From Ethanoligenens harbinense YUAN-3 (GTDB lineage: Bacteria; Bacillota; Clostridia; Oscillospirales; Ethanoligenentaceae), in contig NC_014828.1 of assembly GCF_000178115.2 (NCBI RefSeq), forward strand, positions 1,581,310-1,645,309: a DNA stretch of 64,000 nucleotides. The letters run 5' to 3'. Within the stretch, counting starts at the first letter, position 1, and each line of letters begins with the position of its first letter. The translations under genes and the position numbers were made by a program. Of this stretch, positions 1-64,000 are shown in pieces. A model generated the notes under the pieces. That model made no database searches and was not told the DNA's origin. It was given only the letters and a program-made list of their open reading frames with translations.

Positions 1-477
1 CTGCAGCAAATGCTGGCTATCCTGACATTCGGTGTGGTACTCTGGGCGGTGCTGTGCAGTCTCGGGCTGGTGGAGGGCCAGCAATCCCTCAACCCGAGCA
101 CGGCTATCCTCTACCTGACCAACGCGTTCGCGGGCATGCTGGTGGGCCTGGGCATCGGGTTCCTGGTCAGCACCGTGGTCAAAAACGACCAGGCCGCCAG
201 TGCGGCTTCCAACGTCATCTCGCTGGGCATGAGTTTCCTGTGCGGTGTGTTCGTTCCACAAGAGCTGCTGAGCAGCAGCGTGGTAAACCTTTCGCGTTTC
301 CTGCCCGCCTATTGGTATGTGCACGCTATCAATACCATCAACAGCCTCTCCTCCTACACGATTTCTTCCATTACGCCGATTCTGCAGGACATTGGCATCG
401 AGCTTGGATTTGCGGCGGCATTGCTGCTTATCTCGCTCCTGCTGTACCGCCAGAAACAAATGAGCAGCAGCAACTGA
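1..477 (+). CDS. ABC-2 type transporter permease, C-terminal part (5' end outside window)
   Basis: The open frame runs in from the left edge of the window, so only the last 158 or so residues are present. They contain about four hydrophobic segments, including a terminal helix just before a short polar tail (RQKQMSSSN). The pattern of helices, with the segment SLGMSFLCGVFVPQELL followed by a helix pair, is typical of the ABC-2 / DrrB-like permease fold that pairs with a cytoplasmic ATPase to export drugs, lipids or polysaccharide. The ATPase would lie upstream, outside the window. Substrate cannot be inferred. Membrane location is certain from hydrophobicity; the family call is by pattern only. 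Confidence 0.75.
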   Translation: MQQMLAILTFGVVLWAVLCSLGLVEGQQSLNPSTAILYLTNAFAGMLVGLGIGFLVSTVVKNDQAASAASNVISLGMSFLCGVFVPQELLSSSVVNLSRFLPAYWYVHAINTINSLSSYTISSITPILQDIGIELGFAAALLLISLLLYRQKQMSSSN

Positions 478-498
478 CCCTCTTTTTCACACCGGCAC

Positions 499-540
499 GG
501 GCCGGGGCATTCGGCAACATCATGCCGGACGCCCCGGCCT
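499..540 (+). terminator. Nested GC hairpin after the ABC permease
   Basis: A 9-bp perfect stem (GGCCGGGGC with GCCCCGGCC) encloses a second small stem (CGGC/GCCG) in its loop. It lies 22 nt after the permease stop. There is no real T-run after it, so it is either a weak terminator or a 3'-end stabilising structure. Confidence 0.4.
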
Positions 541-610
541 TGCCATATCCCCATATTCCGATCATACACGAACAAAACGGAATCTTCTTCTGCATTTTTG
601 CAGAAAAACG

Positions 611-639
611 TGCACAAAACACCCGATTCGAGGTACAAT
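611..639 (+). promoter_or_regulatory. Possible sigma-A promoter for the SDR gene
   Basis: TGCACA, 17-bp spacer, TACAAT. The -10 is good, the -35 is poor. It sits about 95 bp upstream of the SDR start codon, downstream of the preceding hairpin. Confidence 0.35.
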
Positions 640-732
640 AGAAACAGCGGAACAAGCGGAAGTTTTACCGCAACCAACTGGGCCTTGTCGGTTGATGTGC
701 AAACAAGGCCGAATATCCGGGAAGTGAGCAAT

Positions 733-1536
733 ATGAATCCAAACGGAAAAGTCATCATCCTCACGGGCGCGTCCTCCGGCATCGGGCGGGAACTGTTGGA
801 ACGGCTCCAGCGATACGACGCGGACATCATCGCGGTAAGCCGCCGCATCGGCTCTATCCCCAACCAGGGGGCGCGGGTCATCCCTTACGCCTGCGATGTT
901 TCCAAACAGGAGGAGGTGGACGGCCTTTTTGATTTCGCAGTCAAAAAATTCGGGCGGGTGGACCTGTTCATCGCCAATGCGGGCTTTGCCTATTGCGAGG
1001 AACTCAACCACGCCGACTGGGACCACATCGAATCCATCTTCCGAACCAATGTGTTTTCGCCCATTTATTCCTTTGAAAAGATGAAGGAACTCAACCGCGG
1101 ACGCCGCTACAACGTCATCATGACCTGCTCGGCGATCAGCCGCATCCCGCTGCCGGGCTATGCGCTGTACTGCTCCACCAAAGCCGCTATTGAGCACTTT
1201 GCGCACACCTATTATTTTGAAAAAAACGACAAGGGCACGCTCACTCTTATCTTCCCCGTGGCGACCGCTACCAAATTCTTTAAAAAAGCGGGCGACCGGG
1301 CGCCAGTGCCGTTCCCGGTGCAGTCGCCGTCCTGGGTGGCCGCATGCATCATGGCCGGCCTGCACACCGACAGCCCGGTGGTCTTCCCCTCCCTTATCCA
1401 CATGGTCAGCTATTTTACCATCAACCGCGTGTTCCCGTTCATCTACGGCATTTACGACCTGGTGAACGCAGCCCGCTTTCGCAGTTGGGCGAAAAAACAA
1501 CGGCAGGAAAAAGAGGCCGACACGTCGGCCCGATAA
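733..1536 (+). CDS. Short-chain dehydrogenase/reductase (SDR) family oxidoreductase
   Basis: A 267-residue protein of classical SDR size. The NAD(P)-binding Rossmann motif TGASSGIG is at residues 11-18, the NAG element (IANAGFA) near residue 81, the catalytic Ser in TCSAIS near 135 and the catalytic YCSTK (YxxxK) at about 146-150. The C-terminus after residue 215 is hydrophobic (FPSLIHMVSYFTINRVFPFIYGIY), suggesting membrane association, as in SDRs acting on lipids or sphingoid-like substrates. The ATG at 733 is preferred because the Rossmann strand starts directly after it; the in-frame upstream extension has no SDR features. Substrate unknown. It converges on the GH1 gene across a strong hairpin. 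Confidence 0.85.
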   Translation: MNPNGKVIILTGASSGIGRELLERLQRYDADIIAVSRRIGSIPNQGARVIPYACDVSKQEEVDGLFDFAVKKFGRVDLFIANAGFAYCEELNHADWDHIESIFRTNVFSPIYSFEKMKELNRGRRYNVIMTCSAISRIPLPGYALYCSTKAAIEHFAHTYYFEKNDKGTLTLIFPVATATKFFKKAGDRAPVPFPVQSPSWVAACIMAGLHTDSPVVFPSLIHMVSYFTINRVFPFIYGIYDLVNAARFRSWAKKQRQEKEADTSAR

Positions 1537-1541
1537 ACCGT

Positions 1542-1568
1542 GCGGCCCGGGATATTCTCCCGGGCCGC
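1542..1568. terminator. Perfect 11-bp GC hairpin between convergent genes
   Basis: GCGGCCCGGGA, 5-nt loop, TCCCGGGCCGC. It lies between the SDR stop (1536) and the GH1 stop (1577) and could stop transcription from both sides. There is no T-run on either side, so it may act mainly as an RNA 3'-end barrier. Confidence 0.5.
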
Positions 1569-1576
1569 CGGCCTGT

Positions 1577-2869
1577 TTATGCAAGATTGTATTCGCGGAT
1601 GAGTTCCTCCGTACAGCCGCCGTCCTCGCAGATCCTCGCGTAGAACCGGCCGCTTTTTTTGATGATCCTGCGCTGGGTCTCATAATCCACATACACCAGC
1701 CCGAACCGCGCCGATTCCCCTTCCAGCCACTCGAAATTGTCCATGAGCGACCAGTGGTAATAGCGTTCGACCGGGACTCCCTTGTCGATGGCTTTTTTCA
1801 CTGCGCGCAGATGCTCGGCAATAAACCGCACACGCAGTACGTCATTGTTGTCGCAGACGCCGTTCTCCGTGATCCAGATGGGCAGATGATAGCGCTCATA
1901 GAACGTTTCACACAGGATGCGCAGGCCGTCCGGATAAATTTCCCACCCCAGGTCGTTCACGGGGCGATCGGGCTGCACGAAAGTCTTGAGATCCACCGCG
2001 TTGACGATGTTGCGGGAATAATAGTTGATGCCGATAAAATCAGCATAATGCCCCTCGTGCCCCTGCGGGACGAACAGGCGCGCAGGGAACGGCAGCGTAC
2101 CCGTCGTCATATAATCCGCGAACGCGTCCTGAAAGAAAAACTGTTCTTTCTCCGCGATAAAACTGTCCGGTGTGCGCCCTTTGCGCAGGGGATCGAACAC
2201 CCGCAGGTGGTTGGCGACGCCCACCATCGTTTTACCGGGAAACCCGCGCTGCCGCCGGATCTTATGGATGAGTTCATACGCCGCAAAATGGCAGAGCGAC
2301 ATATTCACAAAGATCTGATATGCCAAAGGAATATCCTTTTTGCCGGGCGGCCACATGCCGGCCACATAGCTGTTGAGCAGAAACACATTGGGCTCGTTGA
2401 TGGTGATATATTCGCTGACGAGATCGCCCAGACGCTCCACCACAAAGGCCGTATACCGTTTGAAATGGGAAACGATCTGTTTGGACGCGAACCCACCCTC
2501 TTTATCGAGCCAGATCGGATACGTAAAATGGTGCAGTGTCACCAGTGGACATATGTGATTCTGGATGAGCCGGGAAAGCACATCCCGGTAGTGGGCGACC
2601 GCCTGCTCGTCAAACCGGCCCTTTTCCGGCTCGATGCGGCTCCACTCGATGCCCATGCGGTAAACCTTATGGTGCATCTGGGACAGAAGCGCGATATCCT
2701 CCCTGTAGCGGTTCCAATGGTCGCCCGCGCGCAGGATGTCGCTGCCATCCTTGATGTGCCCCTGCTGTGCCCAGACATACCAGTTGTTGTTCCGGTCGCC
2801 GCCTTCTACCTGCACGCCGGCCGTCGCGCTGCCAAACAAAAAGTCTTTTGGAAATTGAAATGGTCTCAT
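1577..2869 (-). CDS. Glycoside hydrolase family 1 (beta-glucosidase / 6-phospho-beta-glucosidase type)
   Basis: A 430-residue (beta/alpha)8-barrel enzyme. GH1 hallmarks are the N-terminal FPKDFLFGSATAGVQVEG, the acid/base motif TINEPN (Glu about residue 158) and the nucleophile motif ITENG (Glu about residue 335), followed by the C-terminal HWSLMDNFEW. It cleaves beta-linked glucosides or related disaccharides. The start MRPFQFP is preceded by GAGAGGG at good spacing; a start six codons upstream has no ribosome site. No signal peptide is present, so it is cytosolic and needs imported oligosaccharide. No PTS or ABC sugar importer lies beside it, so whether the substrate is phosphorylated cannot be decided here. 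Confidence 0.92.
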   Translation of the reverse strand: MRPFQFPKDFLFGSATAGVQVEGGDRNNNWYVWAQQGHIKDGSDILRAGDHWNRYREDIALLSQMHHKVYRMGIEWSRIEPEKGRFDEQAVAHYRDVLSRLIQNHICPLVTLHHFTYPIWLDKEGGFASKQIVSHFKRYTAFVVERLGDLVSEYITINEPNVFLLNSYVAGMWPPGKKDIPLAYQIFVNMSLCHFAAYELIHKIRRQRGFPGKTMVGVANHLRVFDPLRKGRTPDSFIAEKEQFFFQDAFADYMTTGTLPFPARLFVPQGHEGHYADFIGINYYSRNIVNAVDLKTFVQPDRPVNDLGWEIYPDGLRILCETFYERYHLPIWITENGVCDNNDVLRVRFIAEHLRAVKKAIDKGVPVERYYHWSLMDNFEWLEGESARFGLVYVDYETQRRIIKKSGRFYARICEDGGCTEELIREYNLA

Positions 2870-2920
2870 ATTCCCTCTCAGCGGCATAGCCGCCCCGTTT
2901 TTTTGATAAGCCGCGGAACC

Positions 2921-5341
2921 TTACCGCAGTGTAAACCGCGAGAGCTGATTGCGCAGTTCCTCGGCCTGCCCGGAAAGTTCTTCACTGGCCGCCGCGCTTT
3001 CTTCCGACGTAGCCGAGTTGGTCTGCACCACCATGGACACCTGCTCCACCCCCGTATCCACCTGTGCGATGCCGGATGCCTGCTCGTTGGAAGAGGTGGC
3101 GATTTCTTGCATGAGCGTGGCCATTTTCTCCACGCCGTCTGAAATCACCGTGAATTCCTTCGCCGTTTCATGGGCGGTTCCGGTGCCCACCGCTACTTTT
3201 TCGACGGTGTTTTCAATCAGCGAGGTGGTCTCTTTGGCGGCATTGGCGCTCCGGGCCGCGAGGTTACGCACTTCTTCGGCCACCACGGCGAATCCTTTGC
3301 CGTACTGGCCCGCACGCGCGGCCTCCACCGCCGCGTTTAGGGCAAGGATATTGGTCTGGAACGCAATGTCGTCGATCACCTTGATGATCTTGGAGATGTT
3401 CCGGGAGGATTCGCTGATCTCATCCATGGAGCGGAGCATGTTATCCATCTGCTTGCCGCCCTTTCCTGCGCTGGTTTTGACGGCACCCACCAGGTCGTTG
3501 GTTTTGTTGGCGTTTTCCGCGTTGCTTCTGGTCTGCCCGGCAATCTCCGCGATGGTGGCGGTCAGTTCCTCCACCGCGCCGGCCTGCTCCGTCGCTCCCT
3601 GCGACAAGCTCTGGCTGCCCTGCGAAACTTCCGCCGCGCCGGCCGCCACCTGTTCGGCTGTCGCCAGGATACCGCCGAACAACTGGTTGAGAGACTCCAG
3701 GATCGTATTCAGAGAAGCGGAAATGTGCGAAAATCCCCCGCGGAATTCCGGCAAAGCGGGCTCGCTGAAATCGCCCTGCGCCATCCTGTCCAGACTGTCG
3801 GAAACCCGGCGGACGATCCCGCCAAGCTCCGCCGCAGTCTGATTCACCGCATCCACCTGCACTTTGAACACGCCGCTGAATTCGCCCTCCACATGTGTGT
3901 CAAACTCGCAGGCGGCGATGTGCGCCATCGCCTCGGTGACCGCCTGGGTCGGGCGCTCCATCGCCTCAAGCAGCTGATTGAGGCCGTCCACGATTTCCGC
4001 ATATTTTCCCTGGAACCCGGACACATCCCCGCGGACGCTCAGGTCGCCCAGCACCGCCGCATGCGTGATGGACGACAATTCGCCGATGAGCGTATGGAGC
4101 GTTTCCATCATGGTAATGAACGCCGGGGTCAGCCGGTCGTTTTCGCTGCGCTGCCCCTGTTCTTTCAGCACCGCGAGTTCACGCACATCGCCGGATGCCA
4201 CCTGCTCCACGATGTCCTGGATATACAGGCCCTGCCGCTGCACACTGGCGATGCCGTCCTCCAGTTCGGCAAAATCTCCCCGGAAACTCCGCGACAACGC
4301 AGCGGTATAGTCGTTGGACTTGATGGCCGTCAGCACATTTATGGCCTCCAAAACCGGTGCGGAAATCGCATCCAGCGTGCCGTTGATCCCGTCGATGATC
4401 TCCCGGTAGCCGCCCCGGAACCGACTCGCGTCACCGCGCACATGCAGGATGTTGCCCTTCACGCTTTCCTCAGTGAGCCGTACCACTTCCGCCACCAGCG
4501 CATTCACCGTGCCCATCATGGCCGCCAGCGCGGGCATCAGCCGGTCGTTCTCCGATCGGGCGCGGATGTTGGCGCTCATGGAAAGCTTCTGCACGTCGCC
4601 GTTTGCGATCTTTTCCATCAAGTTCTGGATGCCGATCAGACGCATGCGCAGGATATTGATCGCCCCGGACATATTCTTGAAAACGCCCGGATAATCTCCC
4701 TCCATTTTCAGAGAGAAATCATCCACCGACATGTTCTGCAGGACCTTGTTGATCTCCGAGACCGGGGCGGCAACGGTTTCCATCAGCTGGTTGAATTCCG
4801 CCGCATATTTCCGCCATTCCCCACGATATTTCCCCTCGTCGATCCGCTGTGTCAGATCGCCCGCGTTCACTGCCTCCAGCAGCCGCTCGGTATCCTTTAA
4901 AATGCTGCTCACCACGGCCTGCAGGCGCGACACCGCCTGCCCCAGCGGATGAGAATCGCCTGCCTGCGCATGCAGATTCCCCGCCGCAAGCCCGGCCAAC
5001 GGGTCGAGCACCTGCGTCTGCAGCGCGTCGGCCAGCGCATCCGCCTGCGCGGACAAAAGACCGACCGCGTCGCCGGAACGGCTGCGGAGCCGCCCGTCCA
5101 GCCGGCCGCGCAGGATATCGGCAAGCTGGTTCGTAACTTTTTTCACCCGGGCAACCACCGTGAACTGCTGGACCAATATCACAGCGGCCGCGGAAAGAAC
5201 CGCCAGCACGGCCCCTGTGGCGAACAAAGCGTTTCCTCCTGCTTTATGATAAAAAACAAGAACGGTAAAAACAGCAAACGCGATAACCTGAACAGCCAGC
5301 AGCACCGCGCCTGTTTTAAATGCGGAGAGTTTTGTCTTCAT
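2921..5341 (-). CDS. Methyl-accepting chemotaxis protein with tandem HAMP-like repeats, no extracellular sensor
   Basis: An 806-residue chemoreceptor. Two transmembrane helices lie within the first 60 residues, separated by only a few residues, so there is no periplasmic or extracellular ligand domain. Residues 60 to about 540 are a chain of HAMP-like repeats, including two clearly duplicated copies of roughly 115 residues that share GDV, RSENDRL and MM elements. The C-terminal third is the methyl-accepting and CheA/CheW-binding coiled-coil hairpin, with the conserved tip near [18 protein letters not shown]. The start at 5341 follows a purine-rich site; an upstream in-frame Met adds 18 polar residues without support. 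It probably senses an intracellular or membrane-state signal. No other che genes are nearby. Confidence 0.9.
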
Positions 5342-5557
5342 TTCAACCACTTCTTTTTTATAATTTCTGCACCCAATACCTAAATCAGTCCTCATATGTC
5401 TATCATACTACCACATTTTTGAAGCAATGAAAAGAAAGATTCTGCCAGCCCCGCTTGATTACTCCCGCCGTCCTCGCTTCACCGTACGGCGCACGGACGC
5501 CGCACCATCGGAGATGTCCGCCCCGGACGCATACACGAAAAGACGGCGGTTCTTATG

Positions 5558-6664
5558 CTACATTCCGTCCCGCGCGAGCAGCTCCAGCAGCAGGCGCGCG
5601 TACGGTCGAAACGCGCTGGGCAGCGCATAGCGCTCCGCCAGGTCGGCGGCGTTCGCCCAGACGCCGTCCTCCACCGGCGGGCAGGCGTGCGGAAGCGCCA
5701 GCAAGCCCTTCATCCGCCATTCAATATGTGAAAAAATATGCTTTCCGTCGCCTAGCGCACGGGTCTCCGCTTCGGGCATGCCCCAGCCTGCCAGCACCGC
5801 GCCGGTTTCTTCCGCGCTCAGCCAGCCGGCCAGATTGGGCAGTTCCCACATGCCCGCCAGCAGCCCCTTGCCCGCGCGGCGGCGCAGCAGCACGGTGTGC
5901 TCCGCCACCACCACAAAAACCGTGCGTTCTTCCACGACGCGCGGTTTTTTCGGTGATTTATACGGGTAATCCGGCGCGTTGCCCGCCCGCGCGGCGGCAC
6001 AGAACGCCCGCACCGGGCAATCCGCGCAGCGCGGCGCGGCGTTGGGCAGGCAGACGGTGGCCCCCAGTTCCATCATGGCCTGGTTGAAATCCCCCGGACA
6101 CTCCCGAAGCAACAGCGCGGCGGCCGCCTGCTCGAACGCACGCTTCACCTGCGGCAGAGCGATGTCCTCCCTACAGGCCAGCAAACGCGCCAGCACACGC
6201 AGTACATTGCCGTCCACCGCCGGTACCGGGATACCAAACGCGATGGACGCGACCGCCCCCGCCGTATACGGTCCAATGCCGGGCAGCGCGCGCAGCGCTT
6301 CATAGGAGCCGGGCAGATTTGTGCCGCCCGCCAGTACCACGGCCTGCGCGGCCTTCTGCATATTGCGCACGCGCGAATAGTACCCAAGCCCTTCCCAAAG
6401 CTTCAGCAGGCGGTCTTCCGGCGCGCGGGCCAGAGCGGGCAGATCGGGCAGCGCCGCGAGGAACCGCTCATAATATGGGACGACCGCTTCCACCCGCGTC
6501 TGCTGGAGCATGATCTCGGATACCCATACGCGGTACGGTGTGGGCAAAACCCTCCACGGCAGCCTACGGGCGTTGGCGCCGTACCATGCGAGCAGCGGCG
6601 CGGAAAACGGACGAAGCGCGTCAATCTTCTCGGGAACAAACAGAGATTTTCTGCGGTCGTTCAA
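5558..6664 (-). CDS. mutY: A/G-specific adenine glycosylase MutY
   Basis: A 368-residue base-excision repair enzyme that removes adenine mispaired with 8-oxoguanine. It has a helix-hairpin-helix-GPD domain (LPGIGPYTAG near residue 126, catalytic Asp in VDGNV near 149, QQTRVE helix), a four-cysteine [4Fe-4S] cluster at about 203-221, and a C-terminal NUDIX-like 8-oxoG recognition domain. The start is a TTG (codons LNDRRKS) preceded by AGGAAAGGA; the longer in-frame ATG would overlap addA by some 280 bases and has no family similarity. The first cysteine gap is X7 (CLPNAAPRC) instead of the usual X6. It lies 34 bp behind addA, probably in one repair operon. Confidence 0.93.
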   Translation of the reverse strand: MNDRRKSLFVPEKIDALRPFSAPLLAWYGANARRLPWRVLPTPYRVWVSEIMLQQTRVEAVVPYYERFLAALPDLPALARAPEDRLLKLWEGLGYYSRVRNMQKAAQAVVLAGGTNLPGSYEALRALPGIGPYTAGAVASIAFGIPVPAVDGNVLRVLARLLACREDIALPQVKRAFEQAAAALLLRECPGDFNQAMMELGATVCLPNAAPRCADCPVRAFCAAARAGNAPDYPYKSPKKPRVVEERTVFVVVAEHTVLLRRRAGKGLLAGMWELPNLAGWLSAEETGAVLAGWGMPEAETRALGDGKHIFSHIEWRMKGLLALPHACPPVEDGVWANAADLAERYALPSAFRPYARLLLELLARDGM

Positions 6665-6698
6665 TAGAATATTCCTTTCCTGTGTTGTATGCTGTATC

Positions 6699-9600
6699 TC
6701 ACAGTTCGACCAGCGCGCCCTGCGCAAAGCCGTAAAGATAGCAAGCGGCCACCGGTGTGCGGAAGATCTGCCCCACCGCGCGCGCATAGAGTGCAAGTTG
6801 CCCGGCATAACGCGCGCGCAGCTCGTCCGCGCCCGCATGGTCGGTCTTGTAATCAAGGATAAAATACCGTCCGTCCTCGACCCAGACCACGTCCGCCATA
6901 CCCTGTAGCACGATCTGCGCGCGTACATCCAGCGCCGTGTTCGTGGGAGCGGGCACGTCCATTCCCATTCCGGAAAGCTCATCCGGGGAAACCGTCAGGT
7001 TGAAGCGCAGCTCTTTCCATATGCGTTCCGCCCGCCGCAGCCGTGCGAACAGCGGCGTCTCCAGAAACGCCAGAACCTGCGCGGCATCCACCGCTTTGCC
7101 CTCCTCCGGCAGCAGGTGCGCACTCTTCACCAGCCGCCGCGCCTCTGCCGCAACATCCTCTGTCGAGTGGAGGTTTGCCAGATCGGCCAACTGCATGAAC
7201 GTGTGCAGGGCGGTGCCTTTCTGCGCGGCCGACAGCCCCGCCTGCACAAACGACGGACGGCGCACGCCAAAATCACGGTGCAGACGTTCTTCCGCGATCT
7301 CGGACACCGCCAGCTTGGACGGCAGGCGGGTCAGCGGCTCATGCGGGTAAACAAACGCGATGCGCCGCCGGATCTCCGCCAGCAGTTCTTCATCCACGGG
7401 CTGCGGCGTCTCCTGCTCCACGTCCGGTGCTGTTTTGCAAGCCCCCTCCGCCTGAGCGATGACCGGCTCCATGCTGTGTGCCGTGGAGAGAATTGACAGT
7501 TCCTCCAGCCCGGCAAGCGCCCGCAAACAGCCGCAGGAAGGATGGCGCAGCACGCAGGCCAGCAGCCACGCCATGAAATTCGGCGCCTGCATGGCGGCAA
7601 ACGGCACGATGCCCGCGCCGTCCGGGCGAAGCAGCGCGGCGGCGGATGCGACGGCCTTTTCCGCCGTGGGCACCGCGGCCACGCAGATCAGCTTTTCCTT
7701 TGCCCGCGTCATAGCGACATAGAGCACGCGCATCTCCTCCGCCATCGAGCCGCGTTCGGTCTCAATGCGCACCACCTCACGCGGCAGCGTGGTGACATGG
7801 CAGGAAAGCGCGGGGTCGCGCAGATAACTGCCAAACCCATATTCGGGGTGGAACAGCGTGCCGCGCCGACTGTCTTCCCGGTTAAAGCGCCGCCCTAAAC
7901 CCGCCACGATGCAGACCGGAAACTCCAGTCCTTTGGATTTGTGGATGCTCATCACCCGCACCACGTCCGCGTCCTCGGACACGGTGGAAGCGGGCGGCAG
8001 GTCGGCGTCTTCCGCCACCCGGTCCACGAAACGCACAAATCCCGCCAGCCCGCGGAACCCAGCCGCCTCATAACTGCGCGCATAATCGAGCAGCAGGCGC
8101 AGGTTGGCCCGTCTGCCCGCCCCACCCGGCATGGCGGTGCAGATATCGAGAAACGCCGTGCTCTCATAGACGCGCAGAATCAGTCGGTCGGACGGCAGCA
8201 CCGCCGCCAAACGGCGCAAATCATCCAGCATCTCGACAAAAGCCGCAAAATGCCCCCCCTCCGCCTTCGCCCGCGCAAGCACCGCGAGATACAGATGCCC
8301 TTTCGGATGTTCCAGACGCAAACCGGCCAGATCGTCCGGCGAAAAGCCGAACACCGGCGAGAGCATCACCGACAGCAGCGGGATGTCCTGCAAAGGGTTG
8401 TCCAGCACACGCAGCAGTGCGAGCATCACCGCCACCTCATACGAGCCGAGATAGCCGCCCGCGATGTCCGCGTAAGCGGGCAAGCCTTCTTCTTTGAGCG
8501 CGTCCACGTAAGTCTGCGCCAGCCGGTTCGCGCCGCGCAGCAGGATACAGAAATCCTTGCAGACAACCGAACGAGGGCCGCCCGCGCCCTGCACGGTATA
8601 GCCCTCCCGCAGCATCCGCGCGACCGTCCGCGCCACATAGCGCGCTTCCAGCATGGCGTTGTCGTCGTTCTCGTCATATGCGGCCGTTTCAACCAGGTGC
8701 AGCGCGAAATCCGCCTCGTTCCCCGGCCGGTCGAAGTAGACGGCGGCGGGGGTCATCCGTTCCTCCTCACCATAGTCGATGCCGCCCAGTTCCCGGGACA
8801 TCAACTGCCCGAACACGAAATTCACCGCTTCCGCCACACCCGCACGACTGCGGAAATTGCGCCCGAGCACAATGCGCGCGGGGTATGTATGCCCGTCATA
8901 CGGGGAAAAGGTCTCTTTTTTTTCAATAAACAGCTCGGGCGTGGCCTTGCGGAAGCGATAGATGCTCTGCTTGACATCGCCCACCATGAACAGGTTCTGT
9001 TCTTCGCGGGACACCGCGCGGAAGATGGCATCCTGCGCGGGGTTGACATCCTGATACTCGTCCACCAGCACTTCCTCGAACTGCGCAGCCACCGCGTACG
9101 CGGCGGGCGTGGGCGAGCCGTCTTTCCCGCGCAGCAGGCGCAATGCCAGCCGTTCCAGATCGCCGAAATCGAGAATGCCTTTTTCCGCCTTTTTGGCATA
9201 GAACCGGCTATCCAGTTCCTTGACGACCCCGAATAGGCTCTCCGCCAGCGGGCGCAGCCGCTCCACGTCCACGCGGTATTCGGCCTCGGTGCAGCAGAGC
9301 ACGCCCGCGCAGAGCTTGTCCATCTGCTCTTTCACCGTATCGCGCACGCCTTTCAAGCGGTCTCGCAGCGCCGGGTCGTCCATCTTGCGCGCCGCGCCCA
9401 GCCGGTCGTAGACCATCCCCTGCACGGCCACAGTCACGCCGTCCCAGTCTTTTGCGTTTGCAAGGGAGCATGCCCGCTCCACCTGAGCAAGCAGCGAGGC
9501 AAACGCGCCGCCGTACGCTTTCTCCAGCGTGTCGACGCCCCGCATGGTTTCCAGCGCGGCGCGCAGAGCCCCGGCGGCATTTCCCAGCGCGGCGGAAGCA

Positions 9601-10259
9601 AAGCGCAGCGCCGCCTGCCCCCAAAGCGTATCCCCCAGCGGGATATCGGTGCGGTAGAGAGCGAGTTTTTCGTCCAGCCAGGCATCCGGGTCGGGCAAAG
9701 AGCGGAGAAAATCGAACAGGCGCAGGATGGTATCCGTCAGGCTCGTATCGTCCCGCCCCGCACCGAGCATTTCACTCAGGTGCAAAAACGCGCCGCCCGC
9801 CGCGCCGCCCGCATACGACTCTTCCAACAGTTCGTCCAGCGTGTCGCCCAGCAGCACGCGCGCCTCGTTTTCGTCCGCGATACGGAAATCAGGCGGAATG
9901 TCCAGTTTTTCAAAATGTGCACGCAGCAGTTCGAGACAGAACGCGTGGATGGTGCTGATGTGCGCGTGCTGGAGCAAAATCTGCTGGCGGCGCAGGTTGG
10001 CGTCCTCCGGGTGCTCCACGGCCAGCGTGTGCAGCCTTGCGGCCAGCCGCGCCCGCATCTCCGCCGCCGCCGCGTTGGTAAATGTAACCACCAGCAGACG
10101 GTCGGCATCGCAGGGATGGTTCGGGTCGGTCATGCGTCCGACCACTCGCTCCACCAGCACCGCCGTCTTGCCGCTGCCCGCAGCCGCCGAGACCAGCAGC
10201 GTGCCGCCTCTGGCCTCAATCGCCTGTTTCTGCTCCGCCGTCCATTGCCGGTCCGCCAT
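6699..10259 (-). CDS. addA: ATP-dependent helicase/nuclease subunit A (AddA)
   Basis: A 1186-residue subunit of the AddAB recombination complex, which resects double-strand breaks for RecA loading. The UvrD-type helicase core has Walker A SAAAGSGKTAV near residue 25-35, Walker B with VDEYQDVNPAQD near residue 400, and motif VGDVKQSIYRFR after it. The C-terminal RecB-like nuclease has FILDYKTDHA near residue 1135. The start has GGGGAGGGGGA immediately upstream. Its start overlaps the end of addB by 44 bp, consistent with translational coupling of the two subunits. Confidence 0.95.
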   Translation of the reverse strand: MADRQWTAEQKQAIEARGGTLLVSAAAGSGKTAVLVERVVGRMTDPNHPCDADRLLVVTFTNAAAAEMRARLAARLHTLAVEHPEDANLRRQQILLQHAHISTIHAFCLELLRAHFEKLDIPPDFRIADENEARVLLGDTLDELLEESYAGGAAGGAFLHLSEMLGAGRDDTSLTDTILRLFDFLRSLPDPDAWLDEKLALYRTDIPLGDTLWGQAALRFASAALGNAAGALRAALETMRGVDTLEKAYGGAFASLLAQVERACSLANAKDWDGVTVAVQGMVYDRLGAARKMDDPALRDRLKGVRDTVKEQMDKLCAGVLCCTEAEYRVDVERLRPLAESLFGVVKELDSRFYAKKAEKGILDFGDLERLALRLLRGKDGSPTPAAYAVAAQFEEVLVDEYQDVNPAQDAIFRAVSREEQNLFMVGDVKQSIYRFRKATPELFIEKKETFSPYDGHTYPARIVLGRNFRSRAGVAEAVNFVFGQLMSRELGGIDYGEEERMTPAAVYFDRPGNEADFALHLVETAAYDENDDNAMLEARYVARTVARMLREGYTVQGAGGPRSVVCKDFCILLRGANRLAQTYVDALKEEGLPAYADIAGGYLGSYEVAVMLALLRVLDNPLQDIPLLSVMLSPVFGFSPDDLAGLRLEHPKGHLYLAVLARAKAEGGHFAAFVEMLDDLRRLAAVLPSDRLILRVYESTAFLDICTAMPGGAGRRANLRLLLDYARSYEAAGFRGLAGFVRFVDRVAEDADLPPASTVSEDADVVRVMSIHKSKGLEFPVCIVAGLGRRFNREDSRRGTLFHPEYGFGSYLRDPALSCHVTTLPREVVRIETERGSMAEEMRVLYVAMTRAKEKLICVAAVPTAEKAVASAAALLRPDGAGIVPFAAMQAPNFMAWLLACVLRHPSCGCLRALAGLEELSILSTAHSMEPVIAQAEGACKTAPDVEQETPQPVDEELLAEIRRRIAFVYPHEPLTRLPSKLAVSEIAEERLHRDFGVRRPSFVQAGLSAAQKGTALHTFMQLADLANLHSTEDVAAEARRLVKSAHLLPEEGKAVDAAQVLAFLETPLFARLRRAERIWKELRFNLTVSPDELSGMGMDVPAPTNTALDVRAQIVLQGMADVVWVEDGRYFILDYKTDHAGADELRARYAGQLALYARAVGQIFRTPVAACYLYGFAQGALVEL

Positions 10260-13200
10260 CGTTCTCCCCCTCCCCGATTGCCTGCCAGATTTCCGCTTTG
10301 CCCATCCGGTTCAGCCAGTGCTGCGGGTCACCTTTTTCAAAGCCGCAGACACCCGCGTAATCGCAGTAGCTACACGGCTGATACCCCAGCCCCGCCACCG
10401 GCACGGCGGCAATGTCCCCCGCGCGCAGAGTGGCGGCCATTTGACGCAGCAGCCTGTCCACATGCCGCTTGAGCGCCCCGAACTGCGCCAGCGACGCAAC
10501 TGTGGAGCGCGCATCCGGCTCGCCGCCGCCTTTGAGCTGCGCGGGAATGAACAGGCCCTTTGCCTCGCGCTCCATACTGCGGATGATATTCGGGTCATCC
10601 GCCACCATGCCGCTCATTTTCAGTTTGCCGTCGGCCGCTTTGACAACTTCCTCGGGCGCGGCCCCATGCGGGGTTTCCACGTCCGGCTGCCTGGCGGGGA
10701 AATACAGCACCCCGGCGGGCAGCAGTTCCCGCACGCCGTAGCGCTCCGCCGCCTGATCGCACAGCGTGAACAGATAGATGAACATCTGCAGGTTCAGGCC
10801 GTACAGCACGTCCGCGAACTGAAAGCTTTTCGAGCCTGTCTTGTAATCCACCACACGCAGATAGGCCCTGTCGCCGTTTTTCAAGATATCCACACGGTCC
10901 ACCTTGCCCTCCACCGCGATGGCGCCGCCGTCCTGAAGCGGCAGAACCGTGGGCGGCACTTCCCCGTCTATGCCGATGGGCAATTCGAAATCCACCGGCA
11001 CAAAACGGCTCTGCGAAAATTCGGCGGCCAAACGGTCAATCAGCCGGAGCACTGTTTCCCGCAGGCGCAAGAACAGGTGCTTGAAGCGCTCAGGTTTATT
11101 TTCCAACCCACCGAGATAGCCGTCCGCAAAATCCGTGAGCAGGAGGCCGGTTTCCTCCTCCAACTGCGCGCGTGAGAGCTCCGCCAGTTGCCCGCCCGGG
11201 TGCGCCTGCAGCAGATGCTCCAAAACAAAATGCACGAGCGTGCCCACTTCCGGAGCGGCCAGTTCCGCCCGCCGACGCGGCAGGGCCTTCATCCCATACC
11301 GGCAGAAATACAAAAACCGGCATTGCCCATAGGCCTCCAGCCGGCTGGGGCTGATGTGCATCCGCTCCCCGAAAAGCGCCCGGGCGGCGGCATGGTCGGT
11401 CAGGCGGGCAGGACGTTTTTCCGCAGCACGCTCCAGCGCGCGCAGGCGGATCGCGTCCTCCGGGCGGCTCTCAAAGCAGGCGCGCAGTGCGGCGGAAAAG
11501 CCGTCCCGCTCCCGAAAACGGGATGCCAGCTGCTCAAAGGCCGACTGCCCGCTCCATATAGCGTCCAGCGGGCCGCAGGACGCGTCGCACCGCATCGCAT
11601 GTGGAAACAACGCCTGCACCTGCGCCAGATACGGCGAGGATTGGATGACTTTCCCTTTGGTGTCGCTGCGCGGACAGCAGAGATAGAGCGCGCGGGAGGC
11701 GCAGGCAAACGCCTGGTAGGCAATGAAGCGTTCCTCCACCAGCCGTTCCTCGGCAGGCGGGGAAAGTTCCAATCCCAGCCGGATGAGTTGTTCGCGTTCG
11801 CTGTCGGTGAGGATGCCGCCGCTACCCGTTTTGGGAAACACACCGTCCGCCAGGCCGATGACGAACACATAGGCGGCGTCCCCGGCGCGGATACGCTCCG
11901 CGTCGCCCGCCGTGACCTGGTCGAGCGTGGGTGGGATATGCGCCAGTTCGGTAGCCCCGATGGCCAGCCGCAACATGCGCAAAAGCTCCGGCACCGTGAC
12001 AGCCCGTTCGCCAAGCACGGCGGCCATCTGTTCCAGCATGCCAATCAGCTTGTCCCACACCTGCCGGTATTCATCTTCCAGTTCCTGCTCGCCGTTTTGG
12101 GCAAAGCGCGCGCAGGCTTCCGCCATCTGCCGCTCAACCTGCATCCCGGTCAAAAACGCATACAGCGCCTGCGCCTGCCCGGCGCCGTCCGCCTGTTCCA
12201 GTGCTGCCGCCAGCGTTTCCACCGGCTCCATCACCCGCAGACGCAGTGCGTTCAGCGTTCTCAGACGTGCGTCGTCCGGTTGCGCGGTGCTGCCGAATCC
12301 ATCCGGATGGTCTGTCCATTCGGTCTGCCAGGCCGTACGCCCCTGCAGGTTCCATGTATAGAGATAATTTTCCAACTGCGCGATTTCGACCGTGGAAAGG
12401 CCTGCCAACCCGGTCTTGAGATAGCGAAGTACCGCTTCCTGCCGGAAATTGCCCGCGAGAAGCTCCAGCGCGCCGGAAACGAACGCCATCAGCGGATGGG
12501 CGGATACATCGCGCCTAGCATCAAGAAACAGGGGAATGCCGTATTTGTTACACACGGGGTCCAGAATGCCGTTGTAAAGCGGCAGCCCGCGCGAGATGAC
12601 CACCATCTCATCGTAGCGCGCCTCCCCAGTCTGCACCAGCCGGGCGATCTCCCTCGCCACAAACTGCACTTCCTCATACAGGTTTCCCGCCGAAACAATC
12701 CGCAAAGCGGATGCTTCTCCGTTAAACGGTGCTGCCTCCGGCCGGAAAACGCGCTCTTCCAGCGCGGCAATCTCCGGCGCGGCAAAGCGGCGCGGGGGGC
12801 CAAGCAGCACCGGCTTGGCGACCGCCACCTCCAGCTTCCGTGCCAAATGAAGCAGTTCTCCCGCTGTTTTCTGCACGGGCGAAAACAGCCCCAGGCCCTG
12901 CTCCGCGTCCTCCAGCCGGTCGGCGCAGAGGGTGACATATACGTCGTCGCTTTGCCGGAGAATATGCCCGAGCACCCGTTTCTGGGGAGCGGTGAACCCT
13001 TTGAACGCGTCGATGACGACCGTTTTACCCTCAAAAAACAGGCAATCCTCCAGTTTTTCGGCCAAGCGGGCGATACCGTCCAGATCGTCCGAAAACAGGC
13101 GGGAACACAGCGCGTCATAGGTTTGCAGGAGCAGCGAAAGATCCGCCAACTTGCCCGCCAGCGCGTCGTCATCCATCTGACCGCCGGCCGCGGCAAGCAT

Positions 13201-13602
13201 ATCAGGGGCCACACCGCAGTACTTGAGTTCGGCCACCGCTTCCACCATCGCTTTTGCAAACGCGGGGCTGTCTGCCTGCCGGTGATAGACCTGCAGCAGG
13301 TCGGCGACCTGTTTGGCGGCCATGCTCATCACCAGCACGCGCCCGCAGCCGTCAATCGCACGCCCCGCGGCGCCGCCGCACAACCCGAACACGCGCTGTG
13401 CCATGCGGGAAAAACTAAGCACTTCCACATGCAGGCAGGCGGCAGGGCCGACCGTCTGGAGCAGCGCGCGTTCCATCTCGAACGTGAACTGCTCCGGCAC
13501 CACCAGCACTGCATCCTGTCCTTCCGCCACGGCCTGCGCCGCCTTTTCCAGTGCGAACCATGTCTTGCCGCTGCCCGCGCGCCCCAGAACCAAGCGTAGC
13601 AT
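10216..13602 (-). CDS. addB: ATP-dependent helicase/deoxyribonuclease subunit B (AddB)
   Basis: A 1128-residue partner of AddA. The N-terminal P-loop GRAGSGKTWFA is at residues 7-17. The C-terminal nuclease has RVVDYKTGSKSF. The nuclease is bracketed by four cysteines (one in YGQCRFLYF near residue 760, and C-X2-C-X5-C in CSYCDYAGVC near residue 1080), matching the iron-sulfur staple known for AddB. The ATG at 13602 follows GCGGGGGTGA; the ORF continues upstream for 35 codons without family similarity. It is the first gene of addB-addA-mutY on the minus strand. Confidence 0.94.
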   Translation of the reverse strand: MLRLVLGRAGSGKTWFALEKAAQAVAEGQDAVLVVPEQFTFEMERALLQTVGPAACLHVEVLSFSRMAQRVFGLCGGAAGRAIDGCGRVLVMSMAAKQVADLLQVYHRQADSPAFAKAMVEAVAELKYCGVAPDMLAAAGGQMDDDALAGKLADLSLLLQTYDALCSRLFSDDLDGIARLAEKLEDCLFFEGKTVVIDAFKGFTAPQKRVLGHILRQSDDVYVTLCADRLEDAEQGLGLFSPVQKTAGELLHLARKLEVAVAKPVLLGPPRRFAAPEIAALEERVFRPEAAPFNGEASALRIVSAGNLYEEVQFVAREIARLVQTGEARYDEMVVISRGLPLYNGILDPVCNKYGIPLFLDARRDVSAHPLMAFVSGALELLAGNFRQEAVLRYLKTGLAGLSTVEIAQLENYLYTWNLQGRTAWQTEWTDHPDGFGSTAQPDDARLRTLNALRLRVMEPVETLAAALEQADGAGQAQALYAFLTGMQVERQMAEACARFAQNGEQELEDEYRQVWDKLIGMLEQMAAVLGERAVTVPELLRMLRLAIGATELAHIPPTLDQVTAGDAERIRAGDAAYVFVIGLADGVFPKTGSGGILTDSEREQLIRLGLELSPPAEERLVEERFIAYQAFACASRALYLCCPRSDTKGKVIQSSPYLAQVQALFPHAMRCDASCGPLDAIWSGQSAFEQLASRFRERDGFSAALRACFESRPEDAIRLRALERAAEKRPARLTDHAAARALFGERMHISPSRLEAYGQCRFLYFCRYGMKALPRRRAELAAPEVGTLVHFVLEHLLQAHPGGQLAELSRAQLEEETGLLLTDFADGYLGGLENKPERFKHLFLRLRETVLRLIDRLAAEFSQSRFVPVDFELPIGIDGEVPPTVLPLQDGGAIAVEGKVDRVDILKNGDRAYLRVVDYKTGSKSFQFADVLYGLNLQMFIYLFTLCDQAAERYGVRELLPAGVLYFPARQPDVETPHGAAPEEVVKAADGKLKMSGMVADDPNIIRSMEREAKGLFIPAQLKGGGEPDARSTVASLAQFGALKRHVDRLLRQMAATLRAGDIAAVPVAGLGYQPCSYCDYAGVCGFEKGDPQHWLNRMGKAEIWQAIGEGENDGGPAMDGGAETGD

Positions 13603-13652
13603 GCTGTCACCCCCGCAATTTTGTAGTCTGCCGGTTATCCTCCGGCAAACCA

Positions 13653-13687
13653 TATAAAAATACGCACACCGGAAACCGGTATGCGTA
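13653..13687 (-). terminator. Terminator of the cmk-plsC-ispH/rpsA operon
   Basis: On the minus strand a 12-bp stem with one mismatch (TACGCATACCGG with CCGGTGTGCGTA) and a 3-nt loop is followed by TTTTTATATGG. It lies 67 nt after the ispH/rpsA stop codon and just before the addB start. Confidence 0.75.
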
Positions 13688-13753
13688 CCAAAAGTCAGAT
13701 TGTGCAAACGGAATCCGCCGTGTTATTCCAGGCGTTCCGCACAGGCATGCAAA

Positions 13754-15754
13754 TCACTCGTTCTCGTCGAAATCTTCCGCCGCATCCTCGCTGTCGGTGC
13801 CTTCTTCGGCCACCGCTTCCCGAATGGAGAGGCTGATGCGTTTGCGGTCTTCTTCGATCTCGATGATCTTGACGCGGACTTCCTGGCCCAGTTCCAGTTC
13901 ATCCTGCGGCTTGGCCACATGATGATCGGCAATCTGGGAAATATGAATCAGGCCGTCCACACCCGGGATAATCTGCGCGAATGCGCCGAACGTCATAAAA
14001 TTGACGATCTTGGCATCCACGATATCGCCCACCTGATATTCACGAATGAACACGTCCCACGGGTTCTCGCCCTTATCCACATAGGAAAGCGAAACCTTTT
14101 TGGTTTCCGGGTTGAGGTCTTTGATGGTCACATTGACGGTGTCGCCCACATTGACCACTTCGGACGGATGCCGGATGCGCGACCAGGACAGTTCGGACAC
14201 ATGGATCATGCCGTCCACACCGCCCAGATCGACAAACGCGCCGTAGGACGTAAGGGACTTCACCTTGCCGGTATACTGCTTGCCGATCTCGGCTTCTTCC
14301 CAGAATTTTTCCGCCAGCTCCTTGCGCTCGTCCTTGAGGACGGCGCGGATGGAACCCACCGCGCGTTTGCGGCCCGTGTTGATCTCAATGATCTTCATGC
14401 GCACAGGCTGGTGGAGCAGCGTGCTCAAATCACCGCTGCGGGGAATGCCGGACTGCGAAGCCGGGATGAACACCTTCACGCCGTTGACGGTGGCAAGCAG
14501 GCCGCCCTTGATGACCTCAATGACGGTGCCTTCCACGATTTTGTCCTCTTCCGAGGCGGCCACGATCTCATCCCAGCTCTTGAGAGCGTCGATGCGCCGT
14601 TTCGAGAGCATCACCGTGCCGTCCTGATCGTTCACGCGCAACACCACGAGTTCTATTTCATCGCCGACCTTCACGATGTCCTCGGGCTTGACGGTGGAAT
14701 CATCCGTCAGCTCCGACAGCGGAACATAACCGGCGTGCTTGGTTCCAAGATCCACCTGCACTTCGTTCGGCGAAAGACCCACGACCACGCCGCGCACCCT
14801 TTCGTCAACATTCAGTGTCTTGAAAGATTGTTCAAGAGCTGCAGCGAAATCAATATCCTCCGGCTCCGCATTGCTCTCATTTTCGTTGCTGTCAATATTG
14901 TCTGTATTCTCGAGTCCTGTCATAGCGTTTAGAACCTCCTTTATTATGCAGGCCGGAGTCGAAGCTCCTGCCGTAACACCAACGCAGCCGGCATGGGCCA
15001 AAGCCTCACGCGGCAACTCTGTGGCGCCCTCTATCAGAAAAGACGGACAGTGCGCCGCGCAAAGTGCGTGTAATTTTGCAGTGTTGGAACTTTTGCGCCC
15101 ACCGACGATGACCATGGCATCCGCCTGTGAAGCAAGTTTTTCCGCCTCTCGCCGCCTTATTGATGTTGCACTACATATTGTATCAAAAATAATCGGATTT
15201 GTATATACCCTTTTCATAAATTCGCGGCAGTTTAACCATTCTTTGGCATGAAACGTGGTCTGTGCCACCGCCACGACGGGTGTATCCCGCAGATACGGAT
15301 TCTTTTCGGTGATATTTTCAAGTTCCTGTAAGTCCTGGAAAACAAACGCTTTGCCGCAATGCCCGCGGATGCCGATGACTTCGGGATGCTCGGGGTCGCC
15401 CGCAATAAGCGCCACGGCGCCTTTTTCAGAGGCTTCCTCCACCAGCCGGTGGATCTTGGCCACATACGGGCAGGTGGCGTCCACCACCTCCAGCCCCAGC
15501 GCCGCCGCTTCGGTATAAACCGAACGCGGTACGCCGTGGCTGCGGATGACCAGCACCGATCCGGGCGGTACTTCCGCGGGCGACTGCACCACCCGTGCGC
15601 CGCGCGCCTCCAGCGACTGCACAAACCACGGGTTATGGATGAGCGGCCCCAGCGTGCAGACCGTGCGGCCCTCATCCAGCAGCTGCTCCACCATCTCCAC
15701 CGCGCGGCGCACCCCGAAGCAGAAGCCCGCCGATTTTGCCAAAACGACCTTCAT
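13754..15754 (-). CDS. ispH: Fusion of 4-hydroxy-3-methylbut-2-enyl diphosphate reductase (IspH) and ribosomal protein S1
   Basis: A 666-residue fusion. Residues 1 to about 285 are IspH, the last enzyme of the MEP isoprenoid pathway: three [4Fe-4S]-ligand cysteines are visible (Cys12 in AGFCFGV, one in DATCPYV, one in FDTICSAT), with GGRKSSNT following. After an acidic linker come four S1 RNA-binding repeats from about residue 315 (for example [52 protein letters not shown]), ending in a Glu/Asp-rich tail. The fusion is known from clostridia, where S1 is encoded only in this form. The gene overlaps plsC by 4 bp and ends the cmk-plsC-ispH operon. The reading frame is continuous through the junction. 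Confidence 0.96.
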
Positions 15755-16353
15755 GTCTGTTTTTCCTCCAGCATGCGCAGGATCTCATTCTGCAGGTTAT
15801 CCGCGGCAGCGCGGGCGCTGTCCGGACGGTCCTTCGCCCATCCGAGCACTTCCACCGGCACGGATCTCCCGAACACCACCCGTATCTTCTGGAACGGCCA
15901 GAAACCCTTGCCGCGCACAATGGCCACCGGCAGAACAAGAGCGCCGGTCTGGGCGGCAAACCGCAACGCGCCGGAATGGAAATGCATCAATCCTTTTTTT
16001 GCCCGGTTGCGGTGCCCTTCCGGGAACATGCCGAGCACATCGCCCCGCTTCAAAACGCGCAGCGACAGTTTGACCGCTTCCCTGTCCCCTTCCCCGCGTT
16101 TGACGGGAAACGCACCCAGCGCGGCAATCAGCGGCCCAAGCAGCGGCACGCGGAACAGCTCCGCTTTTGCCATGTAATGGAGCGGACGGGGACAGGCGGA
16201 CCCTAGGATAACCGGGTCGACATTTGAGCGGTGGTTGGCGCAGAGAACCAGCGGACCGTTCTTCGGCACATTCTCCGCACCCTCCACACGCGCATGAAAG
16301 AGAAACAGGAAAAACGGGCCTGCATACCGCATGCCAAACTCATATAATGTCAT
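15751..16353 (-). CDS. plsC: 1-acyl-sn-glycerol-3-phosphate acyltransferase (PlsC family)
   Basis: A 200-residue LPLAT enzyme that acylates lysophosphatidic acid to phosphatidic acid at the membrane. Motif I is NHRSNVDP (HX4D) near residue 41, and motif III is MFPEGHRNRAKKG. The N-terminus has a hydrophobic helix. The start overlaps the end of cmk by 4 bp and its own end overlaps ispH by 4 bp, so the three genes are translated as one unit. Confidence 0.92.
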   Translation of the reverse strand: MTLYEFGMRYAGPFFLFLFHARVEGAENVPKNGPLVLCANHRSNVDPVILGSACPRPLHYMAKAELFRVPLLGPLIAALGAFPVKRGEGDREAVKLSLRVLKRGDVLGMFPEGHRNRAKKGLMHFHSGALRFAAQTGALVLPVAIVRGKGFWPFQKIRVVFGRSVPVEVLGWAKDRPDSARAAADNLQNEILRMLEEKQT

Positions 16354-17015
16354 GTCAGACGCTCCTTTGCGATCTGATACAGCCGTTCCAGCGAATCTTC
16401 GAGTTCATATCCGGTAGTGTCCACAATGAGTGCGTCCTCCGCAGGGCGAAGCGGCGCAATGGCACGCCCGGAATCCTGCGCGTCACGCTCCTTCACCTCA
16501 TCCAGCACCTGTTCATAGGCAATTTTCGTGCCCTTTTCGCGCAGCTCCGCATGGCGGCGGCGCGCACGGTCCTCCGGCGTGGCGGTCAGGAAAATCTTCA
16601 GCTGTGCGTGGGGCAGCACCACGGTGCCGATATCTCGCCCATCCATAACGATGTCGCGCTTTTGCGCCATTTTCTGCTGCAAACCAAGCAAAAACGCCCG
16701 CACTGCCGGAATGGCGGACACCTGCGACGCGGCTTTCGATATCTCCGGCGCGCGGATGGCGGCAGACACATCTTTCCCGCAGAGCAGCACGCACTGCCCT
16801 TCCGGCGAGAGCGCCAGTTCCAGCCGGATGGACGGCAGCAACTGCTCCACCGCCGCCGCATCCTGCGGGGAAACGCCGCTCTGCACGGCGAACAGCCCCA
16901 CCGCGCGGTAAAGCGCGCCGGTATCCGCATAAACAAAGCCCAGCCTGTCGGCCAGCATGCGCGAAAGGGTGCTCTTGCCCGCACCTGCGGGCCCGTCGAT
17001 CGCAATATTGTACAT
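16350..17015 (-). CDS. cmk: Cytidylate kinase
   Basis: A 221-residue (d)CMP kinase supplying CDP/dCDP. P-loop GPAGAGKST is at residues 8-16, followed by the CMP-binding YADTGALYRAVGL, the DGRDIGTVV loop and the LID ATPEDRARRRHAEL. The ATG is preceded by CAGGAGGTCACCCG, an excellent ribosome binding site. It is the first gene of the cmk-plsC-ispH/rpsA operon, a classic arrangement in Clostridia. Confidence 0.95.
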   Translation of the reverse strand: MYNIAIDGPAGAGKSTLSRMLADRLGFVYADTGALYRAVGLFAVQSGVSPQDAAAVEQLLPSIRLELALSPEGQCVLLCGKDVSAAIRAPEISKAASQVSAIPAVRAFLLGLQQKMAQKRDIVMDGRDIGTVVLPHAQLKIFLTATPEDRARRRHAELREKGTKIAYEQVLDEVKERDAQDSGRAIAPLRPAEDALIVDTTGYELEDSLERLYQIAKERLT

Positions 17016-17226
17016 CGGGTGACCTCCTGAGGCAAAACAGCATGCGCGTTCTGCCGGATTTCATGTAAAACCTATCCGCAAACCGAAAAGGAGCAAGGAT
17101 GCGGGAAAATTAGACACCGCTCTTCCCTTGCGTCTATGCAGGCTTTTGATCTGTATGCTGAAAACAACGAAGAAAAGGAGAAAAAGCGCACGGGCAGAGC
17201 AAGTGTTTCCCAGGAAATTCCATATT

Positions 17227-18435
17227 TCACACGGTCAGCCCGGCCGCGCGGCCGGTGGCGAACGCGATCTGCAAATTATATCCGCCGGTGTGTGCGTCCA
17301 CATCCAGCAGTTCGCCTGCAATATACAGCCCCCGCTTGCGTTTGGAAGCCATAGTCTTCGGGTCCACCTCGCGCACATTCACCCCGCCGGATGTGATGAT
17401 GGCCTCCTCAATGGGGCGAAACGCCTTCACGGTGAGCGGCAGCGCCTTGACCACCGCGCCCAGCGCCAGGCGCTCGGCGCGCGTGACCTGGGCGGTCTTC
17501 TTGGCGCCGTCCAAATGTGCGAGCAGGAGGCAGATGGAAATCAGCCGTGCGGGCAGCAGCGCGTGCAGGGTATTGGAGAGGTTCTGCGCGGAAAATGCCT
17601 CAAAATCCCGCTGCAGGCGCGCATCCAGCTTCTCGGGTGAAAGACCCGGCTTGAGGTCGATGGACAGCCGTCCGCCCTGCGGTTTGCGCAGATGGGAACT
17701 GGCCGCCAGCACCAACGGGCCGGACACGCCGAAATGTGTGAACAGCATCTCGCCCAGTTCGCTGAACACGGTCTTGCCGTCCCGCGAACAAACCGTAAGG
17801 GTGACGTTGCGCAGCGAAAGGCCCATCACACGCGCGGGCCACTCCTCCTCGGTCACCATCGGCACCAGAGAGGCGTGCGGCGGCACGATGGTGTGCCCCG
17901 CCTGTTCGGCGAGATGGTAGCCATCCCCCGTGGAGCCGGTCGCCGGATAGGACGCGCCGCCCGTGCAGAGGATCACTGCGTCCGCCCCGATCTCCCGCCC
18001 GTCCTCCAGACGCACACCGGCCACCGCATCGCCCCGCAGCAGCAAGTCCTGCACGCGGCCGGTTTGTTTTTTTGCGGGTGCGGCAAAGCGCGCCAACGCA
18101 TCCACGATCTCCACGGCTTTGTCCGAAACAGGAAACACACGCCTGCCGCGCTCGGTCTTCAGCGGCACGCCCAACTTCTCAAAAAAAGCGATGGCGTCCG
18201 CCGGCCCAAACTGCGACAGCGCGCTGTATAAAAAACGCGGGTTGACCGGCACATTGGCGAGAAACTCGTCCAGCCCGCAGTTGTTGGTCACATTGCAACG
18301 GCCCTTGCCGGTAATCATCAGCTTGCGCCCGGGCCTCGCGTTGCGCTCCACCAGCACGACCTCATGCCGTTCTGCCGCAAAGCCCGCCGCCATCAGGCCA
18401 GCCGCACCGGCACCCACCACCGCGATCCGTGCCAT
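17227..18435 (-). CDS. NAD(P)/FAD-dependent oxidoreductase, YhiN/HI0933 family
   Basis: A 402-residue flavoprotein. The FAD-binding VVGAGAAGLMAA is at residues 5-16, followed by the E-rich ERNARPGRKLMITGKGRCN typical of the HI0933-like (BaiN/YhiN) family, and C-terminal signatures ITSGGVNVREVDPKTMASK and GELLDVDAHTGGYNLQIA. The physiological reaction of this family is poorly defined; some members reduce bile acid derivatives. Its ATG overlaps the TAA of the upstream regulator by one base (TAATG), implying coupled expression. Confidence 0.9.
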   Translation of the reverse strand: MARIAVVGAGAAGLMAAGFAAERHEVVLVERNARPGRKLMITGKGRCNVTNNCGLDEFLANVPVNPRFLYSALSQFGPADAIAFFEKLGVPLKTERGRRVFPVSDKAVEIVDALARFAAPAKKQTGRVQDLLLRGDAVAGVRLEDGREIGADAVILCTGGASYPATGSTGDGYHLAEQAGHTIVPPHASLVPMVTEEEWPARVMGLSLRNVTLTVCSRDGKTVFSELGEMLFTHFGVSGPLVLAASSHLRKPQGGRLSIDLKPGLSPEKLDARLQRDFEAFSAQNLSNTLHALLPARLISICLLLAHLDGAKKTAQVTRAERLALGAVVKALPLTVKAFRPIEEAIITSGGVNVREVDPKTMASKRKRGLYIAGELLDVDAHTGGYNLQIAFATGRAAGLTV

Positions 18436-19304
18436 TATTTTTCCGCCCCCGGTTTCTCATACACGCCGTATTCATCCCAGATGCGCTCCAACTCGGCGAA
18501 CGTACGGTATACCTCGTCCTGCCGCTTCATACCCACCGCGACAATCAGCGCGTTGATAAGTGAGAGCGGCGCGACCAGTGAATCGACAAATGACGCCATA
18601 TCACTCTTGGCCAGCAGGTTATAATTGGAGTAGCGGTAAAGAGGGGAAAGGCTGCTGTCGGTAATGGAGATCACGGTCGCCCCGCGCGCGGACGCATATT
18701 TCATGGCCTTGACCGTCCGCGTGGAATACCGTGGGAAACTCACGCCGATCACCACGTCCTTCGGGTCCAGCCGCAGGATCTGCTCGAATAATTCACTATC
18801 GCTTGCGGTATGTATCAAAGAGACATTGTCGAGGATAAGATTGAAGTAAAACCCGATGAAACTCGCCAGGGCCGCCGAACTGCGCACGCCGAAGATATAG
18901 ACCTTGCGCGCACCCACGATGGAGTTGACCGCGTTATTGAAATCTTCACGCGAAACCTCCGCCAACGTCTTGCGGATCTTCTCGATGTCGGAATTGAGCA
19001 CTTTTTCAAGGATGTCACCGTCGCCCAGCACATCGGTGGAAACTTCAATACGCTGCACCGAAGTCAGCTTGCTGCGAATCATTTCCTGCAGCGCTTTCTG
19101 CAGCTGCGGGTACCCGTCGTAGCCCAATTCGGATGCAAAACGCACCACGGTCGATTCGCTCACGCCCACGATATTGCCCAGTTTGGACGCCGTCATGAAT
19201 GCGGCTTTGTCGTAATGTTCGATGATATAACGTGCGATATATTTCTGCCCCTTGGAAAAGGTGGGGAACATCGTCTGTATCTGGTTCAGCAAATCACGGC
19301 TCAT
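18435..19304 (-). CDS. MurR/RpiR family transcriptional regulator
   Basis: A 289-residue regulator. The N-terminal RpiR helix-turn-helix (residues about 1-80; MTASKLGNIVGVSESTVVRF) binds DNA, and a SIS domain (about 125-260) normally binds a phosphosugar. The start is preceded by CAAGGAGGGTAAAACC. It overlaps the following flavoprotein gene by one base. RpiR proteins usually control sugar-phosphate genes, which are absent here, so its target is unclear. Confidence 0.9.
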   Translation of the reverse strand: MSRDLLNQIQTMFPTFSKGQKYIARYIIEHYDKAAFMTASKLGNIVGVSESTVVRFASELGYDGYPQLQKALQEMIRSKLTSVQRIEVSTDVLGDGDILEKVLNSDIEKIRKTLAEVSREDFNNAVNSIVGARKVYIFGVRSSAALASFIGFYFNLILDNVSLIHTASDSELFEQILRLDPKDVVIGVSFPRYSTRTVKAMKYASARGATVISITDSSLSPLYRYSNYNLLAKSDMASFVDSLVAPLSLINALIVAVGMKRQDEVYRTFAELERIWDEYGVYEKPGAEK

Positions 19305-19583
19305 TGGTTTTACCCTCCTTGTTCTATCTTATCCGCAGGACTTCAAAAAATCAAGTGAATTATGCGCCGATTTTGCAAATTACAATCATTTTTTCAAAAC
19401 GCATTCAAAACGTCGGAAAATGTCCTTTCTGCGCGCACAATCCGCTTTCGGTTTCACATCTGCTTTTCCCAATCTTTTCTATATGGTCATCAACGATAAT
19501 TTCAGCAAAAGCTGCATATGCTAGAGCCATGTGCAGCACCGTTTCAGCGTTTCGCCCGCATTGCCGTTTCGAAACGTGTCCTC

Positions 19584-19616
19584 CACAAAAAAACAGCCTG
19601 CATCGTATGATGCAGG
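19584..19616 (-). terminator. Minus-strand intrinsic terminator with no adjacent minus-strand gene
   Basis: Read on the minus strand, an 8-bp perfect stem (CCTGCATC, loop ATAC, GATGCAGG) is followed by CTGTTTTTTTG. The nearest upstream gene on this strand is the phosphodiesterase ending at 20379, on the far side of the plus-strand DUF1273 gene. Confidence 0.6.
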
Positions 19617-19752
19617 TTATGCAAATCCAGTTTCATTTGGATGGCGGGCATGCAGGGAAAGCACCGGCTTCTCCTACACGTGCAGCGCGGGCCTTTATGG
19701 TATGTTTCTTTGCCGAGATCCCACAAAAAAGCGCGGTCTGTGACGGATACAC

Positions 19753-19781
19753 TTTACTTTTTATGGAAAATATTGTATAAA
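19753..19781 (+). promoter_or_regulatory. Probable sigma-A promoter of the DUF1273 gene
   Basis: TTTACT, 17-bp spacer, TATAAA, in a locally AT-rich stretch, 59 bp before the start codon. Confidence 0.5.
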
Positions 19782-19839
19782 TGTATAAATAAGAAGGCCG
19801 GTTGCAAGCCACATTCACCATTGTTCAAGGAGGTGCAAT

Positions 19840-20364
19840 ATGACAGTCGTTCAAAAAAACTGCGCCCTGCTAGGCGACCCCTTTTTCCTGCTGCTGTTTG
19901 ATTCGGACCGCGGAGAGCGGGCACGCACACTGCGTGATGTAATGTTTCATGAAACGGAAAAAACGGTGCAGTTGGGATACCGCCGTTTTCTCTGCGGTTT
20001 CACCGCGGGCGTGGATCTCATCTTTGCCGAAACCGTTTTGGAGCTGCGCCGAAAATACCCGGAGATCACACTGGAAAGCGTGCTCGCGTATGAAAACGAA
20101 GCCGCGTCCTGGGAAGAATGCACGCGCGAGCGGTATTACCGCCTGCTGGGGTATTGCGACAGGGAACACCTGCTGCAGACACGATTCACCACCGGCTGCC
20201 TGGCAAGGCGAAACCGGTATCTTATCGACCATGCAAACATGCTGCTGGCGGTCAGCGACGGATTGCTGGGCAATCCGCTGCAGGCCATCCATTATGCGGC
20301 TGTTTCGGGAAAATCCACCCTTTGCATCAGCCCTTCCACACTGCTCACACAAAAAATCGGATGA
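19840..20364 (+). CDS. DUF1273 / SLOG (YpsA-like) family protein
   Basis: A 174-residue cytosolic protein of the expected family length. The pattern FLCGFTAGVDLIFAETVLELRR matches the conserved G-x-D-x-x-x-A-E element of DUF1273 proteins; it is followed by the EEC..ERYYRLL segment and the RRNRYLIDHANMLLAVSDG segment (family RN-Y-M-V-D-x-S-D-x-L-I-A). These are SLOG-fold proteins, likely to bind a nucleotide or ADP-ribose-type ligand; YpsA of Bacillus subtilis influences cell division. The start follows CAAGGAGGTGCAAT. The gene converges on a phosphodiesterase gene with a gap of only 14 bp. Biochemical activity cannot be assigned. Confidence 0.8.
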   Translation: MTVVQKNCALLGDPFFLLLFDSDRGERARTLRDVMFHETEKTVQLGYRRFLCGFTAGVDLIFAETVLELRRKYPEITLESVLAYENEAASWEECTRERYYRLLGYCDREHLLQTRFTTGCLARRNRYLIDHANMLLAVSDGLLGNPLQAIHYAAVSGKSTLCISPSTLLTQKIG

Positions 20365-20378
20365 CCCGGTGTACCTTG

Positions 20379-20927
20379 TCACTCCGTAAACCGGATTTGT
20401 TTATACATAGTTCCGTTTAAATCTTTGACCGTGAACAGATCGCCCTCCAACACACCGTAGGAATGCGGTGTGTTTTCCTTTGGCAGTGCAATGGAGCCGG
20501 GGTTGAGAATATAGATATCACCATGTTTCTCCGCTCTGGGCACATGGGTGTGGCCATAGCAGAACACATCGCCCGGAGCCAGCGGCGGCAGACTGTTTTC
20601 GCTGTAAATATGCCCGTGGGTCAGGAAAAAACGACGCCCCTCATGCATCAGGATCGAATAGGTGGCCATCAGCGGATACTGCAGCACCATTTCGTCCACT
20701 TCGCTGTCGCAGTTGCCGCGCACCGCGAGGATGTGGTCAGCGTGCGCGTTGAGCAGGTCGGTCACTTCTTTGGGGCCGTATTCCGCCGTGAGCGGGTTGC
20801 GCGCGCCGTGATAGAGTTCATCCCCTAAAATGACGATGGTGGAAGCGCCTTCGCGTTCGTAAGCCGCAAGCGCCTGTTTGAGGTAAAACGCGGAGCCATG
20901 GATATCGGACATAAAAAACAGTTTCAT
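20379..20927 (-). CDS. yfcE: YfcE/MJ0936-type metallophosphoesterase
   Basis: A 182-residue calcineurin-like phosphodiesterase. All metal motifs are present: SDIHGS (residues 7-12), GDELYH, GNCDSE and GHTHVPR, with LTHGH before the last. The family hydrolyses phosphodiesters with Mn2+; the natural substrate is unclear. It is the last gene of a minus-strand run (mltG, ndk, glycosyltransferase, yfcE). No terminator is evident right after its stop. Confidence 0.9.
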   Translation of the reverse strand: MKLFFMSDIHGSAFYLKQALAAYEREGASTIVILGDELYHGARNPLTAEYGPKEVTDLLNAHADHILAVRGNCDSEVDEMVLQYPLMATYSILMHEGRRFFLTHGHIYSENSLPPLAPGDVFCYGHTHVPRAEKHGDIYILNPGSIALPKENTPHSYGVLEGDLFTVKDLNGTMYKQIRFTE

Positions 20928-20968
20928 CCTATCAAAACCTTTCCCATTGCATTCTGATTATAATTCAA

Positions 20969-22465
20969 TCACAACCCGGGCCGGGGATGCCGGGCTGCGT
21001 CCGCATGCGTAAGCAGCAAAAAACCGTCCTGCTGCGCACGGACATGCAAACCGCCTGCCGTCGCCTCCTGTGCGGAGCAGCGCTTCGCATTCACGATGGC
21101 CACGCCGGAGGAATCTTTTGCAAACGCCGTGAGCCCGCCGTCCATACAGCGCAGATCCGCATAGGCTTCCCCCACATAGATTTCATCCTGCTGCCAGTCG
21201 CCGCCGTTCGTATCCGCCAGATAAGCCGTGCGGCCACGTGCATCCGCGGCCACCGGCCCGCGCAGGAACTGCTGGATGGGTGAGACCGAACCGCTCATCA
21301 CAACGGAAACGGTGCAGTATGCATTGCCGGCCACCGCATATACGGCAACGCCCGACAAAGCCACTGCGATGATCCGGAAAGCGGTTGTCCGCGCCTGCGA
21401 CCATGCATATCCGCAGGCCACCCCGCCCACGATGGACAGCGGGATAACGGTAGGAAGGATATACCAGGAATATTTTGTCTCGGCCAAAGAAAAGAACACG
21501 AACGGAATCACGATCCACAGAAAGAACAGCAGCGCGTCCGTCCGCGTGGACGCAGACACACGTCCATGCCGGAAAGCCAGCCACAAGAGCAGACAAACCA
21601 GCGCCACCAGCATGAGCAGGCCCAGTGAATTCTGAAAAAGCGTCTCGTTCACATAATACAGGATGCCGCCGCCATGCCCTTCCAGCGGGCGGGACGATCG
21701 CGCCAACAGGTCCCTGTCGATCATGCCCCGAAAAAACGCAGTGCCGTCCGCCGCGTAGCGTAACCCCGCCCAAATGGCAACAGGGCCGAACGCGCAGGCC
21801 AGCGTACCCGCCCAGATGCGCCCGCCCAAATGAAAAAGCCGCCCGCTGAGCAACAGAAACAATCCCGCCACCGCCAGCAGGATGCAGGCGTGCCAGCTTT
21901 TATCCAGAAAAGCAAGTGAAAACGAAAAGCCGGACAGAAAAAGCCATCGCCTGTCTTTCTGCGACCAGAACAGGGACAGGACGCAAAGCGTGCACAAAAA
22001 GCCGAACAACGCGTCGGCATCGCCGCTGCGACCGTAGTGGAAACGGTAGAGAATGCTTTCGGTGGCGAGCACCGCGCTCGCGGCCAGACAGGCCACGCGG
22101 CCATACCGCTTGTAAACAAAGCGGGCAACCAGCAGGACGGTCGCAAACATCGAAAGCGCCGCATAAAACCGCAGTGCCAGCACGGTGGTACCAAACAGGC
22201 GGAACCCCAGCATGATGGCCCAAAAGCTGAGCGGCGGCTTCAGATTCCAGTAATCCGGCTTGTAACGATAGAGATTGACGATCCAGTTGCCGGTTTTCAT
22301 CATCTCATACGCATTCACGCCGTGGCGCGCTTCATCCCAACTGTTGACGCCAGCGGCGTCCAGGCGGAAAAAGGCCGCAAACGCGGCAAACGCGAGGATG
22401 AAAACGAGCCCTGCGCAAAAAGCGGCTTGTTTGTTGCGAGCCGTGAATACCCGGCGGTGAACCAT
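20969..22465 (-). CDS. Membrane glycosyltransferase of the PMT/ArnT-like (GT39/GT83) superfamily
   Basis: A 498-residue polytopic membrane protein with about eleven hydrophobic helices. After the first helix comes the acidic motif NSWDEARHG, matching the catalytic Asp-Glu of ArnT/PMT-like transferases, then KPDYWNLKPPLSFW (conserved KPPL). Such enzymes transfer a sugar from a polyprenyl-phosphate carrier to protein, lipid or wall polymer on the outer face of the membrane. The C-terminal 80 residues form a small soluble domain. Acceptor and sugar are unknown. Confidence 0.85.
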   Translation of the reverse strand: MVHRRVFTARNKQAAFCAGLVFILAFAAFAAFFRLDAAGVNSWDEARHGVNAYEMMKTGNWIVNLYRYKPDYWNLKPPLSFWAIMLGFRLFGTTVLALRFYAALSMFATVLLVARFVYKRYGRVACLAASAVLATESILYRFHYGRSGDADALFGFLCTLCVLSLFWSQKDRRWLFLSGFSFSLAFLDKSWHACILLAVAGLFLLLSGRLFHLGGRIWAGTLACAFGPVAIWAGLRYAADGTAFFRGMIDRDLLARSSRPLEGHGGGILYYVNETLFQNSLGLLMLVALVCLLLWLAFRHGRVSASTRTDALLFFLWIVIPFVFFSLAETKYSWYILPTVIPLSIVGGVACGYAWSQARTTAFRIIAVALSGVAVYAVAGNAYCTVSVVMSGSVSPIQQFLRGPVAADARGRTAYLADTNGGDWQQDEIYVGEAYADLRCMDGGLTAFAKDSSGVAIVNAKRCSAQEATAGGLHVRAQQDGFLLLTHADAARHPRPGL

Positions 22466-22509
22466 GCGTATTCCTTCCCTGTCTTCCGCGTTTTGCTATG
22501 CGCGGCGTT

Positions 22510-22965
22510 TTAAACTGTGAATTGCGGAAGCCACAACGCGGCTTCGCGGCGCACGGCTTCTTTCGTATCCGACGCGTGGATGAGATTGCGCACCAACCGT
22601 TTTTCCGGTGTGGAACGCTCATAGCAGTCGCCCAAACCAAGGTCGCCGCGGATAGTCCCTTCGGCGGCTTTGACCGGTTGCGTTGCGCCCACAATCGTGC
22701 GCACATCTTCCACCACATTTTCACCGCCCGCCAGAATCGCGGGCAGCACCTGCCTGCCCGCGAACATATCCAGCGTCATCTGCTGGAAATCCGCCCCATA
22801 TTTCCGGATATGCTCGGCATAATGCGCGCAGATGGTCTCCGGCGCCACGGTCTGGAGATCCATCGCGCGCACCTGAATGCCGGCGCGGAAAAAATACTCC
22901 ATCACGGTGTAGACCAGTCCGCGCTCCAACGCGTCCGGCTTCAAAAACACAAAGGTCAGTTCCAT
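22510..22965 (-). CDS. ndk: Nucleoside diphosphate kinase
   Basis: A 151-residue enzyme that equalises nucleoside triphosphate pools through a phospho-histidine. It carries LKPDALERGLV at the N-terminus, the GATQPVKAAEGTIRGDLG loop, and the active-site histidine in RNLIHASDT. It is slightly longer and more divergent than typical (for example SEKRLVRNLIHASD in place of GSD), but all key positions appear kept. It lies between mltG and the glycosyltransferase on the minus strand. Confidence 0.93.
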   Translation of the reverse strand: MELTFVFLKPDALERGLVYTVMEYFFRAGIQVRAMDLQTVAPETICAHYAEHIRKYGADFQQMTLDMFAGRQVLPAILAGGENVVEDVRTIVGATQPVKAAEGTIRGDLGLGDCYERSTPEKRLVRNLIHASDTKEAVRREAALWLPQFTV

Positions 22966-23010
22966 GATCTCACACCTCGTCCTTTCCTCATCGCAGCGAG
23001 TCCCGGGCCG

Positions 23011-24408
23011 TCACGAACTGCTGCTCAGATCGCCCGGCGCCTTCGCGGTTCCGGCTTTGGCCGCCTTCTTTACGTTCTTGACATGGTCGGCAAATGTAGC
23101 GGCAAAATAATATTTTCCGTTTGCATCGCTGACAAAATAGAGATAATTAGTGGTGCTGGGGTTGAGCGCGGCGTTGATGGCGTCCAGCCCCGGATTGCAG
23201 ATGGGTCCCGGCGGCAGCCCCTCATACCGATAGGTGTTGTAGTGCGAATCGAGCGCCGCGTCCGTCGAGTGAAGCACGGCCGTCAGGTCACGCTTGGCAT
23301 AGAGCACCGTCGCGTCCGACTGGAGCAGCTTTTTCCCGTTCACACCCACGCGCAGGCGGTTGTAAAACGTAGAGGAAACATCCGCCATCACGGCCTGGCT
23401 GGCCGCCTCTTTCTGGATGATGGAGGCAAGCGTGACGATCTGATCCACATTCATTCCCTGCTGTTTGGCCAGTGATATCACACTTGCCTTGGATGCTTTG
23501 GCGTTAAAATTGGCAATCATTTTCTGCACAGCCGTTTTGCCGGATGAATTTTTCAAAAACGTATAGGTATCGGGGAAAAGATAGCCCTCATACCGATAAT
23601 ATCGGCTGGGATCATTCGGGAGCGCCATGTCGATCGACAAATCGTATCCCCCCGCGTCCAGCGCGTTGAGAAAATCCTGCTGGCTGCACACGCCTTTCTG
23701 GTTCAGGACGTCCGCAATCTGCTGGATGGTCAAACCCTCGGGGATGGTAACCGTCACATTGTTTTTGTTCTGATCCGAATCGCGCAGAACGGCGATGATC
23801 TCCTCATACCCCTGCGACGGATTCACGGTATAGGTGCCCGCCTGGAAACCGCCGATCTTGTTCTGGCGTACGAAAATACGGAAAGCGAGCGTATTGTTGA
23901 TTACGCCGTCTTTCTTCAGAATGTCCGCGATGTTCGCGGCGGTGGCGCCCTTGGGAATGGTCACATCCACCTTCTGATCCGGCTTGCCGATACCGTACCG
24001 GTCGGCAAAGACGGAAATGATAAACAGCGCGATCACGATGGATACAACAAACAAAACGGTCACATACAGCAGGCGATGCAGCCAGCGCCCCTTTTTCGGA
24101 GCGGGCTCCTCCCCGCCGGAGGGGTTGTTCCCGTCGGGCGGGCCGCCGGTGCCGTCCGCTCCCGCAGCCGCCTGTACATCCGTCGGGCAGGGCGCGCCGG
24201 CGTCATACAATTCCTCAATGGATCGCGTAAAATGAAACGGTTTTTTGCCGCCGATCTCGGACGACTCGTCCCCACCCTGTTCCGGCTGCGCCGCGCTCCC
24301 CGCGCTGTCGGGAGCCGGAACCGTGTCCGCCGCGCCGTCAGGTTCCTGTCGACCGGTCTGCTCCGCCTCCTTCGGCGGGACGCTCTGCTCGTCTTTTTCC
24401 TTCGACAC
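23011..24408 (-). CDS. mltG: Endolytic murein transglycosylase MltG (YceG-like)
   Basis: A 465-residue protein: a charged, Pro/Gly-rich cytoplasmic N-terminus of about 110 residues, one transmembrane helix (about 112-135), a LysM-like subdomain (IPEGLTIQQIADVLNQKG), and the YceG catalytic domain with the Glu in ASIIQKEAA near residue 332 and the terminal signature YEGLPPGPICNPGLDAI. It cuts nascent glycan strands and sets their length. The start is a GTG with GGAAGAT upstream; an ATG seven bases earlier is out of frame. Confidence 0.93.
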   Translation of the reverse strand: MSKEKDEQSVPPKEAEQTGRQEPDGAADTVPAPDSAGSAAQPEQGGDESSEIGGKKPFHFTRSIEELYDAGAPCPTDVQAAAGADGTGGPPDGNNPSGGEEPAPKKGRWLHRLLYVTVLFVVSIVIALFIISVFADRYGIGKPDQKVDVTIPKGATAANIADILKKDGVINNTLAFRIFVRQNKIGGFQAGTYTVNPSQGYEEIIAVLRDSDQNKNNVTVTIPEGLTIQQIADVLNQKGVCSQQDFLNALDAGGYDLSIDMALPNDPSRYYRYEGYLFPDTYTFLKNSSGKTAVQKMIANFNAKASKASVISLAKQQGMNVDQIVTLASIIQKEAASQAVMADVSSTFYNRLRVGVNGKKLLQSDATVLYAKRDLTAVLHSTDAALDSHYNTYRYEGLPPGPICNPGLDAINAALNPSTTNYLYFVSDANGKYYFAATFADHVKNVKKAAKAGTAKAPGDLSSSS

Positions 24409-24520
24409 TGTTCATCTTCCTTAATTTTCATCCGGTTTTGAGGCATACGGCTTTTCCCCGCGCACACACCCTACAGTGCCTGTACATATACTGAAACAAA
24501 TATACAGGGAGGTGAAGCGT

Positions 24521-24634
24521 ATGAACCTGTTTGGCGGAGGGCGGAATTCCGAATGGATCATCATTCTGATTCTGCTGTTTATCGTTTTTTACGGCGGTTC
24601 GGGCTGCCATAAGCCCGAACCGTGCGGCTGCTGA
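24521..24634 (+). CDS. 37-residue membrane peptide, Gly/Cys-rich ends
   Basis: A short ORF with a textbook ribosome site (CAGGGAGGTGAAGCGT then ATG). The predicted peptide has a Gly-rich N-terminus (MNLFGGGRNSEW), one hydrophobic helix of about 15 residues (IIILILLFIVFYGG) and a polar tail with three cysteines (GCHKPEPCGC). Its layout resembles the tiny single-helix proteins of spore-formers (YjcZ-like), but no family can be proven by eye. It is the only plus-strand gene between two minus-strand blocks. Confidence 0.65.
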   Translation: MNLFGGGRNSEWIIILILLFIVFYGGSGCHKPEPCGC

Positions 24635-24741
24635 GATACATTGCGCGCGGCCGCCCCGGCATCCGACTCCGTGGCGCTGCGCATCACCGGTCATGCTTCC
24701 GCACACACCCCACACCGCACGGTTCTCCCGAAAGCAGCAAG

Positions 24742-24766
24742 AAAAGCCCCTCCGGGGGCTTTTGCC
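24742..24766. terminator. Bidirectional terminator between the small peptide gene and the cyclo-ligase gene
   Basis: AAAAGCCCC, loop TCCG, GGGGCTTTT: a 9-bp perfect stem whose A/T flanks give T-tracts in both directions. It lies between convergent genes. Confidence 0.8.
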
Positions 24767-24852
24767 GGTCCGGGAGAAAATGGCGCGCAGACCCGGCGTT
24801 TGATTTGATTATACACTGTCACCTTGCGGGTTGACAAGCATTTTGGGCAGTT

Positions 24853-25437
24853 TTACCGTACAGCGCCGCATGCAAGAAGTTCCCGATCGGTCACCACCAT
24901 CGCCACGCGGCAGTCGTGCGGCTCCATCGGCAAAGGTGCATCCGCAAGCAGCGGCGCGTAGCACAGCCCCACGGACAAACCCGGAAACGCGGGCAGGAAC
25001 CGGTCGTAGAATCCCCCGCCATAGCCGATGCGCGCCCCGCCGCAGTCAAACGCAAGGCCAGGCACCAGGCAGAGAGACCGCGCGTCGGGCAAAACGGGCT
25101 CTCCGCCGGGCGGCGGCTCCGGCAAGCCGAACCCGCCATACAGAAGCGCGTCGAGCGAGTCGATCACGTAAAACACCATCCGTTTGCCCTCGCAGCGCGG
25201 AACGGCCACGCGTTTGCCGTCCCGCAGCGCCGCGCGGATGAGCGCGCGTGTGTCCACTTCCTGCCGCACCGACACATAAGAAAACAGGGTCCCGCAGGCC
25301 GTATAGGCCGGCAGCTCCAGCACGCGCTCCGCGATGGCACGATCCATATCCCCGCGCAGGGTTTGTGTGAGCGTCGCGCGGCGCTTCAGGAACTGCGCCC
25401 GCAGAACCTTTTTATCTGCGGGCAATCCGCCGTTCAT
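24853..25437 (-). CDS. 5-formyltetrahydrofolate cyclo-ligase
   Basis: A 194-residue enzyme converting 5-formyl-THF to 5,10-methenyl-THF with ATP. Family signatures are the Lys/Arg-rich N-terminus (KKVLRAQFLKRR), YVSVRQEVDT, the LVPGLAFD strand and the ATP/folate loop RIGYGGGFYDRFL. It overlaps the upstream DJ-1 gene by 4 bp (ATGA). Confidence 0.93.
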   Translation of the reverse strand: MNGGLPADKKVLRAQFLKRRATLTQTLRGDMDRAIAERVLELPAYTACGTLFSYVSVRQEVDTRALIRAALRDGKRVAVPRCEGKRMVFYVIDSLDALLYGGFGLPEPPPGGEPVLPDARSLCLVPGLAFDCGGARIGYGGGFYDRFLPAFPGLSVGLCYAPLLADAPLPMEPHDCRVAMVVTDRELLACGAVR

Positions 25438-25970
25438 CGAATCTGCATCCCGCTTTTCACCTGCTCCGCCTTTTCCCTGCCCGCAAGGGCGGCGGCCAGT
25501 TCCAGGCCAAACGCGAACGAGGCCCCCGGCCCGTTGCCGGTGATGATGCGCCCGTCGATGCTCACTGATGTGCTGCCGACCTGCGCGCCCTTCAGCTCCG
25601 GCTCATAGCCCGGATAGCAAACCGCTTTTTTCCCCGCCAGCAGCCCCTTGTGCCCGAGGATGGACGGCGCGGCGCAGATGGCCCCCAGCCACAGATCGTT
25701 CTGCACGGCGTAATCAATGAAGCGCTGCACCGTCTCGCTCGCCTCCAGGTTAGGCGTACCCGGGCCGCCCGGCAGCACCACCATCTCCACACCGTCGGTG
25801 TCGATCTCTCCGGCGGTCACATCCGCCGTCACCGTGACGCCGTGGGCGCCTTTCACCTCGCGGCCCGGCACACCCACGGTCTGCACCGTCAGGCCGGCGC
25901 GCCGCAGGATATCCAGCGTGGCCAGCGCTTCGATCTCTTCGAACCCTTCTGCCAGAAACAGTACGATCAT
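25434..25970 (-). CDS. DJ-1/PfpI (ThiJ-like) family protein
   Basis: A 178-residue protein of the DJ-1 superfamily. The N-terminus MIVLFLAEGFEEIEAL places the conserved Glu near residue 12, and the nucleophile elbow AICAAPSIL holds the reactive cysteine near residue 103. Members act as deglycases, chaperones or glyoxalase-like enzymes. The start at 25970 has GGGAGG 8 bp upstream; an ATG five codons earlier lies inside that region. Confidence 0.9.
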   Translation of the reverse strand: MIVLFLAEGFEEIEALATLDILRRAGLTVQTVGVPGREVKGAHGVTVTADVTAGEIDTDGVEMVVLPGGPGTPNLEASETVQRFIDYAVQNDLWLGAICAAPSILGHKGLLAGKKAVCYPGYEPELKGAQVGSTSVSIDGRIITGNGPGASFAFGLELAAALAGREKAEQVKSGMQIR

Positions 25971-26046
25971 GATAAAACCTCCCAACGGTATGTCTTACAT
26001 TTCATATATCCGCGATTCCCCCAGACCGGGGAGACGAACGCGGCGC

Positions 26047-26871
26047 TCAATCAAGCATCAGGTTAAAATAGGGCCGCGCGGCTTCGAACGCGGCAGGGTC
26101 TAGGGCATCATCCGCCGGGCGGAGCATGCCGCCGTCCGGGGTGGGCGCGCCGTTCCACGGCAGACGAAACTCGGTCTCCGGCAGGCCATACCGCTCGCAA
26201 AGCGCCGCGGCCACGGCGGAAAGCGTCCAGCCGCCCGGCACGATCTCCTTGCACAGCACCCGCTGACCGTCCTTGCACGCCATGCAATAGCCGCCGGGAA
26301 ACGCCAGGCTTTCGCCCCCCGCCATTTTCCACTCCCGGAGGACGAAATCAAACAGTTCCCGCCCCCACAGCAGCCCCACCGGAAATGTCTGCGCGCGCTG
26401 TGCGAACACCGTGTCGGCATCCGCTTTAGACAAGTGGAACTGCGCGTCCAAAGCGGATGCCGGCAGAATGCGGTGCGTAACATGGAACGCCGTGTGGTAA
26501 CCGAGCTTTCCGTAATACCGGTAGAGCGCTTCGCTGGCGGGTTTGAGGCAGGTAAAAAGCATACCCTGCGCCACGGCCGTCTCATGCGCGTACGCCAGCA
26601 GGCCCTCCATCAGCCCCCGGCGGCGGAACTCAGGCAGCGTCGCCGCCGCGTACACATACTGCACGGCGCGCCCTTCGCCGCCGTAAAAACAGCGGGACGG
26701 CAGCAGGAACAGCATGGCAACGGCGCGGCCGCCTTCCTTGCTGACCAGGCAGCGCCCGGCGGGCAGGTGGGTCTTGATGAAAAACCGGATATATGCGTCC
26801 GCGTCACCAAAGCAGGTCTTCCAGATTTTCTGCACATCGCGCCGGTCTTCTTCCGCGGCCACACCGATCAC
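26047..26871 (-). CDS. GNAT family N-acetyltransferase with C-terminal extension
   Basis: A 274-residue protein. Residues 1-140 form a GNAT domain; the acetyl-CoA-binding region is at VYAAATLPEFRRRGLMEGL, with the R/Q-x-x-G-x-G/A pattern reduced to RRRGLM. The YRYYGKLGY element near residue 120 is typical. The C-terminal half is unassigned but similar in layout to Eis-like two-domain acetyltransferases. Substrate unknown. Its end is followed by the DJ-1 gene; its start overlaps the DUF2156 gene by 4 bp. Confidence 0.8.
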   Translation of the reverse strand: MIGVAAEEDRRDVQKIWKTCFGDADAYIRFFIKTHLPAGRCLVSKEGGRAVAMLFLLPSRCFYGGEGRAVQYVYAAATLPEFRRRGLMEGLLAYAHETAVAQGMLFTCLKPASEALYRYYGKLGYHTAFHVTHRILPASALDAQFHLSKADADTVFAQRAQTFPVGLLWGRELFDFVLREWKMAGGESLAFPGGYCMACKDGQRVLCKEIVPGGWTLSAVAAALCERYGLPETEFRLPWNGAPTPDGGMLRPADDALDPAAFEAARPYFNLMLD

Positions 26872-27770
26872 AGCGTTTCCCCCTCTGCCAGCGTAGCGGT
26901 GTATTTATCCAGCAGCAACACGGGATGGTAGGAAAGTTTGGCTTTGCGCAGCCCTTCGTCCCCCACGTCTTCTTCGCGGTTGACATAAGCGTATCCCGTG
27001 CAGGACATCGCCAAAAACTCCCGGTTGATGGCGGGATAAGCGCCTTCCACATCCGAAAACGCTTTTTCCACATGGATACCGAACGTGTCCCGGCAGATGG
27101 GTTCGCCAAACGTATACGCCACCGGCCGCCCATCCTGCCGGAGCAGACCGCCCGAGAAGCCCAACTGTTCAAAATGGGAAAACGCCTCCTTGACGGCCTT
27201 GTGTTCTTCCACCAGTGACGGCGTTTCCTCATAGTGGTTCATGGCGCACCATTCCTCGTTGAGCCTGTCACAGACATCCAGATTTGCGGGCGTGATCGGC
27301 TCGATCCGCCAGTCTGTCCGTTTGAAACGTGTGATATGGTTGCGTTTGCCGTGGTATTTCCGCCCCGCGAGATTGACGAGGTCTTCCACGCTGTAAATAT
27401 AATCGGAAAAATCGCGGTTGAGTTCAAATGTGAATTTTCCGGGGAAAAGTTCCTGCAGCCGCTTTTTCATTTCTTCGGTCACACCCGCCAACGTGAACGG
27501 GCGGCAGGCATCCGGCTCTCTGGAAAGCGCGCGGATCGCGCCCTGCACGTCGCCGCTCCCCATTGGAAAGAGATAGCGGACCCGGCCCTGCAGGTCTTTT
27601 TCAAACGAGATAAGCGTCATACCGTCCCAGAAAGCGATACGTGTTTTGTAATAGAAACGCCAGATAAACAGATTGCCGAAACAATAATCGTCCGACCGGC
27701 AATCCCCCGCCAGCATAGCCGCGTCCACGCGGGATTTGTCGGCAAGTTCCGGAGCGTGAAATTCGATCAT
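26868..27770 (-). CDS. DUF2156 / phosphatidylglycerol lysyltransferase C-terminal-like protein
   Basis: A 300-residue soluble protein of the DUF2156 family (double GNAT fold, as in the catalytic part of MprF). Signatures include the N-terminal SDDYCFGNLFIWR, YSVEDLVNLAGRKYHGKRNHI, RLNEEWCAM and the C-terminal AYVNREEDVGDEGLRKAKLSYHP. The start follows GGAGGACATGT. Homologues acylate lipids or peptides with amino acids from charged tRNA or are uncharacterised. An unlinked flippase-like MprF-type membrane gene is 3 kb upstream on the same strand, but the two are separate polypeptides. Confidence 0.85.
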   Translation of the reverse strand: MIEFHAPELADKSRVDAAMLAGDCRSDDYCFGNLFIWRFYYKTRIAFWDGMTLISFEKDLQGRVRYLFPMGSGDVQGAIRALSREPDACRPFTLAGVTEEMKKRLQELFPGKFTFELNRDFSDYIYSVEDLVNLAGRKYHGKRNHITRFKRTDWRIEPITPANLDVCDRLNEEWCAMNHYEETPSLVEEHKAVKEAFSHFEQLGFSGGLLRQDGRPVAYTFGEPICRDTFGIHVEKAFSDVEGAYPAINREFLAMSCTGYAYVNREEDVGDEGLRKAKLSYHPVLLLDKYTATLAEGETL

Positions 27771-27837
27771 ACATGTCCTCCAAGAATGCGCTGCGCCCTG
27801 TTCGCCGGACCGCGCCCAAAAGTCCGCTATCTGCTTT

Positions 27838-28488
27838 TCAGCCGCGCGGAATCTCCGCAAAACCGGCCTGCCGGATGATACCGGCGATCTGTGCCAGGCA
27901 GTCCCGCAGCCGCCGGTTGGAAATGCTTGCCGTAACCCCCTGCTGCCGAAGCACCTCGCGTGCAAAATCCTGTTCGTCGGCCAGAAAGCGGCGGCAGACC
28001 TCCGGATAATCCGGCGCCTCCCGCCTGCTCTCCCGCCGGATCATCCGCCGCAGACGCAGGCCGTCCTCCACTTCCAGATACAGCGGGACGACCGCCGCTG
28101 GCCCGAAGCGGGCGCGCAGGCCGCCGAGCGCCTCCGGCGTGGCGATGGTAAGATAACTGCCGGCGGAAAAATCGATGCTCCCGTCGTCCACCGTGGCATA
28201 GCGCCAGACGCCGTGCATCGTGCGGTAGCTGCGTTCCTCAATGATCTTCCCCGCCTCACGCAGCGCCGCAAACTCCGCCTCGCTGCGGAAATGATATTCC
28301 ACGCCCTCGGTTTCGAATTCCCGATGCGGACGGGTGGTGTACCCAACCACAGGGCGCAAGCCCAATGCCCGCTCCTGCACCAGCGCGCGGAAGACCGTAT
28401 CCTTTCCGGACCCGCTTTTGCCCAGCACGCAGAACAGCCTGCCCATGGTTTCGTGCGGCGTTTCCCCGCTCTTCAAAACGCAGCTCAT
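27838..28488 (-). CDS. Guanylate-kinase-like protein
   Basis: A protein of about 216 residues with a P-loop (LGKSGSGKDTVF) and guanylate-kinase landmarks: VVGYTTRPHREFETEGVEYHF in the GMP-binding region and the ISNRR-type adenine region near the C-terminus. It is longer and more divergent than housekeeping Gmk, so it may be a paralogue. The ATG at 28488 overlaps the thyX stop (ATGA), but the ATG at 28446 (MGRLFCV) begins the conserved fold and is an alternative start. Neither has a strong ribosome site. Confidence 0.75.
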   Translation of the reverse strand: MSCVLKSGETPHETMGRLFCVLGKSGSGKDTVFRALVQERALGLRPVVGYTTRPHREFETEGVEYHFRSEAEFAALREAGKIIEERSYRTMHGVWRYATVDDGSIDFSAGSYLTIATPEALGGLRARFGPAAVVPLYLEVEDGLRLRRMIRRESRREAPDYPEVCRRFLADEQDFAREVLRQQGVTASISNRRLRDCLAQIAGIIRQAGFAEIPRG

Positions 28489-29264
28489 CCGTTCGGCTGC
28501 CCGCGCCGGAGCGCCTGCGCCCGCGCGCGCACCTCGTCGGGGCGCCCGCAGGTCATCTTCCCCTCGGAGCATGCGCCGCGCACACAGCCCGGTCCGGCGG
28601 TGGCAAACAGATGCGGCGCCGCCTGCAGGCAAAGCCCCAGCATCTCCCACGCCACCGCGCGGATCTCCCACTGGGCGCGTTCACAGCAGCGCAGGCTGAA
28701 AAAGTTGCGCAGGCTGCGCGCGTTCATGGTGAAAATCATCTTCGTCTCGCAAGCGTTTGGCAGGACGAAACGCGCGTCCTCGATGGCGGATTTCTCCGCT
28801 TTGGCCGCCGCCTGTTTTTCGCTCAGGCCCGCCTGCCGGTGCGCCTGGGCATGCCGCTCCTTGAGGATGGCGGAGAGCTTGGTGTAATGCGCCTGCGTCT
28901 CCTCCATAGCCTGCACGAATTCCGCTTTTGCCTCCGGTATGCGTTCGATCTCCGGAGGAATTACATAGGCAAACGCACCCTCGCGCACATAGCGCTGGCT
29001 CTGCACGCTGAACGACGCGATGCGGTGCCTGGTGATCTGCGCCAGCAGCGCGCGTGACACGCCCTGCAGACCAAACGTGAAATTGGCGTGCTCAATCACG
29101 CTCTCATGGCCCAGGCTCGCAATCATCTCGACGTAAGAAGCCGTTTTTTCTTCATCAAGGCCGTCCAGAATATGTTCGATGGTGCTGGGTGAATAACAGA
29201 GCTTGGCTGCCGCCGCCGTCAGTTTTTCGGGCATGGGCGTATAGGCCAATAATTCGACCTTCAT
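28485..29264 (-). CDS. thyX: FAD-dependent thymidylate synthase ThyX
   Basis: A 259-residue flavoenzyme that methylates dUMP to dTMP. The ThyX signature RHRIASFSVQSQR (RHRxxSxxxxSxR) is near residue 78, preceded by SVIEHANFTFGL. The start MKVELLAYTP follows GAGGAG; an upstream in-frame Met adds 19 residues without similarity. The C-terminus is somewhat cysteine-rich (CVRGACSEGKMTCG). No thyA is present in the window. Confidence 0.95.
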   Translation of the reverse strand: MKVELLAYTPMPEKLTAAAAKLCYSPSTIEHILDGLDEEKTASYVEMIASLGHESVIEHANFTFGLQGVSRALLAQITRHRIASFSVQSQRYVREGAFAYVIPPEIERIPEAKAEFVQAMEETQAHYTKLSAILKERHAQAHRQAGLSEKQAAAKAEKSAIEDARFVLPNACETKMIFTMNARSLRNFFSLRCCERAQWEIRAVAWEMLGLCLQAAPHLFATAGPGCVRGACSEGKMTCGRPDEVRARAQALRRGQPNG

Positions 29265-29428
29265 GTTGTTTGTTTCTCCTCTGGTTTTGGGCAGAGCCCT
29301 TGATTGGACCTGGTTCAGCAAATATATAAAAACCTTGTCTGTTCCGGCTGAAATGTCACCCCGCGCTTGTCTTGTCCCAGGCTCACATTACCATGAAAAC
29401 CTTCCGGTTTTCTGTCTTCAGGCAGAAC

Positions 29429-30160
29429 TTAGGCCTTCTTTTCAAAAAACCGGGCGCCGATAGCACGAAAAATGTATTTGGGCAGCTTAAGCATCCGCAT
29501 GAACCGCCACGGCTGGCAAAGCAGCCGATAGAACCATTCCATGTTCATGCGGATAAACAGATCCGGCGCGCGTTTGGTGATGCCGGCGAACACATCCAAT
29601 CCGCCGCCCAGGCCCAACAGTATGTGCGCCTGCAGGGCCTCGCGGTTGTCTTGCATGAAAATTTCCTGTCTGGGAAACCCGAGCGCAACAAACACAACGT
29701 CCGCACCCGCGGCATTGACCGCCGCCACCGCCTGGGCGTCGTCCCGAAAATATCCGTCATGCGTGCCGGTGATGCACAGCGCGGGAAAACGCGCATGTAT
29801 GTTTTCCGCCGCTTTTTCCGCTACGCCGGGCTTCGCGCCCAGCAAAAACAGACGCAGACCGCGCCGTTCCAGTTCCGGCAGCAGGGCCGTCGCAAGATCA
29901 AACCCGCCCACCCGCTCTTTGAGCGGCGTACCGCCGATCTTTGCCGCCATGATCACGCCGATGCCGTCCGGCAGCACATAGTCCGCCCCGGCCACCGCCC
30001 GGGCCAGGCGTTCATTCTCCACGCATGCCTCGGAAATTTCCGGGTTGGGCGTCACCACATATGCGGTGCCGTCCGCCTGCGCGAGCGCAAGCACATCGCG
30101 CACCGCTTCCGCAAGCGTCACATTCTCATAGGCGATTCCGAGTACTCTGGTTTTGGGCAT
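29429..30160 (-). CDS. WecG/TagA/CpsF family glycosyltransferase
   Basis: A 243-residue GT26 enzyme. Characteristic elements are VVTPNPEISEA, the DYVLPDGIGV motif with the catalytic Asp, FLLGAKPGVAEKAA, VALGFPRQEIFM and the C-terminal ITKRAPDLFIRMNMEWFYRLLCQPWRF (membrane-associating tail). Members add N-acetylmannosamine or a related sugar to a lipid-linked GlcNAc, for example at the start of teichoic acid assembly. No tag/tua genes are adjacent, so the polymer is unknown. Confidence 0.92.
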   Translation of the reverse strand: MPKTRVLGIAYENVTLAEAVRDVLALAQADGTAYVVTPNPEISEACVENERLARAVAGADYVLPDGIGVIMAAKIGGTPLKERVGGFDLATALLPELERRGLRLFLLGAKPGVAEKAAENIHARFPALCITGTHDGYFRDDAQAVAAVNAAGADVVFVALGFPRQEIFMQDNREALQAHILLGLGGGLDVFAGITKRAPDLFIRMNMEWFYRLLCQPWRFMRMLKLPKYIFRAIGARFFEKKA

Positions 30161-30276
30161 GCCACCCCTCCTGCCGCCGCGTTACAGCGCGGCTGTTCTG
30201 CGGCGTCTGCTCCGTGTGCAAACCGGAACGGCCACAATTTCTTCCATTATACCGTCCACAGTCTTATATTTCAAGA

Positions 30277-31191
30277 CTACACGCTCTTGCGCAGGGCCGC
30301 GGCGGTGGTGCGCTGCAGGCGCAGGCCGGAGAGGTAGGCCAACGCGCCGAGCGGCAACAGCGCGGCATACTGCACCAGATGCAGAAACAGGGCCACCGAC
30401 ACGGACGACGGCTCGGGCACGCCAAAAAAACTGAGCGAAAACACCACGGCATATTCAAACACACCCAGCCCGCCCGGGCTGGATGGAATAAACAGAATGA
30501 TATTGGATGTGGCGAAAACGGCAAACGCCATCCGCACCGCCTGCACCGGATCGAACTGGAACGCCAGCATACCCGCCCAGTTGGAAACCAGCAGCAGCAC
30601 CCAGGAGCAGAAAACCCACCCCACCATCCGTGCAAACCCCGATGTGATATACAGATGGGTCATGCGGCGCAGCCGTGGGATCAGCATGCCCGCCAGCATA
30701 AAAGCGATGGCCAGCACCGCCAGCACAATCCCCGCCGCTTTCAACGTTTGCACCGTGCTGGGGTGCATATTTCCCGCGGCCAGCGGAATGGCCAGGATGG
30801 ACAAAAGCAGGATCGCCACCACGTCCGCGCCGCCCGGCGTCATCACCAGCCGGGTACGCCGGACGGCGCTGTATTCGGGAGGAAAAAACGCAAACCGCAG
30901 GCCCTCGCCCGCGCGCAGCGGCAAAAGCATATTCGCCATATTGCCGACCATCACCACCCGGCAGGACGCGCCCAGCGTCATCCTGCAGTCGATGCCGTAA
31001 GGATACACGAATGCGCGCACGAATTGGCCCATGCCAAACAAGACCGCAGCGGCCAGAAACAGCCACCAGTTGACATTGCTGCGAAACAGCACCCACGGGT
31101 CGAGTCCGCCGAGCGCGCGTGCCGCCATATATACCATGATGACCGTGACGATGATACCCGCCACGATCTTGATTTTCAGTTTTTTCTTCAT
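30277..31191 (-). CDS. Lysylphosphatidylglycerol synthase TM-region / UPF0104 flippase-like membrane protein
   Basis: A 304-residue polytopic protein with about eight hydrophobic helices, similar to the transmembrane half of MprF (UPF0104). The conserved LPLRAGEGLRFAF (family L-P-x-R-x-G-E) and SSPGGLGVFEYAVVF elements are visible. Such proteins flip or transport lipid-linked substrates. The start MKKKLKIK is preferred over an upstream in-frame Met that precedes a non-hydrophobic stretch; a GGGAAG site lies upstream. It heads the minus-strand series running to 24853. Confidence 0.85.
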   Translation of the reverse strand: MKKKLKIKIVAGIIVTVIMVYMAARALGGLDPWVLFRSNVNWWLFLAAAVLFGMGQFVRAFVYPYGIDCRMTLGASCRVVMVGNMANMLLPLRAGEGLRFAFFPPEYSAVRRTRLVMTPGGADVVAILLLSILAIPLAAGNMHPSTVQTLKAAGIVLAVLAIAFMLAGMLIPRLRRMTHLYITSGFARMVGWVFCSWVLLLVSNWAGMLAFQFDPVQAVRMAFAVFATSNIILFIPSSPGGLGVFEYAVVFSLSFFGVPEPSSVSVALFLHLVQYAALLPLGALAYLSGLRLQRTTAAALRKSV

Positions 31192-31409
31192 CCAATCGCT
31201 TCCCGGTTCTATTTTACAACAAAATTTTCCTTTTGGAAAGGGCACCGCATTAGCACTATGCCGCATGTAGACAGCGGCCCGGCCGGCACATGCCGTGCCC
31301 CATACTATTGTAAGTGCGATACGTTTTCCTATTCCTTTTTTTCAAAGAAAAAGCCCACAACATTACATTAAATTTTTCCAGCATCTATAAAACCGCCGCT
31401 TCAAACACA

Positions 31410-31447
31410 CAAAAAAAGAAAAGCGCGCGCCCTGCGCGGGCGCGCGC
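31410..31447 (-). terminator. luxS terminator
   Basis: On the minus strand, GCGCGCGCCC, loop GCGCA, GGGCGCGCGC (10 bp, all GC) is followed by TTTTCTTTTTTTG. It lies 170 nt after the luxS stop, directly after a second long hairpin. Confidence 0.85.
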
Positions 31448-31448
31448 C

Positions 31449-31479
31449 GCCGCTTGCGGACATTCTGTCCGCAAGCGGC
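31449..31479. repeat. 14-bp perfect inverted repeat upstream of the luxS terminator
   Basis: GCCGCTTGCGGACA, 3-nt loop, TGTCCGCAAGCGGC. It abuts the terminator stem with one base between, forming a tandem hairpin 3' end. A run of A follows on the plus strand, so it gives no T-tract for either direction by itself. Confidence 0.75.
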
Positions 31480-31616
31480 AAAAAAGGGAACTTCGTGCCG
31501 CTGCGCGGCAGCTGCTTCCCTCTTGGATACCGCTATATCCGTGTTTGCCTTCTCTCTGCCGCCGTGCATGCGAATACCGGACAGGCACCCGCCGCAAAGC
31601 AGGCATGCGGATGGCG

Positions 31617-32069
31617 TCAATAACGCAGGGATGCGGGCGTGACTTGACGCATCACGTCCAAATAGATCCCGGCCTCGCGTTGTGCGCCGACCAGGTCGTG
31701 ATTGAGGTAGTTGCCGCACTCGCTGCGCGCCGAGCCGGGGATGGTCCCCTCAAAATCCAGAACAAACTGCAGCGCCTTTCGGGTCAGGTCAATAGCGGTT
31801 TCGTGCGGCAGGCCGCGTGTGATAAAATAAAAACCGGTGCGGCACCCCATCGGCCCGAAATAAATGATCTTATCCGAAAACGCCGTATTGCGGACATAGG
31901 TGGCAAACAAATGCTCGAAAGTGTGGATGGCGGCGTTGTCGAGGTAATCGCCTGCGTTGGGCACCTTAAAGCGCAGATCATAGGTAATAATGTCCCCGTC
32001 TATACGCGAAATGTACATGCCTTTTTTCAAGGTGTCATGGTCAACCTGAAAACTTGCGATCTTTTCCAT
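31617..32069 (-). CDS. luxS: S-ribosylhomocysteine lyase LuxS
   Basis: A 150-residue metalloenzyme of the activated methyl cycle, yielding homocysteine and the autoinducer-2 precursor. The metal-binding HTFEH (His about 49 and 53), catalytic Cys in GPMGCRTGFY and the third metal ligand in ARSECGNYLNHDL are all present. Length matches the family. It lies 27 bp behind a small Smr gene on the minus strand. Confidence 0.95.
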   Translation of the reverse strand: MEKIASFQVDHDTLKKGMYISRIDGDIITYDLRFKVPNAGDYLDNAAIHTFEHLFATYVRNTAFSDKIIYFGPMGCRTGFYFITRGLPHETAIDLTRKALQFVLDFEGTIPGSARSECGNYLNHDLVGAQREAGIYLDVMRQVTPASLRY

Positions 32070-32096
32070 ACAAATAAAACTCCTTTACCGGTTCGT

Positions 32097-32345
32097 TCAG
32101 AACAGATACAGCGTCGTGATCCCGGGATTGAGCGCGAGTTCCTTACTGCGGATGCGGCGATGCTTGAGATTTTTGCGCACCATATCCCGCAGAACCGTCC
32201 CTGAAGAATATCCGTGGATGACCACCACTTCCTTGATGCTACCGTCGACTCCGCTCAGGAAGCGCTCAAGATATTGTTTGGCTTCCTCCCGGCGCATGTG
32301 GTGAATGTCGATCTCCACCCTGCGGTTGCTCAAAAAATGAACCAC
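32097..32345 (-). CDS. Smr-domain protein (MutS2 C-terminal type), stand-alone
   Basis: An 82-residue protein made of a single Smr domain: the N-terminal IDIHHMRREEA (family DLHGxxxxEA, here with HH for HG) and VVIHGYSSGTVLRDMVRKNL (family IHGxGxGxLR). Smr domains are nucleic-acid endonucleases; the usual acidic/His residues are partly altered, so activity is uncertain. Located directly before luxS. Confidence 0.75.
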   Translation of the reverse strand: MVHFLSNRRVEIDIHHMRREEAKQYLERFLSGVDGSIKEVVVIHGYSSGTVLRDMVRKNLKHRRIRSKELALNPGITTLYLF

Positions 32346-32655
32346 TGTGCATCGCTCCCCGTCACGGCGCTTTCCGGTTCACAGTCGGGCAAATCATAGA
32401 GCGCTGCGTTTTGTTCCATTTTAGCACGGTGCCGGTCTTTTTGCCATAGAAACAGCGGCACTTCCGGCATTTGCCCGCTTGTTTTTACCGAAAATACACA
32501 GGACGGCAAAAAATTGTCGTCAGAATTATGTACTATTTCCATAGTTTTCCCGCATACATTGCGGTATACTATATATATGTGTCGCATAGAAACAGAACGA
32601 TATATCCGTCCACTGAGACGGGATATCAGATTTGCAGTCCGCAGGAGGAGATTTT
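32346..32655. other. Divergent intergenic stretch between smr and a small membrane protein gene
   Basis: 310 bp without a supported gene. The plus side has a -10-like TATACT at 32565-32570 in an AT-rich context, but no matching -35 at good spacing. Confidence 0.4.
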
Positions 32656-32895
32656 ATGCTGCCCAAAATTCATATTCCGGCCGGGGACCAGACTTCGTCT
32701 ACGCTGAAAACCATTGTTGTGATCACATCCATCTTTCTTTCCCTGGCTGTGATCGTCGCCCTTTTCTATACATTTTTTCAAAAATGTGACCGTCTGAAAT
32801 TCACGTACCTGAAAAAAGACCATCGCCACGCGTCCCCGGCCGAGTCGGAAGAAACCGATCCGGAAGTCGATTCCACCGAAGACCCCGCGTATTGA
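32656..32895 (+). CDS. Small single-pass membrane protein of unknown function
   Basis: A 79-residue protein with one transmembrane helix (residues about 18-41; LKTIVVITSIFLSLAVIVALF) after a short polar N-terminus, and a cytoplasmic or extracellular tail that ends acidic (ESEETDPEVDSTEDPAY). The ATG follows AGGAGGAG. It is a single gene closed by a strong terminator. No recognised domain; no function proposed. Confidence 0.75.
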   Translation: MLPKIHIPAGDQTSSTLKTIVVITSIFLSLAVIVALFYTFFQKCDRLKFTYLKKDHRHASPAESEETDPEVDSTEDPAY

Positions 32896-32901
32896 AACGG
32901 C

Positions 32902-32946
32902 AAAATACCGCCGCCGGCTTACGGAAAAGCCGGCGGCGGTATTTTT
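32902..32946. terminator. Strong 19-bp terminator hairpin
   Basis: A 19-bp perfect stem (AAAATACCGCC... paired with ...GGCGGTATTTT) with loop ACGGAA and a T-run on the plus strand. It can act in both directions, serving the small membrane gene and the convergent CMK-like kinase. Confidence 0.9.
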
Positions 32947-32996
32947 ATGTCCGAATGGCCCGCTCCCGCGCCTCCCGGCTTGGAAACGGCCGTTTT

Positions 32997-33626
32997 TCAG
33001 ATATCCAGCTTGAAATGAATGGCGTCGGACGCGATGCGGGTGGCCAGATCCAGCCCCAGGGAAGATGTGTTGATGCTCAGGTCATACAGCCGCGTGTCCA
33101 GGCCGTCCGATTTCGTGAACGCACGGTTGAATGCCGCGCGCTCCTTGTCATTAGTCTGTATCTTATCTTTCGCTTCTTCTTCGGTGATCTGGAACAGAGT
33201 GGCCACACGCTTGATCCGCTCGGGCAAATCGGCCGTGATGAAAATGCTCGCATGCCGCGGATGATCCCGCAGAACATACCGTCCGCCGCGCCCCAGGATG
33301 ACGGCCGAACTCTCGTTCACGATGCGCGTGATATACTCGGATTCGAGATAGAACAGTTCCTTGTCGCTGGGATAATATTGCAACTCTCCCCCGGCCAGCG
33401 GCTCGGTGTACAGCTGCAGGCGGGTAAATTCCTCCCAGAAAGAAGACAGGCGCTCGTCGCGGTGCTCCAGATCTTCCTCCGCGATATTGAGTTTGCTCGC
33501 AATCTGCTTGAGGATGTCGCGGTCCACAAACGGGATGTGGAATTCTTCGGATAATTTTTTCCCGATATAGGACCCTCCGCAACCCAACTGATGGCTGATG
33601 GTGATGACATACGGCTGTTCTTTCAT
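32997..33626 (-). CDS. Cytidylate-kinase-like family protein
   Basis: A 209-residue protein of the CMK-like group (distinct from cmk at 16.4 kb). The P-loop-like start ITISHQLGCGGSYIGKKL and the VDRDILKQIA element match this family, as do VILGRGGRYVLRD and FITADLPERIKRVA. Function of these proteins is unproven; they may phosphorylate a small molecule other than CMP. A minus-strand promoter is proposed upstream. Confidence 0.85.
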   Translation of the reverse strand: MKEQPYVITISHQLGCGGSYIGKKLSEEFHIPFVDRDILKQIASKLNIAEEDLEHRDERLSSFWEEFTRLQLYTEPLAGGELQYYPSDKELFYLESEYITRIVNESSAVILGRGGRYVLRDHPRHASIFITADLPERIKRVATLFQITEEEAKDKIQTNDKERAAFNRAFTKSDGLDTRLYDLSINTSSLGLDLATRIASDAIHFKLDI

Positions 33627-33649
33627 GGTAATTCGCCCCTCTTACTTGT

Positions 33650-33677
33650 ATGATAGTGAATCCTATGCATTTTGCAA
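33650..33677 (-). promoter_or_regulatory. Possible sigma-A promoter of the CMK-like gene
   Basis: On the minus strand TTGCAA, 16-bp spacer, TATCAT, about 25 bp before the start codon at 33626; the ribosome site AGAGGGGCG follows. Confidence 0.4.
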
Positions 33678-33820
33678 AAAAGCACCATATTAAAGCGTGG
33701 GATATTGTCTGTTTTTTATAGTATAACTCCAATATGCCAGGATGTCCATGTGCAACATCAACAATACACCCCCTGCATTTTTGGGAACTGCCTGCAAAAT
33801 GGGAACTCCATAAAAAATAC

Positions 33821-33849
33821 TTTTCATCTTTTGCAAAGTAGGGTATACT
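33821..33849 (+). promoter_or_regulatory. Probable promoter of the HAD phosphatase gene
   Basis: TTTTCA, 17-bp spacer, TATACT, 84 bp before the start codon. The rest of the 306-bp gap between the divergent genes shows nothing else. Confidence 0.4.
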
Positions 33850-33932
33850 TTAGAAAGTAAAAATACGCCTTTTCCCATAGAAGCCGCATACCGCACGGCA
33901 TGCGATTCCCGGTTCATTTGGAGGAAAATTTC

Positions 33933-34757
33933 ATGGAATACAAGGTTCTCGCACTGGATATCGACGGCACGCTCACCAATTCCGAAAAACAGATCACGCC
34001 CAAAACGCTCGAAGCTATTTTGGAGGCGCAGGAACGCGGGGCCACGGTGGCGCTGACTTCCGGGCGTCCGGCGCGCGGCATCGAGCCCTATATGCACAAG
34101 CTGCAGTTGGACCGTTACGAGGGCTACGTCCTGGCATTCAACGGCGGCCGCATCATCGACTGCAAAACACAGGAGACCATCTTTGAGCAGGTCATCGAGC
34201 CGGGCTGGGTCTCCAAGCTCTATGACGTGGCAAAGGAAAACGACGTACATATCCTTTCCTACACCGAGGATGGCAACACCGTCGTCACCGAGCATCCCGA
34301 CGACGTCTATATACAGATGGAATACCGTCTCAACGGGCTCCCCTACCGACAGGTGGACTCTTTCAAGGATTTTGTGCGCTATCCGGTCAATAAATGCATC
34401 ATGACGGGCGAGGGCGAGCATTTGGCCAAGGTCGAACCGCGCGTAAAGGCATTTGTAAACGGGGAACTTAACGTCTTCCGTTCGGAGCCGTTTTTTCTGG
34501 AAGTAATGCCCAACAAAGTGGATAAGGCGTTCGCCCTGCAAAAGCTGCTGGAGGTCCTCGGTTATACACGTGAAAACCTGATCGCGTTCGGAGACGGCTA
34601 CAACGACGTCTCCATGCTGGGTTTCGCCGGGCTGGGCGTGGCGATGTCCAACGCACAGGACGCCGCCAAGCAGGCGTCCGATTTTGTCACCTGCTCCAAC
34701 AACGAGGACGGCGTGGCATACGCACTCGATCGGTTTGTGCTGGAAACTGTGCGGTAA
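33933..34757 (+). CDS. Cof-type HAD-IIB family phosphatase
   Basis: A 274-residue haloacid-dehalogenase phosphatase with a C2 cap. Motif I LALDIDGTLTNS (two Asp near residue 10), motif II TSGRP, motif III Lys, and motif IV FGDGYNDVSML are all visible. Cof-type enzymes dephosphorylate sugar phosphates and other small metabolites with Mg2+. The start MEYKVLAL has GGAGG 8 bp upstream; an in-frame Met 11 codons earlier has no site. Single gene with its own terminator. Confidence 0.92.
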   Translation: MEYKVLALDIDGTLTNSEKQITPKTLEAILEAQERGATVALTSGRPARGIEPYMHKLQLDRYEGYVLAFNGGRIIDCKTQETIFEQVIEPGWVSKLYDVAKENDVHILSYTEDGNTVVTEHPDDVYIQMEYRLNGLPYRQVDSFKDFVRYPVNKCIMTGEGEHLAKVEPRVKAFVNGELNVFRSEPFFLEVMPNKVDKAFALQKLLEVLGYTRENLIAFGDGYNDVSMLGFAGLGVAMSNAQDAAKQASDFVTCSNNEDGVAYALDRFVLETVR

Positions 34758-34791
34758 CGCAAATCGAACTCCATTATTTTTATTCCCGGAT

Positions 34792-34826
34792 TGGAAAGTG
34801 CCATGGCATGGCACTTTCCATTTTTT
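34792..34826 (+). terminator. Terminator of the HAD phosphatase gene
   Basis: TGGAAAGTGCCAT, loop GGC, ATGGCACTTTCCA (13 bp, perfect), followed by TTTTTT. Confidence 0.9.
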
Positions 34827-34875
34827 GAATACACATTGATAGCCGGTGCGTAAGGCAATCTGTGGGGGCTGCAAA

Positions 34876-35439
34876 ATGAAAAAAACCAAGATAAAAGAGG
34901 TCGTTTTAACTTGCCTGAATCAGGGAAAACTTTGCAGAATAGATTTCCGCTATGATCTCAACTATAGGTATTATATTCCACTTATCGCAAGCGATAAATT
35001 GTTTTTGGGAATGGAAGATGACGATTTCATATTAGATGGGTATGCAATCAGGCGATTTAAGGACGTTACAAAAGCCCAGATAAAAGAGGGAATATACGAG
35101 AAAATCTTACATGCAGAGGGCGTTTTTAATGGCATTGTTACGCCTAACGTCGATTTAACGGATTGGAAAACGATTTTTACTTCGCTTCAAAAGAAAAGTC
35201 AAAACATCATTGTCGAAAAAGAAAGCCTTGATGAAAACGAATGGGAATTCGTAATCGGAAGAATTGAGAAGATATATAAAAAGCATGTTTATATCCGGCA
35301 TTTTGATGCCGAAGGGATATGGCAGTCGGAGCCTTATAAAATCCCCTATGCTGAAATTACGACTGTTACATTTGCTTCAAGATATGTCGATGTTTTCTCA
35401 AAATATTTAAGCAAACTTCCCGACAACTTTGGCAAATAA
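34876..35439 (+). CDS. AT-rich orphan gene, unknown protein
   Basis: A 187-residue soluble protein, rich in Lys, Ile, Asp and aromatic residues (for example MEDDDFILDGYAIRRFKD and YKIPYAEITTVTFASRY). No signal peptide, membrane helix or familiar motif is seen. The N-terminal 60 residues and C-terminal 60 residues both look like small beta-rich units separated by a charged linker, which could suit an Sm-like or cap-like fold, but this is a guess. Base composition is clearly lower in GC than its neighbours on both sides, which suggests recent transfer. The start follows TGTGGGGGCTGCAAA; it is flanked by terminators at both ends, so it stands alone. Confidence 0.75.
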   Translation: MKKTKIKEVVLTCLNQGKLCRIDFRYDLNYRYYIPLIASDKLFLGMEDDDFILDGYAIRRFKDVTKAQIKEGIYEKILHAEGVFNGIVTPNVDLTDWKTIFTSLQKKSQNIIVEKESLDENEWEFVIGRIEKIYKKHVYIRHFDAEGIWQSEPYKIPYAEITTVTFASRYVDVFSKYLSKLPDNFGK

Positions 35440-35460
35440 ATCCCCGCTTTTCTTCATAAA

Positions 35461-35497
35461 AAAAAACCACGGAGGGAATTCTCCGTGGTTTTTTTTT
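35461..35497. terminator. Bidirectional terminator between the orphan and ptsI
   Basis: AAAAAACCACGGAG, loop GGAATT, CTCCGTGGTTTTTT: a 14-bp stem with T-runs in both directions. It serves the orphan gene on plus and the fru/pts operon on minus. Confidence 0.9.
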
Positions 35498-35533
35498 ATG
35501 AAGCTCGGATATAAAACGGGAGCAGCCCGTATA

Positions 35534-37279
35534 TTACAGAAGCCCGTATTTTTCCGCAAACGCCGTGACAATCACGCGAACTTCCTGCGGTGTTTTGCAG
35601 TCGGCCACGCTTGCCGCCAGCGCCTGGCAGGTGGCAAGATCCACCTTGCTGAGGATATATTTGGTCTGGGGAATGGCGCCGGCCGCCATGCTCAGTTCGT
35701 CCAGGCCCAGGCCGACCAGCAGGGGCACCGCGAGCGGATCGCCCGCCATGCCACCACACATACCCACCAGCACATTCCTCGGCTTGGCGGCCTTGGCGAC
35801 CTGTCTGATCAACCGGATGACCGCCGGGTTGAAGTAATCGTAGAGGTAAGCGATCTTCCGGTTGCCGCGGTCCACCGCCAGCGAATACTGCACGAGGTCG
35901 TTGGTGCCGATGCTGAAGAAATCCACTTTCTCGGCCAGCACGTCCGCCATCAACGCGGCGGACGGGACCTCGATCATGACACCCACTTTGATGTCCCTGT
36001 CATACACCACCTGCTCGACATCCAGTTGTGCCTTTGCTTCTGCGAGGACCGCCTTGGCGTCCAGCACTTCCTGATAACCGGAAATCATGGGGAACATGAT
36101 CTTCAGCTTGCCGAACGCGCTGGCGCGCAGAAGCGCCCGCAGCTGGGTGAGGAACAGGTCCTTGCGGTCCAGACAGAGCCGGATGGCGCGGTAACCCAAA
36201 AACGGGTTTTCCTCTTTGGGGATATCGAGGTATTGAACCTCTTTATCGCCGCCGATGTCCAGCGTGCGGATGATGACGTCGCCGGGCTCGGAGCCCGCGA
36301 ACGTCTCGGCGATCTTCTTGTATTCCGCGAACTGTTCTTCCTCGGTCGGCGCGGCGTCTCCCGAGAGGAAAAGCAGCTCGGTGCGCATCAGGCCAACCGC
36401 TTCGGCGCCCTGCGCCGCACCGATCTCCGCGTCCTTGGCGTTGCCGATATTCACCGCGGTGATGATGCGCGTACCGTCGGACATGACGGCCTGCTTCTTC
36501 GAAAACGTCTCGAAGATTGCCTGCTGCTCCTGCTCTTTTTTGTACTTGGCTTTATACGTTTTGACGGTCTCCGCGTCGGGATCAAGGATGCAGATGCCCT
36601 GCGCACCGTCGAGGATGATGGTGTCCCCGTCCCTGGCTTCACCAAGCAGTTCCGGCACACCGACCACCGCCGGCAGCCCCATCGATTTGGCAAAGATCGA
36701 GGTGTGCGCCGTTTTGCCGCCGCGTTCGGTGGCAAAGCCCAGCACGAATTTCTGGTTGAGCTGAATGGTATCGGATGGCGAAAGATCGTCCGAGATGAGG
36801 ATGACCTCCCTGTCGATCTCAGACAGGCTACCGCTCTTCACGCCCGCCAGGATGCCCAGCAGCCGGGTGCCCGCGTCGCGCACATCCGCCGCGCGTTCCT
36901 TCATATATGCGTTGGACATACCCGCGAAAATGGCCGCGAACTGGTCAGTGATCTGCTTGACTGCTTTTTCGGCGGACGCGTTTTTCTTGCGGATCAGCTT
37001 TTCGATTTCGGGGACGTAGGCTGGGTCGGCAAGGATCGCCTTCTGCCCCTTCAATACGCCCACTTTGTCTTTGCCGAGCACTTCGGCGGAACGGGCGATC
37101 AGGCCGTCCACCTCATCGAGCGCCGCTTTCACGGCTGCCTGAAAACGTGCGGCCTCCGCATCCGCTTCAGACGGCGCGATGTCTTTTTCCGTATCGATTA
37201 CGGGGTGCAAATAGACATACGCCTTTGCGATCCGGACGCCCTCGGACACCCCGATCCCCGTATAGGTTTTCTGTGCCAT
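35534..37279 (-). CDS. ptsI: Phosphoenolpyruvate-protein phosphotransferase (PTS enzyme I)
   Basis: A 581-residue enzyme that passes phosphate from PEP to HPr. The phosphorylated His lies in GGKTAHTSIFAKS near residue 190; the PEP-binding barrel has MRTELLFL, ASAFGKLKIMFPMI, FFSIGTNDLVQYSLAVDR and the active-site Cys in GMCGGMAGDP. It is the last gene of fruR-fruK-ptsH-ptsI, closed by a strong terminator. Confidence 0.96.
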   Translation of the reverse strand: MAQKTYTGIGVSEGVRIAKAYVYLHPVIDTEKDIAPSEADAEAARFQAAVKAALDEVDGLIARSAEVLGKDKVGVLKGQKAILADPAYVPEIEKLIRKKNASAEKAVKQITDQFAAIFAGMSNAYMKERAADVRDAGTRLLGILAGVKSGSLSEIDREVILISDDLSPSDTIQLNQKFVLGFATERGGKTAHTSIFAKSMGLPAVVGVPELLGEARDGDTIILDGAQGICILDPDAETVKTYKAKYKKEQEQQAIFETFSKKQAVMSDGTRIITAVNIGNAKDAEIGAAQGAEAVGLMRTELLFLSGDAAPTEEEQFAEYKKIAETFAGSEPGDVIIRTLDIGGDKEVQYLDIPKEENPFLGYRAIRLCLDRKDLFLTQLRALLRASAFGKLKIMFPMISGYQEVLDAKAVLAEAKAQLDVEQVVYDRDIKVGVMIEVPSAALMADVLAEKVDFFSIGTNDLVQYSLAVDRGNRKIAYLYDYFNPAVIRLIRQVAKAAKPRNVLVGMCGGMAGDPLAVPLLVGLGLDELSMAAGAIPQTKYILSKVDLATCQALAASVADCKTPQEVRVIVTAFAEKYGLL

Positions 37280-37326
37280 CTATTTTCCTCCATATACCGT
37301 GCACGGCACGGTACCGGCCAGGCCGT

Positions 37327-37596
37327 TTATTCGCCGAAGTTGGACAGGAACAGTTTTTCCACCGCCGCCAGAGCGTCGGCTTCGTCGTCGCCTTCCACCA
37401 CGACGGTGACGGGCTGGTTGTAATCCAGACCCAGGCTCATCAGGCCGAGGATGCTCTTGGCATCGGCTTCATTGTCGGAATTGTCTTTCTTGACGACGAT
37501 GCTGGACGAAAAGCCCGTAGCCGCTTCCATCAGAGCCTGCGCGGGACGCAGATGAAAACCTTGTTTGCAGCCGATTGTAAATTTCTTCTCCAACAT
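37327..37596 (-). CDS. ptsH: Phosphocarrier protein HPr
   Basis: An 89-residue HPr. The phosphorylated His15-equivalent is in GFHLRPA (Leu in place of the usual Ala before RPA), and the regulatory Ser46 region KSILGLMSLG is intact, so HPr kinase regulation is possible. The MLEKKF start is chosen over an ATG 11 codons upstream because it gives normal HPr length. It sits between fruK and ptsI, 47 bp before ptsI. Confidence 0.95.
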   Translation of the reverse strand: MLEKKFTIGCKQGFHLRPAQALMEAATGFSSSIVVKKDNSDNEADAKSILGLMSLGLDYNQPVTVVVEGDDEADALAAVEKLFLSNFGE

Positions 37597-37676
37597 AATA
37601 ATACACACTCTTTCCGCCTGTTTTGGCATTTTAGCATTTTAGCAAAAGACGCGCCATGCGGCGGCGCTCTTTTCAG

Positions 37677-38621
37677 TCATTCTTCGATTTTGGTAACGGT
37701 GACGAAATGCAGCGAGTCGAGCACCTCGGGTTTGGTGCAGATCTGCGTACCGGGCTTGGATGCGGTGATGGTGCCGGCCGCCGTAGTAATCTTGGCGATA
37801 TCGTAAAGCGAATCGCCGTGCACGATGGAATAGGCCAGCGAACCGACCATGGAGTCGCCCGCGCCGGTGGCGCTTTTGACTTCGATATCCCAGGAATCGA
37901 CTTTATAGGCTTCGTCCGCGTCCGCGACCAGCGCGCCGTCCGGCCCCATGGAAACGATCACGATGGCGATGCCTTTGGCGATAAATTCCCGCGCGGCCGT
38001 CAGCACATCCTTCGGGGTCTTGAGCTCGCGTCCCAGCAGGGCTTCCAGCTCATGGATGTTCGGCTTGACCGCATACGGGATGCTTTTGAGACCCTCGGCC
38101 AGCGCTTCCCCGTCCGCGTCCAGAATCGTCTTGACGTTCTCGACCTTTGCCGCGGTGATGCACTGCGCATAGAAATCCTTCGGCACACCCGGCGGCAGGC
38201 TGCCGCTCACGACGGCCACATCGGCGTTTTTGCAGAGGTTGCGGAATTTTTCCTGAAATTTTTCCAGATTTTCCGGCGAGACCTCGGCGCCGCTCTCATT
38301 GATCTCGGTGGTCTTACCCGCTTTCCGGTCGAAGACCTTGAGGTTGGTGCGCGTTTCACCCGGGATCTCCAGGCAGTCGGCCGGCAACTGCGCTTCGCTC
38401 AGGAAGTCAAGCAGCTGCTTGCCGGTGTTGCCCGCCACAAAACCCGTTACGACGACGTCGGTCTCAAAGCTGTGCAGCACGCGTGCCACATTGATGCCCT
38501 TTCCGCCTGGGTCGAGCCTGGATTCCATCACGCGGTTGAGCCCGTAGGGCACCAGTTCCTTGATTGCGATGGTCTTGTCTATGGAAGGATTCACCGTGAC
38601 CGCGATCACTTTCCCCGCCAT
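37677..38621 (-). CDS. fruK: 1-phosphofructokinase (FruK/PfkB family)
   Basis: A 314-residue ribokinase-fold kinase. The N-terminal sugar-binding signature GGKGINVARVLHSF and the C-terminal ATP-binding TGAGDSMVGSLAYSI are both present, as are TLNPSID-type VTVNPSIDKT and PPGVPKDFY. It phosphorylates fructose 1-phosphate (or a related C1-phosphate such as tagatose 6-phosphate). The ATG at 38621 has AGGGGGTG upstream; a GTG three codons earlier lies inside that ribosome site. Confidence 0.9.
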   Translation of the reverse strand: MAGKVIAVTVNPSIDKTIAIKELVPYGLNRVMESRLDPGGKGINVARVLHSFETDVVVTGFVAGNTGKQLLDFLSEAQLPADCLEIPGETRTNLKVFDRKAGKTTEINESGAEVSPENLEKFQEKFRNLCKNADVAVVSGSLPPGVPKDFYAQCITAAKVENVKTILDADGEALAEGLKSIPYAVKPNIHELEALLGRELKTPKDVLTAAREFIAKGIAIVIVSMGPDGALVADADEAYKVDSWDIEVKSATGAGDSMVGSLAYSIVHGDSLYDIAKITTAAGTITASKPGTQICTKPEVLDSLHFVTVTKIEE

Positions 38622-38656
38622 ATTATACACCCCCTATGTTGTTCTGCATATGGTTT

Positions 38657-39439
38657 TTACGGCAATTTCTTCGGGCTTTCCACCAAAAACAGCCGCACGC
38701 CGCGGCTGACGAATTCCTGCCGCTGCTCTTCGGTCACAAGATCACTTGTGATACAGCCGTCGATGTCCGAAAGGGAGCCAAACCGCGCAAACGACACGCG
38801 GCCGATTTTGGAATGATCCGCAAGAACAAACACCTGTTCAGCCACCTGCATCATTTTTTCCTTCACAGACGCTTCCGAAATATTCGGTGTGGTCAGGCCC
38901 ATGCTTTTTTCTATGCCGTTGGTGGCCATAAACGCTTTATCCACCCGGATGCGGCTCAGAAACTGCTCCGCCACCGGCCCCACCAGCGCCATGGTATTCG
39001 GACGAAGCGTGCCGCCGGTGGCCATGAGCGTGATGCCCGGATAAATGGAAAGTTGCTGAAGCAGATGGATGGAATTGGTCACTACCGTCAGTTGCTTAAA
39101 CCTGGCAAGGTGCGGCGCGAGGTACAGCGTGGTCGTGCCGGAATCAATGAGGAGGGAGTCCCCATCCTCGATGAGGGCCGCGGCACGCTCCGCGATGCTC
39201 TGCTTTTCCTCGCGGTATTGATCTTCTTTTTCGCTGTAGGTCGGCTCAAAACCCACCGATTCCAGACAGACGGCGCCTCCGTGCGTACGCTTGATCATCC
39301 GTCTTTTTTCCAGTTCGTTCAGGTCCCGCCGGACGGTCGATTCGGAAACGCCGAACAATTCGCACAGTTTGTGTACGGATGCCCGCGTATTGCTTTGCAC
39401 ATATCCGGTGATCTTCTGCAGGCGTTCTTCTTCAAACAT
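38657..39439 (-). CDS. DeoR/GlpR family regulator (FruR-like)
   Basis: A 260-residue repressor. The DeoR helix-turn-helix at residues 20-45 has VHKLCELFGVSESTVRRDL, followed by the KRTHGGAV signature. The DeoR C-terminal sensor contains DSGTTTLYLAPHLA and VVTNSI. Such proteins sense a sugar phosphate; with fruK directly downstream this is very likely fructose 1-phosphate. It begins the fruR-fruK-ptsH-ptsI series, with direct-repeat operators just upstream. Confidence 0.92.
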   Translation of the reverse strand: MFEEERLQKITGYVQSNTRASVHKLCELFGVSESTVRRDLNELEKRRMIKRTHGGAVCLESVGFEPTYSEKEDQYREEKQSIAERAAALIEDGDSLLIDSGTTTLYLAPHLARFKQLTVVTNSIHLLQQLSIYPGITLMATGGTLRPNTMALVGPVAEQFLSRIRVDKAFMATNGIEKSMGLTTPNISEASVKEKMMQVAEQVFVLADHSKIGRVSFARFGSLSDIDGCITSDLVTEEQRQEFVSRGVRLFLVESPKKLP

Positions 39440-39462
39440 ATGAATCGTTCACTTTCGGTATA

Positions 39463-39495
39463 TTTGATTGTTTTTGGCTGTATTTTTGATCGTTT
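39463..39495 (-). promoter_or_regulatory. Candidate FruR operator: two direct repeats
   Basis: TTTGATTGTTT (39463-39473) and TTTGATCGTTT (39485-39495), spaced 22 bp apart start to start (two helical turns), 24-56 bp ahead of the regulator start codon. On the minus strand they read AAAC[GA]ATCAAA, which resembles the TCAAA half-sites of FruR/DeoR family operators. This suggests autoregulation of the cluster. Confidence 0.55.
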
Positions 39496-39706
39496 AAGAC
39501 CGATTATCAGTCTATCACCGCCCCTTCGCCTTGTCAATGGTTTCCGGAATGATTCTCACTTATTCTACATATTTGTGCATTGTGTCAACGGTTCGTCATG
39601 TTTCTCGTGTTTCCGTCATCTGCCGCCCGGCGGCATGACCGTTTGCAGAGAAACAGCCACCGTTCCCACGCATGTTCCCGGCGCGCGCGCAAATGGCGTG
39701 CTTTTA

Positions 39707-39735
39707 TTGACACCTATTGGAATCCATCTTATAAT
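39707..39735 (+). promoter_or_regulatory. valS: Consensus sigma-A promoter of valS
   Basis: TTGACA, 17-bp spacer, TATAAT: a perfect match to the vegetative consensus. The -10 ends 28 bp before the valS ATG, leaving a leader of only about 20 nt; a T-box leader therefore cannot fit between this promoter and the gene. Confidence 0.9.
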
Positions 39736-39763
39736 AAAATGCAGAATCGCAAGGGGGCAAACT

Positions 39764-42382
<2,619 letters not shown>

Positions 42383-42451
42383 ACCCGGCGGATGCCAAAC
42401 GCATCCCATCAGGCCCGACTATCGGAACGGGCAGAAACGAGGAACCTGTTT

Positions 42452-42853
42452 ATGGAATGGAAAGACGAGCTGTCCGTCGGCGTCGAACTGATCGACAATG
42501 AGCACAAGGAACTTATCCGCGCGGTCAACGAGCTGTTTGACGCCTGCATGCACGGTAAAGGGCGCGCAAAAATCGCGGAGACCCTGAAATTCGTAGAAAA
42601 CTACACCGTCAAGCATTTCGGAGACGAGGAAGCGCTCCAGAAAAAGTACAACTATCCGGGATTTCCTGCGCATCAAAAACTTCACAAAGCGTTTGTGAGC
42701 GATCTCCAAAACTACAAACGGCAGTTGGAGACCGAAGGCCCGACCGTGAACCTCGTGGCCACGTTCAACACGTTCGTTTCGTCCTGGCTCATCAAGCACA
42801 TCAGCATCGAAGACAAAAAAATCGGCATACATATCCGCTCCCTGAATCAGTGA
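42452..42853 (+). CDS. Bacteriohemerythrin
   Basis: A 133-residue four-helix di-iron oxygen-binding protein. The iron ligands appear as NEHKELI (H-x-x-x-E type), HFGDEEA, HQKLHKAF (HxxxH) and WLIKHISIEDK (HxxxxD). The start MEWKDELSVG follows GAGGAA. Roles include oxygen sensing, storage or delivery in anaerobes. It is read in the same direction as valS and folC, 69 bp after valS. Confidence 0.93.
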   Translation: MEWKDELSVGVELIDNEHKELIRAVNELFDACMHGKGRAKIAETLKFVENYTVKHFGDEEALQKKYNYPGFPAHQKLHKAFVSDLQNYKRQLETEGPTVNLVATFNTFVSSWLIKHISIEDKKIGIHIRSLNQ

Positions 42854-42898
42854 GCGGACGCGCGCTTTCCCCATTTTCTCCATCCGAGGTAATGCCCG

Positions 42899-44185
42899 TT
42901 GACTTATGAAGAAGCACTGGCCTATATCCACTCCACGCTGCGTTTCGGCATCCAGCCGGGCCTTTCCCGCATTGCGCGGCTGCTCGGGCGCATCGGCAAT
43001 CCGCAGGAGCACCTGCGCTTCGTCCATGTGGCGGGCACCAACGGCAAAGGCTCCACCAGCGCGGCCATCGCCGCCGCTCTGCGCAAAGCCGGCCTGCGCA
43101 CCGGGCTGTATATCTCCCCCTATATTGAGGACTTCCGTGAGCGTATCCAGATCAACGGCCGATATATCGCCCCCGGCGAGCTGGCAGCAGAACTTGCGCG
43201 CCTTCTCCCCTTCCTGAACGAAAGTGAGGGCGAACATCCCACCGAGTTTGAGCTCATCACCGCGCTGGCCTTTGCGTATTTCGCGCGGCAGGCCTGCGAC
43301 GTGGCGGTACTGGAGGTGGGACTCGGCGGCCGGTTCGACGCCACCAACGTCATCCCCACGCCGCTCATTTCGGTCATCACCGCCATTTCACTCGACCACA
43401 CCGCCGTTCTGGGCGACACGCTGGGGCAAATCGCCTTTGAAAAATGCGGCATCATCAAGCCGGGCGGTGTGACCGTCACCAGCCCCGGGCAGGCTCCGGA
43501 AGCGCTGGAAACCATCACCCGCATCTGCGCGGAGCGCGGCAATCCGCTGCATATTCCACAAATAGAAAAGGTGCAGATTCAGCAAGAAGGCATCGACGGG
43601 ACAAGCCTGCTATACGGCGGGCAGCCGCTCTCCGTCCCGCTCTGTGGCCGGCATCAGATCGCCAATTTTCTGACGGCCTACGAGGCCCTGCGCCTTCTGC
43701 CCTCCCGTGGACTGGACATTTCCCTGCAAAATGCGGCTGCCGGTATGGCAGACGTACGGTTTCCGGCAAGACTGGAACGCCTGCATGATAAACCGCTCGT
43801 CCTGCTTGACGGCGCGCACAACGCCGCCGGCACCGCCGCCTTGGCAGACGCCGTCCGGCGGTATCTTCCCGGCCGTCCGGTCACGACCGTCATGGGCATG
43901 CTTGCGGACAAGGACTATGCCGCGGGTGTCGGCAACATCGCGCCGCTGTCCGCCCGGTTCATTGCCGTGCGCCCCGACAGCCCGCGCGCGCTTGACCCCC
44001 GGGAAACTGCCCGCACGGCATCCGCTTTCTGTGCAAATACGGTCTTTTTTGACGATTTGGGAGATGCGTTTGCGGATGCGCTCGCCCATACCGGTGCCGA
44101 AGGCGTGCTGCTCATCTGCGGCTCGCTGTATCTGGCGGGGCCAATGCGCCGGCTGGTGCGCGGGCATTTCAGTAAATGTGTGTAA
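42899..44185 (+). CDS. folC: Folylpolyglutamate synthase / dihydrofolate synthase
   Basis: A 428-residue Mur-ligase-family enzyme adding glutamates to folate. P-loop HVAGTNGKGSTSAAI is near residue 47, followed by SPYIEDFRERI, EVGLGGRFDATNVI and DHTAVLGDTLGQIAFEK. The C-terminal domain has LLDGAHNAAGTAAL. Translation starts at a TTG, with CGAGGTAA upstream; an ATG seven bases earlier is out of frame. A terminator follows the stop. Confidence 0.94.
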   Translation: MTYEEALAYIHSTLRFGIQPGLSRIARLLGRIGNPQEHLRFVHVAGTNGKGSTSAAIAAALRKAGLRTGLYISPYIEDFRERIQINGRYIAPGELAAELARLLPFLNESEGEHPTEFELITALAFAYFARQACDVAVLEVGLGGRFDATNVIPTPLISVITAISLDHTAVLGDTLGQIAFEKCGIIKPGGVTVTSPGQAPEALETITRICAERGNPLHIPQIEKVQIQQEGIDGTSLLYGGQPLSVPLCGRHQIANFLTAYEALRLLPSRGLDISLQNAAAGMADVRFPARLERLHDKPLVLLDGAHNAAGTAALADAVRRYLPGRPVTTVMGMLADKDYAAGVGNIAPLSARFIAVRPDSPRALDPRETARTASAFCANTVFFDDLGDAFADALAHTGAEGVLLICGSLYLAGPMRRLVRGHFSKCV

Positions 44186-44225
44186 CAAAATACTGTTCGA
44201 CAAAATTCCCTTTGCATAATTTCCC

Positions 44226-44257
44226 AAATCCTTTATCCTATGGATAAGGGATTTTTT
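44226..44257 (+). terminator. folC terminator
   Basis: AAATCCTTTATCC, loop TAT, GGATAAGGGATTT (13 bp with one GU pair), followed by TTTTG; 40 nt after the folC stop. Confidence 0.8.
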
Positions 44258-44499
44258 GTGTCTGCATCCGCGTCCGGTTCTGCGGAGGCGACTTTTATAC
44301 GAAACGTTGACAACCACCGGGCGTCTGTTCCTGAAGTTTCGCTGTTCCCAAACGGCGCGGGCGGTTTTCAACCGCCCGAACTTGCAGTGCAAACCCTAAT
44401 CTTGCAAAAACGCCCCTGCGTTTTCGCTTCCCGCCAAAGGCGGGAAGCGTACGATCACCGGTGTCTTTGTGCACAGCAGAATCCGCTGGAGGTGAAAAC
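44258..44499 (+). promoter_or_regulatory. Leader region of the spoIIA operon with two hairpins
   Basis: No gene is seen here. Two perfect hairpins lie at 44358-44378 (CGGGCGGTT, loop TTC, AACCGCCCG) and 44425-44449 (CGCTTCCCGCC, loop AAA, GGCGGGAAGCG). Neither is followed by a T-run, so they are not classic terminators. A sigma-H promoter is expected for spoIIA but I could not identify one convincingly. Confidence 0.5.
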
Positions 44500-44805
44500 A
44501 TGGCATTGCGAATGGAAAACGACGCGCATGTGCTGACGGTCTATCTGGATGGAGAGATCGACCACCATGCGGCCCAAAACCTCCGGGAGGAGATCGACAC
44601 CTCCATTGAGCGGGCACGCCCCTCTGCGCTGGCGCTCGATTTCCGCGGCGTGACGTTTATGGACAGTTCCGGCATCGGGCTGGTGATGGGCCGGTACCGT
44701 GCCATGCAGCCGTTTGGCGGAATCGTCACCGTCAAGAACGCTTCGATGCATATCCGCAAGGTGATGCGGCTGGCCGGGCTGGACAAGCTGGCCCACATCG
44801 AATAG
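44500..44805 (+). CDS. spoIIAA: Anti-anti-sigma factor SpoIIAA
   Basis: A 101-residue STAS-domain protein. The phosphorylatable Ser sits in VTFMDSSGIGLVMGRY (DSSGIG). Dephosphorylated SpoIIAA frees sigma-F by binding SpoIIAB in the forespore. The start MALRMEND follows TGGAGGTG. It is the first gene of the spoIIAA-spoIIAB-sigF operon. Confidence 0.95.
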   Translation: MALRMENDAHVLTVYLDGEIDHHAAQNLREEIDTSIERARPSALALDFRGVTFMDSSGIGLVMGRYRAMQPFGGIVTVKNASMHIRKVMRLAGLDKLAHIE

Positions 44806-44851
44806 CCTTACATATAACTGCGCATGGCAGCGCATGGAGGTGTCAAATCGG

Positions 44852-45292
44852 ATGAAACCGCTCAATGAAATGAAAGTGCAGTTTTCCAGCCGCTCGGTCA
44901 ACGAAAGTTTCGCCCGGGTGGCTGTGGCGGCATTCATCGCGCAACTCGACCCCACGCTCGACGAGCTGGCCGACGTGAAAACAGCTGTTTCCGAAGCGGT
45001 CACAAACAGTATCGTGCACGGCTACAAAAACGATATCGGTGTGATCTATATCGATGTCAAGATCTACGAAAACGGCCGCATCACCGTGGCAATCCGCGAC
45101 AGGGGGTGCGGCATCGAGGATGTGCGCAAGGCCATGGAGCCGATGTTCACCACCAGCCCCGGCGGCGAGCGTGCAGGGCTCGGCTTTACCGTGATGCAGA
45201 GCTTTATGGACAAGCTTCGGGTGCGCTCCCGCTCCGGGTACGGCACCACGGTCATTATGGAAAAAACACTGAGCCAACGACAGGACTCCTGA
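44852..45292 (+). CDS. spoIIAB: Anti-sigma-F factor and serine kinase SpoIIAB
   Basis: A 146-residue GHKL-fold kinase. The N-box is EAVTNSIVHGYK, G1 box RDRGCGIED, G2 box GGERAGLGFTVM. It binds sigma-F and phosphorylates SpoIIAA. The start MKPLNEMK has GGAGGTG 9 bp upstream; the ATG at 44834 lies within that ribosome-site region and is less likely. Confidence 0.95.
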   Translation: MKPLNEMKVQFSSRSVNESFARVAVAAFIAQLDPTLDELADVKTAVSEAVTNSIVHGYKNDIGVIYIDVKIYENGRITVAIRDRGCGIEDVRKAMEPMFTTSPGGERAGLGFTVMQSFMDKLRVRSRSGYGTTVIMEKTLSQRQDS

Positions 45293-45341
45293 GCTTTTGA
45301 CGGAAAAAGACGCGAACAGCACCGCGTTTGGAGGAAAGATC

Positions 45342-46055
45342 ATGTCCGTTCCAAAAAATGACCGCGCTTTGTTCATCCGCGCGGGAAAAGGGGACGCGGC
45401 AGCACAGACCCAGCTTGTGGAAGAGAACCTAGGCCTTGTACATGCCGCCGCGCGACATTTCAACGGCAAGGGCATTGAATACGACGATCTGTACCAGGCA
45501 GGCTGTATGGGGCTTGTTAAAGCGGTCACCGGGTTTGACATCACGCGCGGCGTGCAATTTTCCACCTACGCCGTTCCGGTCATCATGGGAGAAATGCGCC
45601 GCCTGTTCCGAGACGACGGCCCCGTCAAAGTCAGCCGCTCGCTCAAGGAACTGTCGCTCAAAGCCATGCGCGCCCGCGAAAAGCTCAGTGCCCGTCTCTG
45701 CCGCGAGCCTACCCTGAGCGAGCTGGCTGCCGAGCTGGAAACAGACCCGGCGGAAGCCGCGCAGGCGCTGGAAGCCGCCGCCGCGCCGCTCTCCCTTACA
45801 AGCAGCCGGGAGGACGAGGAAAACGGGCAGACCGACATCCCCGTGGACAGTGAAGAGGACGCGCTCGTCGACCATCTGGCGCTCAAAGACGCGCTGGGGT
45901 CCCTGCCGGCGGATGACCGCCTGCTCATCCTGCTGCGCTATTTTCAGGGCAAGACGCAAACCGAAACGGCATCCGTCCTGCATATGACCCAGGTGCAGGT
46001 CTCGCGCAGAGAGAAAAAGATTCTCGCACTGCTGCGCAACCGGCTGCTGGAATAG
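45342..46055 (+). CDS. sigF: RNA polymerase sigma-F factor, early forespore
   Basis: A 237-residue sigma-70 family factor. Region 2 has EENLGLVHAAARHF, YDDLYQAGCMGLVKAV and FSTYAVPVIMGEMRRLFRDD; region 4 has LLRYFQGKTQTETASVLHMTQVQVSRREKKIL. The start MSVPKNDRA follows TTTGGAGGAAAG. It directs the first compartment-specific transcription of sporulation, and its operon context (with spoIIAA and spoIIAB) separates it from the close paralogue sigG. Confidence 0.95.
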   Translation: MSVPKNDRALFIRAGKGDAAAQTQLVEENLGLVHAAARHFNGKGIEYDDLYQAGCMGLVKAVTGFDITRGVQFSTYAVPVIMGEMRRLFRDDGPVKVSRSLKELSLKAMRAREKLSARLCREPTLSELAAELETDPAEAAQALEAAAAPLSLTSSREDEENGQTDIPVDSEEDALVDHLALKDALGSLPADDRLLILLRYFQGKTQTETASVLHMTQVQVSRREKKILALLRNRLLE

Positions 46056-46090
46056 GTCGGCGTTTTTGGGCGCCATATGCGCATCCCCAG

Positions 46091-46117
46091 CGGACAGGCC
46101 TTGCCTGTCCGTTTTTT
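46091..46117 (+). terminator. Terminator of the spoIIA operon
   Basis: CGGACAGGC, loop CTT, GCCTGTCCG (9 bp), followed by TTTTTT. Confidence 0.9.
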
Positions 46118-46132
46118 ACGTCAAAATCCACG

Positions 46133-46162
46133 TTGCCCTCGGCCCCAAAACAGCGGTATAAT
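46133..46162 (+). promoter_or_regulatory. Probable promoter of sbcD-sbcC
   Basis: TTGCCC, 18-bp spacer, TATAAT, 44 bp before the sbcD ATG and just behind the spoIIA terminator. Confidence 0.6.
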
Positions 46163-46205
46163 ACAGATTGTACCGCAATCCACCACCGACAGACGGGCTA
46201 AGCAA

Positions 46206-47336
46206 ATGAGATTTTTACATACGGCGGACCTGCACCTCGGCAAACGCGTGGGCGAGTTCAGCCTCATCGAGGATCAAACCTATCTTTTAAACCAGATCTT
46301 GGAGATCGCAGACCATGAACAGCCGGACGGCGTCCTGCTCGCCGGGGATATTTACGACAAAAGCGTGCCGTCCGGCGAGGCGGTGGAAGTATTCGACGCG
46401 TTCCTCACCGCGCTGGCGGAACGCGGGCTGCCGGTGTTCCTCATCAGCGGCAACCATGATTCCCCCGAACGGCTGGGGTTCGGCAGCCGCATCTTCCGGG
46501 AAAAGCAGGTGCACATCGCCGGTGTGTTCGGCGGTGCGCCGCAGAAGATCACCCTCACCGACGCATATGGCCCGGTGCATGTGTTCCTGCTCCCCTTCCT
46601 GAAGCCGGCCTCCGCCGCGCCCTTCTTCCCGGACGACCCGCCCGAGAGCTATACCGACGCCGTGCGCGCCGCGCTGGCGGCCTGCGCGCCCGACCCATCG
46701 GCGCGCAACGTGCTGGTGGCGCACCAGTTCGTCACTGCGGGCAGCACCGAACCCGCGCGCTGCGATTCCGAAACCATCTCAGTCGGCGGGCTGGACAATG
46801 TGGACGCTTCGGTGTTCGACGCATTCGACTATGTCGCACTCGGCCATCTGCACGGCCCGCAGCGTATCGGGCGGGACAGCGTGCGCTACGCGGGGTCCCC
46901 TCTTAAATATTCCTTTTCCGAAGCCAGGCAGCACAAATCGGTCACGCTGGTCGAGCTTGCGGAGAAAGGGAACGTTTCGTTCCGCCTGCTCCCCCTCTCC
47001 CCCCTGCGGGACATGCGGGAGATCTGCGGTCCACTGGCGGAGCTTCTGCGTGCCGGCGCTCCCACACAGGATTATATCCACGCCACCCTCACCGACCGGG
47101 AGGATGTGTATGACGCGGCCGCGCGGCTGCGTCAGGTCTACCCCAACCTGATGCGGCTGGATTTCGAGCATGACGCCCTGCCGAACACACCGTCGAAAAC
47201 TGCGGCATCGGATGTGGCGCGGAAAAGCCCGTTTACGCTGTTTGCGGAATTTTTCGAAAGCCAGAACGGCGCGCCGCTTTCGGAAGCTGAGCGCGCCCTG
47301 CTGGGCGATGTCCTGCGTGAAACGGAGGGAACCTGA
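46206..47336 (+). CDS. sbcD: Exonuclease SbcD (Mre11-like)
   Basis: A 376-residue metallophosphoesterase nuclease subunit. Metal motifs HTADLHLG, AGDIYD, SGNHDSPERLG, and LGHLHGPQ are present in order, followed by the SbcD capping domain. It works with SbcC on hairpins and protein-blocked DNA ends. The ATG opens the conserved MRFLHTADLHLG; the frame continues upstream through the sigF terminator without similarity. Its stop overlaps the sbcC ATG by one base (TGATG). Confidence 0.94.
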   Translation: MRFLHTADLHLGKRVGEFSLIEDQTYLLNQILEIADHEQPDGVLLAGDIYDKSVPSGEAVEVFDAFLTALAERGLPVFLISGNHDSPERLGFGSRIFREKQVHIAGVFGGAPQKITLTDAYGPVHVFLLPFLKPASAAPFFPDDPPESYTDAVRAALAACAPDPSARNVLVAHQFVTAGSTEPARCDSETISVGGLDNVDASVFDAFDYVALGHLHGPQRIGRDSVRYAGSPLKYSFSEARQHKSVTLVELAEKGNVSFRLLPLSPLRDMREICGPLAELLRAGAPTQDYIHATLTDREDVYDAAARLRQVYPNLMRLDFEHDALPNTPSKTAASDVARKSPFTLFAEFFESQNGAPLSEAERALLGDVLRETEGT

Positions 47337-50300
47337 TGAAACCGCTGCACCTGACCATGAGCGCCTTCGGCCCCTATGCGGGCGCCGAAGAGGTTGCGTT
47401 CGATGCCTTCGGGGACAACGGCCTGTTTCTCATCACAGGCGATACCGGAGCGGGCAAAACCACGCTGTTCGACGCCATTGCGTTCGCGCTGTACGGCGAG
47501 GCCAGCGGCACCACCCGCACGCCGGACACCCTGCGCAGCGATTTTGCCCGCCCCGACTGCAAAACGTTCGTCACGCTCACCTTCCTGCACCGCGGCGCGA
47601 TCTACACCGTCACGCGCAACCCGCGTTACGAGCGCCCCAAAAAGAACGGGCAGGGCACCACGGCGGAAAACGCGGACGCGGCGCTCACCCTGCCCGACGG
47701 CGCGGCTGTCACCGGCAGCCGGGAGGTGACGGCGCGCGTGGAAGAACTGCTCGGCGTCACGGTAGGGCAGTTCCGGCAGATCGCCATGATTGCACAGGGT
47801 GAATTCCTGCGCCTTCTGCTGGCCGAAAACCGCGAGCGCGCCGCCATTTTCCGCCGCATCTTCCAGACCGGCGCCTATCTGTCCATTCAGGACGCCCTCA
47901 AGGCACGCGAAAAAGAGACGCGCACGCACTGCGACACCAACGCGCAGGCCATTCGGCAGTGCCTGGACGGCATCCTCCTCCCCACCGGGGAAAATACCGC
48001 CCCCCTGCTGGAATTGCTGGAAAATCCAGACGCATTGTATGCCGCGCCGGAGATCCTCGCCGCGCTTCTGGTACAAAACAAGCACGATGCGGCATCACTT
48101 GAGGCCGCTGAGGCGCAGGTGCGCACGCTCGAAGCCGCCATTTCCGGGCAGATCGAAGCGCGGGCGAAAGCAGAAACCGTCAACCGCCTGTTTGCCGAAC
48201 AGGACGCGGCCGCGCGACGGCAAAACGAACTGGCGGCACAGGCGGAAGACATGCGGGAGCAGGAAAACACCATGCGCGCGGCGGAACAGGCGCTGCACGG
48301 CGTCAAACCCGCCTGCGACGCGTTCATACGTGAGGAGCAGGCGCATCGGCAACTGGCAGACAGTGTGCGCACCCAGACGGAAGCCCTTTCCGCCTGTACG
48401 GCGCAGGCCGAGCAGGCGCGGTCGGTTTATGAATCCCTGCGCGCACAGACGCCTGAGGACGAGCGGCGCGCCGCCGCCATCGACCGCCTGACCGTAGTTC
48501 TGCCGCAATACGAGCAGCTCGAAACGCTCACCCGCAGGCAAGCCGAATCGGCCGCGGCGCTCACCGCCTGCACCCTGGCCATCCAAACTCTGGAGCAGCG
48601 GCGCGCGGCGCTGGACGCCGAACTGGGCGGCCTGCAAAAAGTGTTGGAGGAATCGGCAGACTGCGCACTGCGCCTGCATGACTGCACTGCGGAACTGGAA
48701 AAGCTGCACGCCCGCGAACAGACGCTGAACGGCCTGCTTAAGGAGATCGACGCCATCCGCCGCACCCATCAGGCACTGAAAACCCGGCAGACGGCATGCG
48801 ACACCGCCGCGCAGGCATACGAGCAGGCCGCCGCGCTGCACACGCGGATGGAAAGCGCCTTTTTCCGCGCACAAGCCGGCCTGCTCGCGGCAGACCTGCA
48901 AGACGGGCAGCCCTGCCCTGTCTGCGGCTCGCGCGAGCATCCGCAAAAGGCCGCTCTGCCAAAAGACGCGCCAAGCGAAGCCGCCCTGCAAACCGTCAAA
49001 GCGGCACTGGAAAACAAGAGGCAGGCGCTTGAAACGGCCGGCCGCGCGGCAAACCAGACGGAGACCGAGCTGCGCGCCGCCACCGCCCACCTGCGCCAGA
49101 GCGCCACGACGGCACTCGCAGAGCAAGCCCTGCCAGATAAAGTCGGCGCGCTGCAAGCCCTGCTGGAACGGGAGCAACAGGCCGTCGCCGCATCCACAAA
49201 AAAGCGGGAAACAGACCGCGCGGTGCTGGACAAGCAGTTGCAGACCCGTGTCATGCAGGAGGAACGGCTGCACGAGCAGGCGCAGGCACGCGCCGCGCTG
49301 GAAACACATCTGCAAGAGCAGAACCGGCAGCGGCTGGAGCACACCGCGGCGGACAGCGCCTGCAAGAGCCGCATGGAAACCCTGCGCAGCACGCTGGAAT
49401 ATCCCTCGCGCACCGAAGCGGAAAAGCAGCTCACCGCATGGCGGGCGGAGCGGGACGTCTACAAAACGGCACGCGACACCGCCGAACAGGCCGAACGGGA
49501 AAGCAGGACCCGCCTGGAAAACACCCGCGCCGTGCTGGAAAGCGACACCAGACGGCTGGGGCAGGCACAGGCGGCGCGGGATGCCTCCCGGGCGGCGTTT
49601 GAGCAGGCGTGCGCCCAAAACGGATTTATCGATATGGATACGTTCCGCGCCGCGCTGCGCGCCCAGCCGGAGATCGACACACTGCGGCAAACGCTTGAAG
49701 CGTACCGGGACACCGTCAAGCAGGCGGCGGCGGACATTGCCAGGCTAAAGGAACAGACCGCCGGGCTCGTGCCGCGAGACATCGCAAAAATACAGCAGGC
49801 ACAGGCAGAACTGGAAGCGCAGAAAGCCGTTGCCTCCCATCAGGCGCAAACCGTTCGCACCCGCTTGGACGGAAACGAGCGCACCACCCAGGCGTTGCGT
49901 GCTCTCCTGCGCGAACAGGAGCAGGCACAGGCGGCGTTCGGCGTGGCCAGCCGTCTTTCTCGCACCGCCAACGGCGAACTGACCGGCAAGCAAAAGCTGA
50001 TGTTCGAGCAGTATGTGCAGGCCGCCTATTTTTCGCAGATCCTCTCCGAAGCAAACAAGCGCCTGCGGCTGATGGCCGGTGGACGGTATGAACTGCTGCG
50101 CCGCGAAAATGCGCTGGACAACCGCTCCCAGTCCGGTTTGGAAATTGATGTGCTCGACCATTACACCGGCAAGGTACGCACCGTCAAGTCACTTTCGGGC
50201 GGCGAATCGTTCAAGGCGTCGCTTTCGCTGGCGCTTGGCCTTTCAGACGTCATCCAGAGCTACGCGGGAGGCGTGGAGATGGACACGCTCTTTATCGACG

Positions 50301-50506
50301 AGGGCTTTGGTTCGCTGGACGCGCAGTCGCTTGAGCAGGCCGTCCGCACCCTGCAAAGCCTCACCGAAAACCACCGGCTGGTGGGCATCATCTCCCACGT
50401 GGCGGAACTGCAGGAACGCATCGACCGGAAAATCGTCGTGCAGAAAGGGCTCACCGGCAGTCACGTCACGGTGGCCGGCCTGCCGCCCCGTCCGAATAAA
50501 AATTGA
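47336..50506 (+). CDS. sbcC: Exonuclease SbcC (Rad50-like SMC ATPase)
   Basis: A 1056-residue SMC-like ATPase. Walker A GDTGAGKTTLFDAI is near residue 38-50; long heptad-type coiled coils flank the zinc hook CPVC near residue 526; the C-terminal ATPase has the signature LSGGESFKASL near 951 and Walker B/D-loop FIDEGFGSLD near 985. The start follows GGAGGGAACCTG and is coupled to sbcD. Its stop codon TGA lies inside the -35 element of the thiamine operon promoter. Confidence 0.95.
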   Translation: MKPLHLTMSAFGPYAGAEEVAFDAFGDNGLFLITGDTGAGKTTLFDAIAFALYGEASGTTRTPDTLRSDFARPDCKTFVTLTFLHRGAIYTVTRNPRYERPKKNGQGTTAENADAALTLPDGAAVTGSREVTARVEELLGVTVGQFRQIAMIAQGEFLRLLLAENRERAAIFRRIFQTGAYLSIQDALKAREKETRTHCDTNAQAIRQCLDGILLPTGENTAPLLELLENPDALYAAPEILAALLVQNKHDAASLEAAEAQVRTLEAAISGQIEARAKAETVNRLFAEQDAAARRQNELAAQAEDMREQENTMRAAEQALHGVKPACDAFIREEQAHRQLADSVRTQTEALSACTAQAEQARSVYESLRAQTPEDERRAAAIDRLTVVLPQYEQLETLTRRQAESAAALTACTLAIQTLEQRRAALDAELGGLQKVLEESADCALRLHDCTAELEKLHAREQTLNGLLKEIDAIRRTHQALKTRQTACDTAAQAYEQAAALHTRMESAFFRAQAGLLAADLQDGQPCPVCGSREHPQKAALPKDAPSEAALQTVKAALENKRQALETAGRAANQTETELRAATAHLRQSATTALAEQALPDKVGALQALLEREQQAVAASTKKRETDRAVLDKQLQTRVMQEERLHEQAQARAALETHLQEQNRQRLEHTAADSACKSRMETLRSTLEYPSRTEAEKQLTAWRAERDVYKTARDTAEQAERESRTRLENTRAVLESDTRRLGQAQAARDASRAAFEQACAQNGFIDMDTFRAALRAQPEIDTLRQTLEAYRDTVKQAAADIARLKEQTAGLVPRDIAKIQQAQAELEAQKAVASHQAQTVRTRLDGNERTTQALRALLREQEQAQAAFGVASRLSRTANGELTGKQKLMFEQYVQAAYFSQILSEANKRLRLMAGGRYELLRRENALDNRSQSGLEIDVLDHYTGKVRTVKSLSGGESFKASLSLALGLSDVIQSYAGGVEMDTLFIDEGFGSLDAQSLEQAVRTLQSLTENHRLVGIISHVAELQERIDRKIVVQKGLTGSHVTVAGLPPRPNKN

Positions 50507-50531
50507 CAAAAACGCGCAACAGGTCTATACT
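50503..50531 (+). promoter_or_regulatory. Sigma-A promoter of the thiamine operon, overlapping the sbcC stop
   Basis: TTGACA (50503-50508), 17-bp spacer, TATACT (50526-50531). The TGA stop of sbcC is part of the TTGACA. Downstream is a near-direct repeat (ATATTGCAAAAGG and ATATTGCGAAAGG at about 50534-50561) of unknown meaning, then the TPP riboswitch. Confidence 0.8.
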
Positions 50532-50611
50532 GGATATTGCAAAAGGAATATTGCGAAAGGGCCTGTCTATCAATAAAAAGCGCAGACGATCCTGCGGTTT
50601 TTAGGATAGCC

Positions 50612-50708
50612 AGGGCTCGGAGGCTCGGGGTGCCGTCGTCGGCTGAGAGGGAGCATTCGCTTCCAACCCGTTGAACCTGATGTGGTCAAACCCACCGTAG
50701 GAAAGCTT
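50612..50708 (+). ncRNA. TPP riboswitch (THI element)
   Basis: The conserved THI-element blocks are present in order: CTCGGGGTGCC, GGCTGAGAGGGA, then AACCCGTTGAACCTGATGTG, and the closing CCACCGTAGGAAAGC. The thi-box core (GCTGAGA, ACCTGAT, CGTAGG) is intact, so the aptamer should bind thiamine pyrophosphate. It lies in the leader of thiG-thiH-thiE-thiS and is followed by a terminator hairpin, giving a transcription-attenuation switch. Exact P1 boundaries are approximate. Confidence 0.93.
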
Positions 50709-50728
50709 TGCTGTTGCTGCACGTTTGC

Positions 50729-50757
50729 GGGCTGTCCGAAAGGGCGGCCCTTTTTAT
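50729..50757 (+). terminator. Expression-platform terminator of the TPP riboswitch
   Basis: GGGCTGTCC, GAAA tetraloop, GGGCGGCCC (9 bp with two GU pairs), followed by TTTTTATTT. It begins about 20 nt after the aptamer. Confidence 0.85.
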
Positions 50758-50763
50758 TTGGCG

Positions 50764-50781
50764 GCGCGCCGTACGGCGCGC
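50764..50781. repeat. 18-bp perfect palindrome before thiG
   Basis: GCGCGCCGT joined to ACGGCGCGC without a spacer, six bases before the AGGAGG ribosome site of thiG. It could form a cruciform or a loop-strained RNA hairpin; no function is proven. Confidence 0.6.
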
Positions 50782-50803
50782 GAAAACAGGAGGATTTACG
50801 CAT

Positions 50804-51589
50804 ATGCAGAACGATCCGTTTGTCATCGGCGGCAAAGTGCTGAACAGCCGCCTTTTTGTAGGCACGGGCAAATATCCCGACAACCGCATGATCAGGCAGG
50901 TAGTAGACGCCTCCGGAGCGGAAGTGGTCACCGTGGCGCTGCGCCGGGTGAACCTTTCCTCGGCGGAGGAAAACCTGCTCCGTTTCGTCCCGGAACACTG
51001 CACCCTGCTGCCCAACACGTCCGGCGCGCGCACAGCGGAGGAAGCCGTGCGCATCGCCCGTCTGGCGCGGGCGGCAGGCTGCGGCGACTGGATCAAGATC
51101 GAGGTCATCGCCGACCAGAAATACCTGCTGCCCGACAATGAGGAAACGCTCAAGGCCACCCGCATGTTGGTGGACGAGGGCTTTCAGGTTTTCCCATACA
51201 TCTGCCCGGAGCTGATGTGCGCCAAACGCCTGCAGGAGGCGGGCGCGACCGCCGTCATGCCGCTCGGCGCGCCCATCGGCAGCAACCGCGGCCTCCAGAC
51301 GCGCGCGCTCATCCAGATCCTCATCGACGAACTCGACGTTCCCGTCATCGTGGATGCGGGCATCGGCGCGCCGTCTCACGCCACCGAAGCAATGGAGATG
51401 GGCGCGGGCGCCGTGCTGCTTAACACCGGCATCTCGTCCGCCGCCGACCCGGTTGGCATGGCGGAAGCGTTCGGTCTGGCCGTGCGCGCGGGTCGGCTTG
51501 CCCACCGCAGCGGGCTTGGCGCCACCTCTTCCGTGGCCAATGCGTCCTCGCCGCTCACCGGCTTTCTGGACGAAACGGCACGCGCGTAA
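50804..51589 (+). CDS. thiG: Thiazole synthase ThiG
   Basis: A 261-residue (beta/alpha)8-barrel enzyme that assembles the thiazole ring of thiamine from DXP, dehydroglycine and ThiS-thiocarboxylate. The Schiff-base lysine lies in [10 protein letters not shown] near residue 98. Other landmarks are [21 protein letters not shown], the [12 protein letters not shown] loop, and [23 protein letters not shown]. Start MQNDPFV follows CAGGAGGATTTACGCAT. First gene of the riboswitch-controlled operon. Confidence 0.95.
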
Positions 51590-51601
51590 GGAGGCTGTCT
51601 C

Positions 51602-52720
51602 ATGGATTTTTACGACTATCTGCAAACCTACAACAACTTTGATTTTCACGGGTTTCTTCAAAAGACCACCGGCGGGGACGTGCGCCGGGTGCTGGGCAAA
51701 ACCACGCTGGAACCGCTGGACTTCCTCACGCTGCTCTCCCCCGCCGCCGTGCCGTTCCTCGAGCAGATGGCGCAGCGCGCCCATGCAGAAACCATTCGGC
51801 AGTTCGGCCGGGTCATCTTCATGTTCGCGCCTCTTTATCTGGCCAACTACTGTGTCAACCGCTGCGCTTACTGCGGCTTCAATGTCGGCAACCATATCCG
51901 CCGGGCAGCGCTCACGCTTGAGCAGGTGGAGAAAGAAGCAGCCGCCATCGCTTCCACCGGCATGCGGGATATTCTGTTCCTCACCGGCGAGTCGCGCAAG
52001 ATCAGCCCGCCGGCCTACATGAAAGACTGCGTGGGCGTGCTGCGCAACTATTTCACCAACATCTGCCTGGAAGTCTACCCGCTTGAAACGGAAGAATACG
52101 CCATGCTGGTCGAAGCGGGCGTGGATGGTTTCACCATGTTCCAGGAATGCTACAACGAAAAGCGCTATGGCGAGGTGCATCTCGGCGGGCCGAAAACCAA
52201 TTTCCGCTACCGGCTGGACGCTCCGGAGCGCGCCTGCAAAGCCGGCATGCGCAGTGTGGGACTGGGTGCGCTGCTCGGGCTGTACGAGCTTTCGTCCGAA
52301 GCGTTCTTCACCGGCCTGCACGCCTATTATCTCCAGCGCAAATACGACGCCTGCGATTTCGCGGTGTCGCTGCCCCGGCTCTGCGCGCACATCGGCGCGT
52401 TCCAGCCCTACACCTCCGTCTCCGACCGGGACATTGTGCAGATCATGACCGCCCTGCGCATCTTCCTGCCGCGCGTGGGCATCACGGTCTCCACAAGAGA
52501 AGCCCCGGCGTTCCGCTCCAACCTCATCGGGCTGGGGGTCACCAAGATGTCCGCCGCGTCCTCCACCGAGGTGGGCGGCTATGCCGAACACACCACCGAC
52601 GACCAGTTTGACGTGACCGACAAACGCAGTGTGGAGGAAGTGACCGCATCTATCCGCGCCAAGGGCTGGCTGCCCGTCTTCAAGGACTGGCAGACGCTCG
52701 GCCGGGAGGCCGCCGTATGA
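51602..52720 (+). CDS. thiH: 2-iminoacetate synthase ThiH (radical SAM)
   Basis: A 372-residue radical SAM enzyme cleaving tyrosine to dehydroglycine for ThiG. The cluster motif is NYCVNRCAYCGF (CxxxCxxC) near residues 84-91, followed by the GGE-like FLTGESRK, and the C-terminal thiamine-type domain (SVSDRDIVQIM, TREAPAFRSNLI). Using ThiH and not glycine oxidase fits an anaerobe. Start follows AAGGAGGCTGTCTC, 12 bp behind thiG. Confidence 0.95.
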   Translation: MDFYDYLQTYNNFDFHGFLQKTTGGDVRRVLGKTTLEPLDFLTLLSPAAVPFLEQMAQRAHAETIRQFGRVIFMFAPLYLANYCVNRCAYCGFNVGNHIRRAALTLEQVEKEAAAIASTGMRDILFLTGESRKISPPAYMKDCVGVLRNYFTNICLEVYPLETEEYAMLVEAGVDGFTMFQECYNEKRYGEVHLGGPKTNFRYRLDAPERACKAGMRSVGLGALLGLYELSSEAFFTGLHAYYLQRKYDACDFAVSLPRLCAHIGAFQPYTSVSDRDIVQIMTALRIFLPRVGITVSTREAPAFRSNLIGLGVTKMSAASSTEVGGYAEHTTDDQFDVTDKRSVEEVTASIRAKGWLPVFKDWQTLGREAAV

Positions 52721-53382
52721 GCGCACAGGCAAAGCGGGCGGAAAAAGTCGCCGCATACCTCAACGGGCTCTACTGCATCACGGCGGAGCCTCTCTCCTGC
52801 GGGCGGGAGAATCTCGACGTGGTGCGCGCCATGCTGGTGGGCGGGGCCAAAGTCGTGCAGTACCGTGAAAAGGACATGCCCATGCAGCGCCAGTACGAGC
52901 AATGCCTGAAACTGCGGGAAATGACACGCGAAGCAAACGCGCTGCTCATCGTGGACGACCATGTGCACCTGGCCATGGCCGTGGGCGCAGACGGCGTGCA
53001 CATCGGCCAAACCGACCTGCCCATCGAGGCGGTGCGGGCGCTGGTTGGTGCGGAGATGCTCATCGGCCTTTCCACCCACGACATCGGACAGGCGCGGGAC
53101 GCGGTGGCGCGCGGTGCGGATTACATCGGCGTGGGCCCGATCTTCGAAACACACACCAAATCCGATGTGGTCGCACCGGTGGGGTTTGCCTATCTGGACG
53201 CTGTCGTGCGTGAGATCCGTCTGCCGTTCGTTGCCATCGGCGGCATCAAACAGCACAACCTGCCCGACGTGCTGACGCACGGCGCGGCCTGCGCGGCGCT
53301 GGTCACCGAAATCGTGCAGGCGCCGGACATTTCCGGTATGGTCAAAGAGCTCCGTCAAATCTTTTCCGCCCAAACCACGTGA
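52717..53382 (+). CDS. thiE: Thiamine-phosphate synthase ThiE
   Basis: A 221-residue enzyme coupling HMP-PP with thiazole phosphate. Typical elements: VVQYREKDM (QxR/K), LLIVDDHVHLAMAVGADGVHIGQTDLP, IGLSTHD, GADYIGVGPIFETHTKSD and AIGGI near the C-terminus. It overlaps thiH by 4 bp (ATGA), so the two are translationally coupled. Confidence 0.94.
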   Translation: MSAQAKRAEKVAAYLNGLYCITAEPLSCGRENLDVVRAMLVGGAKVVQYREKDMPMQRQYEQCLKLREMTREANALLIVDDHVHLAMAVGADGVHIGQTDLPIEAVRALVGAEMLIGLSTHDIGQARDAVARGADYIGVGPIFETHTKSDVVAPVGFAYLDAVVREIRLPFVAIGGIKQHNLPDVLTHGAACAALVTEIVQAPDISGMVKELRQIFSAQTT

Positions 53383-53396
53383 AAGGAACGAACCTG

Positions 53397-53603
53397 ATGA
53401 AACTGCAAGTCAACGGTGAACCCGAAGAACTCGAAAACGGCATCACTCTTTCCGCTTTTCTGCTGTCCAAGGGCATTGATCCTCAAACGGTGGTGGTGGA
53501 GCGCAACGCGGACATCCCCGACCGCAGCACCTGGGACACCCTCACCCTCACCGACGGCGACGTGCTGGAGATCGTTCGCTTCATGGGCGGCGGACAGGCA
53601 TAA
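53397..53603 (+). CDS. thiS: Sulfur carrier protein ThiS with a two-residue extension beyond Gly-Gly
   Basis: A 68-residue ubiquitin-fold protein (MKLQVNGEPEELENGITLS; VVVERNADI; GDVLEIVRFMGGG). It normally carries sulfur as a C-terminal Gly thiocarboxylate for ThiG. Here the Gly run is followed by Gln-Ala before the TAA, so the Gly-Gly end is not free. Start MKLQVNG follows GAAAGGAACGAACCTG; it lies 14 bp behind thiE. The activating enzyme ThiF is not encoded in the operon or elsewhere in the window. Confidence 0.9.
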   Translation: MKLQVNGEPEELENGITLSAFLLSKGIDPQTVVVERNADIPDRSTWDTLTLTDGDVLEIVRFMGGGQA

Positions 53604-54447
53604 CCTGCGTTTCTGTTCAAAAAAGTATGACAAGCCCATGCCTGCATAGCTTGAATACCGGGCATCGCCCGCGTTTCCGTATCAAAAATATCCGAAATTT
53701 GCAAAACGCCGTCCGGCAATCCGGCGGCGTTTTTCTGCAGCTTTTTTGTAGAGATGCCCGAACAGCAGCGGTATACTGTGAAAGAACCGCAATGCATGTG
53801 CCTGCAAAACGCAAGAATATAAAATTCAAAGTATGCTCCATAACATAAAGTGAATTTATAAAGAATCCTTCGAAGTTCTCCTGAAACACTTCTTGCTGTC
53901 TTTCGTCCAAAAAGCGAGCACATTTTCCTCCGCTGCAAGAATGCGTTCCCATGATGTGTTCGTACTTGGAGCCGCATCAGAAAACTCGTGGTTCCAAGGT
54001 TATGAAAAACATTGGAGAATTTTCAAGGGCGCTATGCATGGTTTGTCACTCCTTGCACCGACAGTTTTACGGAAAGCGGTGTACGGTAGGATTTTCCGAG
54101 ACTGGCAGGTCACGGTGCGGAAGGAGCGCGCCGGTCAAAACGTTGAACTGCTTTTTCGTATCCGGCTTCACAACGGTCTGCCTTGCCGGGGATGACCGGT
54201 AAGTCTTTGGGCGCTCATTTGGAATAGTCCGGAGTGTAGGTATCTGGCGCGGCCAGCTCCACCAGATGGCCGCGGCGCCAAAATACAAAATAACCATTCC
54301 CGGAAAAGAAGCCGTTTCCTCTTGTCTCTGCATCCACCACCTTCGCCAGAATAGACGCGGCCCCCGGCTTTTCTGTTATAATAGGAATCAAACAGAGTTT
54401 CTCCTTTATTCCGTGGCAATGGGAAAACAACAAGCAGGAGGCACGCC
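53604..54447. other. Gene-poor 844-bp stretch after the thiamine operon
   Basis: It holds the thi operon terminator (53703-53735) but no gene I can support. Several short minus-strand frames (for example ending in GNGYFVFWRRGHLVELAAP near 54220-54300, and LDERQQEVFQENFEGFF near 53880) look more protein-like than random and may be fragments of decayed genes; no family could be named and the frames do not join. Confidence 0.4.
53703..53735 (+). terminator. Terminator of the thiamine operon
   Basis: AAAACGCC plus GTCCGG paired with CCGG plus GGCGTTTT, one bulged base, loop CAAT, followed by TTTTTC; 100 nt after the thiS stop. Confidence 0.8.
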
Positions 54448-54819
54448 ATGAAAATACGCGAACGCTACACCTGCCCATTGGAAATCGTACATGACATTAT
54501 CAAAGGAAAATGGAAAACCATCATTCTGTTTCAGCTTCAATATGGGGCTGCATCGCTGTCTCAGCTTGAGCAGCATATCGAGGGGATCAATCAGAAGATG
54601 TTGTTGCAGCATCTCAACGAGCTTCGGGAATTTGGGCTGGTCCAGAAACGATCCTTTGAAGGTTATCCGCTTCATGTGGAATACTCCCTGACATCGGAGC
54701 GGGGACAGAAAATGCTGCGAGCCATTGGTATTATGCAGGAAATTGGTATTGACTATATGGTGGAGCATGGCATGACGAACGTACTTGACCAAAAGGGAAT
54801 CTGCTATCAGCACCACTGA
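54448..54819 (+). CDS. HxlR family winged-helix transcriptional regulator
   Basis: A 123-residue protein of HxlR type: the N-terminal CPLEIVHDIIKGKWKTIILFQL, the recognition helix region LSQLEQHIEGINQKMLLQHL, and the wing KRSFEGYPLHVEYSLT. Such regulators often control adjacent redox or detoxification genes and bind near their own promoters. The Cys near residue 9 is the position used for thiol sensing in several HxlR proteins. The ATG follows CAGGAGGCACGCC. It is followed by a cysteine hydrolase gene. Confidence 0.92.
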   Translation: MKIRERYTCPLEIVHDIIKGKWKTIILFQLQYGAASLSQLEQHIEGINQKMLLQHLNELREFGLVQKRSFEGYPLHVEYSLTSERGQKMLRAIGIMQEIGIDYMVEHGMTNVLDQKGICYQHH

Positions 54820-54822
54820 TGA

Positions 54823-54842
54823 TACCCACAAAAAAGTGGGTA
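54823..54842. promoter_or_regulatory. Inverted repeat, candidate HxlR operator, upstream of the cysteine hydrolase
   Basis: TACCCAC, six A, GTGGGTA: a perfect 7-bp inverted repeat just after the hxlR stop and directly before a possible promoter (TGTACA-N17-TATTCT, 54844-54872) for the hydrolase gene. No T-run follows, so it is not a terminator. Confidence 0.45.
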
Positions 54843-54903
54843 ATGTACAATCCCGTCTACATGCGGTATTCTGAACCTGTAAAAAAGCAGGAGGTAATAC
54901 CGT

Positions 54904-55470
54904 ATGAAACAGGCTTTGATCATTGTGGATGTGCAGCGAGAGTATTTCCCCGGTGGGAAGTTGGAGCTCTACAAGCCGGAGAAAGCCTTGGAGCAGATAC
55001 AAAAAGCGTTGCGGTTGTTCCGTGAGAAGGAATGGCCCATATACTTTATTCGCCACATCAGTTCACAGAAAAGCGCCTCTATTTTTCAGCCTGACACGGT
55101 GGGCGTGGAGTTGCATCCCGCGCTCATGCCCCGCCCGGGGGAAACCGTGTTGGATAAGCATTTTCCCAATTCCTTCTTGGGAACCGGGTTGCGTGAACAT
55201 CTGGTCGCCCAGAACGTGCAGCGCCTTGTTGCCTGCGGGATGATGACGCATATGTGCATGGACACAACCGTCCGCGCCGCGCAGAATGACGGTTTCCCGG
55301 TGACACTGCTGGAAGATGCCTGTACGGGGATAGCGTTGGATTGGGACGGAAAAACCGTTCCTTACCCCACCGTTCATGCCGTTATGATGGCGTCGATCAA
55401 CGGCACGTTTGCCACCGTGGAGAAGACAGAATGTTTTTTACAGGACCATCAACAGAACCTGCATAATTGA
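54904..55470 (+). CDS. Isochorismatase-like cysteine hydrolase
   Basis: A 188-residue enzyme. The catalytic triad positions are visible: Asp in LIIVDVQREYF (residue 9), Lys in LDKHFPNSF (near 84), and the nucleophilic Cys in GMMTHMCMDTTVRAA (near 118), which also carries the family cis-peptide region before it. Such hydrolases act on isochorismate, nicotinamide or N-carbamoyl compounds; the substrate is not predictable. The ATG follows GCAGGAGGTAATACCGT. Confidence 0.92.
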   Translation: MKQALIIVDVQREYFPGGKLELYKPEKALEQIQKALRLFREKEWPIYFIRHISSQKSASIFQPDTVGVELHPALMPRPGETVLDKHFPNSFLGTGLREHLVAQNVQRLVACGMMTHMCMDTTVRAAQNDGFPVTLLEDACTGIALDWDGKTVPYPTVHAVMMASINGTFATVEKTECFLQDHQQNLHN

Positions 55471-55491
55471 ATTGGGAAGGTATGCATTGCC

Positions 55492-55683
55492 TTGAACCCC
55501 GAAAAAGTGTTGTTGGTAATTGACATACAGGAGATTATGTGGACGGGAATCGGATGCGATTCAGCCCGCCTGTGCACAACAAGCAAAAGCTGTACGCACG
55601 CTCAAACCCAAAAGAGCAAACAGGCCATCGGACGGCAGCTTGCCCAATCAGGGGATTATAACAAAAAGCACCCCCATTTTTAA
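55492..55683 (+). pseudogene. Fragment of a second cysteine hydrolase gene
   Basis: A frame beginning with TTG encodes NPEKVLLVIDIQE, which is the N-terminal strand and catalytic-Asp motif of an isochorismatase-like hydrolase, then quickly loses similarity and ends after 63 codons. It lies 21 bp behind an intact hydrolase of the same family and looks like a truncated tandem homologue. It ends at a strong terminator. Confidence 0.5.
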
Positions 55684-55713
55684 CCAGGGAAAAATGGAGG
55701 TGTCTTTTTAACA
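55663..55713. terminator. Bidirectional terminator between the hydrolase fragment and gap
   Basis: An imperfect long stem, AAAAAGCACC..CCATTTTT paired with AAAAATGG..AGGTGTCTTTTT, with T-runs on both strands. Confidence 0.75.
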
Positions 55714-55770
55714 AATATATTATCGGAAAAATACTGGTTTTCCGACTTTTAAAAAACGCCCGGAATCCGC

Positions 55771-56775
55771 TTACAGGTGCGCGAATTTTTCCAGTGTGCG
55801 GATCATCTGAGATGTGAACCCGTGCTCATTATCGTACCATGCGACCGTTTTGACGAGTTGAAAATCCCTATAAGTGCTGACTTCGGTCTGCGTCGCGTCA
55901 AAAACGGAACCGAAATTGGTTCCGATAATGTCGGACGACACGATCTCTTCATCAGTATACCCGAGAGATTCGTTGCCTTTGGCGGCTTTTTTAACGGCTG
56001 CGTTCACCTCCTCGACGGTGACATGTTTTTCAAGAATGCTGACAAGCTCTGTGACGGAGCCGTCAATAACGGGCACGCGCTGTGCATGCCCCTGTAGCCG
56101 GCCGTTCAGTTCCGGAATAACGAGCCCAATTGCCTTGGCGGCTCCGGTCGTGTGAGGAATGGTGTTTGCGGCGGCAGCCCTCGCGGCGCGCAGGTTGTTG
56201 CCGCGTGGTCCATCCACCAGCATTTGTGTGCCGGTGTAGGCGTGGATGGTCGTCATCGTTCCAAGCTGGATGCCAAACGCGTCGTTGATAGCCTTTGCCA
56301 TAGGCGCCAGGCAATTCGTCGTACAGGATGCCACCGAAATGATTTTGTCATCCGCCGTGAGCGTGCTGTCGTTGACACTATAGACGATTGTCTTCATTTT
56401 GCCGGCCGGTGCGGAAATCAGAACTCTTTTGGCTCCGGCTTTTAAATGCGCGGCGGATTTTTCCTCGGATGTATAAAAGCCGGTGGATTCGATGACAATA
56501 TCCACTTGTTCAGCGCCCCACGGAATATTCTCGGCATTGCGCTGCGCATAAACGCGGATTGGTGTTCCATCAACAACGATGGAATCCTCCGTGGATTTCA
56601 CGTCGCCGGGAAAACGGCCGAACGTCGTGTCATACTGCAACAGATGCGCCAGCACCTTTGGGCTCGTCAAATCATTGACCGCCACAACCTCCAGATCTTT
56701 GCCGACTTCACGAATACGCCGATATGCCAGTCGCCCGATCCGTCCAAACCCATTGATACCAATTCTGATTGCCAT
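55771..56775 (-). CDS. gap: Glyceraldehyde-3-phosphate dehydrogenase (class I)
   Basis: A 334-residue glycolytic NAD-linked dehydrogenase. [15 protein letters not shown] opens the Rossmann domain, the active-site Cys lies in [12 protein letters not shown] (near residue 152), and the phosphate-binding [24 protein letters not shown] and C-terminal [13 protein letters not shown] are intact. The ATG follows AAAGGTAGGGCA. No pgk or tpi is adjacent: it stands in the regulator-rich end region, not in a glycolytic operon, so it may be a second gap copy or a stress-linked isoenzyme. Confidence 0.95.
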
Positions 56776-56978
56776 ATTGCCCTACCTTTCTGAACCGTTC
56801 AAAGTCCAATGCATTTCGCCAAAAATGTGTTTTGATTCATATAAAACTTCATGTTCCATTGAGCTGAAAAGGGGGGCGCCTTTAAATTCTCCAACACAAG
56901 GGATTCCATGTATCCAAACAGATCCGTCACTTTAAGCAACCTGCTGTCACGCGGCTTTACAAGGTTGGAATCAGGAAA

Positions 56979-57521
56979 CTATTTTAGAAACTCCAATCCC
57001 TGCAGCAGCTCTTTTGTGCTGTTCCGGATAACCGTCAGGTCGTTTTCATCCGGCCTGTTTGAAATATCGCCGAGTTTCCCTAACCGGCTGCCTTCCTCCC
57101 AGCCTTGAAATTTTCCCGGCGTATACCACTCGTCTAGGACAAAGAAACCGATATGCTCGAAGAATTGAGCCATGTATTTGCCCGCGACATATCCTTCTTT
57201 TACCCCGGTGTGTATTCCACCAAAGGTGCAAAATACAACGCCGAATTTGCCGCTTTTCTTAGGTGCCCCGATGGGCCGCACGCCTCCCCGGTAACGATTC
57301 ATCGTATTTTTAATGAATTTTTGAACCGGCACGGGCGGAATCCATTGATAAGAAGGGGCTCCGAAAAAGACCAACTCATAATCATACAGTTCGATGACCA
57401 GGTCTTCCGTGATTTTCACCATATCAACCCGCACACCCTTTTCCGTCAGCACGGATTTTATGGAATCTGCCACTTTTTGGGTGTTGCCTCCGGAACTCCA
57501 ATACAGAATCAAACTTTTCAT
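56979..57521 (-). CDS. Flavodoxin-like protein
   Basis: A 180-residue FMN-binding protein. The N-terminal phosphate loop is LILYWSSGGNTQKVADSI (family T/S-x-T-G-x-T; here SSGGNT), with LVFFGAPSYQW and FGVVFCTFGGIHTG as the further flavin-contact loops. It is longer than a short-chain flavodoxin and may be a flavodoxin-fold oxidoreductase. It is transcribed away from an AraC-family regulator gene 138 bp off, a likely regulator for it. Confidence 0.88.
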   Translation of the reverse strand: MKSLILYWSSGGNTQKVADSIKSVLTEKGVRVDMVKITEDLVIELYDYELVFFGAPSYQWIPPVPVQKFIKNTMNRYRGGVRPIGAPKKSGKFGVVFCTFGGIHTGVKEGYVAGKYMAQFFEHIGFFVLDEWYTPGKFQGWEEGSRLGKLGDISNRPDENDLTVIRNSTKELLQGLEFLK

Positions 57522-57659
57522 GTTAATACCTCCGCATAATTTTGATTATATTGATTACCGTTCTGTCACGGTATATACTAAGTATAGGCTGATTTATTAT
57601 CATCCGCATGAAATATACTCCGCTGTGGAAGCACAATTTTGACATGTTTGGAGAATATG

Positions 57660-58526
57660 ATGGATCATACGCTTATGAAGCTTACAGATATTTCATTTCC
57701 TGTTTCCATTATAGAACATTTAAAAACCCGGCCAGGCCCGCTGTTTGATGCCCATCTGCACGAACACTATTTGCAGATTTTTTATTTCACATATGGAAAA
57801 GCGAATATGTATTATAATCAGACCGCCTGCAACATTCAATCACCGGATGTCCTACTGATCAACAGACACGAATTGCATTATGGTGAAAATGCTTCCTCCG
57901 AACTGCGCTACTTTGTCTTCCGGATCGATTTAAGGCTACTCTCGTCTTATCACATCGCTCCATGCAGCCAAAAATATTTGGAGCCTCTGGAGAATGGACT
58001 GGTTTTTCTTCAGAATCACATCGAAAACCAGAATATTTCAGCGATGCTCAAACGAATGATTGAAGAGTGCAAAAAACGGCAGGACGGCTATGAATTTGAA
58101 ATTTTAGCCTGTGTTTTTGAACTGCTCGGAGAATTGTTTCGAAACCACAAGGAAAAATCGTACACACCGAAATATTCAGAAATGCTTATGAAGAAAACCA
58201 AGCGGTTCGCCGACGTATTCGATTATATTGAAAAAAACTATACCCGCGACATTTCCCTTGCCGAAGCTTCTACGGTTGCCCATATGTCGGAAGGGTATTT
58301 CTGCCGCATGTTTCGGCAAAGCACCGGCAGAACGCTGACCGACTATGTCAACCGCCTACGGATAGAAAAATCGGTCCTGCTTCTGAATCAGGGAGTTTGT
58401 AACGTAACGGAAGCGGCGATGTCTGTCGGATTCGACGACATCAATTATTTTTCGCGTGTATTCAAGAAATATATGAAACAATCGCCCGCGAACTATCTAC
58501 AAAATGACAGAAAATATTTTTTGTGA
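57660..58526 (+). CDS. AraC family transcriptional regulator with cupin-like sensor
   Basis: A 288-residue protein. Residues 25-110 form an AraC-type cupin (HLHEHYLQIFYFTYGKAN; LINRHELHYGE). The C-terminal 100 residues hold the two HTH units: ISLAEASTVAHMSEGYFCRMFRQSTG and VTEAAMSVGFDDINYFSRVFKKYMKQSPANY. The start MDHTLMK has TTTGGAG 6 bp upstream; an ATG one codon earlier and a TTG seven codons earlier are less likely. Divergent from the flavodoxin gene. Confidence 0.9.
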   Translation: MDHTLMKLTDISFPVSIIEHLKTRPGPLFDAHLHEHYLQIFYFTYGKANMYYNQTACNIQSPDVLLINRHELHYGENASSELRYFVFRIDLRLLSSYHIAPCSQKYLEPLENGLVFLQNHIENQNISAMLKRMIEECKKRQDGYEFEILACVFELLGELFRNHKEKSYTPKYSEMLMKKTKRFADVFDYIEKNYTRDISLAEASTVAHMSEGYFCRMFRQSTGRTLTDYVNRLRIEKSVLLLNQGVCNVTEAAMSVGFDDINYFSRVFKKYMKQSPANYLQNDRKYFL

Positions 58527-58560
58527 GAATAATGTCGCAGATAATCATCCCGATAGACGT

Positions 58561-59496
58561 TTATGCGTTTGTTTCAACATCTTTACTCTGAAAAATACGC
58601 TTTATTACCGGATATCCGAAGTTTGTTATGAGCAGGCCCATGATAATGATCACACCTCCCAGCCATTGCATGTTGGAAAGCTGCTCCTTGAGAACAATCA
58701 AAGCGGTAATTAAACCGACTACAGGAACAAGGAGCGATAACGGTGCCACCTTTCCAGCTGGATATTTTGCAATCATCGAACTCCAAATCCCGTAACCAAT
58801 CAATGTGGCAAAAAATGCAAGGTAAAGTATTGAGAAAATAGACAGGGCATTTAAATGGGATACCGCATGTAACAATGTTGAAGGCTTATCCAGAAGCAGC
58901 GCGATTGCCAGCATAGGGATTGGGGGAACAAGACTTGACCATACAACCAGGCTAAACATGTTGAGTGTTTCCCCTCTTGAAGCAACCTGTTTAGAGGCAT
59001 GCCTTGCAATGATATTGGAAACGCCCCAAAATACCGCAGCAAGCAACGTCAGGAAAAATGCGCCTGTCGGAATTGCAGAAGCTTTGCCGGAACCAATATT
59101 TCCATTGACAAAGAAAAGCCCCGCTGCTGAAACAACAAGCCCTATCACCTGACTGGCCTTGAGTGATTCTTTGAAAAATACCGCATCAAGCAGAATGGTA
59201 AAGAATGCCTGTGATTGCAGAACGACGGAGGAAACTCCAGCAGGCATTCCAATATGTATAGCGTAAAACAAGCAGGCAAATTGTCCGACACCCACCGTCA
59301 ACCCATAGGCAAGAACATATTTCCAGCTTATTTTCGGGGGCTTTACAAATGCTATGAGGGGCAACGAAGCGGCAATATATCTTAATGACACCAATAGCAT
59401 AGGTGGAATCTCACCAACTCCCAATTTGATAACTGTAAAATTGACTCCCCAGACAATCACTGCTATCAGTGCAAATATTAAATCACGTATCTTCAT
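58561..59496 (-). CDS. EamA family (DMT superfamily) exporter
   Basis: A 311-residue membrane protein with ten hydrophobic helices forming two EamA repeats (first: VIVWGVNFTVIKLGVGEIPP; second: AVFWGVSNIIARHAS). The layout matches O-acetylserine/cysteine-exporter-type EamA carriers. The start is placed at 59496, where AAGGAG sits 9 bp upstream; a start two codons earlier is only 3 bp from it. Divergent from a LysR regulator, which probably controls it. Substrate unknown. Confidence 0.9.
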   Translation of the reverse strand: MKIRDLIFALIAVIVWGVNFTVIKLGVGEIPPMLLVSLRYIAASLPLIAFVKPPKISWKYVLAYGLTVGVGQFACLFYAIHIGMPAGVSSVVLQSQAFFTILLDAVFFKESLKASQVIGLVVSAAGLFFVNGNIGSGKASAIPTGAFFLTLLAAVFWGVSNIIARHASKQVASRGETLNMFSLVVWSSLVPPIPMLAIALLLDKPSTLLHAVSHLNALSIFSILYLAFFATLIGYGIWSSMIAKYPAGKVAPLSLLVPVVGLITALIVLKEQLSNMQWLGGVIIIMGLLITNFGYPVIKRIFQSKDVETNA

Positions 59497-59564
59497 CTGC
59501 ATCAGCTCCTTTTGGATTTATTGGCTGTTTTGAGTATAACATATCAGGATATATTAGTAAAATT

Positions 59565-59586
59565 GATAGTTTAAATAAAATCTATT
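59565..59586. promoter_or_regulatory. Possible LysR binding site between the EamA and LysR genes
   Basis: An imperfect dyad, GATAG, 12 bp, CTATT, in the 125-bp divergent gap. It fits the loose LysR pattern of a T-N11-A-type dyad near the regulator start, but the match is weak. Confidence 0.3.
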
Positions 59587-59621
59587 ATGAATTATAATAT
59601 TAAGAAACGGGAGGATTATCA

Positions 59622-60521
59622 ATGGAAATCAAGCAACTGAAAACTTTTTCGGCAGTAGCAAAGGCGGGGAGCTTTAGCTGTGCGGCTGAACTGCTTGGTT
59701 ATGCACAGCCCACCGTTACAATGCATGTCAAATTATTGGAGGATGAACTTAAAGTAAAACTCTTTGAGAGGCTTGGGCATCATATCACTCTTACCAAAGA
59801 AGGCAGTCATTTGCTTTATTATGCTGAAAGCATATTAAAGTTATCTTCTGAAGCCTTATCTTCCTTTTGTGAGAAAACCACTGAAACAGGAAAAATCACG
59901 ATAGGTGCGAATGAATCTTTCAGTGTTGTCCGGCTACCGCTTATATTAAAGCAGTTTATACAAAAGTTTCCAAACGCAGATGTGAGTTTAAAATTTGGAT
60001 CCGTAGAAGAAATACATGAGGCACTTCAACAAAATGAAATTGATGTTGCTTTTTTCCTGACCCGTGAGGTACACTACGCAGACCTTATTATAGAGGTATT
60101 AACTGAAGAAGTAATTGCTGCAGTTGTTCCGCTTGAACACCCGCTTACATTAAAGCCATCAGTCAACATTCTTGATTTTGAAAATCAGGATTTGATTATT
60201 ACGCAGGAAAATTGTACGTATCGAGCGTTGATTCAAGAACTTTTAAAGAAAATGGATGTTCATCCTCGGTCAATAATAGGAATAAATAATATTCATGCCA
60301 TTAAACAACTTGTAATGAGCGGAATAGGTGTTGCGATTCTGCCCCAAATCTCAGTTGAGCATGAAATATCCAACAATATGCTGGTTAAAATTCCATGGAG
60401 TGAAACACCGCCCCCCGTCTTTACTCAAATCGCTTATCATAAGGACAAATGGATTTCTCCAACCCTATTGAATTTCTTAGAACAAGCCCGGAAAATCAGT
60501 AAGGCAAGCAGCGATATATAA
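59622..60521 (+). CDS. LysR family transcriptional regulator
   Basis: A 299-residue regulator. The N-terminal LysR HTH is MEIKQLKTFSAVAKAGSFSCAAELLGYAQPTVTMHVKLLEDEL; the C-terminal periplasmic-binding-like sensor occupies residues about 90-295 (ITIGANESFSVVRLPLILKQF). Base composition is distinctly AT-rich compared with the left 53 kb. The ATG follows GGGAGGATTATCA. Divergent from an EamA exporter. Confidence 0.93.
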   Translation: MEIKQLKTFSAVAKAGSFSCAAELLGYAQPTVTMHVKLLEDELKVKLFERLGHHITLTKEGSHLLYYAESILKLSSEALSSFCEKTTETGKITIGANESFSVVRLPLILKQFIQKFPNADVSLKFGSVEEIHEALQQNEIDVAFFLTREVHYADLIIEVLTEEVIAAVVPLEHPLTLKPSVNILDFENQDLIITQENCTYRALIQELLKKMDVHPRSIIGINNIHAIKQLVMSGIGVAILPQISVEHEISNNMLVKIPWSETPPPVFTQIAYHKDKWISPTLLNFLEQARKISKASSDI

Positions 60522-60737
60522 CGATCATTGTTATCGCAAAATGAAGTTTTATTGCTATACGAGCGCAACTTCTTCAGTTGGAATGTGCCGCTTATTCAAA
60601 ATACAGATGCTTTACAGTAATCCAATTTTAATCAAAACGGTTTCGTTTCAGAATAACTTCCATTCAGGCGGTTGACAAGAACACGACCAGGTGATATGAG
60701 TGTTTTACGTTAACGTCAAGTACATGAGGCGAGCCGC
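60522..60737. other. Upstream region of the MerR regulator
   Basis: No gene is seen. It ends in a promoter-like TTGACA-N17-TATGAG (60672-60700) and a palindromic motif at 60703-60720. Confidence 0.4.
60703..60720. promoter_or_regulatory. Candidate MerR operator 1
   Basis: TTTTACGTTAACGTCAAG, with the perfect dyad ACGTTAACGT, directly after a -10-like element and 18 bp before the MerR start. It shares TTTACGTTWACGT with the site in front of the downstream exporter gene. Confidence 0.5.
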
Positions 60738-61130
60738 ATGAGTTATAAAATCAGTGAAATCGCGAAGTTGACCAATCTAACGACCCGGACGGTTCGATAT
60801 TACGAGGGGCTTGGACTGCTGGGCAAAAGGGAAAACCGCCCCAACGGACAGATCCGCTCTTTTGACAACATGGACTTAGCGCGGCTGAAAAAAATTCAAA
60901 CATTGAAAGATTTGGGACTTTCTCTGGAGGAAATCGGCCAGATTATAGAGCTGTATTTTACCGACGGCCAGGTTCTGGAAGGGAAACGCCAGGTCATTCA
61001 AATTCTGAAAGGGCATATCCAAGCCGCCGAGGGAAAAATTGAGGAACTGACCGAGTTTAAAAGAGAGTGCGAAAGGAACATCTTAAAGCTGGAGGCAATC
61101 ATCGCTAAGTCCCATTCCGAAAAGGAGTGA
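60738..61130 (+). CDS. MerR family transcriptional regulator (first)
   Basis: A 130-residue regulator. The MerR HTH ISEIAKLTNLTTRTVRYYEGLGLLG is followed by the wing NGQIRSFDNMDLARLKKIQTLKDLGLSLEEI and a dimerisation coiled coil (residues 80-125). No cysteine cluster is present, so it probably senses an organic compound and not a metal. The ATG follows GAGGCGAGCCGC. The MFS exporter downstream is probably its target. Confidence 0.93.
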   Translation: MSYKISEIAKLTNLTTRTVRYYEGLGLLGKRENRPNGQIRSFDNMDLARLKKIQTLKDLGLSLEEIGQIIELYFTDGQVLEGKRQVIQILKGHIQAAEGKIEELTEFKRECERNILKLEAIIAKSHSEKE

Positions 61131-61162
61131 TACGTACCATACGCATCTTTTTTGCGCAATAA

Positions 61163-61178
61163 TTTACGTTTACGTAAA
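61163..61178. promoter_or_regulatory. Candidate MerR operator 2, before the MFS gene
   Basis: TTTACGT, TT, ACGTAAA: a perfect 7-bp inverted repeat 24 bp before the MFS start, followed by a TATATT that could be a -10. The half-site matches the one in front of the MerR gene. Confidence 0.5.
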
Positions 61179-61201
61179 GAGTATATTTGGAGGGCTGCCC
61201 T

Positions 61202-62407
61202 ATGGAGCAAGTCAAAAGAGAGCGTTCACAAAAGCTGCAGCTGAACCGGTTTCTAATTCTTTTAATGTCGATAGTCAGCGCGGTTTCCGTAGCAAACTTA
61301 TATTATTGCCAACCCCTGTTGCCCAATCTTTCCCGCTATTTTCATGTTTCGTCGGCCATTATCGGAATTGCGGCAATGCTCGTTCAAATCGGCTATGCCA
61401 TCGGCTTGATTTTTCTGGTCCCATTGGGTGATATAGTAAAGCATCGCGTACTGATTATCACCATGTTGGCCTGCTCGATGGCGGCATTGCTGGAGCTCTC
61501 GTTCGCCTCAAACATCCTGTGGTTCACCGTTGGTTCCTTGTTTGTCGGCATCACCTCAATTACTCAAATGCTGCTGGTGACATTGGCGGCACATCTGGAA
61601 AAACCCGCCTCCAGAGGCCGCGTCATCGGAACCGTCATGACCGGACTACTGACCGGGATGCTGTTGTCGCGTACTTTCAGCGGCATCATCGGGACGCATT
61701 GGGGATGGCGGGCAGTCTATCAGCTTGCCGCAGTGATGATGGGAATCCTGATTCTCCTATTCTTCTTTTGCCTACCCCAATCCTCTCCCGATGGGGCGAT
61801 GAGCTATGGCAAATTGCTTGCCTCTTTAGGTGGTTTACTGCGAAATCAGCGGATATAGAGAAACGCTTCCTTTATCGGCGCGATGATGTTCACCACGTTT
61901 AGCGCTTTCTGGACGACACTTTCCTTTCTGCTGAAAACTCCTGTATATCACTTGGGAGCGCAGGCAGCCGGAATGTTTGGGTTGCTCGGTGTGGTCGGGG
62001 CTTTGGCCACCTCCGTAGCCGGGCGGGTAGCCGACAAAAAGGGGCCCTCATTCACATTGGCCATCGGGATCAGTCTTTCTGCGGCGGGCTTTATCTGCTT
62101 TTGGATTTTCGGATACCAGATGTGGGGACTCATTTGTGGAATCATCCTGCTGGATTTAGGCGTCCAAACCGCGCAGATCTCCAATCAGGCGAAAATCAAC
62201 ACACTGGACGCCGCCTCACGCAGCCGGAACAATGCCGTTTATATGGCTTCCTATTTTATAGGCGGTGCGTTTGGTTCCTTCCTGGGGTCATATGTTTGGA
62301 GACTGTTCGGATGGACAGGCGTTTGCGCTCTTGGCGTTGTTTTTCAAATTCTCGCAGCCATGATACACCTTGCCGGATTCAAGCGGAATTTGATTCCGCA
62401 CACGTAA
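61202..62407 (+). pseudogene. MFS exporter gene interrupted by a single in-frame TAG
   Basis: A 401-codon frame for a twelve-helix major facilitator exporter (YgaY/YybF-like drug-efflux type), with N-terminal VSVANLYYCQPLLPNLSRYF and PLGDIVKHR typical of these exporters. At 61856-61858 a TAG stops translation after 218 residues; the same frame continues without a break (after TAG: RNASFIGAMMFTTFSAFWTTL) to a stop at 62405-62407. The consensus at this point is L-L-R or I-L-R, so a TTG-to-TAG change is the simplest explanation. The start at 61202 follows TGGAGGGCTGCC. No good ribosome site precedes the ATG at 61883, so the second half is unlikely to be made alone. Confidence 0.85.
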
Positions 62408-62429
62408 ACCGTCAAAATTCGATGAAAAT

Positions 62430-62466
62430 AAAACCGCTGCCCTGTAAGTAAGGGGCAGCGGTTTTC
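62430..62466. terminator. Bidirectional terminator after the MFS gene
   Basis: AAAACCGCTGCCC, 10-nt loop, GGGCAGCGGTTTT (13 bp). A/T flanks give T-tracts in both directions, suiting the convergent CMD-like gene. Confidence 0.85.
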
Positions 62467-62526
62467 ACATTTTGGCCTGTTGGCACGTCACATTAAGGTT
62501 TGAGTTATCCAGCAGTTGTTCCACAT

Positions 62527-62925
62527 TTATGACTGCGGGCCGCTAATAGCCAACCCGCGTTCCATAAAGACTTTTTTCGCTACAAAGATTGCATTCAGCA
62601 CTTTGGGAAAGCCGGTGTATGGAATACACTGGATAAAGGTTTCCACGATTTTGCTCGCGGAAATACCAACATTCAGTGCCCCGTTGATGTGCACTTCCAG
62701 TTGTGCCTCACACCCGCCCGCCGTAAGCAGACTGGTAATGGTGATCATCTCTCTTTCCCGTAAGTTTAGACCATCCCGCCGGTAAATGTCGCCAAAGGCG
62801 AATTCAACAATGTACCGACCCAAATCCGGCGCGATGTCCTGCAGAGAGGCAATGACGTTTTCGCCTCCATTCCCGTCGATCTCCGCCAGTTTTCGTTTTC
62901 CCTGTTCATAACGTTCCGTATCCAT
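62527..62925 (-). CDS. Carboxymuconolactone decarboxylase family protein
   Basis: A 132-residue protein of the CMD/AhpD-like fold. LREREMITITSLLTAGGCEAQLEVHINGALNVGIS carries the family core, with the conserved His in EVHINGAL; the AhpD CxxC redox pair is absent, so it is closer to gamma-carboxymuconolactone decarboxylase than to a peroxidase. The start MDTERYEQ follows GAGGAGCGATTTGTA. It faces a MerR regulator and lies behind a MerR-type promoter. Real substrate unknown. Confidence 0.9.
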   Translation of the reverse strand: MDTERYEQGKRKLAEIDGNGGENVIASLQDIAPDLGRYIVEFAFGDIYRRDGLNLREREMITITSLLTAGGCEAQLEVHINGALNVGISASKIVETFIQCIPYTGFPKVLNAIFVAKKVFMERGLAISGPQS

Positions 62926-62957
62926 TACAAATCGCTCCTCTATCGTAGTATAATCAA

Positions 62958-62988
62958 AGCATACGACATGGAGTGCCCTCCATGTCAA
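62958..62988 (-). promoter_or_regulatory. MerR-type promoter with 19-bp spacer and palindromic operator
   Basis: On the minus strand TTGACA (62988-62983), 19-bp spacer, TATGCT (62963-62958). The spacer is filled by a perfect 9-bp inverted repeat, GACATGGAG, 4 bp, CTCCATGTC (62965-62986). This long spacer with a centred dyad is the hallmark of promoters activated by MerR-family regulators through DNA distortion. It drives the CMD-like gene; the divergent merR gene starts 23 bp away. Confidence 0.85.
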
Positions 62989-63010
62989 GAGCATCTGTGG
63001 AGGATTTTAT

Positions 63011-63406
63011 ATGGATTATTCAATCGGTTCCTTTTCAAAAATTACCGGGCTCAGTATAGATACCCTGCGATATTACGAAAAAGAGCGCTTGATTCAAGTA
63101 AGCCGGGATGTATCCGGCAGGCGGAAATACACCGACACGGACACGCGATGGATTGCATTTATCAAGCGCCTGAAAGAAACGGGAATGCCAATCCGGGAAA
63201 TCCGAAAGTATGCGGATCTACGCTATCAGGGTGACGCGACCATGCAGGAACGCTTGCAGATGCTGCAGGCACACCGCGCGTATATATTGTCTGAAAAAGA
63301 AAAGTGGGATGCAAATTTGGCTCATTTGGATGCAAAAATCCAAACGTATCAAGAACAGATCGCACAACTGTATCCACCGGCTACTGATAATACCGAAAAA
63401 AAGTGA
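63011..63406 (+). CDS. MerR family transcriptional regulator (second)
   Basis: A 131-residue regulator. MerR HTH FSKITGLSIDTLRYYEKERLI, wing SGRRKYTDTDTRWIAFIKRLKETGMPIREIRKYA, and a C-terminal coiled coil (residues 80-120). It lacks cysteines for metal sensing, similar to aldehyde or organic-stress sensing members (AdhR-like). The ATG follows GTGGAGGATTTTAT. Divergent from the CMD-like gene. Confidence 0.93.
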   Translation: MDYSIGSFSKITGLSIDTLRYYEKERLIQVSRDVSGRRKYTDTDTRWIAFIKRLKETGMPIREIRKYADLRYQGDATMQERLQMLQAHRAYILSEKEKWDANLAHLDAKIQTYQEQIAQLYPPATDNTEKK

Positions 63407-63699
63407 CTATGCAACGACATTGCAAAAGTGCAGCCCTCTTTGCCGGGCATACTGCACCGCCCGCCATGTGCCGTTGTAATCGTGTAGCGGAACGTAAATA
63501 CATCAATCCGAATGATTGACCATATAGCTGGTTGCGGCGCTCCATGCAGCCGTGCCAGTGGGTATTGGATAAGCCATAGATTCCATCCGCCCCGGCCAAC
63601 AGGTTGTGGCACCGTTTTTTTCACACCCCGACAGATGTTTATGAAGTTGAAGGAAACGCACATCCAGATAAACCCAAACCCAGCGAATACGTCTACATA
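63407..63699. other. Gene-poor stretch between the second merR and the TauE/SafE gene
   Basis: About 290 bp. Minus-strand frames here (for example DGIYGLSNTHWHGCMERRNQ) look partly protein-like but are short and broken into frames; no family was recognised. Possibly a gene remnant. Confidence 0.35.
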
Positions 63700-64000
63700 T
63701 CATCTGAAAATCAAAATGCCGCCCATACCTGCGACCATGAGAAAAAGCACCGGCTGCAAGACTTTTTCAAGTTTTTTCTTGTTAATTCTTTTCAATAAAA
63801 GTGGGCCTACGAACGCTCCGCACACCGTACCGGATGCCAAAAGTCCTACCAATCCCCAGTCAATATTGCCCATGCTCAGGTGTGCTGCAAACCCCGTAAC
63901 CGCGATCCCCAACAGAACCAGCACCGAAGTTCCCACCGTTTCAAGCGCCTGGCAACCCAGGAGCATCAATCCCGCGACAATGGGGCCACCGCCGCTCAAG
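63700..64000 (-). CDS. TauE/SafE (TSUP) family permease, C-terminal part (5' end outside window)
   Basis: The frame runs off the right edge; about 100 C-terminal residues are visible. The SGGGPIVAGLMLLGCQALETVGTSVLVLL segment is the conserved second repeat of TSUP permeases (G-G-G-P-x-x-x-P ... G-T-S), followed by two further helices and the final segment PVLFLMVAGMGGILIF. TSUP proteins move sulfite, sulfoacetate or related anions. The frame stays open to the edge and lacks the first repeat, so the true start lies outside the window. Confidence 0.8.
   Translation of the reverse strand, partial: LSGGGPIVAGLMLLGCQALETVGTSVLVLLGIAVTGFAAHLSMGNIDWGLVGLLASGTVCGAFVGPLLLKRINKKKLEKVLQPVLFLMVAGMGGILIFR

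Follow-up and report, generated by a model that had tools for sequence, protein, structure and literature searches.

Enzymes of the ThiF type adenylate sulfur carriers at a C-terminal glycine carboxylate, a requirement established for the pairs ThiS/ThiF and MoaD/MoeB. In thioquinolobactin synthesis (QbsE/QbsD) and in cysteine synthesis (CysO/Mec+), C-terminal residues of the carrier are removed by a JAMM protease. The protein-thiocarboxylate homocysteine pathway of Wolinella succinogenes was reportedly described by Krishnamoorthy and Begley in 2011, in work that PMC5764234 cites, and its parts are the carrier HcyS, the JAMM HcyD and the E1 HcyF. According to the sections of two further accounts used here, one E1 of Thermus thermophilus, TtuC, is common to TtuB, MoaD and ThiS (PMC3980101), and DRJAMM of Deinococcus radiodurans cleaves a MoaD-MoaE fusion to the C-terminal glycine (PMC8832034). 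In the excerpted text of Iyer et al. (PMC1779556), JAB proteins are described as absent from the thiamine pathway, ThiS-ThiG fusions are noted, and JAB is proposed to release the carrier from fusions. JAMM maturation of sulfur carriers is not new in itself; the new part in the present case would be its link to the ThiS of thiamine synthesis. Judging from the sequences, the ThiS described here is quite probably trimmed by a JAMM and charged, once trimmed, by the E1 of the same distant gene cassette for the synthesis of thiazole.

A tailed ThiS in a thi operon

The window, i.e., the whole stretch of 64,000 nucleotides that was analysed, contains a thi operon with the following features:

50616..50720, plus strand: TPP riboswitch (THI element) at the head of the operon; Rfam RF00059, 67.2 bits, gathering score 54.3
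50804..51589, plus strand: thiG, thiazole synthase, which takes sulfur from ThiS; open reading frame, 412 bits with a profile of the relatives' ThiG whose seed contains the window sequence itself
51602..52720, plus strand: thiH, 2-iminoacetate synthase; TIGR02351, 497 bits, cut-off 380
52717..53382, plus strand: thiE, thiamine phosphate synthase; TIGR00693, 207 bits, cut-off 145
53397..53603, plus strand: thiS, sulfur carrier of 68 aa with the encoded C-terminus FMGGGQA; NCBIfam TIGR01683, 72.4 bits, cut-off 37.45
53595..53600, plus strand: Gln-Ala tail (CAG GCA) that follows Gly-Gly-Gly and would be cut off by a JAMM; sequence and comparison with 127 ThiS proteins

The last codons of thiS read ATG (53583), GGC, GGC, GGA, CAG (53595) and GCA (53598), followed by the stop TAA (53601-53603), and the protein accordingly ends in ...RFMGGGQA, just as the initial annotation had noticed. 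The protein was recognised as ThiS by its score over the TIGR01683 cut-off and by its place among thiazole-synthesis genes behind a TPP riboswitch; an encoded Gly-Gly end is lacking (GGGQA), and membership of the family is profile-based. The encoded end should be unusable as it stands, because adenylation requires the glycine carboxylate, and trimming is predicted to restore the glycine end. The gene order is thiG-thiH-thiE-thiS as opposed to the usual thiS-thiF-thiG-thiH, and neither thiF nor a protease gene is found within the operon. As the genome consists of one contig of 3,008,576 bases, the tail did not arise at an assembly edge; a base error may exist, the sequence being taken from the assembly.

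The window ThiG is placed on a very long branch (length 1.53 in a tree of 95 ThiG proteins), so this protein (50804-51589) may have evolved fast or have originated elsewhere. This branch, the loss of thiF from the operon and a first tail codon, CAG, one step away from TAG would all fit a decaying ThiS, in which the stop was lost, e.g., by a change from TAG to CAG, the carrier is not charged and thiazole is poorly made or taken up. Such an inactivating stop-codon shift, also considered by the initial annotation, is unlikely, since ThiS otherwise scores well, the riboswitch is intact and so are thiH and thiE, thiC is present in the genome (578 bits, cut-off 460), and similar tails occur in thi operons of several separate lineages, in the tabulated set only together with a JAMM.

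Outside the operon, a short frame at 55492-55683, noticed by eye, begins like an isochorismatase-type hydrolase (NPEKVLLVIDIQE) and has the appearance of a truncated remnant; the isochorismatase-like gene that precedes it (54904-55470) is intact.

The E1-JAMM-TusA cassette and its relatives

Searches with PF02597 and TIGR01683 returned one ThiS-family protein from the genome, the window ThiS, and no second carrier of this family. Two ThiF-family proteins scored above the cut-off. One is a MoeB/ThiF-like E1, to which E. coli ThiF, Uba4 and MoeB are the closest solved chains; the other has the tRNA cyclic-t6A synthase TcdA as its best model, with a score under the TcdA cut-off. Exactly one JAMM protein exceeded the PF14464 cut-off, and it is encoded together with the E1:

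genome 2187921-2188628, minus strand: E1 of the MoeB/ThiF-like class; ThiF-family search
genome 2187487-2187807, minus strand: JAMM metalloprotease, directly downstream of the E1; PF14464, 79.7 bits, cut-off 25
genome 2187137-2188757, minus strand: E1-JAMM-TusA cassette; gene content

The metal motif of the JAMM is intact (HSHPSSPPRPSAED, i.e., HxHx7Sx2D), and the solved chains resembling it are 2kks and, more weakly, archaeal JAMM1/AfJAMM. The JAMM frame overlaps that of the E1, a TusA-like gene follows immediately after the JAMM, and the frames of the cassette overlap or abut throughout. The earlier remark that thiF and a protease are absent thus holds for the operon but not for the genome, as the search for thiF/moeB and JAMM genes that had been proposed along with it yielded a single E1 of the MoeB/ThiF type and a single strong JAMM. 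Two features of JAMM-matured carriers of the HcyS/QbsE/CysO kind are present, namely a JAMM with intact motif paired with an E1, and a tail (Gln-Ala) beyond the terminal glycines. A third, a carrier encoded beside E1 and JAMM, is not seen for the window ThiS: thiS is found at 1634.7 kb of the genome and the cassette at 2187 kb, i.e., unlinked and approximately 550 kb apart. No TPP or other riboswitch was detected at the E1-JAMM cassettes, that of the window genome included; a T-box and tRNAs were located near, not at, two of the clusters, and the TPP switches that were found precede thiS.

Strong JAMM matches were obtained in 10 of 297 genomes of the order and in 25 of 393 genomes of the class, the window genome being counted in both and a genome being scored positive at PF14464 E <= 1e-12, with the weaker matches, of which there are many in the order, scored as negative. 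Where order genomes were annotated, E1 and JAMM stand with a ThiS-like carrier. The cluster at locus L115 contains in addition a PLP-dependent sulfhydrylase of the MetY type, sulfite reductase, TusA, thioredoxin and a FAD protein with ferredoxin. Two further proteins of this cluster have PAPS-reductase and EF-Tu-type GTPase domains; we read them, with names that are partly inferred, as CysD and CysN. These clusters correspond to row 4e in the excerpted table of Iyer et al. 2006 (PMC1779556), where a ThiS/MoaD-like protein, JAB, E1, SirA, sulfite reductase and O-acetylhomoserine sulfhydrylase are listed. With the MetY of the L115 cluster as query, the MetY proteins of the window genome reached at most 338 bits as compared to 446-921 bits for cluster members, and none of them is of the cluster type. 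We take the row 4e cluster type to be the homocysteine pathway of Wolinella. The combination by which a cluster of the Wolinella type was recognised, sulfite reductase plus cluster-type MetY, is absent from the window genome, which gave no match to the nitrite/sulfite reductase domain (NIR_SIR). The genome has kept E1, JAMM and TusA, whereas three other parts of such a cluster, the carrier, its type of MetY and sulfite reductase, are missing. As part of the explanation that we prefer, and regard as likely when taken as a whole, the cassette derives from the JAMM-dependent sulfate-assimilation/homocysteine system of the relatives.

Separate from the sulfate-assimilation cassette, a second, different JAMM was observed next to a long (~480 aa) E1-like protein in G216, G239, G557 and G627 (loci L120, 6235-8125; L117, 8072-9981; L156; L157).

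Distribution of tails among ThiS proteins

The comparison comprised 127 ThiS proteins from 104 genomes, i.e., the order sample without a weak match in G201 (E 2.4e-4), the family member G003, and all 42 ThiS proteins of the 24 JAMM-bearing genomes of the class. By location, 94 of the proteins were assigned to thi operons, 28 were found beside a JAMM, and five were placed as other (G090, G216, G239 and G254 untailed, G598 tailed and E1-linked), the latter standing outside the thi-operon counts. In the thi operons, 89 of the 94 proteins end exactly at the glycines, and the five tailed ones carry QA (window), C (G245 and G628), SC (G651) or a fusion to ThiG (G580). No tail was found where thiF is near (0/82, made up of 0/66 in JAMM-negative and 0/16 in JAMM-positive genomes; G003, which ends in GGG with thiF adjacent, was scored as JAMM-negative though it lies outside the order set searched for JAMM). 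Tails were likewise lacking in the two operons with neither thiF nor JAMM, and were present in five of the ten without thiF in JAMM-positive genomes. The other five of these ten, untailed, belong to G370, G472, G561, G575 and G664, and no thiF-like frame was found near their thi operons even at a relaxed threshold. G664, like G515, is a borderline positive, over the JAMM threshold with just 28-29 bits against the cluster-JAMM profile, and both may hold another JAMM type. By Fisher's test 5/10 against 0/84 gives p about 5e-6 with relatedness ignored. The absence of thiF is associated with the tail among JAMM-positive operons taken alone (p = 0.004), and the association of JAMM with the tail among thiF-less operons alone, 5/10 against 0/2, is not significant (p = 0.32).

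All 28 carriers beside a JAMM are tailed, with tails of one to nine residues and Gln in first place in five of them. That a peptidase other than the JAMM trims the window ThiS, with the E1-JAMM-TusA cassette serving another carrier or a role in protein conjugation, appears very improbable to us: in its favour, JAMM proteins elsewhere in bacteria and archaea act on conjugates too, according to the sections used of PMC3980101 and PMC8832034, and no riboswitch ties the cassette to thiamine, while against it no second ThiS-family carrier was found in the genome, and a JAMM accompanies the tail in 28/28 cluster carriers and 5/5 tailed thi-operon ThiS. Trimming by a JAMM-type protease, one of the options the initial annotation had offered, is by contrast well supported by a sole strong JAMM with intact motif directly behind an E1, and by tails confined, among thi operons, to those without thiF in JAMM-positive genomes. 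Its other option, delivery of sulfur by a different route, is right in part, as the E1 would come from another sulfur system. The tail is uncommon in thi operons, with 5/94 proteins carrying one and the remaining 89 ending at the glycines; taken together, the interpretation of the initial annotation is partly supported.

The tailed operons do not form a single group. In the ThiG tree of 95 rows, which includes four further named tailed operons, the label has to change six times, and well-supported branches force at least three of these changes; the bootstrap of this tree had not quite converged, and the window sequence sits on its long branch. When scored with profiles of untailed thi-operon ThiS and of JAMM-cluster carriers, all tailed thi-operon ThiS fall in the thi class, which suggests that the tails arose by convergence and not by transfer of a carrier. 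The window ThiS was also considered as a relocated JAMM-cluster carrier of the HcyS class, and this was rejected with 79.7 bits for the thi profile and 47.9 bits for the cluster profile. A Met before GGG (FM) is found in 4/5 tailed thi-operon ThiS and 28/28 cluster carriers, as compared to 1/89 untailed thi-operon ThiS. The tail itself may also be selectively neutral, i.e., the JAMM would make mutations that open the thiS stop codon to readthrough tolerable, with trimmed and untrimmed forms equally usable; this concerns why the tail exists and not its removal. We regard it as possible, if short of probable. The five untailed operons among the ten that are thiF-less and JAMM-positive, and the free variation of cluster-carrier tails in length (1 to 9 residues) and sequence, speak for neutrality; the retention of a tail by all 28 cluster carriers speaks against it, as does the recurrent FM before GGG in tailed ThiS, suggestive of an adaptation to JAMM and E1. 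Because five thiF-less JAMM-positive thi operons are without a tail, we describe the tail as permitted by the JAMM and perhaps favoured, but not required; a borrowed E1, or an E1 elsewhere, can therefore work on an untailed ThiS.

The fused case, G580, is known from one incomplete genome of 100 contigs, with a completeness of 92 per cent, where the sole ThiS shares one reading frame with ThiG (FMGGG-APEDK-ThiG) and the E1-JAMM pair has no neighbouring carrier, a gene content like that of the window genome. Because of the suggestion in the excerpted text of Iyer et al. and the MoaD-MoaE cleavage reported in the Deinococcus account, this fusion is easiest to understand as a putative JAMM substrate. 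Further tailed ThiS were read from 80 loci, the best of 423 that were confirmed, with JAMM looked for in 50 of those 80, by means of a query alignment with some start and end coordinates off by one codon, used solely as query: Blautia luti, B. massiliensis and B. schinkii end in SC, Eubacterium sp. AF22-9 in QV (GGGQV, read by eye as the profile picked the wrong frame) and Eubacteriaceae UBA4266 in C. B. schinkii is identical with G651 of the tabulated set. At all five loci ThiG is near and no thiF is present in the flanks retrieved, and a strong JAMM was found in 5/5 of the genomes.

Two ThiS proteins with unusual settings or ends were also recorded. In G239 a second ThiS, ending in FLGGG, is more than 8 kb away from any thi, E1 or JAMM gene (L116, 8179-8553), and in G247 the ThiS at L102, 5252 onward, ends in FMGGD, i.e., with Asp for the expected last Gly, and has thiF adjacent and no strong JAMM in the genome. 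Among the Sphingomonadales, ThiS and ThiG share a fused frame in 38 of the best 80 of 423 loci (within L232-L303). A contrast in JAMM content between fused and unfused genomes of this group was rejected as evidence, as a JAMM is present in 24/24 and 20/20 of those searched, respectively; against the cluster-JAMM profile the JAMMs of the four loci retrieved (L305-L308) score only 37-43 bits, and these short loci showed no E1 gene. Novosphingobium endophyticum (L241) has an unfused ThiS ending in GGGHL and a JAMM in its genome.

Proposed route and comparison with known systems

We infer the trimming from the sequences, the gene content, the intact JAMM motif and the joint distribution of tail, JAMM and thiF. 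Against it stand the lack of linkage between thi operon and cassette and the absence of a TPP riboswitch near the cassette. In the proposed route, ThiS would be made as a precursor with the Gln-Ala tail; the cassette JAMM would remove Gln-Ala, presumably by a cut at exactly this position, and expose the glycine carboxylate; and the MoeB/ThiF-type E1 of the cassette, as the presumed partner of ThiS, would adenylate the trimmed protein. Sulfur would then be loaded, possibly via TusA, and the ThiS thiocarboxylate would supply ThiG. In this genome the homocysteine system would have lost the sulfite reductase, the MetY type and the carrier that belonged to it, and the thi operon its thiF. A wider version, to which we give an even chance, is that thiamine synthesis in several Clostridia was rewired onto a JAMM-E1 cassette from sulfate assimilation, and that after the loss of thiF the ThiS convergently gained a tail that can be removed, which in one genome is ThiG itself in the form of a fusion. 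JAMM processing would thereby have become a step of B1 synthesis, and in the window genome and G580, where the original carrier is lost, the cassette may serve thiamine alone.

In the open literature, for the most part outside subscription papers, we found no paper tying a JAMM to thiamine ThiS. If the proposed route is true, the statement on the absence of JAB would no longer hold for thiamine, and there would be an explanation for working thi operons without thiF and for ThiS proteins that do not end in Gly-Gly. This is of relevance for the prediction of vitamin B1 prototrophy; a survey of gut vitamins, in the portion cited here, brackets ThiF and ThiS in its pathway signature (PMC6593275). 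The cases would in addition be repeated natural examples of a ubiquitin-like carrier coming under a JAMM protease, and a simple model for the origin of precursor processing in ubiquitin-like proteins.

With the canonical ThiS-ThiF relay of E. coli and B. subtilis the present system shares the ThiS family, the operon context and the ThiG partner, but the operon is without thiF, the glycines are followed by a tail, and a MoeB-like E1 is encoded elsewhere. The Wolinella pathway is similar in that genes of the E1, JAMM and TusA types are grouped and that its carrier extends past Gly-Gly; it differs in that the carrier here is a thi-operon ThiS feeding ThiG, and that the cluster carrier, the MetY type and the sulfite reductase are absent. 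QbsE/QbsD and CysO/Mec+ involve dedicated carriers in their own clusters, unlike a thiamine ThiS. As with TtuC, ThiS can be charged by the E1 of another pathway's machinery, whereas the cited part of the Thermus account covers sharing of the E1 and not trimming of a ThiS tail. A parallel to the release predicted for the ThiS-ThiG fusion of G580 is DRJAMM, by which, in the cited part of that work, a sulfur carrier is freed from a fused partner, although the Deinococcus case concerns the molybdenum cofactor and not thiamine.
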